From: a virus
Direction: 5' to 3' (one strand)
DNA length: 25,322 nucleotides
IMG/VR virus record: IMGVR_UViG_3300041405_000157
Location: 1-25,322 of that record
The notes under the pieces are model-generated. The model ran no database searches. It was given only the letters and a program-made list of their open reading frames with translations, and had not been told where the DNA came from. The translations under genes were made by a program, and so were the position numbers. Of the stretch, positions 1-25,322 are shown piece by piece. Numbering within the stretch: position 1 is the stretch's first letter; every line of letters begins with the position of its first letter.

Positions 1-11
1 CTGTCCTGCAC
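1..11 (-). CDS. Possible start of the divergent host gene upstream of fldB (partial)
   Basis: On the minus strand a GTG at 11-9 follows a GGAG motif by five bases and could start a gene running off the left edge. In E. coli the gene divergent from fldB is ygfX (cptA), so position fits, but only three codons are visible and the identity cannot be tested here. The rest of 1-113 is the old intergenic and promoter region of fldB; TACAAT at 73-78 is a possible -10 element on the plus strand. Confidence 0.2.
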
Positions 12-113
12 GTTATCTCCGCCGTCTGGTGTAAAATCATGCTCATTATGCCTGATTCAGCAGCGCTTCTGGTACAATTGCGCCAAAGTCAGTATTTACA
101 GAGTGTTATCTGC

Positions 114-132
114 ATGAAAATCGGTCTATTTT
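114..132 (+). other. attL core (left copy of the fldB 5' end)
   Basis: The 14 bases ATGAAAATCGGTCT followed by ATTTT match the start of fldB at 25196-25214 with a single mismatch (A for T at position 15). Here the reading frame M-K-I-G-L-F runs directly into a stop codon, so this copy is a dead stub of fldB left at the host side. The upstream host DNA, including the original fldB promoter region, is now joined to phage DNA. The exact crossover point within the repeat cannot be seen. Confidence 0.9.
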
Positions 133-190
133 GATTTAACACACAAAAAACTAATTAAAACAACAATTTAATAAAACTTAAAATCGGCAT

Positions 191-212
191 TGGCGGCAAA
201 GTGGCGGCAGAA
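191..212 (+). repeat. Candidate integrase arm-site pair, attL side
   Basis: TGGCGGCA occurs at 191-198 and again at 202-209, an 11-bp direct repeat. The same pair, 21 of 22 bases identical, lies at 25089-25110 on the other phage arm. After circularisation the two pairs flank the attachment core at about 60 and 90 bp, in the same orientation. P2-type integrases bind paired direct-repeat arm sites on both sides of the core, so these are probably the P and P' arm sites. No binding data are available from sequence alone. Confidence 0.6.
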
Positions 213-230
213 TTCATTGCTTTCAGGCAG

Positions 231-263
231 AAAAAAACCCGCATTTGCGGGTGTTTTTTTTTC
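231..263 (-). terminator. Rho-independent terminator after ogr
   Basis: A 6-bp stem ACCCGC/GCGGGT (237-242 with 247-252) with an ATTT loop is flanked by an A-run (231-237) and a T-run (254-262). It therefore works on paper in both directions. It sits just downstream of ogr and would stop the leftward late transcript before it reaches attL and host DNA. Confidence 0.85.
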
Positions 264-270
264 GGTTTTT

Positions 271-489
271 TTATAGCCAAAGCATTTGCTGATGATTTCT
301 GCCTGGATGTGGAGGCACTGGCTTCACATCACCCGGAGTCATTATGATTGATGAAACGGTTTCTAAAGACTTAAAGGTGCAACTGCAGTTGATATTCTGA
401 CACTGGTTATAACGTTCTTTAGTTTCCTTAGAGATCTGGGTGCTGCTGCGAGTATGAGCCGCATTCCCGCATATTGGACAATTCATCAT
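271..489 (-). CDS. ogr: Late transcription activator Ogr/Delta
   Basis: This small zinc-binding activator turns on the phage late promoters by contacting RNA polymerase alpha in the P2 family. The 72-residue product shows the family signature Cys4-X2-Cys7-X22-Cys30-X4-Cys35, and the ending (PHPGRNHQQMLWL) resembles P2 Ogr, also 72 residues. The reading frame is open up to a GTG at 501, but that codon overlaps the GAGG ribosome site, so the ATG at 489 (or the adjacent one at 486) is preferred. It is the last gene of the tail cluster, as in P2. Its expected targets, TGT-N12-ACA boxes, are seen at 6260-6285 and 11741-11760. Confidence 0.93.
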   Translation of the reverse strand: MMNCPICGNAAHTRSSTQISKETKERYNQCQNINCSCTFKSLETVSSIIMTPGDVKPVPPHPGRNHQQMLWL

Positions 490-567
490 TATTTGATACA
501 CCTCGCAGTTGAACTCTTTTACGAACTTTCCGATGGATTGTAATGCTTTTGAGTACTTTTGAAAGCG

Positions 568-1668
568 TTATTCCATTTCTAATGAGTCTATTTTCACTTC
601 CAGTTCGATACTGGTAGTAAATCCACTGTCAGCACTCAGGCTGTGCGTCAGCGTTGTGATAATCCAGTCCCCCGCATCAATTTGCTGCTTGAAGCCGCTG
701 ACCTTGACCGGCATTTCTGTGTATAGCTCCGCACGCCCCTTTGCCAGCTGAATAGAAAACGTCGCAGCACCGCGCTGCAGGCGTTCCCACTGCATTTTGG
801 CAGCACGCTCTGCGTTGCCCCGATTTGCATAAGTGCGGCTCAGTACCAGCACGTTTTCATCCGTGCCGATCAGGTAATCCCCCTGCTTCGCCTCCGGCTC
901 TTTCTTCTTCGTCGTGGTTTTACGTCGCCTGCGCTTCACCCTCGCTACAGGCTTCTTTGCCGGTTCGCGGGTGTGGAGCCAGCTGGCGATCACGCCGGTG
1001 TAAGAGTCGCGGTCCGCCAGGGTGAAGCGGTGGCTGTCCCCGTCCCTGCGCTGAAGGGTGATCACCGGCAGCGCCTTACCGCTTGCCGTCTTCCCTTGTC
1101 CCTGGCGGATAAACAGCAGATTGCCGTCCTTGACGCAGGCCACTGCGCCGCACTGTTTAGCCAGGCGCATCAGAAAGCTGGCATCTGATTCGTTGGTCTG
1201 ATCAAGGTGGTCAATTTCTGCGGCGGCCATGTCTTCACCCATTGCCGCCTTCAGCTTATGGCGTCCGGCGATGTCCCGGACAATTTCGCCTGCAGTGGTT
1301 TTGTGCCAGGACTTTTCCCGCTTCGTGTTCAGCGTCTGCCGGAAGTCCGCGCTGCGCGCCCTCAGCGTCAGCCGGTCAGGCGTGCCGCTGTGCTCTATTT
1401 CGTCAACCGTATAGCTGCCTTTCGGAAAAAGTGCCTCTCCCTGCCAGCCCAGCGACAGCGAGAGCACGACTCCCCGGCGCGGCAGCTGCAGCTGGCCGTC
1501 TGCGTCGTCCAGTTCGATGTCCAGCTGGTCCGCCTCAAAGCCACGGTTATCAGTAAGCGTCAGGCTCAGCAGGCGCTTTTCAAGCTTCTGCGTGATGTCT
1601 GCGCCGTCCATCATCAGACGGAATGCGGGGGAATTCTGCTGGCCGTTAATCCACGGGGTTGTCATCAT
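568..1668 (-). CDS. D: Tail hub/baseplate protein gpD
   Basis: gpD is the P2 late-control tail protein, a structural counterpart of the T4 gp27 hub, needed at the tail end that meets the cell. The 366-residue product keeps the family opening (residues 9-60: PAFRLMMDGADIT, LTLTDNRGFEADQLDIELDDADG) and the closing region with a membrane-free beta-rich fold. It is slightly shorter than P2 gpD (about 387). Residues about 242-256 form a strongly basic Arg/Lys patch, which looks like a flexible linker. The ATG overlaps the stop of U by three bases (ATGA), so translation is probably coupled. It looks intact, although its baseplate partners are missing from this prophage. Confidence 0.93.
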   Translation of the reverse strand: MMTTPWINGQQNSPAFRLMMDGADITQKLEKRLLSLTLTDNRGFEADQLDIELDDADGQLQLPRRGVVLSLSLGWQGEALFPKGSYTVDEIEHSGTPDRLTLRARSADFRQTLNTKREKSWHKTTAGEIVRDIAGRHKLKAAMGEDMAAAEIDHLDQTNESDASFLMRLAKQCGAVACVKDGNLLFIRQGQGKTASGKALPVITLQRRDGDSHRFTLADRDSYTGVIASWLHTREPAKKPVARVKRRRRKTTTKKKEPEAKQGDYLIGTDENVLVLSRTYANRGNAERAAKMQWERLQRGAATFSIQLAKGRAELYTEMPVKVSGFKQQIDAGDWIITTLTHSLSADSGFTTSIELEVKIDSLEME

Positions 1669-2150
1669 GAGAATAACCCTCCTGCTGCGGCGCTCACCTT
1701 CCCGGCGGCGGTAACTGCTGCACCCTGCATGGCAGACAGCTGATCACTGAGGCTGCCGAACATTTCCCCCAGTGATTCATCGGTGCGCTTCAGCGTCAGC
1801 GTGAATTCAATGCGGCGGCACACGCCGCTGCTGAAGAATTCCGCTTTGGTCTGACTCAGGCTTTCAATCACGAACATGCCGTAAATTGTCCCGCTGCCCT
1901 CAATAAGCGGCCACGCGCGGCCCAGCTCTGCAATCTGCTCCAGCGCAAACAGCGACAGCCTGCCGCCGGTAATCTCCGGCAGCAGCACGCCGGAAAGCGT
2001 CAGCGTGTCGTTGTCCGGGCCTAAGAACTGCAGCGACGGCCTCACCCCAACGCGGCTGTTAGACGGAAAACGCCAGCTGCGCTGATACTGCAGTTCCTGA
2101 TAGGGCACCGTCCTCAGCATGAAAACAAATAAGCCCAGCGTCATCATCAT
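1665..2150 (-). CDS. U: Tail completion protein gpU
   Basis: A 161-residue protein matching P2 gpU (about 159), which has a role in tail assembly. Recognisable segments are the N-terminal MLRTVPYQELQYQRSWR and the GMFVIESL strand near residue 95. Three tandem ATG codons follow a GGAGGG ribosome site; the first, at 2150, also shares a base with the TAA of T, so T, U and D are translationally linked. The gene appears intact and gives no sign of damage, unlike its upstream neighbour T. Confidence 0.92.
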   Translation of the reverse strand: MMMTLGLFVFMLRTVPYQELQYQRSWRFPSNSRVGVRPSLQFLGPDNDTLTLSGVLLPEITGGRLSLFALEQIAELGRAWPLIEGSGTIYGMFVIESLSQTKAEFFSSGVCRRIEFTLTLKRTDESLGEMFGSLSDQLSAMQGAAVTAAGKVSAAAGGLFS

Positions 2151-4004
2151 TACTCAAACCCTCCCCTGTCCCGGTAACTGCTGCGGGCGCGGGCCTGCGC
2201 CTGCCGCTCTTTTGCCTCTATCCTGCGCATCACTTCATCAACCAGATCCTGCTGGCTCTGCCCCGGCTGCTGCACAATGGTGAAGGAGGCGTGAATCTGT
2301 GGCGCAGCTCCCTGTGCAGCACTGCCACTCATGCGCGGTGCTTCCTGCCGGTACGCCTGAACCGGCAGGCTGAGCGGGTGCAGCGGCTTAGCCTCCGCCG
2401 TCGCTCCGGCACCGCCCAGCGTCAGCGCCGCCAGTGCTGCAAGCCGTGCAGTGCTCCGGCGGCTGGTCACGTTTGCCGGACCGCTGACCAGCTCCGGCCC
2501 GTTCTCACCGGCCACGCCGAACTTCCCGGACGGGATGAAGCCACCGGTGTCGTACATGCCCGCAAATCCGGGGAACCCGCCCGGCGGCAGGGATACACCG
2601 CCGCCCGTTTTTACTGTCGCCGGTCGCGGCAGCTGCGGCCCGCCGGTCTTATCACCGCCCGGCTTCAGAAAGTCCGGCAGGTAGTCGGTCAGGGACGACA
2701 GCTTGTTTTTAATCGCATCCCACTTCTGACTGATGCCCGCCATCAGGCCGTCAATCATCTGTGAACCTGCTTCCTGAAAACGCGCGGGCAGCGCCTTCGC
2801 GTCGGCGACAATCTCCCCCCACTTTGTGCTGATGTAGGTGCGGATCGCGGTCCAGATACTGCTGACCTTTGTGCTGATAGCGTCCCAGATGGCGGCAAGT
2901 TTCGGTCCCAGCGTGTCCCAGTTCTGCCAGATAAGCAGCGCCCCGGCGGCAATCAGCCCGATAACGGCCAGAATCGGGTTTGCCATCATCAGCCGTCCCA
3001 GCCACAGCACGCCGTTACCCACGAAGCCGATGGCACTTTTAATCAGCCCAAAGGAGCTAAATGCTTTTATCCCCAGCACGTTAAAGCTGAACCTGAGCAA
3101 AGCAAGCGGTCCAAAAAAAGCCGCGAGGCTCACCAGAAAAGCCCCGGCACCCAGCACCAGTAATGAGAGAACGGCGGCAGTCTTAACCAGCGTTCCGGCC
3201 AGCTCCTTGTTATTTTCCACCCAGCGACGGGTCACGCCGGTGACTTTCTTCACCATGTTCATGATGTCCATCAGAGGCGTGCGCAGCGAATCACCCAGGC
3301 CGCTCATGGTGTTGGAAACGCCGGTTTTGGTCAGCATCCACTGTGCAGAAAGCGAGTCCTTATTGATGTCCGACTCTTTCTGCATGGAGCCTTTCGCCCC
3401 GTCGCCCTGCGTCAGCTGCAGCTGCCGCACCGGCACCGGCCACGCGATCGCGCACCTCAAGCGTTCGGGAATATCGCTCACGTACCGCGCTCAGCTTTGC
3501 CTGCCGTTCTCCCAGCTTTTTAAGCGACTGCTGCTGCCGGTCAATGGCGGCGCGCGCCTCGTCCGACTGACTTTTCAGCTCGCGCTGCGCCTGGCTCAGT
3601 TTCTTCGTGTCGATACCGGCAGCGCCCAGCGCCTCACGCTGACGCTGCACCGACAGGCGCAGCCCGTTGTAGGTCTGCTGCAGCTGGCTGGCGCGGTTTT
3701 TTGCCTGCTCCAGCACGCGGGCCTGCGCAGCAGTGGGCCTGTTTGTTTCCGTAAACTGCACGGCCAGCCGCGCCGCTTCTTCGCGGGCGGCTTTAAGGTT
3801 GTTAGCAGTGATGGCAAGCTGTGAGCGGGTCTTGCGAAAGCCGTCAATGCGCCCGGCCTGCGCGTCCAGCTCTTTAAGGGTGTTGCGGGTATCGCGCAGC
3901 GTGCCAGCCAGCTCACGCGTGCTGTCGCGGGCGCTGCGGAAGGGGCGCGTCAGCTTATCGACCGCGCCCAGCACGACCTGTAAACGCAGATTTTTATCAC
4001 TCAT
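2150..4004 (-). pseudogene. T: Tail tape-measure protein gpT, internally deleted and out of frame
   Basis: The tape measure sets tail length. Two frames carry its parts. The N-terminal frame (start 4004, MSDKNLRLQVVLGAVDKL, then a coiled-coil rich in Q/R/A) matches the family up to about residue 185 near 3430 and then runs into unrelated residues, stopping at 3360. The C-terminal part lies in another frame from about 3425 (GDGAKGSMQKESDINKDSLS) to 2150, with hydrophobic segments (LVKTAAVLSLLVLGAGAFL) and the usual ending. Together they give under 600 residues, against about 800 or more in relatives; the conserved central tape-measure domain is absent. The junction falls in a GCAGCTGCAGCTG run near 3412-3427. 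A deletion between short repeats is the likely cause; an assembly collapse is the alternative. Confidence 0.85.
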
Positions 4005-4439
4005 CGCTGGCCCTGTGTCGCAGGATTGCTTTGTGCCGCCACTCCAGAACCTCCGTCAGCGTCATGGATTCGGTAACGGAGGGCGGCCAGTGAAATACGG
4101 TGGCGATGTCCGCCACCAGATCGTCTACCGTCAGGCCGTCGCTAAATCCGACAGGACCGACTTCTTCAGCAAAAAAGTGACCACCTCTACCGACAGGCTC
4201 ACCAGATCGGCGGGGTCCATTTCATTTATTTCCGCCGTGGTCAGGGCCGGGTTGGTGATACGCGGCAGTACGGTGATCAGTGCATTCACGTCCATGTCCA
4301 GCAGCGCCTGCAGGCGGGTGCCGCGCAGCGCGCCGGACTGCGGCTTGCGCACGGTGACGGAGGTGATTTCGGTTTTGCCGCGCAGGATTGGGGTGTCCAG
4401 CTCAACGGCTTTTTCATTTGGAGTGGTTTTATCAGTCAT
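3997..4439 (-). CDS. E: Tail assembly protein gpE+E' (-1 frameshift product)
   Basis: In P2 a -1 ribosomal frameshift extends gpE into gpE', like the G/GT tail chaperones of lambda. Here the first 90 codons of E end at the slippery heptamer TTTTTTG (minus strand, 4176-4170). A -1 shift opens a frame continuing AEEVGPVGFSDGL and ending VLEWRHKAILRHRASDE, with stop at 3997-3999. The fused product is about 147 residues, close to the 142 of P2 E+E'. The E' frame overlaps the ATG of T by eight bases, which ties its translation to the tape measure it would chaperone. The frameshift itself is inferred from the conserved heptamer and an open E' frame without its own good start. Confidence 0.85.
4131..4439 (-). 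CDS. E: Tail protein gpE (unshifted product)
   Basis: The zero-frame product is 102 residues (P2 gpE about 91), starting MTDKTTPNEKAVELDTPI and ending KKSVLSDLATA. It is a cytoplasmic tail assembly factor that is expected to bind the tape measure while the tube polymerises. Residues 60-90 (ITNPALTTAEINEMDPADLVSLS) match the family core. It lies between the tube gene FII and T, the normal position. Confidence 0.9.
   Translation of the reverse strand: MTDKTTPNEKAVELDTPILRGKTEITSVTVRKPQSGALRGTRLQALLDMDVNALITVLPRITNPALTTAEINEMDPADLVSLSVEVVTFLLKKSVLSDLATA
4170..4176 (-). other. Slippery heptamer for E/E' frameshift
   Basis: On the minus strand the codons ACT TTT TTG contain T-TTT-TTG, the heptamer used for the -1 shift in P2 gene E. 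Six T residues followed by G permit both tRNAs to re-pair one base back. The downstream frame stays open for 57 codons and encodes recognisable E' sequence. Confidence 0.8.
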
Positions 4440-4495
4440 GATGCTTTTCCGTTAAAAAGAGAGATAAGCGGCAGGCGCGCGGCCTGTCGGTGTGA

Positions 4496-5011
4496 TTACA
4501 GGCCCAGCGCGTTGCGGTGCGCTTCCATCAGGTCCTTACCATCCACGATGTGGATCATGTTCACGATGTCGATTTCGTAAACCACTTCACCGTTAATGGT
4601 CAGCTTTGCGTAGCTGTTGGTTGCGGACACTTTGGTTGTGCTGGATTCACCGGTTTTCCATTCGCCGGAGTCCAGCTCCTTATAGCGTCCGCGCGTCACC
4701 AGCTCGACCGCCTGTACTTCTCCGGTGTCGTCGCGCTGAATGGAGCCGGTAAAGCGCAACTGGATGCCGTCCACGGTTTCGGTACCAAGCTGTTTAAACA
4801 GCAGGGCTTCAGTGCCGCCTACGGTGAACTCCGTATCCAGCGCACCATCATCCAGGCCCATGTCGATGTCCACCGCACCGGCCATGCCACCGCCGCGATA
4901 CTTTTCGAACTTACGGGTGACTTTCGGCAGCGTCACGGACTCAACCAGCCCCTGCCAGTTGTTACCTGCATTGAACACGTTCAGGTGCTTGAGTTTGCGG
5001 GGTAATGCCAT
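4496..5011 (-). CDS. FII: Major tail tube protein gpFII
   Basis: FII forms the inner tube of the contractile tail. The 171-residue product (P2: about 172) has the typical start MALPRKLKHLNVFNAGNNWQ, the segment GGGMAGAVDIDMGLDDGALD around residues 40-60 and the ending MEAHRNALGL. It lies 12 bases downstream of the sheath gene FI in the same leftward operon. The sequence looks intact. Confidence 0.95.
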   Translation of the reverse strand: MALPRKLKHLNVFNAGNNWQGLVESVTLPKVTRKFEKYRGGGMAGAVDIDMGLDDGALDTEFTVGGTEALLFKQLGTETVDGIQLRFTGSIQRDDTGEVQAVELVTRGRYKELDSGEWKTGESSTTKVSATNSYAKLTINGEVVYEIDIVNMIHIVDGKDLMEAHRNALGL

Positions 5012-5023
5012 CTTTCAGTCTCC

Positions 5024-6193
5024 TTATGCGCTGACGCGGCTGCTGAAATCGACCAGGTACTGGTCAGTGATGCGCTGGCGCAGCAGCAGGTTTTCCAGTG
5101 GCGGCACCGGCGTGTAGTCGTAATCGATCAGCAGCTTGCCCGCTTTAAGCGTGTCTTTATCGTTCACGCTCTCGTCCAGCCAGCAGTCCGCGCCAATCAG
5201 ATAGCCCTGATTCACCAGGCTGCGCAGCTTCGCGCGGATGCTTTCGATGATGTCGCGGGCCAGTGACGGGTTCAGCGCGCCGTCAACGGACCACATCTGC
5301 GCTTCAGCCATCGTGTCCATGAGCACCTGCGCGGTGCGGGTGTAACACTCAAACTGAAAGAGCGCGTCATCACTGAGGCAGCGGGAACCCCAGAAGCGGA
5401 AGCCGTCTTTACGGATCAGCGTGGTGATGTCGTTCTGGTTCAGCAGGCCCGCGTCAGTGGCCGGATCCTGCAGGTCCCAGAAGACGTCTTTTGAAATGCC
5501 GGTGACGCCGTTCACGCCCACGTTTGACAGGGACTTATGCCAGCCGGTCTGCTCGTCGATTTTGGCACGCAGGCCCAGCGCGCGGGCGGTAGCATAGGCC
5601 GTTGCGTCCGCCTTCAGCACGGTGTCAAAACTGATGAAGTCAGGCCAGATCAGCATCCCTTCGCGCTGGCTGAAGTTGCTGCGGTAGGCAATCGCCTCTT
5701 CAACGCTTTTGCAGCCATACGCGGACAGGTAGGCAAAGCCGCGCAGGCTCTGCGCCACGCTCAGCAGCTCGGTGGCGACGGCTTTGGTGTCGTGCCCCGG
5801 TACGCCCAGAATGCGGGGCTTTACGCCGCACACGGACTGCGCGGCCAGCAACGCTTTCATGCCGGTGCGCTGGCCGTCGGTCACGCCACCGATGATGTTA
5901 GCTGTAGTTTCCGCTTCAGTTTCGCCCTGCGGCACGCGCACAACGACTGTGACGGGTTTCGACTGGTCCGCGATGGCGTCCAGTGAACGGGCCAGCGTGC
6001 CGGACTCCCCGGCCTTGCTGCTGGCGGTGAGTACATCGGTTAACAGCACCGGGCGGTTTAGCGGGAAGGTGGCCGCGTCGGCGTCGTCGCCGGTGCAGAC
6101 CAGCCCGACAATCGCGGTGCTGACGGTGGTGATGGTTCGGGTGCCCTCGTTGATTTCCTCAACGCGCACGCCGTGGTGATAATCCTGTGCCAT
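5024..6193 (-). CDS. FI: Tail sheath protein gpFI
   Basis: This is the contractile sheath subunit. It has 389 residues against 396 in P2, opens with [21 protein letters not shown] and has the sheath-family segments [22 protein letters not shown] (residues about 200-222) and [20 protein letters not shown] (about 272-291). It is the first gene of the FI-FII-E-T-U-D-ogr transcription unit. Its promoter probably lies in the end of the invertase gene, where an Ogr box is centred about 80 bases upstream of the ATG. It looks intact. Confidence 0.95.
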
Positions 6194-6238
6194 GTGGCGG
6201 TTCTCCTGTGAAGGGGTTCCGCTATGGTCTATGGTCCG

Positions 6239-6862
6239 CTATGACGGGGCACGCGCTGGCTGTTGTGCCATACCTGACACAACAGGCGCGCCGTTTTCAC
6301 GCAGGGTTTTCTGTTCCGGGGCGGGGATATAGCGGTAAAGCGTCTTCACTGACACGTCCAGCACCAGTGACACCTGCAGCAGCGTTGCGCCCTGCGCCAG
6401 CATCCGCCGGGCACGCTCCACCGTTTCCGGCGTCATCTTCCGCCGCCTGCCACCGATGCGCCCTTTATCACGCGCAGCGGCCAGCCCGGCACGGGTGCGT
6501 TCTACGATCAACTCGCGTTCCATTTCCGCCAGGGCACCCATAACATGGAAGAAAAACCGCCCCATTGGCGTACTGGTATCGATGCTGTCTGTCAGGCTGC
6601 GAAAGTTTACACCGCGTTCGCGCAGTTCTTCAGTCAGCATGACCAGGTGGCGCATACTCCTGCCCAGCCGATCCAGCTTCCACACAATCAGCGTGTCGCC
6701 CGACTGCAGGCAGCGCAGCGCCTTTTTCAGCCCCGGCCTGTCGCTGGTTTTTCCGCTTATCCTGTCCTCGAAAATCAGCTCACAATCTGCGCTCTGCAGC
6801 GCAATCCTTTGTAAGTCCGTGTTCTGGTCATTTGTTGACACCCTGATGTAGCCAATCAGCAC
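6239..6862 (-). CDS. Site-specific DNA invertase, Gin/Cin/Hin family serine recombinase
   Basis: This 207-residue serine recombinase belongs to the family that flips tail-fibre segments in Mu, P1 and e14. The catalytic serine is in IRVSTNDQNTDLQ (Ser9); the conserved arginines lie in KLDRLGRSMRHLV (about 62-74). The long helix MGALAEMERELIVERTRAGL (about 108-127) and a C-terminal helix-turn-helix (TLLQVSLVLDVSVKTLYRYI, about 159-178) follow. Length is typical (about 190-200). It sits beside a 26-bp crossover-like site at about 6926-6952 and the stump of a fibre segment. Only one crossover site remains, so it probably no longer has an inversion to perform here. Confidence 0.93.
   Translation of the reverse strand: MLIGYIRVSTNDQNTDLQRIALQSADCELIFEDRISGKTSDRPGLKKALRCLQSGDTLIVWKLDRLGRSMRHLVMLTEELRERGVNFRSLTDSIDTSTPMGRFFFHVMGALAEMERELIVERTRAGLAAARDKGRIGGRRRKMTPETVERARRMLAQGATLLQVSLVLDVSVKTLYRYIPAPEQKTLRENGAPVVSGMAQQPARAPS
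6260..6285 (-). promoter_or_regulatory. Ogr/Delta activator box for the FI operon
   Basis: An 8-bp perfect inverted repeat, CTGTTGTG (6260-6267) and CACAACAG (6278-6285), separated by 10 bases, contains the family consensus TGT-N12-ACA. P2-type late promoters carry this about 55 bases before the start of transcription, which here would be near 6217, leaving a leader of some 24 bases before FI. A possible -10 (CATAGA, minus strand 6233-6228) lies in the right area. The box is inside the last codons of the invertase gene. Confidence 0.75.
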
Positions 6863-6922
6863 GCTGAGTTCTCCGCAAATGGCCGCAAGTTTGCCAGTGC
6901 GGCCCGGCGCAGGGCCAGGCGT

Positions 6923-7212
6923 TTGTTTCTCAGAAACCTCGGTATTAGCGAAAAGTTTTCTGGCAGACTTTTGCGTACTGTAGTGATGACCGTTTCCGGC
7001 AATTACACGCCCGATCCTGCAGCTACAAAGGTGCGTTGCCAGATAGTCGGTGCCGGTGCCAGTGGAAGCAGTCCCGCTACGGTTAATGCCGCCTCATATA
7101 CTGCGGCCGGTGGCGGCGGTGGCGGTGGCGGTTTTGTAGAATTTGAAATTGATCTGACAAAAGCGAAGGTTAATAACATCCCGGTAATTATTGGCCTGGG
7201 CGGTGCAGCCGT
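6923..7212 (+). pseudogene. Stump of an inverted tail-fibre C-terminal segment
   Basis: Reading on the plus strand from the crossover site gives FLRNLGISEKFSGRLLRT, then SGNYTPDPAATKVRCQIVGAG and a run of eight or so glycines, ending near IIGLGGAAV. This is the common glycine-rich tail-fibre tip region. It points opposite to the rest of the tail genes, as expected for the silent alternative segment of an invertible fibre cassette. Continuity is lost near 7212: beyond this the frame (RCVRRRRKAAS...) is only the reverse strand of the lysis gene. There is no proper start codon because the constant N-terminal part is missing. Confidence 0.8.
6926..6952. other. Crossover (gix/cix/hix-like) site for the DNA invertase
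   Basis: A 26-bp imperfect dyad begins TTCTC, has AAACC-TC-GGT at its centre and ends CGAA. The central AAACC.. ..GGT with a two-base core is the hallmark of Hin/Gin/Cin recombination sites, and it lies about 65 bp from the invertase start, as in Mu and P1. It falls inside the first codons of the fibre stump (FLRNLGIS), exactly where such sites sit in fibre genes. The partner site is gone with the deleted fibre genes. Confidence 0.75.
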
Positions 7213-7439
7213 TAGCCGTTGCGTTCGGCGGCGGCGTAAAGCTGCGTCTGCGCCTGGCTGCTGGTCTGCGTCAGGATGTTCAGGGCAATCAGCTGGCTGT
7301 TTTTCTGGCTCAGCTTTTTTCCCTGAGTTTCTATGACTGCCTCATGCGCGTGAATCTTCTGATAGGCGTTGTGCAGGTTCCACGACTGCCACAACACAAT
7401 CCCCAGAAAAAAAAGAACCATCACGATGATGTTCTTCAT
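7212..7439 (-). pseudogene. Rz/LysB-like spanin gene, truncated at its 3' end
   Basis: The ATG at 7439 follows a GGGAG site by nine bases. The product has one N-terminal membrane segment (MKNIIVMVLFFLGIVLWQS) and a charged, Gln-rich helical part, typical of i-spanins such as Rz and P2 LysB. It stops after AAAERNG at 75 residues, about half the expected length (P2 LysB about 141). The end coincides with the start of tail-fibre sequence on the other strand, so the C-terminal half and any overlapping o-spanin (LysC) have been removed by deletion. A functional outer-membrane disruption step is unlikely. Confidence 0.75.
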
Positions 7440-7443
7440 GTGC

Positions 7444-7953
7444 TCAGACTCCCTTAAGGCACCATGCCAGTTCACGTCCGCGCCGGTTATCCAGCCCCTG
7501 ATTGAATACGCCTTTCACGTACACCCAGCGCGGCAGCTGGTAACACGCCTCGCGCCACTGGCCCTTTTTCAGCAGCACCACCATTGTGGAGCCGCACACG
7601 TTGCCGGTTCCCACGTTGAACGCCAGCGACACCAGCGCGTCATAAACCTGCTGCGGCATCGAGACCGCCACGCAGCGCGCCAGTGCCGCCTCGGTGCGTA
7701 GCACGTTGGTGATAAAATTCCCCGCAGCCTGCCGTTCCGTGATGGATTTACCCGGCACCACGCCGGACGTGTTGCCGATCCCGTCGGTCCACTTTCCCGC
7801 GCTGCACTGGTAAGGCTGCAGGCGGCAGCCCTCATAGTCGGCAATCAGCCGCAGCCCCTCCACGGAGGTATGCAGCAGCTGAAAACCGGGCATCGTGGCA
7901 GCCAGCGCCAGCACCACGCCCACGGCGCAGCGTTTAACGGTTTGCAGATTCAT
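7444..7953 (-). CDS. K: Endolysin (lysozyme, GH24) with signal-anchor-release N-terminus
   Basis: This muramidase cuts peptidoglycan at lysis. Counting from the upstream GTG (7959), the catalytic triad is Glu43-X8-Cys52-X5-Thr58, the E/C/T variant of the T4-lysozyme triad in which Cys replaces the usual Asp. A weakly hydrophobic stretch rich in Ala and Gly (residues about 11-29) is typical of SAR endolysins, which wait in the membrane until the holin collapses the membrane potential. The ATG at 7953 is preferred: a GGAG lies five bases upstream. It overlaps the end of the holin gene. Two Cys pairs (45/52, 65 and the C-terminal ones) could control folding after release. Confidence 0.88.
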   Translation of the reverse strand: MNLQTVKRCAVGVVLALAATMPGFQLLHTSVEGLRLIADYEGCRLQPYQCSAGKWTDGIGNTSGVVPGKSITERQAAGNFITNVLRTEAALARCVAVSMPQQVYDALVSLAFNVGTGNVCGSTMVVLLKKGQWREACYQLPRWVYVKGVFNQGLDNRRGRELAWCLKGV

Positions 7954-8146
7954 ATTCACTCCGCGTAATGCGCCCGCTTGCCAGCAGCTGGTAGGTTTTG
8001 TGTTTGTAGTACCAGCTGATAAGTGCCATCAGCAGGCCGATTAACACACCGGCCACGGTGGACATGTCTTTCAGGTCCATGCCGCCCAGCCACGCCATCA
8101 CCACCGCAATGCACCAGGTTAAAAAGGTGCTGATTTTTTCCCACAT
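7934..8146 (-). CDS. Holin (small, two membrane segments, probably pinholin-like)
   Basis: A 70-residue protein with two hydrophobic stretches, ISTFLTWCIAVVMAWLGG (about 5-22) and STVAGVLIGLLMALISWYY (about 29-47), and a charged tail (KHKTYQLLASGRITRSEYE). This is the class II holin layout, as in phage 21 and HP1-type phages rather than the three-segment P2 gpY. It fits with the SAR-type endolysin immediately downstream, which needs only small holes. The gene overlaps the endolysin start by about 20 bases. Confidence 0.8.
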   Translation of the reverse strand: MWEKISTFLTWCIAVVMAWLGGMDLKDMSTVAGVLIGLLMALISWYYKHKTYQLLASGRITRSEYESANR

Positions 8147-8149
8147 GAT

Positions 8150-8353
8150 TCAGTCCCAAAGCTGGACGGCCTGCACGGTGGCCGTCGCTGTCACGTCCGG
8201 CAACTCCACCTCCAGCCCGTGCGGTAAGAGGGGGCCGTGCTCCGCCAGCCCCGGATTTGCCTGCAGCACCTGTTCCGTCATGCCCTGCGTGCGCCCGTAG
8301 TGACGCCAGCAGAGTGCGTCCACCGTGTCATACTGCTGCGCACGCACTTTCAT
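8150..8353 (-). CDS. X: Tail protein gpX (LysM-like)
   Basis: A 67-residue tail-associated protein. The family pattern is clear: MKVRAQQYDTVDALCWRHYG, then VLQANPGLAEHGPLLPHG and VELPDV, a LysM-like fold. P2 gpX is the same length and lies between L and the lysis genes, as here. The start shares a base with the stop of L at 8353, so the two are coupled. Confidence 0.9.
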   Translation of the reverse strand: MKVRAQQYDTVDALCWRHYGRTQGMTEQVLQANPGLAEHGPLLPHGLEVELPDVTATATVQAVQLWD

Positions 8354-8817
8354 CAGATAAGCTCCACGGTGCAGTGCGGCATGTCCTGCACGCGGCTTAT
8401 AGCCCAGCGCGCATCGCGCCAGAGATCGCCGCTGGCATCACTCAGTTCTTCGCCGCGCTTCACTGCTGTCGCGGTGGCGTCAAAGTCCTGATAACGCTCG
8501 TTCAGCACCGCGCGCGTCCAGCACCACACCGCATTTTCATAGTGATGCAGACGCACGCTCATACCGGCCAGCTTCTCCGCCGGAACGTCGGCCAGGCCGT
8601 TATGACCGGCCAGCTCCTGCCGCTCACGCCACGGGTAAAGCTCCGCGTTAACCTCCGCCATCGCGGTCAGCACCACCTGGCGCAGACGCTCCGGCGTCAC
8701 GGTGCCGTCAACGCGCATGACGCTGCGGAACTTCGCCAGATCAACGTCCGGCCAGAATGAGTTGTTGGGGATAATGTCCGGCGCTGCCGTCGCCTTCTGT
8801 GGCGCGATAAATTCCAT
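8353..8817 (-). CDS. L: Head completion/stabilisation protein gpL
   Basis: gpL closes the filled head before tail joining. The 154-residue product (P2 about 169) contains FWPDVDLAKFRSVMRVDGTV and RLHHYENAVWCWTRAVLNERY. The frame is open further upstream to 8907, but the ATG at 8817 has a GGAG ribosome site nine bases ahead and matches family starts; the extra N-terminal residues have no counterpart. It is separated from M by about 100 bases holding a strong stem-loop. Confidence 0.9.
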   Translation of the reverse strand: MEFIAPQKATAAPDIIPNNSFWPDVDLAKFRSVMRVDGTVTPERLRQVVLTAMAEVNAELYPWRERQELAGHNGLADVPAEKLAGMSVRLHHYENAVWCWTRAVLNERYQDFDATATAVKRGEELSDASGDLWRDARWAISRVQDMPHCTVELI

Positions 8818-8840
8818 TGCTCTGTTACTCCTGAATAGGT

Positions 8841-8894
8841 GGGCGGTGGACGGGGTTTTGATGCGGCGCTGCCTGTCGCCACCCCGTGCCGCCC
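8841..8894 (-). other. Stem-loop between M and L
   Basis: GGGCGG (8841-8846) pairs with CCGCCC (8889-8894) and ACGGGGT (8850-8856) pairs with ACCCCGT (8881-8887), giving a 13-bp stem with a small bulge and a 24-base loop. No T-run follows in the direction of transcription, so it is not a normal terminator. It could stabilise or process the head-gene mRNA, or hold down L translation. Confidence 0.45.
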
Positions 8895-8916
8895 CGCGCG
8901 TGGGCACGTCCGGTTA

Positions 8917-9561
8917 TCAGCTGGCGTTACGGATTTTCCGCTCCAGCTGCTCTATGTCTTTTTTAACGCCGCATTTCTCGTCCAGCTGCAGGGCGCGCTT
9001 CAGATGGTTCAGCGCGGACGCCGGGCTGCTATCCGTCAGCACCCAGCCGATGGACTTGTGCAGGCGCGCGCGCGACTGATCGGGCATGTCGTGTGCGTCG
9101 ACCACCTCCAGCGCCTCCAGCAGCAGGGTCGAATCAAAAGGCGTCTTCGCCAGCATGGCGGCCTTCGCCGCATCGGCAATTTCTTCGGCCAGCACCGTCG
9201 CCGTGGTGCGGCTTCCCAGCGGCATCGCCCAGCCGTGCTTCAGTGCGTGGCGGCCAATCGCCAGCGCACCGGCATAATCACCGGCGTCAACGCGCCACAG
9301 CATTACGTACATCAGCACGTCGTCCTGCTGTGCGCCGTCCGCGCTCAGCACGCCCTCAGCCCAGGCGGCGTACTTCGGCAGCACCTCCACCTTAATTTCG
9401 GCCTTACGGACGTTGGACTGAATGCCCTTGAGGCGGCGGCGGTCTTCGTTCAGCTGCAGCAGCATCAGGTCATAGCCCTTTGTGCTGCGGCCACTGCCGC
9501 CCGACCGGGCGGCCTCCTGTGCCTGGATAAAGCGCGTATGCGCGCGGAAAGGGTTAGTCAC
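8917..9561 (-). CDS. M: Terminase small subunit/endonuclease gpM
   Basis: gpM works with gpP to recognise and cut cos; in P2 it has been assigned the endonuclease activity. The 214-residue product (P2 about 247) begins MTNPFRAHTRFIQAQEAARS and is largely helical (MLLQLNEDRRRLKGIQSN, VLPKYAAWAEGVLSADGAQQDD). The start follows the end of the capsid gene by three bases. The probable substrate, a cos site, is seen at 16455-16473. Confidence 0.9.
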   Translation of the reverse strand: MTNPFRAHTRFIQAQEAARSGGSGRSTKGYDLMLLQLNEDRRRLKGIQSNVRKAEIKVEVLPKYAAWAEGVLSADGAQQDDVLMYVMLWRVDAGDYAGALAIGRHALKHGWAMPLGSRTTATVLAEEIADAAKAAMLAKTPFDSTLLLEALEVVDAHDMPDQSRARLHKSIGWVLTDSSPASALNHLKRALQLDEKCGVKKDIEQLERKIRNAS

Positions 9562-9564
9562 GGG

Positions 9565-10761
9565 TTACGCTCCGCCTTTGCTGCCATCACCGGCATCACC
9601 GTTCTGCGTGGTGTCCGCGCTGGCGGCTGAACTGCCCGCGCCGCTCATGGACTTGACCACGCTGGCCGCCACGGCGGCGATGCGTGCGATTTCCGCTTCG
9701 CTCATTTCGCCCGGCGCTTTTTCCGGCTCCTGCTCCAGCAGCTCGATGTTTTCCACCAGGCAGGTGCAGTCGTAGTCCTCGACCACGTAAGCCTCATTGA
9801 CTGATTCAAGGTTTTCGATGCGGTCACGTTTCGGGTTATCGATGATCGAGCGGCGGCGCGTTTCTTCCTGCCAGTAGATAGACAGGTTATCCAGGCGGGT
9901 GATCAGCAGCGCATTCGCCGGGAAGTACGGCGCACGGACTGCCTGCAGGCCTCCGATTCGCTTCTGGCTGATGATCAGATCAGCGGCCAGCGCTTCGGTG
10001 TTGGGCTGGCTCTGATTGACCAGCGGGAAATACTTATCAGCCAGCAGCTGGCGTCCGCAGATCACCACCAGTTCGGTGTCGTCCTGATACTGCACGCCGA
10101 TTTTTTCCGACACCGCGCCCATCACCACGGCGTCCAGATTACGGAACAGGCCGCTTTTGCCCACGGTGATTTTGTCCGACACCACCTTGCCATCGTCACC
10201 GATGTGCTGACCCAGCACCTGCGACGGTTTTTCCTGACGGATTTTTTCCAGCCAGCCGATATTCACATCCTGCAGCAGCGGGTTCTGTACGCGGTTGGAG
10301 GTCTTCTCACGCTTAAGGCCATTGAAGCCGATCATGATGCGGTCCAGCGCCTGACGCTTCACGATGGCGTCACGGATGCGCACCTGGAAATCGCTGAACT
10401 TCGCCCACATGTCCAGCTTTGAATAAGGCAGCGCGGTGTCAAAGTTGGTCTGGGTGCATTTGTAGCCGTCGCCGTCGATGTAGGTCGGATCGGTCGGCTC
10501 ACGCTCTTTCTGAGTGGTATCGGTGGTGCCCGCAATGGTGGTCCCGATCCCCAGCCCCAGCCGTTCGCCGCTCTGCTCAGTGACCGGCATGATGTTGATG
10601 GCCTGCAGGAACGCGGACGACTCCTGAATTTTGCTTTCCAGCGTCTGCGACACGGACGGCTCAATGGTGAATTTGCTGTTCAGCGCGGACAAGTCAATCT
10701 TGTTGATTTCTGCCAGCACCGACATGTAAGCATTCAGCTTAAAACGGGTAGTATTTTTCAT
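9565..10761 (-). CDS. N: Major capsid protein gpN
   Basis: A HK97-fold capsid precursor of the P2 type. It starts MKNTTRFKLNAYMSVLAEIN and contains GLGIGTTIAGTTDT and the DGDGYKCTQTNFDTALPYSKLD stretch. The first 30 or so residues are the segment removed by the gpO protease in P2. At 398 residues it is about 40 longer than P2 gpN (357); the excess is a C-terminal tail rich in Ala, Gly, Ser and Asp (MSEAEIARIAAVAASVV... onwards) that may be surface exposed. No damage is seen. Confidence 0.95.
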   Translation of the reverse strand: MKNTTRFKLNAYMSVLAEINKIDLSALNSKFTIEPSVSQTLESKIQESSAFLQAINIMPVTEQSGERLGLGIGTTIAGTTDTTQKEREPTDPTYIDGDGYKCTQTNFDTALPYSKLDMWAKFSDFQVRIRDAIVKRQALDRIMIGFNGLKREKTSNRVQNPLLQDVNIGWLEKIRQEKPSQVLGQHIGDDGKVVSDKITVGKSGLFRNLDAVVMGAVSEKIGVQYQDDTELVVICGRQLLADKYFPLVNQSQPNTEALAADLIISQKRIGGLQAVRAPYFPANALLITRLDNLSIYWQEETRRRSIIDNPKRDRIENLESVNEAYVVEDYDCTCLVENIELLEQEPEKAPGEMSEAEIARIAAVAASVVKSMSGAGSSAASADTTQNGDAGDGSKGGA

Positions 10762-10805
10762 CGCTTCGCTTTCTCTGTTCGTTAATAAGGTTTGCCGCCG
10801 CTGTA

Positions 10806-11663
10806 TCAGCAGTCGGTGCGCACTTCGCCGCCGCTGCCGTTACCCTGCGTGCGCGGGCGGACCTGCTGGCGGCCATCTTCCCGGCTCAGCTGCTGCTGCA
10901 GTTCGGTGAAGTCCGCCTGCAGCTGCTCGCGCTTAAGGACTTCTTCACCCAGCGCACTGCTGAATTGCGATTTCAGGCTGTCGGCCTGTTCGCTCAGCGC
11001 CGTTTCAATGCGCGCGCTCAGGTCCTGCTGCTCGGTGGCGATAAGCTCAACCGCCTGATGCACGTCGCTGAAGCGGGCCGCGTCGGTCTGCTGCTGTCTG
11101 CTGAACATCGCCTTGATGCGGGTAAACAGGGCGGGCTTTTCATCTGCCTCGTCCTCAAACTCGATCAGGGTTTCTTCAGCGGCAGAGAAAACGTTGTCAG
11201 GATGCTGCTTGCGGTTTGCCAGCGGGTTCGCTCCGGCGCTGGCGCTGAACTGCAGCATTTCCGTGCCGAGGCTGGCCGGATCGTCGGTCACAGCCAGGCC
11301 AATCAGATAGGCCGCGCCGGTGTCTGCGAACTCCGGGCGGATTTCCATAGAGGTAAAGATTTTCTGCATGGTGCCGGTCAGCGTGACCAGCTCGTCAGTC
11401 GGGTTGATCAGGGCATACAGCCCCAGCTTGCCTTTCAGCGGGCCGTCGCTGATTTCTTCGGCGTCCAGCGCTTCCACTACGCCAAAGCGGCGAAACGGGC
11501 TGTCAGGCGTATAGCCCTTGATGTGCTCCATGTTGATCACGGCGGTATACAGCTCAGGGCTGTAATTTGCCGCCATCTGCTCAAGCCAGCTTCGCTCGAT
11601 GGTGCGCCCGTCCGTGGTGGCACCTTCCACCCCGATACGAAAACGCTTTGCTTTCTTTGCCAT
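10806..11663 (-). CDS. O: Capsid scaffold and maturation protease gpO
   Basis: gpO is both internal scaffold and the protease that trims capsid, portal and itself. The 285-residue product (P2: 284) starts MAKKAKRFRIGVEGATTDG at an ATG with a GGAG site eight bases upstream; the frame extends to 11813 but the extra part is not family-like. The serine-protease triad of P2 (Asp19, His48, Ser107) corresponds to Asp18, His47 and Ser105 (FTSMEI). The C-terminal third (residues about 200-270) is a Gln/Glu-rich coiled coil, the scaffolding part. Confidence 0.93.
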   Translation of the reverse strand: MAKKAKRFRIGVEGATTDGRTIERSWLEQMAANYSPELYTAVINMEHIKGYTPDSPFRRFGVVEALDAEEISDGPLKGKLGLYALINPTDELVTLTGTMQKIFTSMEIRPEFADTGAAYLIGLAVTDDPASLGTEMLQFSASAGANPLANRKQHPDNVFSAAEETLIEFEDEADEKPALFTRIKAMFSRQQQTDAARFSDVHQAVELIATEQQDLSARIETALSEQADSLKSQFSSALGEEVLKREQLQADFTELQQQLSREDGRQQVRPRTQGNGSGGEVRTDC

Positions 11664-11740
11664 TGTCCAGGCTCCGGTCAGTAAAACTCTGTGAGGCCCT
11701 ATGGTTGCGGCGGCAGGGGTATCGAAACAACGCGCGGACG

Positions 11741-11760
11741 TTGTGCGGGAAACCACACAA
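11741..11760. promoter_or_regulatory. Ogr/Delta activator box between O and P
   Basis: TTGTG-N10-CACAA (11741-11760) contains TGT-N12-ACA and repeats the inner ten conserved bases of the box before FI. For the leftward O promoter a -55 spacing puts the transcription start near 11695, 32 bases ahead of O. For the rightward P promoter it puts the start at about 11806, with a TATTTT -10 at 11794-11799. A single symmetric box may serve both divergent late promoters. Confidence 0.75.
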
Positions 11761-11805
11761 TGCGGGATGGCGGAAAAGGAAGCGGCGGGGCCGTATTTTG
11801 GCTGC

Positions 11806-13572
11806 ATGAACATGACACCCGCCCCCGACGACCTCGATCCCCGCAGGCAGGCTTTACTGCTGTACTTTCAGGGATACCGCATCGCCCGCATTGCTGAAAT
11901 GCTGGGAGAGAAACCCGCAACCGTTCACAGCTGGAAGAAGCGCGACAGGTGGGGCGACTATGGCCCGCTGGATCAGATGCAGCTGACCACCGCCGCACGC
12001 TACTGCCAGCTCATCATGAAGGAGCAGAAGGAAGGGAAGGACTTTAAGGAAATCGACCTGCTGGCGCGGCAGTCCGAGCGCCATGCCCGGATCGGCAAAT
12101 TCAGCAACGGCGGCAATGAAGCGGACCTGAACCCGAACGTGGAGAACCGCAACAAAGGCCCGCGTAAGCCCCCGGAAAAGAACCTTTTCAGTGACGAACA
12201 GATTGAGAAGCTGCAGGAGGTCTTCCACGGCTCGATGTTCGGCTATCAGCGCCAGTGGTGGGAGGCCGGAAATAAGTATGCAGTCCGCAACCTGCTGAAG
12301 TCGCGCCAGATCGGGGCCACCTTCTTTTTTGCCCGCGAGGCGCTGATCGATGCGCTGACCACCGGACGCAATCAGATTTTCTTAAGCGCCAGTAAGGCGC
12401 AGGCGCACGTTTTCAAACAGTACATTATCGAATTTGCCCGTGAGGTGGACGTAGACCTGAAGGGCGACCCGATGACGCTGAGTAACGGCGCGTGCCTGTA
12501 TTTCCTGGGCACCAACGCCCGCACCGCGCAGAGCTATCACGGCAATCTGTACCTGGATGAATATTTCTGGATACCGAAGTTTCAGGAACTGCAGAAAGTG
12601 GCCTCCGGCATGGCGCTGCACAAGAAGTGGCGCGAAACCTACTTTTCCACGCCGTCCAGCCTCACGCACAGCGCCTATCCGTTCTGGTCCGGTTCGCAGT
12701 TCAACAAGGGCCGGGCCAAAGCGGACCGGGTTGATATCGACCTCAGCCATCAGTCACTGGCCGCCGGCCGCCTCTGCGAAGACGGCCAGTTTCGCCAGAT
12801 CGTCACCGTTGAAGATGCGGTGCGCGGCGGCTGTGACCTGTTTGACCTGGAGCAGCTGCGCACGCGCTACAGCCCGGAGGACTACCAGAACCTGCTGATG
12901 TGCGTCTTTATGGACGATCTGGCGTCGGTGTTCCAGCTGGCCATGCTGCAGAAGTGCATGGTGGACAGCTGGGAAGTCTGGACCGACTTTGAAGCGCTGG
13001 CGCTGCGCCCGTTCGGCTGGAAAGAAGTGTGGATCGGCTACGACCCCGCGAAGGGAACGCAGAACGGCGACAGCGCCGGGTGTGTGGTCATGGCACCGCC
13101 TGCCGTGCCGGGCGGCAAGTTCCGCATCCTTGAGCGTCACCAGTGGCGCGGGATGGACTTCCGGGCGCAGGCCGACGCCATCAGGACGCTGACGCAGCAG
13201 TATAACGTCACCTATATCGGCATCGACTCCACCGGCGTCGGGCTGGGAGTATACGAGAACGTCAAAGCGTTTTTCCCGCAGGTGAAGGAGTTTGTCTATA
13301 ACCCGAACGTGAAAAACGCCCTGGTGCTGAAGGCTTACGACACCATCGCCAGCGGGCGGCTGGAGTTTGACGCCAGCCACCTCGACATCGCGCAGTCATT
13401 CATGTCTATCCGCAAGGCCACCACGGCCAGCGGCAACCGTCCGACCTATGAAACCAGCCGCAGCGAGGAAGTCAGCCACGGCGATTTAGCCTGGGCGACC
13501 ATGCACGCGCTGGCAAACGAGCCGCTGCAGGGACAGGCGGCACACACGCAGAACATTGTGGAGATTTATTAA
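11806..13572 (+). CDS. P: Terminase large (ATPase) subunit gpP
   Basis: gpP powers DNA packaging into the head. From the ATG at 11806 it has 588 residues, matching P2 (590). An N-terminal helix-turn-helix (YRIARIAEMLGEKPATVHSWKKRDRW) is followed by a Walker A-like KSRQIGAT at about 165-172 and Walker B NLYLDEYFW with Asp251-Glu252. The C-terminal RNase H-like nuclease has Asp413 (GYDPAKG) and Asp474 (GIDSTG). The frame is open to 11701, but those 35 residues have no counterpart and precede the expected transcription start. No clear ribosome site precedes 11806 or the alternative ATG at 11812, so start choice rests on length and homology. Confidence 0.93.
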   Translation: MNMTPAPDDLDPRRQALLLYFQGYRIARIAEMLGEKPATVHSWKKRDRWGDYGPLDQMQLTTAARYCQLIMKEQKEGKDFKEIDLLARQSERHARIGKFSNGGNEADLNPNVENRNKGPRKPPEKNLFSDEQIEKLQEVFHGSMFGYQRQWWEAGNKYAVRNLLKSRQIGATFFFAREALIDALTTGRNQIFLSASKAQAHVFKQYIIEFAREVDVDLKGDPMTLSNGACLYFLGTNARTAQSYHGNLYLDEYFWIPKFQELQKVASGMALHKKWRETYFSTPSSLTHSAYPFWSGSQFNKGRAKADRVDIDLSHQSLAAGRLCEDGQFRQIVTVEDAVRGGCDLFDLEQLRTRYSPEDYQNLLMCVFMDDLASVFQLAMLQKCMVDSWEVWTDFEALALRPFGWKEVWIGYDPAKGTQNGDSAGCVVMAPPAVPGGKFRILERHQWRGMDFRAQADAIRTLTQQYNVTYIGIDSTGVGLGVYENVKAFFPQVKEFVYNPNVKNALVLKAYDTIASGRLEFDASHLDIAQSFMSIRKATTASGNRPTYETSRSEEVSHGDLAWATMHALANEPLQGQAAHTQNIVEIY

Positions 13573-14606
13573 TGAGCAAACGCAGGAACCGCCCCCGCAC
13601 GCAGCCTGTGCCGCAGCCGGATAACATGACCAGCGGGGCAGCGTCCGAGGCGTTTACCTTTGGCGACCCGATCCCGGTGCTGGACCGCCGCGAACTGCTG
13701 GACTACGTGGAGTGCGTTATCAATGATCGCTGGTATGAACCGCCCGTGAGCGTTGACGGGCTGGCGCGCACGTTCCGCGCCGCCGTGCATCACAGTTCAC
13801 CCATCAGCGTGAAGTGCAATATTCTGGCGAGTACCTTTATCCCGCACCCGCTGCTGAGTCAGCAGGCGTTTAGCCGCTTTGCGCTGGATTACCTGATTTT
13901 CGGCAATGCCTACCTGGAGAAACGGACCAGCCGCCTCGGTAACGTGCTGAAGCTGGAGCCGTCGCTGGCAAAGTTTACCCGGCGCGGCCTCGATTTAGAC
14001 ACATACTGGTATGCGCACTATGGCATTAACACGGAGCCGTATGAGTTTGCGAAGGGCAGCGTGTTTCACCTGATGGAGCCTGACATCAATCAGGAGATTT
14101 ACGGCCTGCCGGGCTACCTGTCGGCCATCCCGTCGGCGCTGCTGAATGAGTCGGCCACATTGTTCCGCCGCAAGTATTACCTTAACGGCAGCCATGCGGG
14201 TTTCATCATGTACATGACCGACCCGGCACAGAGCCAGCAGGACGTGGACAATATCCGCGGCGCCATGAAAAGCGCGAAGGGCCCTGGCAACTTCCGCAAC
14301 CTGTTTATGTACAGCCCGAACGGGAAGAAGGACGGCATCCAGATCATCCCGCTGTCTGAGGTGGCGGCGAAGGATGAATTCCTGAACATCAAAAACGTGA
14401 GCCGTGACGACATGCTGGCCGTGCATCGTGTGCCACCGCAGCTGATGGGGATTATTCCTAACAACACAGGTGGTTTTGGTGACATTGAGAAGGCCAGCAA
14501 AGTGTTTGTGCGTAATGAATTGATACCGCTGCAACGGAGATTACAGGAATTAAATGATTGGATTGGAGAAGATGTAATGCGATTTGAGGTCTATTCATTA
14601 AACTAA
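13572..14606 (+). CDS. Q: Portal protein gpQ
   Basis: The portal forms the ring through which DNA enters the head and to which the tail joins. The 344-residue length equals that of P2 gpQ. Conserved segments include DYLIFGNAYLEK (about 97-108), the HLMEPDINQEIYGLPGYLSAI stretch (about 156-176) and VHRVPPQLMGIIPNNTGGFGDIEKA near the end. Its ATG shares a base with the stop of P (TAATG), so the two genes are coupled. A strong hairpin terminator follows at once. It looks intact. Confidence 0.96.
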   Translation: MSKRRNRPRTQPVPQPDNMTSGAASEAFTFGDPIPVLDRRELLDYVECVINDRWYEPPVSVDGLARTFRAAVHHSSPISVKCNILASTFIPHPLLSQQAFSRFALDYLIFGNAYLEKRTSRLGNVLKLEPSLAKFTRRGLDLDTYWYAHYGINTEPYEFAKGSVFHLMEPDINQEIYGLPGYLSAIPSALLNESATLFRRKYYLNGSHAGFIMYMTDPAQSQQDVDNIRGAMKSAKGPGNFRNLFMYSPNGKKDGIQIIPLSEVAAKDEFLNIKNVSRDDMLAVHRVPPQLMGIIPNNTGGFGDIEKASKVFVRNELIPLQRRLQELNDWIGEDVMRFEVYSLN

Positions 14607-14617
14607 AAAGAATTATG

Positions 14618-14650
14618 AAAGAAAGGCGCATCAATTGCGCCTTTCTTTTA
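14618..14650. terminator. Bidirectional terminator between Q and the PIN-like gene
   Basis: A 13-bp perfect stem (14618-14630 with 14636-14648) built from AAAGAAAGGCGCA and a TCAAT loop is flanked by A-rich and T-rich sides. It ends the P-Q transcript and, from the other side, the convergent cassette transcript. Confidence 0.9.
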
Positions 14651-14661
14651 TTGGAAACCAA

Positions 14662-15306
14662 TCAAGGGCTAGATAATTGCCAATGCTGCTCAACAGACAA
14701 CAATATTTGAGGCAGTTCTTTTAACTGGTGATAAATTCCTTCAACCACATGTTCATGTGTGCGCCCACGACCAAGACAGGTCCTTAATGCGCTATCCACA
14801 CGAAACTCTCCTTGAAAGGCAATGCTCGCCTTATCGTTTATGTGATCGAGAGATAACTCATTAATAAGAAAGCAGATGACTTGCTCTAAACAGACAAATC
14901 TATTATTTAAAGAAGCTTCTTCAATAAAACCAGTTTCAGAAATGGCTTTTAAAAATCGCTTGTCACCTGAAAGTAATAAATCATGGTGATTCAACAAACC
15001 TTGCACTAAACGCATTTCACCTTCGTCAAGGTTATCGAAACTATTTTGAAGGTTGATTAACCTTGAATCGGTAATTAGTTCTCCAAATAGTAAAAAATCA
15101 CCTTGAGCTATACAATATTTGACGCGCTCAATAGCTTCAGTACCGTATCTGCGCAAAGCTGCTTTACCTTTGAGCTGATACACCAATGTATCTAATACAT
15201 ATAACTGGCCATAGTTTCTTGTGAGTAATTTGCAACCATCAGCAAGCAGATCTAATTGGGCCAATTTCAGTACTACATCATTATCAAGTAATACAGCCAC
15301 TGGCAC
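14662..15306 (-). CDS. PIN-like domain protein (putative RNase/toxin partner)
   Basis: This 214-residue protein has the layout of a PIN-fold nuclease: an N-terminal acidic strand AVLLDNDVVLKLAQL (Asp8, Asp10), a central LDEGEMRLV (Asp94, Glu97) and SGDKRFLKA (Asp115). These acidic residues would bind metal for RNA cleavage. The C-terminal 90 residues are not recognised. The GTG start shares one base with the stop of the metalloprotease gene upstream (TAGTG), so the pair is one operon with coupled translation. Base composition is AT-rich relative to the phage structural genes, suggesting separate acquisition. PIN-like proteins beside ImmA/IrrE-type proteins occur in candidate toxin-antitoxin loci; the exact subfamily and function here are inference. 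Confidence 0.6.
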   Translation of the reverse strand: MPVAVLLDNDVVLKLAQLDLLADGCKLLTRNYGQLYVLDTLVYQLKGKAALRRYGTEAIERVKYCIAQGDFLLFGELITDSRLINLQNSFDNLDEGEMRLVQGLLNHHDLLLSGDKRFLKAISETGFIEEASLNNRFVCLEQVICFLINELSLDHINDKASIAFQGEFRVDSALRTCLGRGRTHEHVVEGIYHQLKELPQILLSVEQHWQLSSP

Positions 15307-16322
15307 TAAACCTCGATGTTGTTCATTTTGCAGAGCATTTCGAACTTATCTTCCGAAACTTTATCTTCGTCAACGTATTCCAAAAAGGTTCGGTTAGCTT
15401 GCTCAGCCCATGTCAAATTGGGATAGATAATGTTCAATGCGCTAAAGCAAACGGGATAATAGTTTCCACCATTGCGACCCATTGTCTTCGCATAGTTAAG
15501 AGCAACATGACCCGGATCAACCTGATTTTGTCGCGCGATACGAAGAGCGCCATCGGCTAGTACATCTGCAGTCACCCTAAAACGACTGTAAAAAGATGCA
15601 TCAGGGCGACCATTCAACAGTTCAATAGCGAATGCGTTTGCTTCAATTTCTTGCGGATTATCAACGTCATCTTCATTAATTTTTTCATCAATTAGTAATG
15701 AGTTACGTTCGAGGTGACCACATGCAATATGTCCTAGTTCATGCGCCAAACTGAAGAGCAAAGCACTAGCGTGTTTTTGCCTTTTTGTTAAGGCAATGAC
15801 CGGACGTTCTGAAACTTTAATAGCAACAGCATCCATTTTTTTTCTTGCTGGAATTTCAGGCATATAAAGAACTGGAATACCCATAGACCATGAATATTCC
15901 AAAAGTGCCTGATAGTCTACCCACGGCTTGCCGCTCGATAATATTAATTGACGAATATCACTAGCAGTTGGAAGCTCATTGTAATCATTTTTTACAACTG
16001 TCGCAGCTATTTTTGCCATACCGTCCACAACTGCAGTAGCAGCCTGAAGCTCTGCTACAGGTTTATTAGCTGCATGCTTATATCTACGAACTGAATCATT
16101 GAATCGCAGCGGTGTGGCAGGGTTAAGTACAGCATTAAGATCTAGATTGGCAAATTTTGCCAATCCTAAAATTACCTGCTGACTAATGCTCGGTGACTGA
16201 TTCAATGAATCGTCCCACCAATCAGGGAGTAACTTAGCTAAACCTTCAGCCAATCGTCTATCGAGAGTGCTGACTCGGTTTAAAAAAGCATTAAGAGGTT
16301 TTTGATGGATAGTTACAGTCAT
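15306..16322 (-). CDS. ImmA/IrrE-family metalloprotease (COG2856-like)
   Basis: The 338-residue protein carries a zinc-protease motif His194-Glu-Leu-Gly-His198 in LFSLAHELGHIACGH, and the follow-up EIEANAFAIELL (Glu225/Glu227), which supplies the third ligand in ImmA/IrrE proteins. Such proteases cleave or sense DNA-binding regulators (ImmR in ICEBs1, DdrO in Deinococcus). The first 75 residues are helical (SISQQVILGLAKFANLDLNAVL) and could be a degenerate Xre-like domain; no clear helix-turn-helix is visible. A very good ribosome site (AAGGAGGGG) precedes the ATG. It is first in an operon with the PIN-like gene. Whether it is antitoxin, activator or sensor for that protein cannot be told from sequence. 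Confidence 0.78.
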   Translation of the reverse strand: MTVTIHQKPLNAFLNRVSTLDRRLAEGLAKLLPDWWDDSLNQSPSISQQVILGLAKFANLDLNAVLNPATPLRFNDSVRRYKHAANKPVAELQAATAVVDGMAKIAATVVKNDYNELPTASDIRQLILSSGKPWVDYQALLEYSWSMGIPVLYMPEIPARKKMDAVAIKVSERPVIALTKRQKHASALLFSLAHELGHIACGHLERNSLLIDEKINEDDVDNPQEIEANAFAIELLNGRPDASFYSRFRVTADVLADGALRIARQNQVDPGHVALNYAKTMGRNGGNYYPVCFSALNIIYPNLTWAEQANRTFLEYVDEDKVSEDKFEMLCKMNNIEV

Positions 16323-16340
16323 CTCCGCCCCTCCTTATAA

Positions 16341-16376
16341 AGTTGATTCTGATAGTTGATTTCTTGCCAGAGTATA
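16341..16376 (-). promoter_or_regulatory. Promoter and direct repeats before the metalloprotease-PIN operon
   Basis: On the minus strand a TATACT -10 (16376-16371) lies about 50 bases before the ATG, with only a weak -35. Between it and the ribosome site AATCAACT occurs twice (16361-16354 and 16348-16341), 13 bases apart. Repeats at this position are typical of self-repressed toxin-antitoxin-like operons; binding is inference. Confidence 0.45.
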
Positions 16377-16454
16377 ACTGGTGCCGGAACGCTTCACACG
16401 GGATTTCTTTATATTCCGCACATTGCCCAACTGAGCATTAACTCTTAGCGCGCG

Positions 16455-16473
16455 CTCGTAGCCCCGCCACGCC
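16455..16473 (-). other. cos site (cohesive-end cleavage site)
   Basis: On the minus strand the 19 bases GGCGTGGCGGGGCTACGAG begin with the 12-base GC-rich block I recall from the 19-base cohesive ends of phage 186 and, with one change, of P2 (GGCG[A/T]GGCGGGG). The site lies in the non-coding gap between Q and A, where cos lies in P2. Cleavage here would place Q and the PIN cassette at one end of the virion DNA and the dinI operon and A at the other. The second half of the 19 bases differs from 186, so exact nick positions are uncertain. Confidence 0.65.
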
Positions 16474-16497
16474 TGCCCGCTTTATGCAGTGGTTTTC

Positions 16498-16609
16498 ATG
16501 CAGGTGCATGACATAAGCAAAAGCCCGCCAGTACTGGCGGGCCGGAGGGCTAACGATCCTTCTGGGATCATGCGAATTCATGCAGCATAGACATGCACTC
16601 ACGCGCATG
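16498..16609. repeat. Cluster of CATGC motifs beside cos
   Basis: CATGC or its complement GCATG occurs six times in 112 bases: 16498, 16506, 16569, 16579, 16592 and 16605. The cluster starts 25 bases from cos and ends at the next gene. P2 terminase needs sequence beyond the cut site, so these may be terminase-binding repeats. The 290-base stretch 16323-16612 holds no gene; it contains the operon promoter, cos, this cluster and the palindrome at 16523. Confidence 0.45.
16518..16542 (-). terminator. Palindrome, probable leftward terminator
   Basis: A 20-bp perfect palindrome GCCCGCCAGTACTGGCGGGC (16523-16542) is followed on the minus strand by TTTTGC. It would stop leftward transcripts from the dinI operon before they cross cos and enter the PIN cassette. 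The T-run is short, so a structural role next to cos is also possible. Confidence 0.65.
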
Positions 16610-16612
16610 GAG

Positions 16613-16879
16613 TCAGAACAGTGACAGGTTATTATCCAGGGATATGTATTTCACATCAGCAGGGACAGAATTTTTCACCGCCTGGAGGTATAAAAGTCCC
16701 TGTGAAAGAGAAACAGGGGCCGGGATTTCAAGCCAGAAAACACCATCATAAGTCCGGCCTAACCAGAATCCGCCGCCGTTCTCTTTTGGCCGCTGAAAGA
16801 AGACCAATCCGCCAGGCGCATAATCAGTCAGGCTTTCGCCCCGATAAACTACCTGATAATTTGAATCGCTACCGGCCAT
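16613..16879 (-). CDS. Small hypothetical protein, last gene of the dinI operon
   Basis: An 88-residue product without recognised family. It is aromatic-rich and beta-like (LVFFQRPKENGGGFWLGRTYDGVFWLEIPAP), with no signal peptide or membrane segment. A GAGG lies nine bases before the ATG. It lies 73 bases downstream of dinI in the same direction, ahead of the palindromic terminator, so it is probably co-expressed from the LexA-controlled promoter. In phage 186 the equivalent operon includes the antirepressor Tum; this protein is much shorter (Tum about 146 residues) and shows no visible similarity, so any antirepressor role is speculation from position. Confidence 0.6.
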   Translation of the reverse strand: MAGSDSNYQVVYRGESLTDYAPGGLVFFQRPKENGGGFWLGRTYDGVFWLEIPAPVSLSQGLLYLQAVKNSVPADVKYISLDNNLSLF

Positions 16880-16952
16880 TGCCTAACGCCTCGCAAAGCT
16901 CGTTGTTCAACCTTGCCAGCGCCAAAAATGAATTTTGACGCCAGCAACGTTA

Positions 16953-17192
16953 TCAGTGTTGGTACTGCCAGCTGTCGTCTTCCCATACTGCCTGCAGAAT
17001 ATCCATAACGTTCTTTTTATCATCGTCCTGCCTGACGCCGCTCAATGTGACGCCATTTGCGCTTCCTTTGCGGATGCGGATATTAGTATCAGGATAAAGT
17101 GGAAGAAAATTCTTATAAAGTTCGGCCTCAAGAGCTGAGAGAATTTCCGTGCTGATTTTTTGCTCTTTATTAATCATTATCTCAATACGCAT
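16953..17192 (-). CDS. dinI: DinI-like SOS modulator
   Basis: A 79-residue DinI-family protein. The start MRIEIMINKEQKISTEILSALEAEL and the end VMDILQAVWEDDSWQ match the DinI pattern (N-terminal strand, helix, then an acidic C-terminal helix that mimics DNA and binds RecA). Phage copies such as Orf97 of 186 sit in LexA-controlled operons. It follows the 62-residue gene by nine bases. The LexA box at 17413-17428 controls both. Confidence 0.88.
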   Translation of the reverse strand: MRIEIMINKEQKISTEILSALEAELYKNFLPLYPDTNIRIRKGSANGVTLSGVRQDDDKKNVMDILQAVWEDDSWQYQH

Positions 17193-17201
17193 AAGATCCT
17201 C

Positions 17202-17390
17202 TCAGTGGTGCTCTACTTCATTGTTATATGTTTTAGCCTTTCTAACTTCGGCCATTAGCTCACTGGATAATTCCACTAACCAGTGAATAGCCATCTCTTT
17301 CTCTTCAAAATCGCAAGTGCCAAAAGCAACTTTTTTCAGAATGAAATCAATACGCTGGAGTTTAATTTCTTCCAGTAGATAATCGTTCAT
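17202..17390 (-). CDS. Small hypothetical protein, first gene of the SOS operon
   Basis: A 62-residue acidic, helical protein (MNDYLLEEIKLQRIDFILKK, then MAIHWLVELSSELMAEVRKAK). A GGAGG site lies four bases before the ATG. It has no recognised family. As the first gene after a near-consensus LexA box, it should be strongly induced by DNA damage. It may be a regulator acting on CI or a DinI partner, but nothing in the sequence shows this. Confidence 0.65.
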   Translation of the reverse strand: MNDYLLEEIKLQRIDFILKKVAFGTCDFEEKEMAIHWLVELSSELMAEVRKAKTYNNEVEHH

Positions 17391-17412
17391 TTGTCCTCCC
17401 TCGACGCAATAA

Positions 17413-17428
17413 CTGTATATGCGTACAG
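17413..17428 (-). promoter_or_regulatory. LexA box over the dinI-operon promoter
   Basis: CTGT-N8-ACAG (17413-17428) within AACTGTATATGCGTACAGTA differs from the ideal SOS box at few positions. On the minus strand a TATACT -10 (17432-17427) overlaps its edge, with TTTCAC 16 bases upstream as a possible -35. LexA binding would block this promoter. The remaining stretch 17433-17586 up to gene A shows nothing else clear. Confidence 0.9.
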
Positions 17429-17586
17429 TATAGTAAGAGAAAAAAAATGTGAAATGTTTTTTACGTTCAATCAGCAGTAGTCTTAAAAAATTACCGCATC
17501 AACGCTGATTTCAACCTCCTAATTTGATTGAATAAAACGATAACAGCTTTCTGACACCGGCTTCGCTTACGTGAATCACATCTTAA

Positions 17587-19956
17587 TCAGATCCACTGTC
17601 GCCATTTATCATCTTCCTGCAGTCGTCCGTTCCGGTAGAAAAGGCGCATACCTGCACCAGAATCCAGACTTCCCCCTGACAGAAGCAGGTTTATTTCCCT
17701 TTCGTCCCCGGCAAAACCTCTTACCCGTAACTCTGCAACCAGAAGCGCACACCGATTATCGTCAATTTCCTGCTTATAACTTTGCTTCTGGCGCGGCTTA
17801 ACCACCCGGAGTCGCGCCAGCAGATCCCGGCGCTGTTTTCTGGTCATATTGTCGAAGTCTGCCGGACCATACAGAGGCGCTTCGCCTGGCTCTACAGGTT
17901 CAACTGATACTGGATTGCCCCCTGAAATGTTCAGTTTTTCATCAGGGGGACAGTTATTGCCACGAGTCCAAGGGGCGCTAGCGCCCTGGTCGGCTGTCGC
18001 CTCCTGAACGTCAACGGCCTTACGGACCATCTTCCACTTTGTTGCGTGCGTGCAGATACGGCCCGCCACTAACGGGGACCAGATGCCATAAATGCGGGTG
18101 CCGTGATCGCCGTAAGGGGTTGGCTCGTCGTTAAGCTCGTAAGCAGTTCTGACGATGTGATGTTTACGTGGAACCAGCACGCCGCCCTGCTTCATGATGT
18201 AGGTGGCAAAGCAGCCCACATCTGCAGCGGCCAGCACGGCGTCCAGCTGAGCGTTTTCAAGCACCGGTGCACCGGCTTTTTTATCGCTCTGATTTCTCAA
18301 CGCCTGACCGGCAAGCAGCCGCAGCTCCCGGTAAGCCTGACGGCCCGGAATGCCAAAGAAGCGGAACTGCTGAACGCGATGAAGTGACGCCCACGCCCCG
18401 ACGTTCTCCGCGCTGTCACGCAGTGATTTACCTGTTTCTGCACTGATTTCATCAGACAAACCACGGCCATCAATATTTTTACTGACGTATTTAGCGATAT
18501 AACTGGTCGGTGAACCTTTGCGCGGGTTAATCAGCTCAGCTTTAAAGCGTGGCCCGGTGTTGCTGCCAAGCTCTTCGCGATCTTCGCGAATGGCGAATTT
18601 CCGCAGCAGTGCGGTGACTGAACGGCGCTCTTTTTTGCGCATGAAGCACAGCAGGTGCCAGTGTACGGTGCCGTCGTGATGCGGCTCTGCAACCCGCACG
18701 CCATACCAGCGCATACCGGTTTTGTGCATGGCTTTGCGGAAGGCGGCAAACGTATCGACCAGATAATCACTGCTCTGGCGTACCGTTGCCGTGGTCCATT
18801 TCGGGTTGGGCCTGCCGTTGTTAAGCGTTGCGTGGAAACGTGACGGGCAGGTAATGGTGTAAAACACGGCGCAGTCGCCGCGCATTTCCGCGATAAGCTC
18901 CAGCCCTTTAACGCAGGCCATCATTTCATTACGGCGGTGAGCCGGATTGCTGTTACTGGCATTCACCACGTCTTCCATATCCAGCGTATCGCCTTCATTG
19001 CTGACCAGCTCATGCGAACGGAAGAACTCCAGAGACTTCCGGCGCTGCTCACGCTTATGGATCACCGCTTCAAAGCTGACGTAGGGGGATGCTTTTTTGT
19101 TGACCAGGCAGACAGCGCGCAACTGTTCTTCACGCCATTCACAGCGCAGCTGCCACAGCTTGCGATACCACCAGTCCGCGCAGAGCATACGGGCCAGCGA
19201 GGGCGGGATCAGATCATAAGGTACGGGCTTGCGGCGGCGCTTTTTGCGGCGCAGCTGCTCAAAGGCCGGGGGGATTACATCCAGGCGCATCGCTTCTGCC
19301 GCAACAATTTCCCATGCCTGGCGGACCTGCTCCGGCGTCACGTCGTCACTGACGAACAGATGGCCGCTGGCTTTATCCAGACACATGCTCATGTGCGCAG
19401 CGACCAGCGTAGATAAACGCTTGACCTGATTCTGGTTCATTTCAGGCAACGCCAGCAGGCCGTCCAGCCCGTCATGACCGGCCATAAACCGGAAGGAGGC
19501 TGAAATCTGGCTTTCGCGCACGCGGGCCAGCCTCTCAAGGCAGGGGCGGATAGTTTCGCGCAGGTAGCGGGAATAAGCCTGCGGCCTGCCGAGATTGTGG
19601 AAAAACTTAACGCGCTCCATGAGTGGCTTGCTGATGTGTGAAGGCTGGGCGCTAACATCGGCCACGATAACCAGATCGGGATTGTGTTGCTGCTGTTCGC
19701 GGGCCATCTTTGCCCGGCTGACGATTCTGTCCTGCACAATTTCGCGCTGGACAGGATCGCGTGACTCATTGAAAAAGTAACGGTCCCAGACCTGATCGCT
19801 CACTGCCTCACGGCGCAGCTGCTCCTGCTCATTATCCGCAGCATAGAGAGCGATCAGGTTTGAAAGCGCGGACACCGGCGCAACTTCCGCCGGGTCCAGC
19901 TGTGGATTGATTGCCTTTTTAGGGGCATTCCAGGGGTATGCGAAAGCCTGAGTCAT
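17587..19956 (-). CDS. A: Replication initiation protein gpA (rolling-circle, HUH endonuclease)
   Basis: gpA nicks the phage origin and stays covalently bound to the 5' end during rolling-circle replication. The 789-residue protein (P2: 761) has the HUH-type metal site VHWHLLCF (His432, His434) and the paired tyrosines Tyr486 and Tyr490 in [13 protein letters not shown], equivalent to the Tyr450/Tyr454 pair of P2. The first 230 residues and the C-terminal 150 are more variable. It is the last gene of the leftward early operon; its ATG overlaps the end of the Dam gene. In P2 the origin is inside this gene; a candidate is noted at 17973. There is no P2 B (helicase loader) gene in this prophage. 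Confidence 0.95.
17973..17986 (-). other. Candidate replication origin region inside gene A
   Basis: A 14-bp perfect palindrome, GGGCGCTAGCGCCC, lies in the variable C-terminal part of A, followed on the minus strand by CTTGGACTCGTGGCAA. P2-family phages have the gpA nick site inside A, next to secondary structure. The palindrome stands out in the gene, but the nick position cannot be assigned without alignment. Confidence 0.3.
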
Positions 19957-20759
19957 TACACCGCCAGACTCATGTGACGCACTGCGATGATTTCTGATGC
20001 TTTCTTGCCTTCACCGGCAGCCACGCCAACAGAGCGGGAAGCGCTGATTTTTGTCAGTTCAAATTCGCGGAAGATGCTGCGGGTAAACAGGGTGTCGCTG
20101 TTTGAAACGATGACCGGGTTACGCTCAGAAATACCCAGCAGGATGCAGGCCAGCGAGTGCTGATCGTCCTCGCTGAACCCATCGGTGTGATAAGCGGTGA
20201 ACGTGCCGTGATACGGCGGATCGCAGTAAACGACATCACCGGCACGGACCATGCTCAGGGTTTCGCTGTACCCCAGACATTCAAACGTCGCGCGCTGAGC
20301 CTTTGCGGCAAACGCTTCGATTTCGGCCAGCGGGAAATATGGCTGCTTGTAATGGCCGTAAGGATTATTAAATTCGCCGCGCTTGTTATAGCGGCAAAGG
20401 CCACGGTAGCCGTGGCGATTGAGATAGAGGAATTGCGCAGCACGTTCCAGCAGTGGCAGCGAAGCGTTGAAGTTAAAATCCTCGCGGACCTGATAATAAC
20501 TTTCCTCAGTTTGATTCTGAGTAAAGAGCGATAACGCAACGACAATAAACGGGCGCGTATGCTCTTTAACCTGACGATAAAGGTTAATCAGATCGGGATT
20601 CACGTCGGCCACCAGATAAGCCGGGTAATCCGTATTCATCATGACCGCACAGGAACCGGCAAACGGCTCAACCAGACGATCACCGGCGGGCAGGTGCTTA
20701 ATCAGTTCAGGCATCAGGCCGGACTTGCTGCCGGCCCATTTCAGGATGGTTTTATTCAT
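19956..20759 (-). CDS. dam: DNA adenine methylase (Dam family)
   Basis: An N6-adenine methyltransferase of about 267 residues (E. coli Dam 278), expected to methylate GATC. Numbered from this start, motif I is [13 protein letters not shown] (about 31-43), preceded by the alpha-group opening [11 protein letters not shown]; the catalytic motif is [11 protein letters not shown] (DPPY, about 178-181). The frame begins at 20786 but the ATG at 20759 ([12 protein letters not shown]) matches the family start and overlaps the exonuclease stop by eight bases. Phage Dam may protect the DNA from host GATC-specific enzymes or tune A expression; the precise role is not shown by sequence. Confidence 0.93.
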
Positions 20760-21336
20760 TGCCGCCACCCCGCGCCATCTTTTCAATAATTCCCAGCGTC
20801 ATCAGGCAGTCTGACATGGCGCGGTGCGCGCTCCCGAGGCGGTTCACCCCTTCGTACTCTCCGGCATCTTCCAGCCGGTGCCATTTCGCACTGCGTCCGT
20901 CGTGGCCAGGCTCGTCGCGGTAGTCGGCATACAGCAACATGGCGCACTCGTGCCAGCAGACAAGCGGCGTGAACAATCGGGCGTTGCTGCCAAAGGTCTG
21001 CTCACTGGTCTGACGCAGCAAGCGGGAATCAAAATCCGCGTTGTAAGCGAGGTACTTTTTATCACCGATGACGCTGACCAGTTTCCCCATCACCTCCGGC
21101 CAGCACGGCGCGCCAGACACCATTTCATCAGTGATACCGTGAATGGCGCTTGCTTCTGCCGGAATGGCAGAGCGTGGCCTGACAAAAGTGTTAAGCAGCA
21201 CGCGACCGGCGCAGTTGATAGCGGCAATCTCAACTATTTCCGCCTCCGGGCCGAGGCCGGTTGTTTCGGTATCAATAATGACGCGGTTTTCACGCAGCCA
21301 TATCGCTGCCTGCTGAGAGGCCAATTTCTTACGCAT
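20752..21336 (-). CDS. DnaQ-like 3'-5' exonuclease (DEDDh)
   Basis: A 194-residue exonuclease of the proofreading type. Exo I is VIIDTETTGLG (Asp22, Glu24), Exo II is YNADFDSRLL (about 98-107) and Exo III is SAHRAMSDCLMT (His and Asp about 170-175), so all DEDDh residues are present. Similar free-standing exonucleases occur between A and the TraR-like gene in P2-like phages of Salmonella and Erwinia. Substrate is unknown, probably single-stranded DNA. It is translationally coupled to the Dam gene. Confidence 0.9.
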   Translation of the reverse strand: MRKKLASQQAAIWLRENRVIIDTETTGLGPEAEIVEIAAINCAGRVLLNTFVRPRSAIPAEASAIHGITDEMVSGAPCWPEVMGKLVSVIGDKKYLAYNADFDSRLLRQTSEQTFGSNARLFTPLVCWHECAMLLYADYRDEPGHDGRSAKWHRLEDAGEYEGVNRLGSAHRAMSDCLMTLGIIEKMARGGGNE

Positions 21337-21339
21337 CTT

Positions 21340-21564
21340 TTACTCACCCTTCCTGTAATGCGCTGCCCTGCGCTCATTAATGTCCTGACAGGTCACGCAG
21401 AGGGAAACGCCCGGCAGTGCGCGGCGGCGCTGCTCCGGGATCTCTTCACCGCACGACAGGCAAAAAAACTCACTCGCCCCTGCGGGGCGGTGAGTCGCGT
21501 TTGCCAGATTGCGCGCCAGCTCTTCCTGTACGCGCTGCTGTACCAGATCCATTGAGTCGGCCAT
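21340..21564 (-). CDS. TraR/DksA-type zinc-finger protein
   Basis: A 74-residue protein with the C4 zinc finger Cys35-X2-Cys38-X17-Cys56-X2-Cys59 and an N-terminal helix (MADSMDLVQQRVQEELARNL) carrying the conserved acidic Asp near its tip. This is the short TraR form of DksA, matching P2 Orf82. TraR binds the RNA polymerase secondary channel and can reprogram transcription without ppGpp; that role is transferable only by homology. Its start shares a base with the upstream stop. Confidence 0.9.
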   Translation of the reverse strand: MADSMDLVQQRVQEELARNLANATHRPAGASEFFCLSCGEEIPEQRRRALPGVSLCVTCQDINERRAAHYRKGE

Positions 21565-21791
21565 CAGTGCAGCTCCTGCGCCTGGTTCTCAAAGCGTTCT
21601 GCTTCTTTGTCCAGCAGCTCGATGATTTCCGCCGCTGACATTTCCTGTTTGCGGGCATGAATTGCCAGTGCGGCCAGGCGGATAGAAACGGACAGCGCAT
21701 CATCAGAACGCTGCTCAGTTTTGGCCTTGCTCAGCAGGGCATTAAGCGCGTCATCATCAGCTTTAAAATTACGGGTCTGGATATTTCGCAT
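21564..21791 (-). CDS. P2-family small early protein (DUF2732-like)
   Basis: A 75-residue helical protein (MRNIQTRNFKADDDALNALLSKAKTEQ, then SIRLAALAIHARKQEMSAAEIIELL). The motif layout matches a small family found only beside traR-like genes in P2 phages (DUF2732, from memory). A GGAG-type ribosome site precedes it. The function is unknown. Confidence 0.7.
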   Translation of the reverse strand: MRNIQTRNFKADDDALNALLSKAKTEQRSDDALSVSIRLAALAIHARKQEMSAAEIIELLDKEAERFENQAQELH

Positions 21792-21860
21792 TTCTCTTTC
21801 TCCTGAATTCGGGCAAAAAAATGCCCTGCGGGTTTACGCCATTTAATTTCTTTGGGTTAA

Positions 21861-22199
21861 TTAATTAGGTAACGTCAGATTCTTTGGAAATAAACTCACG
21901 ACTGCTTTTAAGTGATTCATTGCGCTAATCAGCGCCGTTTTTTCGTCACTCGTCAGTTCACTGAAATCAACGCCGTGACGTTCTTTGCTGATATTAGCCA
22001 GGAAGAAAATTGCGCTCAGTGCGCGGCCATTCTGTTCAGCCTGGTGATCGCGCTTATTACGCATGTCTGCGATAAAGCGGTTTAGTTCGTGGCTGCAATC
22101 GCCGTACATCATGGTACGAAGCGCAGAGATATGATTAAGCGCACTGGCACGCTGCCCCGCGTTCATCTGAACAGTGATACTTTCAGCTTTGTAACCCAT
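21861..22199 (-). CDS. Phage early protein (DUF5347-like)
   Basis: A 112-residue protein, MGYKAESITVQMNAGQRASALNHISALR, with SHELNRFIADMRNKRDH and a helical C-terminus. I recognise it as a DUF5347-type protein of enterobacterial prophages; the function is not known. An AGAGG ribosome site lies six bases before the ATG. It overlaps the end of the Fil-like gene by 37 bases. The 69 bases after it (21792-21860) hold a short GGGCA/TGCCC hairpin with an A-rich loop and no T-run. Confidence 0.7.
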   Translation of the reverse strand: MGYKAESITVQMNAGQRASALNHISALRTMMYGDCSHELNRFIADMRNKRDHQAEQNGRALSAIFFLANISKERHGVDFSELTSDEKTALISAMNHLKAVVSLFPKNLTLPN

Positions 22200-22357
22200 G
22201 ATTCTTTCCTCTTACCCGTTAATCCTGCCAGCAGTTCGGCCTGTGAGATTGCCGGGTGCCAGCGCTTACTTGCTTTCGTTTCGATCCAGCCATGCCCTGA
22301 TGCTGCTAACTGTGGGGGTGGCGACTGATTTTTTAAAAGCCTTACAAATACCGGCAT
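22163..22357 (-). CDS. Fil-like filamentation protein
   Basis: A 64-residue protein with the pattern LLKNQSPPPQ...SGHGWIETKASKRWHPAISQAELLAGL, which resembles the Fil family of phage 186, whose product blocks cell division and causes filaments. An AGGGG lies 11 bases before the ATG. The ATG is inside the end of the previous gene (16-base overlap), consistent with a tightly packed early operon. Division inhibition is inferred from family resemblance only. Confidence 0.65.
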   Translation of the reverse strand: MPVFVRLLKNQSPPPQLAASGHGWIETKASKRWHPAISQAELLAGLTGKRKESWVTKLKVSLFR

Positions 22358-22539
22358 AATTCACTTTTCCCCTTACTTATTTCTCTTACATTTTCACCAC
22401 GAAAACGCTCACCATTTATCAGGGTAAAAAAGCCACTGCCGTCGCCTGAAATAGACGGGTAATAAAGCGCGACATTTTCAGCATCCACTGACATTTCCTT
22501 TTCGCGATAGCGAAAGAAATAGGTTAATTCCTGACTCAT
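22342..22539 (-). CDS. Small P2-family early protein, function unknown
   Basis: A 65-residue product: MSQELTYFFRYREKEMSVDAENVALYYPS, then GDGSGFFTLINGERFRGENVREI. It looks beta-rich, with no membrane segment. It starts four bases after the stop of cII, with AGGGA close to the ATG. Small proteins of this type follow cII in P2/186 phages, but I cannot name the family with confidence. Confidence 0.6.
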   Translation of the reverse strand: MSQELTYFFRYREKEMSVDAENVALYYPSISGDGSGFFTLINGERFRGENVREISKGKSELCRYL

Positions 22540-22543
22540 ATCC

Positions 22544-23053
22544 CTAGCTCATGCCTATTGATGATCCGATTGCGCCTGCAATATCCACAGTTGACGCGAT
22601 CGTAGGATTTGAATGAATACGCGCCTGTACAGCGAGAGCCGCCAGCATCATGCAACGAATGCCGGTATTAGCTGCCTCAACAATCCCGCGACGGCATGAA
22701 GTCGTAATGCTGGCGTGATTTGCAGCACTGGCAGCAAGCGTTCCGACCTGCGCGGAGGCGTTGAGCACATAAGCGGAAAACTTTTCTGCAGCATGTTCAT
22801 TCACTGGAACGCAAGGCAGACAGTGCAACTGCGCCAGCATCCCATCCATCAGAGTCGCGTCCTCGGTCAGATCAGTCAGCAGCAGCACTTCTGTAACAGT
22901 CAGTTGATGCACCTGATCAGGATTCAGCTTGTTGCGAAGCGTCTGCACTTTCATGCCAGCTTGCTGGGCCAGCTCCCGCATGTTGTGAGTCAGCGCAAAC
23001 TTGCGGCAGGCGTCTTCATAGTGGTTATGGGTGGAAGTCTTAAAATCAAACAT
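22544..23053 (-). CDS. cII: Regulatory protein CII (186 type)
   Basis: A 169-residue protein, the same length as CII of phage 186, which activates the establishment promoter for lysogeny. A helix-turn-helix is visible at residues 25-44 (MRELAQQAGMKVQTLRNKLN), followed by VHQLTVTEVLLLTDLTEDATLMDGML. The C-terminal half is rich in Ala and probably mediates oligomerisation. Unlike lambda CII, this family starts with residues DFKTSTHNHYEDACRKF. It is the second gene of the leftward early operon after Cox/Apl. Confidence 0.9.
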   Translation of the reverse strand: MFDFKTSTHNHYEDACRKFALTHNMRELAQQAGMKVQTLRNKLNPDQVHQLTVTEVLLLTDLTEDATLMDGMLAQLHCLPCVPVNEHAAEKFSAYVLNASAQVGTLAASAANHASITTSCRRGIVEAANTGIRCMMLAALAVQARIHSNPTIASTVDIAGAIGSSIGMS

Positions 23054-23084
23054 CGCTTTATATATCCCTATTCCGATATTGTTT

Positions 23085-23354
23085 TCAGGCGCTTCTTAAA
23101 GTTCCAGAACGCGAACCTGAATCCGAAATCGCATACTTAACTTCATGCGAAGTGAGAGCATCGATTGCTAATGCAGCTACGTTGATCAGGATAAGTTCAC
23201 GTTTGCCATCCTTGCGGAGACGATGGCGGTAGGAAGAAAGACGACCATCCTTGAGCATGAGATCGATTGTTTCAGCGTCAATCCCTGTCTCCTGGCTGTA
23301 TTTCTCCTTAGTCATATGCGGAACAGTGAGCGCAATTGAAATGTTTGCCTGCAT
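23085..23354 (-). CDS. Cox/Apl-like excisionase and early repressor
   Basis: An 89-residue protein (186 Apl 87, P2 Cox 91), which in these phages bends att DNA for excision and represses the lysogenic promoter. A DNA-binding helix pair is seen in TKEKYSQETGIDAETIDLMLKDGRL, followed by the basic YRHRLRKDGKRELILINVAAL wing. It is the first gene leftward from the switch region and faces away from cI. The start at 23354 has a GAGG ten bases upstream; the ATG at 23315 (MTKEKYSQETG) is a weaker alternative. Confidence 0.8.
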   Translation of the reverse strand: MQANISIALTVPHMTKEKYSQETGIDAETIDLMLKDGRLSSYRHRLRKDGKRELILINVAALAIDALTSHEVKYAISDSGSRSGTLRSA

Positions 23355-23505
23355 CAGTCAGAATCCTCAAAATTTGGCGGTGGAACGCCAATTAGCCCGA
23401 TTTAACAGTAATGAACGGTAATGAACCCAATTTCGTACTTCTGAGGCGAACTTTAGATCCGATATTGGGTACTTGTCAAAGGTATTTTAGAACCCGAGGG
23501 GAATC
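23355..23505. promoter_or_regulatory. cI-cox/apl switch region with operator-like repeats
   Basis: The 151-base gap between the divergent genes holds GTAATGAAC twice in tandem (23408-23416 and 23418-23426, one turn apart) and an inverted pair ACCCAAT (23425-23431) and ATTGGGT (23464-23470). GTACTT also occurs twice (23435-23440, 23469-23474). These are the likely CI and/or Cox/Apl binding sites. P2 and 186 have face-to-face promoters here; no convincing -35/-10 pair could be fixed by eye. Confidence 0.55.
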
Positions 23506-24075
23506 ATGGAGTTTACAACTGGAGGCAAAGAGGTGGTTCACCGCTTGCTGGAAGCTTATGGCTTTAGAACGAGACAGGCGCTATGCGACCAATTTGGCGT
23601 TTCAAAAAGCACCATGGCGTCTCGCTATTCAAGAGACATTTTTCCGGCAGATTGGGTCATACAGGCTGTTATTGAAACAGGTGTAAATATTGAATGGCTC
23701 GCTTTTGGCAGAGGCGTCAAGTACTCAAATGAAAACCACGCTGCCAAAAAAATCCCGAGTGTAAGATTAGAAAGCGGAGTTCTTTCCAATGGCGAACTTC
23801 TTTTTGTTGATAAAGAGTTGTTCCCTGACGTCTTACGTGATCCGCATGTGCTGTTCATTGGTAATGGCCGCTATATCGTTGATTTAGCACCTAGCGATAT
23901 TATCGACGGCTTATGGTTGGTTGAAATAGACGGCAAAGCATCACTACGCGAAATAATGCGCTTACCCCAACAGAGAATCAGAGTATCCAATGAGAGCGGC
24001 ACATTTGATTGTCACATCAATGACATCAAATTAAAGGGTCATGTGGCCCTTGTAATGCGTAAAGAGAGTGCGTAA
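23506..24075 (+). CDS. cI: Lysogenic repressor CI (186 type)
   Basis: CI keeps the prophage silent by binding the early promoter. The 189-residue product (186 CI 192) has an N-terminal helix-turn-helix (TRQALCDQFGVSKSTMASRY, 22-41) with the family sequence NIEWLAFGRG following, and a C-terminal oligomerisation domain (LLFVDKELFPDV, GLWLVEIDGKASLREI). I see no LexA/lambda-type Ala-Gly cleavage site with Ser/Lys dyad, in keeping with 186 CI, which is removed by an antirepressor rather than by RecA. A GAGGGG precedes the ATG. cI and int are separated by three bases and share a transcript. Confidence 0.9.
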   Translation: MEFTTGGKEVVHRLLEAYGFRTRQALCDQFGVSKSTMASRYSRDIFPADWVIQAVIETGVNIEWLAFGRGVKYSNENHAAKKIPSVRLESGVLSNGELLFVDKELFPDVLRDPHVLFIGNGRYIVDLAPSDIIDGLWLVEIDGKASLREIMRLPQQRIRVSNESGTFDCHINDIKLKGHVALVMRKESA

Positions 24076-24078
24076 GCA

Positions 24079-25125
24079 ATGACTGTTCGTAAGTTAAATA
24101 CAGGTAAATGGCTTTGTGAGTGCTATCCGCAAGGACGCGATAAGAAGCGAATCAGGAAATCTTTTCCGACAAAGGGAGAGGCCGTTGCTTATGAACAGTA
24201 TGTGATGAATGAATCTGCAATCAGGCCATGGGTTATTGAAAAAAGCGACAAGCGAACTCTTTTAGAGCTAGCACAGCTTTGGTATGACCTACACGGGCAA
24301 ACTTTATCTGCTGGCTTAATGGTATTTCGAAAACTTAAGCTTATCGCAAACGCTATGGGAAACCCCCGCGCCGCTGAATTCACTGCCAATGACTTTGCCC
24401 ACTATCGCAAATTGCGATTAAGCGGAGATATTTATTTAGATAAGCGCTTTCCATATGGTGCTTCAAACACCACTTTGAATATGGATCACTCTCATCTGAA
24501 CAGCATGTTTAGCGAGCTAAGCAGGCTGGGTGAATGGTCTTTACCTAACCCACTTGAGAAGCTAAGAAAGTTAAGCACAACTGAAAGAGAAATGGCCTGG
24601 CTTGATCAGGATCAGATAGAGCGATTGTTGAAAGCCAGTTGCGCAGATGTCGACTTAAATCGCGTTATCAGAATATGCCTATCAACTGGCGCACGATGGA
24701 GTGAGGCTCAAAACCTCCGCAAGTCACAACTAAGCCCGAACAAAATCACGTTCACCAATACCAAAAGCAAGAAAAATCGCACTGTGCCGATCACCAAAGA
24801 GTTTTACAAAGAGCTGTGCGGCATCAAAAAAGAAATTATGTTCGATGACTGTTATTACAATTTTCTGAGAGCAATTAAGGATTCATCTATACACCTGCCC
24901 AAAGGCCAGATGACACACGTACTGAGACACACTTTTTCTGCTCATTTTATGATGAACGGCGGCAACATTTTGGTGCTTCAGAAAATCTTAGGGCATCATG
25001 ACATCAGTATGACGATGAGGTACGCCCACTTTGCCCCAGAACATTTAGAAACAGCGGTAAAACTCAACCCAATAGAGATGGCAAAAAATGGCGGCAAATT
25101 GGCGGCAGAAGTTACCCCTCATTAA
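24079..25125 (+). CDS. int: Integrase, tyrosine recombinase
   Basis: The 348-residue enzyme (P2 Int 337) inserts and excises the phage at fldB. All catalytic residues are present: Arg206 (STGARWSEAQNL), a Lys near 229-232 (TKSKKNRTVPI), His280 and Arg283 (HVLRHTFSAHF), His306 (LGHHDIS) and the nucleophile Tyr315 (MRYAHF). The N-terminal 60 residues are the arm-binding domain (KWLCECYPQGRDKKRIRKSF). The gene ends 70 bases before attR and its last codons contain one pair of the candidate arm sites. It looks fully functional. Confidence 0.96.
   Translation: MTVRKLNTGKWLCECYPQGRDKKRIRKSFPTKGEAVAYEQYVMNESAIRPWVIEKSDKRTLLELAQLWYDLHGQTLSAGLMVFRKLKLIANAMGNPRAAEFTANDFAHYRKLRLSGDIYLDKRFPYGASNTTLNMDHSHLNSMFSELSRLGEWSLPNPLEKLRKLSTTEREMAWLDQDQIERLLKASCADVDLNRVIRICLSTGARWSEAQNLRKSQLSPNKITFTNTKSKKNRTVPITKEFYKELCGIKKEIMFDDCYYNFLRAIKDSSIHLPKGQMTHVLRHTFSAHFMMNGGNILVLQKILGHHDISMTMRYAHFAPEHLETAVKLNPIEMAKNGGKLAAEVTPH
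25089..25110 (+). repeat. Candidate integrase arm-site pair, attR side (inside the int 3' end)
   Basis: TGGCGGCA at 25089-25096 and 25100-25107 repeats the 191-212 pair with one difference in 22 bases. It encodes the NGGKLAAE end of the integrase. The coding constraint does not explain the copy on the other arm, where there is no gene. A near-consensus IHF site (AATCAA-N4-CTG, 25167-25179) lies between it and the core. Confidence 0.6.
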
Positions 25126-25195
25126 CCCTTACTACCCTTTAACATGGTTGTAAGTTACTGTTAAATAATCAAACTACTGTTTTTGCTAGGTAAAT

Positions 25196-25214
25196 ATGAA
25201 AATCGGTCTTTTTT
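25196..25214 (+). other. attR core at the start of fldB
   Basis: ATGAAAATCGGTCT followed by TTTTT matches attL (114-132) in 18 of 19 bases. Integration here regenerates the first codons of fldB exactly, so the protein is not altered. The 70 bases before it (25126-25195), which come from the phage, now form the fldB leader. Confidence 0.9.
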
Positions 25215-25322
25215 ACGGTTCCAGTACCTGTTACACCGAAATCGTAGCGGAGAAAATTCGCGATTTTATTGGCGAAGAGTTAGTGACGCTGCATAACGTG
25301 AAAGATGACGACCCACGCCTGA
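25196..25322 (+). CDS. fldB: Flavodoxin 2 FldB, N-terminal part (runs off the window)
   Basis: The visible 42 residues, [20 protein letters not shown] and onwards to KDDDPRL, match enterobacterial FldB, with the FMN phosphate-binding loop GSSTCYTE at residues 8-15. FldB is a small electron-transfer flavoprotein; in E. coli its gene is under SoxRS control. Because the prophage has moved the original upstream region to the far left of the element, expression now depends on the phage-derived leader. An AGG is seen eight bases before the ATG. Confidence 0.93.

What the first reader, a model, noticed from the sequence alone, without database searches (positions are those of the whole stretch)
14662..16322. 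AT-rich PIN-like plus ImmA/IrrE metalloprotease operon in the P2 defence interval
Seen: two translationally coupled genes (TAGTG overlap), HELGH plus EIEANAFA in the first, and PIN-type acidic residues (D8/D10, D94/E97, D115) in the second. A strong ribosome site and direct repeats AATCAACT lie before the first gene, and terminators isolate both sides. Known: P2 carries tin and old, both anti-phage genes, in the interval between Q and A around cos, and related phages carry varied defence genes there. Inference: this is an accessory cassette, possibly a toxin-antitoxin or anti-phage system in which a protease controls or senses for a PIN nuclease. The C-terminal 90 residues of the PIN protein and the N-terminal 120 of the protease are not recognised.
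Basis: partly seen in the sequence, partly recalled or inferred. Interest (0 to 1): 0.8.

Follow-up and report, generated by a model that had tools for sequence, protein, structure and literature searches.

The report
Protease-guarded PIN nuclease phage cassette
A P2-like prophage carries a tightly linked gene pair, an IrrE-type zinc protease and a PIN-fold nuclease, that looks like a new family of a known kind of toxin-antitoxin system and may protect the host cell from other phages, although this has not been tested.

Summary
Window 14662-16322 (minus strand) holds a coupled pair: a 338-aa ImmA/IrrE (M78) protease and a 214-aa protein with a confident PIN-fold model (mean pLDDT 91.7), although no Pfam PIN family matches any of 38 relatives. 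Of 57 viral loci found from the protease side, the 53 whose match extends beyond the zinc-site core all carry the PIN gene directly behind; the other 4 do not. The pair was also intact in every bacterial and plasmid locus examined. It is under purifying selection, co-inherited (r 0.94), rare and patchy. In 36 of 53 viral loci it lies beside a P2-type portal gene, an interval published as an anti-phage hotspot.

Best explanation: a toxin-antitoxin/abortive-infection module. The protease protein is antitoxin and sensor; the PIN protein is an RNase released on infection. Closest described systems: VapBC52 (IrrE-domain antitoxin that cuts itself on ssDNA, PIN toxin) and RosmerTA. This family keeps an invariant Lys82 after Tyr/Phe81 at the N-domain/protease junction, where VapB52 has its proposed Phe-Arg cleavage site, but lacks VapB52's switch cysteine. 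Function is untested. In seven alpha/betaproteobacterial loci the pair sits with three further conserved genes.

The parts
15306..16322 (-). 338-aa ImmA/IrrE (M78) zinc protease, proposed antitoxin and sensor
   Evidence: Pfam PF06114 3.7e-8; PHROG 18577 1.2e-127; model close to CapP and IrrE; zinc site in 45 of 45
14662..15306 (-). 214-aa PIN-fold protein, proposed RNase toxin; GTG start overlaps the protease stop (TAGTG, 15304-15308)
   Evidence: PHROG 15597 3.9e-67; PIN-like model; profile match to PF01850 members
16107..16301 (-). N-terminal five-helix domain of the protease protein (residues 8-72) with invariant P33, W35, W36
   Evidence: model secondary structure; 45 of 45; XRE-like only by a weak profile score
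16077..16082 (-). Tyr81-Lys82, candidate self-cleavage motif at the N-domain/protease junction
   Evidence: Lys82 45 of 45, Tyr or Phe81 44 of 45; low-confidence linker; role inferred from PMC13273310
15729..15743 (-). HELGH zinc site (H194-H198)
   Evidence: H194, E195, G197, H198 45 of 45
15648..15650 (-). E225, third zinc ligand by family analogy
   Evidence: 45 of 45
15277..15285 (-). D8-N9-D10 of the PIN protein, first acidic position
   Evidence: D8 and D10 38 of 38; D8 aligned to the first VapC Asp
15016..15018 (-). E97 of the PIN protein
   Evidence: 38 of 38; aligned to the VapC Asp of the fifth helix
14962..14964 (-). D115 of the PIN protein (GDKR motif)
   Evidence: 38 of 38
16328..16336 (-). 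ribosome-binding site AAGGAGGGG
   Evidence: sequence; GGAGGG kept in all 9 aligned sequences
16371..16378 (-). GTTATACT, possible -10 element
   Evidence: kept in 8 of 9 aligned sequences, changed in L008; the consensus scan did not report it
16341..16361 (-). two direct repeats AATCAACT, 13 nt apart
   Evidence: both copies kept only in L001
14618..14648 (.). terminator-like hairpin between the pair and the portal gene
16522..16543 (-). terminator-like hairpin upstream of the pair

Best explanation
A two-gene toxin-antitoxin module carried as P2-like phage cargo, most likely acting by abortive infection against other phages. Shown by computation: the two genes are kept together; the second protein has a PIN-fold model with an invariant acidic set; the first has an intact M78/IrrE zinc site and a separate N-terminal domain joined by a linker with an invariant Lys. 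Inferred: the protease protein binds and silences the PIN RNase through its N-terminal domain; a sign of infection or DNA damage, probably ssDNA, unlocks the zinc site; the protein then cuts itself (candidate site Tyr/Phe81-Lys82) and frees the PIN RNase, which cuts tRNA or other RNA and stops the infected cell. The general statement (protease protein is antitoxin and sensor, PIN protein is toxin) is about 0.6 likely; self-cleavage at this exact site about 0.35.
For: Pairing in 53 of 57 viral loci from the protease side and 28 of 28 from the PIN side (overlapping sets), co-inheritance r 0.94 with 0 of 2000 permutations reaching it and dN/dS 0.04-0.14 in the 7 of 10 comparisons that could be computed. 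PIN-like model and PF01850 profile score 35.9 against at most 14.4 in 100 column shuffles. Protease related to CapP and to VapB52 (PDB 9vzy) by profile (3.9e-4 and 5.2e-4). In VapBC52 an IrrE-domain antitoxin with a five-helix N-domain cuts itself on ssDNA and releases a tRNA-cutting PIN toxin (PMC13273310, abstract and passages). ImmA proteins act as antitoxins in RosmerTA, also with PIN-like partners (PMC10440598, passages). Lys82 45 of 45 and Tyr/Phe81 44 of 45 in a low-confidence linker. Hotspot position.
Against: No toxicity, neutralisation or defence data. VapB52's switch cysteine has no counterpart at the same spacing (0 Cys in 45, 2 of them gaps). The N-domain is not recognised as HTH by Pfam or against solved structures, and hhalign probability to XRE domains is only 0.5-3.6%. 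Foldseek gives no hit at E 0.001 or better for either model. The second acidic residue of VapC has no acidic counterpart. In PD-lambda-2 the Xre-peptidase protein, not the HigB-like one, was toxic (PMC9519451, passages). No complex was modelled.
Confidence: 0.6

Rival explanations
1. Reversed or serial roles: the protease protein is the toxic effector, or it activates the PIN protein by clipping it, and the partner restrains or guides it.
For: PD-lambda-2_B, the Xre-peptidase of PD-lambda-2, was toxic and rescued by the HigB-like partner (PMC9519451, passages); it is the best PADLOC match of the window protease (1.9e-12). The PIN protein has an unassigned helical C-terminal part, about residues 150-214, that could be a clip site.
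Against: An invariant acidic set in the PIN protein argues for an active nuclease. The only invariant residue in a low-confidence linker is in the protease protein. VapBC52 and RosmerTA place the toxin outside the ImmA protein.
Confidence: 0.18
2. Prophage addiction only: the same toxin-antitoxin chemistry, kept because it stabilises the prophage or element, with no useful phage defence.
For: Toxin-antitoxin pairs can act so; the pair also lies on two cyanobacterial plasmids.
Against: Position in an interval where several cloned systems gave phage resistance (PMC9122126, section 10); a sensor-type protease is not needed for plain addiction (inference).
Confidence: 0.12
3. Phage regulation: the protease is an ImmA-type anti-repressor that cuts a phage repressor and so controls lysogeny.
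For: ImmA of ICEBs1 and PprI/IrrE cut or inactivate HTH repressors (PMC2701414 passages; PMC10904395 abstract).
Against: The pair is in 4 of 5426 E. coli genomes, although P2-like loci are common there (18,150 occurrences in the genomes of PMC9122126), and it also lies on non-P2 elements, chromosomes and plasmids. In the window it lies about 7 kb from the CI-like repressor gene (23506-24075). It does not explain a constant PIN partner.
Confidence: 0.06

Closest known systems
VapBC52 (PDB 9vzy and 9vzz; PMC13273310, abstract and passages seen)
   Same: IrrE-domain antitoxin with an N-terminal helical domain, PIN-fold toxin, aromatic-basic dipeptide at the N-domain/protease junction; protease parts detectably related (5.2e-4)
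   Different: No cysteine at the switch spacing; homology of the N-domains not shown; host and sequence family differ; self-cleavage and toxicity untested here
RosmerTA (RmrA/RmrT) and the ImmA-PIN pairs of NetFlax node D25 (PMC10440598, passages seen)
   Same: ImmA-type protein as proposed antitoxin; PIN-like partners reported there; phage defence shown for a RosmerTA of phage Kita
   Different: RmrA models match only the protease part; no RmrT model matches any of 38 PIN members
Xre-COG2856 with PIN toxins (PMC2701414, passages seen)
   Same: Predicted operons of a Zn peptidase, often fused to Xre, with a PIN toxin, common in phages
   Different: The Xre part is not recognisable here by family models
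PD-lambda-2 (PMC9519451, passages seen)
   Same: ImmA/IrrE peptidase with N-terminal domain; best PADLOC match
   Different: Three genes with a HigB-like first gene; here two genes with a PIN-like second gene
CapP/CapH and IrrE(PprI)/DdrO
   Same: Protease fold (CapP Z 9.2, 161 residues, 4.8 A; IrrE Z 7.7, 95 residues, 3.5 A); ssDNA activation reported
   Different: They cut a separate HTH repressor; the conserved partner here is a PIN-fold protein

Membership tests
VapBC52-like IrrE-antitoxin/PIN-toxin modules | PIN-fold partner with conserved acidic residues | tested here: met
VapBC52-like IrrE-antitoxin/PIN-toxin modules | IrrE-type peptidase with HExxH and a third Glu ligand | tested here: met
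   45 of 45; profile match to 9vzy_A 5.2e-4
VapBC52-like IrrE-antitoxin/PIN-toxin modules | N-terminal toxin-binding domain of five helices | tested here: inconclusive
   five helices predicted; no sequence match of the N-domain to any solved chain at E below 1; toxin binding not testable here
VapBC52-like IrrE-antitoxin/PIN-toxin modules | aromatic-basic cleavage motif at the N-domain/protease junction | tested here: met
   Tyr/Phe81 44 of 45, Lys82 45 of 45; Lys in place of Arg; position by analogy, not by alignment to VapB52
VapBC52-like IrrE-antitoxin/PIN-toxin modules | cysteine-switch residue nine positions after the zinc site | tested here: not met
   position 207: 0 Cys in 45, 2 gaps; judged by spacing only
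VapBC52-like IrrE-antitoxin/PIN-toxin modules | ssDNA-triggered self-cleavage and tRNA cleavage | not testable with these tools
   needs biochemistry
RosmerTA | ImmA-type protease protein (RmrA) | tested here: inconclusive
   RmrA 1.6e-11, but only residues 120-236 against profile 145-251 of 380
RosmerTA | N-terminal HTH often present in RmrA | tested here: inconclusive
   no HTH family reported in 38 members (the 12 commonest families listed); profile score above 0 of 100 column shuffles' reach but hhalign probability 0.5-3.6%
RosmerTA | RmrT toxin of a described type | tested here: not met
   no PADLOC RmrT match in 38 PIN members at E up to 1
RosmerTA | toxicity neutralised by the ImmA protein; phage defence | not testable with these tools
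   needs expression and plaque assays
Canonical VapBC | match to Pfam PIN (PF01850) | tested here: not met
   0 of 38 members at E up to 1; profile-profile relation only
Canonical VapBC | four acidic positions of VapC | tested here: not met
   D8 and E97 align to acidic positions, D115 lies next to one; the second position aligns to Gln44
Canonical VapBC | RHH, AbrB or Phd antitoxin partner | tested here: not met
   partner is an M78 protease
PD-lambda-2 | three genes: HigB-like, Xre-peptidase, P4-antitoxin-like | tested here: not met
   two-gene unit, second product PIN-like
CapP/CapH | protease beside a separate HTH repressor that it cuts | tested here: inconclusive
   partner in all 53 loci is the PIN-like protein; short HTH genes were not searched for systematically around every locus

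The most novel reading that the evidence does not exclude
The pair is the executioner core of a larger, undescribed defence system. All seven alpha- and betaproteobacterial loci that carry the extra upstream gene family also carry, convergent with the pair, a methyltransferase-like protein (Pfam BpsA_C; the one member scanned matches Mad2 of PADLOC) and a small protein that is a distant paralogue of the upstream one. P2-like phages would carry the stripped two-gene form, run by a self-cleavage switch that needs no cysteine.
Probability: 0.22. Interest if true: 0.72.

Novelty: new member of a known kind. Interest (0 to 1): 0.5.

Why it matters
It would add an anti-phage candidate to the P2 cargo interval that can be cloned in one step from E. 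coli or Erwinia P2-like prophages. It also makes a general question testable: whether IrrE-type proteases that serve as antitoxins sense infection themselves and free a PIN RNase by cutting off their own N-domain, and whether this needs the cysteine switch described for CapP and VapB52.

Tried and rejected
Sequence search of the PIN protein against the PDB found nothing, and its profile found only four weak, unrelated hits (best Cas12a 0.033). Pfam on 38 PIN members gave only weak hits to unrelated families. NCBIfam gave nothing for the PIN protein and a sub-threshold antitox_spr1629 match for the protease (22.1 bits against a cut-off of 335). Foldseek gave no hit at E 0.001 or better for either model. 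tblastn of either protein against 50,697 phage records found nothing at 1e-5, and megablast neither.

The AATCAACT repeats as an operator: rejected, since seven of eight relatives do not keep both copies. A sigma-70 promoter: not reported by the scan. An SOS box in the pair's own promoter: none; the best box is upstream of the neighbouring operon, and a 2-mismatch site at 16019-16038 lies inside the protease gene. The N-domain as an ordinary XRE domain: not shown. The first hhalign run against PF01850 held one sequence read on the wrong strand (L129); it was corrected, and searches used the corrected set.

Genome surveys with the PIN profile were sparse: 2 of 240, 1 of 369, 1 of 369 (apparently the same class sample twice) and 3 of 296 genomes, each count including the centre genome. 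dS was not computable in 3 of 10 comparisons and above 1 in 5 of the other 7, so those ratios are rough. (PMC10899753, passages) was irrelevant. No paper describing this pair was seen in searches; supplementary tables of PMC9122126 and the NetFlax dataset could not be read here and may list it.

Full report
What is there. The window is a 25,322-base IMG/VR virus record with P2-like gene content (portal, replication protein, tail sheath and tail protein by PHROGs). Between the portal gene gpQ (13572-14606) and the gpA-type replication gene (17587-19956) lies an A+T-rich stretch (G+C 37-45%) with two genes on the minus strand: a 338-aa protein (15306-16322) and a 214-aa protein (14662-15306) that overlap as TAGTG. 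Terminator-like hairpins lie on both sides. The repeated AATCAACT is real, but of eight relatives only L001 keeps both copies.

First protein. It matches Pfam Peptidase_M78 (3.7e-8) and PHROG 18577 of unknown function (1.2e-127). PADLOC matches are partial: PD-Lambda-2_B 1.9e-12 over residues 141-274 and RmrA 1.6e-11 over 120-236. A profile of 38 relatives finds two solved chains at E below 0.001, CapP (3.9e-4) and 9vzy_A (5.2e-4). The model (pLDDT 87.8, pTM 0.87) realigns to CapP at Z 9.2 (161 residues, 4.8 A) and to IrrE at Z 7.7 (95 residues, 3.5 A), while Foldseek alone gives CapP at E 0.017. H194, E195, H198 and E225 are present in 45 of 45 sequences.

Second protein. It belongs to PHROG 15597, of unknown function (3.9e-67); no Pfam PIN family appears for any of 38 members. 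The model is confident (pLDDT 91.7, pTM 0.89). Foldseek alone is weak (best E 0.048, a VapBC entry). In the realigned list the first 14 rows score Z 7.9-9.2: 8 are titled VapC, VapBC or PIN and 6 are archaeal proteins without a family in their title (from recall these are PIN proteins too). A profile comparison with 18 PF01850 members found in five genomes scores 35.9, and 100 column shuffles reach at most 14.4; hhalign's own probabilities are 33% and 76% in the two directions, against 0.2-0.3% for three control comparisons. D8 and E97 fall on acidic VapC positions and D115 next to one; the second VapC acid aligns with Gln44. D10, in a D-N-D motif, is invariant. The PIN part covers about residues 1-150; the helical rest is unassigned.

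Pairing. From the protease side a scan of viral contigs returned 57 loci. In 53 the PIN gene follows directly on the same strand, with -28 to +11 nt between the stop and the first possible start; one of the 53 (L086) is cut at its start by the contig end. The other 4 (L090-L093) match only around the zinc site and have no PIN gene. From the PIN side 28 of 28 viral loci have the protease gene directly upstream; the two sets overlap. Bacterial genome contigs: 5 of 5; further genome hits 4 of 4, in three genomes, and plasmid records 3 of 3. E. coli: 4 of 5426 genomes, all 4 with both features under the match, two read in detail. Identities fall to 17% for the PIN protein and 24% for the protease, so the linkage is old. 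Distances of the two proteins correlate at 0.94 (0 of 2000 permutations reach it), and dN/dS against the window is 0.04-0.14 in the 7 of 10 comparisons that could be computed.

Where it lives. In 36 of 53 viral loci a P2-type portal gene lies convergently downstream, and in 27 of these a gpA-type gene also lies upstream; several loci are cut by contig ends, so these are lower bounds. This is the gpA-gpQ interval that PMC9122126 describes as a hotspot with 1,650 arrangements among 18,150 occurrences in E. coli, where old-tin and three of eight further cloned systems gave resistance (section 10 read); the terms IrrE, ImmA and metallo do not occur in its main text. Other copies lie on contigs without a recognised P2 portal, on chromosomes and on two cyanobacterial plasmids. 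Genome surveys show it is rare. That is the distribution of mobile cargo.

N-terminal domain and mechanism. Residues 9-66 form five predicted helices, and P33, W35 and W36 are in 45 of 45. No HTH family matches, nor does any solved chain at E below 1. The domain's profile scores 19.2 against 30 XRE domains, above all 100 column shuffles (maximum 17.1), while the C-terminal part does not stand out (9 of 100 shuffles reach its score); but hhalign's probability is only 0.5-3.6%. A derived XRE-like domain is plausible, not shown. The linker that follows is among the least confident parts of the chain (block 81-90, pLDDT 53), yet it holds the only invariant residue between W36 and R124: K82, preceded by Tyr or Phe in 44 of 45. 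In VapBC52 the antitoxin has a five-helix N-domain needed to bind the PIN toxin, an IrrE peptidase domain and a conserved Phe-Arg motif at their junction; ssDNA triggers self-cleavage, thought to free a toxin that cuts tRNA (PMC13273310, abstract and passages; entry 9vzy is named there). The parallel is close in layout and the protease parts are detectably related. It is not complete: the switch cysteine of VapB52 is missing at the corresponding spacing (0 of 45, 2 gaps), though D212 (44 of 45), next to a low-confidence loop, could play that part (speculation).

Comparison with known kinds. PMC2701414 predicted operons of Xre-COG2856 with PIN toxins (passages). PMC10440598 found PIN-like partners of ImmA antitoxins and tested a RosmerTA system against phages (passages). 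In PD-lambda-2 it was the Xre-peptidase protein that was toxic (PMC9519451, passages), which supports the reversed-roles rival. The present pair most likely works like VapBC52 and RosmerTA and is best called a new, undescribed family of that kind. It fails the RmrT, PF01850 and cysteine-switch tests, so it is not filed as a member of RosmerTA, canonical VapBC or VapBC52 proper.

An extended form. In L016 the extra gene points away from the pair. One more chromosomal locus, L151, has the pair without these genes. The small protein and the extra upstream protein look like distant paralogues (hhalign P 3.8e-5; four control comparisons 0.13-0.55). Three of the seven also share a kinase-like neighbour (P-loop recognised by eye). 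No P2-type locus held here matched these families. The meaning of the island is open.

Verdict. New member of a known kind; interest 0.5.

Noticed in passing
window 6239-7475: A DNA invertase gene (minus strand) and a tail-fibre fragment on the opposite strand lie directly between the tail sheath gene and the lysis genes; the other P2 tail genes expected there (R to G, recalled gene order) are missing, so the prophage or its assembly lacks a tail block.
   Followed up: partly
window 17411-17430: A near-consensus SOS box (1 mismatch) precedes a small operon with a DinI-like gene (16953-17192) that runs towards the pair; a terminator-like hairpin at 16522-16543 separates them. Read-through on DNA damage could be tested.
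   Followed up: partly
L013, L014, L015, L016, L152, L153, L154: Five-gene island in alpha- and betaproteobacteria: methyltransferase-like and small protein, convergent with extra protein, protease and PIN; the two extra small families look paralogous.
   Followed up: partly
L007 4916-6352: A 478-aa protein that looks SEFIR/TIR-like by eye (recalled motif) lies between the PIN gene and the portal gene of this relative, as a second possible defence gene in the same interval.
   Followed up: no
L009 16325-17655: The E. coli ET565 P2-like prophage with the pair also carries a DUF4041 gene beside the CI repressor; DUF4041 is listed among defence domains in PMC9519451 (passage).
   Followed up: no
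L156 (CP125156.1): A 5.37-Mb Klebsiella pneumoniae record named plasmid unnamed2 holds the pair inside a P2-like prophage; by its size it looks like a mislabelled chromosome.
   Followed up: no

Follow-up and report, generated by a model that had tools for sequence, protein, structure and literature searches.

A putative prophage induction operon in the split-Tum layout, and the LexA-linked phrog_2100 family of small proteins to which its third gene belongs

The window analysed here is a stretch of 25,322 nucleotides (IMG/VR record IMGVR_UViG_3300041405_000157) that we read as a dormant P2/186-type phage. We propose that its minus-strand operon of three small genes, which follows the split-Tum layout, serves to induce the prophage in the SOS response and that TumA would inactivate the CI repressor. 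This is the best explanation of the sequence data, and we give it a probability of about 0.85. Upon DNA damage, LexA would be inactivated and tumA, tumB/dinI and a gene of 88 codons would be transcribed from one promoter. TumA would then bind the non-cleavable 186-type CI and strip it off its operators, opening the way to lytic growth. As for the other two products, DinI would tune RecA filaments and be dispensable, while the 88-aa protein would be a passenger whose target is probably other than CI, most likely a host DNA-damage function.

A split tum locus behind a LexA box

As read from the sequence, open reading frames of 62, 79 (dinI) and 88 residues lie on the minus strand downstream of a LexA box and a TATACT element, exactly where the initial annotation had placed them. 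The LexA box CTGT-N8-ACAG of the operon promoter (CTGTATATGCGTACAG, 17413-17428, minus strand) is the sole strict match within the window and is overlapped by the -10 element TATACT (17427-17432, minus strand); a consensus scan returned no convincing -35. A Shine-Dalgarno sequence, AGGGAGGA, is present at the operon. The 62-aa gene, tumA, occupies positions 17202-17390, tumB/dinI positions 16953-17192 and the third, 88-aa gene positions 16613-16879, all on the minus strand; this last gene lacks its own LexA box and relies on the promoter of the operon. Between it and dinI, a hairpin of 15 bp including G-U pairs is predicted (16913-16947, minus strand) and is kept in most relatives examined. 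One possible role of this hairpin may be partial termination, like that of t95a in phage 186. At the operon end, after the 88-aa gene, a consensus scan identified a terminator-like hairpin with a T-rich tail (16522-16543, minus strand); the scan returned 2 sites versus 1.5 in shuffles, and this one rests on its position.

A single LexA-box match alone is not beyond chance in the window. Indeed, 0.32 occurrences of CTGT-N8-ACAG are expected in a window of such size, and at least one was found in 30 of 100 shuffles. We take the box as real because its position is conserved upstream of tumA: the strict CTGT-N8-ACAG is found within 150 nt in 220 of the 244 distinct tumA upstream regions and the looser CTG-N10-CAG in 21 further ones, the background for the strict box being 1.3% of random 150-nt windows. 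Here as throughout, counts are of loci among the matches listed by the similarity searches and describe those samples. The SOS control that had been proposed for the operon is supported, LexA being its predicted regulator in vivo.

In phage 186, the LexA-controlled tum gene lies after replicase A and encodes a 146-aa protein with a DinI-like second half, and Tum inhibits CI (PMC7708051). Lemire et al. (PMC3121763) describe tum as split in two in Fels-2 and PsP3 and, citing a personal communication, assign the antirepressor activity to the upstream one of the two PsP3 genes. At the place of 186 tum, PsP3 encodes tumA (60 aa) and tumB/DinI. The window shows the same Tum/TumA layout, its 62-aa gene standing after replicase A, under the LexA box and ahead of DinI. 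The initial annotation saw no Tum-like gene; this was wrong, as the 62-aa gene corresponds to the N-terminal half of Tum and dinI to its C-terminal half.

The 62-aa gene matches phrog_698. Single-sequence BLASTP of its product against Tum and PsP3 TumA returned no similarity, and profiles were used afterwards. Among 508 ORFs of the 186, PsP3 and Gifsy-1 stretches, a profile of window-type TumA has 186 Tum as its sole significant match (E = 2.6e-4), PsP3 TumA, present among these ORFs, not being significant by itself; hhalign aligns window-type TumA with Tum residues 4-42 (E = 1.7e-4). A Tum-N profile, in which 186 Tum was combined with four diverged TumA genes from the search started from CI (see below), recovers both window-type and PsP3-type TumA and zero unrelated ORFs among the 34,678 searched, the 62-aa gene of the window being found with an E-value of 0.0014. 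The two types match each other weakly (E = 0.023) and are joined through Tum. The Tum homology is significant with profiles only and not with pairwise BLASTP. TumA is predicted by AlphaFold2 to form a helical hairpin (pLDDT 83). As for the second gene, the window dinI matches Pfam DinI (E = 7.5e-21) and aligns to positions 71-149 of 151 in phrog_189, as expected of the C-terminal half of Tum.

On this homology, the 62-aa gene is TumA and likely the antirepressor of CI. The suggestion that the 62- or the 88-residue protein could be a new antirepressor can thus be retained in part: the antirepressor role would fall to the 62-aa gene, which is of the known TumA kind and not of a new one.

Four known systems stand closest to the operon. 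The tumA-tumB pair of Salmonella phage PsP3 shares with the window the LexA box and, after the replicase gene, a TumA some 60 aa long ahead of TumB/DinI. However, its TumA belongs to the other allele group, its CI has two HTH domains where that of the window has one, and it is in the window that an 88-aa third gene follows. In coliphage 186, tum has the same place, LexA control and a homologous CI, its halves corresponding to the 62-aa protein and DinI, but they are fused into one 146-aa protein instead of being two genes. Fels-2 (STM2728 and DinI) has the same layout with a 62-aa protein that is about 47% identical, while its CI is 36% identical and no 88-aa gene is listed. Finally, the dinI-gfoA/gftA operons of the Gifsy prophages also encode a LexA-controlled small antirepressor beside a dinI homologue (PMC3121763), but dinI comes first and the repressors are of another type. 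The TumA and 88-aa profiles gave no significant match among ORFs of at least 40 aa of the Gifsy-1 stretch, and homology of the small proteins to Gifsy-1 or N15 antirepressors was not found in the stretches searched.

TumA type and repressor type

The presumed target of TumA is a CI repressor of 189 aa (23506-24075, plus strand) with Phage_CI_repr and Phage_CI_C domains. Its residues 9-182, nearly the full length, align with the 186 CI structure 2FJR (E = 1.1e-29), and no Peptidase_S24 domain was found in CI or anywhere in the window. For a 186 CI homologue devoid of S24, cleavage by RecA is not expected. Thus, the earlier remark that CI lacks an obvious RecA-type cleavage site holds, and the sequence points to a non-cleavable repressor of the 186 type.

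Two TumA alleles, window-type and PsP3-type, are found among the relatives, and close relatives with the same replicase kind and the 88-aa gene carry a 61-aa PsP3-type TumA instead. Among 174 distinct loci with both genes, CI is nearest to that of PsP3 in 96 of the 100 loci with a PsP3-type TumA. At the window-type TumA loci, CI is nearest to that of the window or of Fels-2 in 67 of 74, to that of 186 in five and to that of PsP3 in two, the last seven including three truncated or tied calls. As the loci are related, co-switching was examined on a tree of the replicase gene, which lies between TumA and CI. Taking independent pairs that are supported and differ in TumA type, we found CI switching along with it in about 7 of 7 and in the opposite direction in none (p = 0.016). 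With an IQ-TREE replicase tree and 186-like CI grouped with the window type, 5.7 of 6 pairs co-switch (p = 0.031), so that the test comprises 6-7 supported pairs only. On a tree of the integrase, whose gene adjoins CI, the changes in TumA type are as few as on the CI tree. The link of TumA is therefore to the immunity module as a whole, in which CI is the obvious effector, though here inseparable from its neighbours. The co-switching lends indirect support to the proposed removal of CI from its operators by TumA. One locus, L274, is a clear exception to co-switching, as its CI is nearly that of the window and yet its TumA is PsP3-type; the pair may be naturally mismatched, this TumA may act across types, or the contig may be chimeric. 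Further exceptions to the pairing are L141, L265 and L271.

When the search is started from CI alone, a TumA is detected by profile after the replicase gene in 57 of 66 loci, these 66 being the ones with the replicase end covered. Five of the nine others have a LexA box there and, by eye, at least four of these five have a diverged TumA-like ORF. At locus L520, gpA is followed by a split TumA very like the N-terminus of 186 Tum, behind which lies a member of the 88-aa family that is diverged and shorter. The existence of two TumA alleles that track repressor type makes antirepressor-repressor specificity testable in 186-type phages. A class of P2-like prophages can be re-read, with the 62-aa gene that stands unannotated between gene A and dinI as the likely induction trigger.

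The third gene and the phrog_2100 family

The 88-aa protein matches the phrog_2100 profile (E = 1.7e-31, positions 1-72 of 85). Its relatives are spread over P2-like SOS operons, P22-like and other phages, phage-plasmids and, among the matches listed, 443 plasmid records; the family is carried on IncX2/IncU plasmids. In the literature on LexA-box genes of phages and plasmids we found nothing on phrog_2100, which is no proof of absence.

Of 70 distinct stand-alone copies of phrog_2100, i.e. those not behind tumA/dinI as judged from nearby tumA/dinI and from the leader sequence, 67 have their own strict LexA box at most 60 nt from the start, and the remaining three have a box with one mismatch. 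Left out of this count are fragments and short-flanked copies from tumA operons; another four copies, which have the operon leader but no tumA/dinI in reach, were counted apart. For comparison, a box stood at 19 of the 397 starts of other ORFs in a smaller set of loci analysed earlier. A TTGAN motif stands ahead of the box in 61 of the 70 stand-alone copies. Apart from the stand-alone copies, phrog_2100 mostly follows a LexA-controlled tumA; inside tumA operons it is usually found without its own box, behind the conserved hairpin. It is this family-wide link to SOS through LexA, as the box positions indicate it, that constitutes the new part of our analysis.

The family has a conserved core (Y-x-V-V-Y-R-G-E, V-F-F-Q-R and G-G-G-Y-W-L-G). 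With a loose pattern picked after seeing the data, 45 of the 51 stand-alone proteins and 46 of the 75 from operons have an acidic tail that ends in [FLY]xL. The DDDFxL-like tail of the 88-aa protein resembles the SSB tip, a visual lead only. The 88-aa protein has no relative among PDB sequences, and its AlphaFold2 model (pLDDT 64) gave no significant fold match (best PDB E = 0.11, best BFVD E = 0.17); weak SH2-like structure matches, none of them significant, were not trusted.

What the 88-aa protein acts on can be considered from its distribution. It might act in trans on other, resident prophages as their antirepressor, in the way that FsoA of Fels-1 acts on Gifsy-2 (PMC3121763), and the spread of the family over unrelated elements under LexA control would fit this precedent. 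We nevertheless consider it improbable: no homology of the 88-aa protein to TumA was seen and the Gifsy-1 and N15 stretches gave no significant match, a single conserved protein would need to fit many unrelated repressors, and the gene is kept on conjugative plasmids.

Even less probable is an antirepressor role of the 88-aa protein, by itself or jointly with TumA, against the CI of the window, the other half of the initial proposal. Its place in the same SOS operon, its size, which is that of the Gifsy antirepressors, and its LexA-linked family speak for such a role, but its distribution does not. Indeed, the 88-aa gene is found with both CI types, only 42 of the 170 loci with TumA and CI carry it, and its presence shows no co-switch link with TumA or CI type on the replicase tree. 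Moreover, S24 repressors are present in five of the tested phages that carry a stand-alone copy; the remaining ones, and likewise two conjugative plasmids, have neither S24 nor a 186-type CI. Since carriers without a 186-type CI exist, antagonising such a repressor cannot be the general function of phrog_2100, and we rejected this candidate on the distribution and co-switch evidence.

We would give roughly even odds to phrog_2100 being an unrecognised SOS family of mobile elements, carried as a rule behind its own LexA box by temperate phages of several kinds, phage-plasmids and conjugative plasmids (IncX2, IncU), with a conserved core and mostly an acidic C-terminal tail, that acts on a host DNA-damage or replication function and not on the repressor of its own element. 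In any case, the analysis exposes a small-protein family put under host SOS control by many phages and plasmids.

The place of DinI, and the neighbouring regions

Both halves being fused in 186 Tum, TumA could be a partner of DinI in RecA modulation and not an antirepressor. We regard this as very unlikely: at a strict search threshold DinI is not detected in 85 of the 170 loci that retain TumA and CI, and TumA type follows CI type. At two loci, L083 (7381-7958) and L091 (7751-8202), the 88-aa gene directly follows tumA with no DinI detected, so that dinI seems dispensable in the operon. The least credible alternative is that CI self-cleaves upon RecA stimulation and that the operon, which does contain DinI, only tunes the SOS response: the CI of the window, homologous to 186 CI, carries Phage_CI_C without an S24 domain, and phage 186 is induced through Tum (PMC7708051). 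An operon in which TumA would act on CI thus remains our preferred reading.

Elsewhere in the window, the tape-measure gene (2150-4004) is split over two ORFs that differ in frame (2150-3481 and 3360-4004) and lacks the part matching the middle of the profile, pointing to a deletion with a frameshift or to an assembly error. At 6193-7475, the baseplate/tail-fibre block expected beside the invertase (6239-6862) is absent and the lysis genes come directly next; a deletion, a collapse or a faulty assembly of the contig there is probable. Finally, the portal gene and the SOS operon are separated by a pair of minus-strand genes (14662-16322). One encodes a metallopeptidase of 338 aa and the IrrE/M78 kind (Pfam E = 3.7e-8; PADLOC PD-Lambda-2_B E = 1.9e-12), the other a phrog_15597 protein of 214 aa. 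In relatives the same slot holds other cargo, such as RloB-type genes in L010, and, given this variety, it looks like a cargo site for defence or toxin-antitoxin genes.
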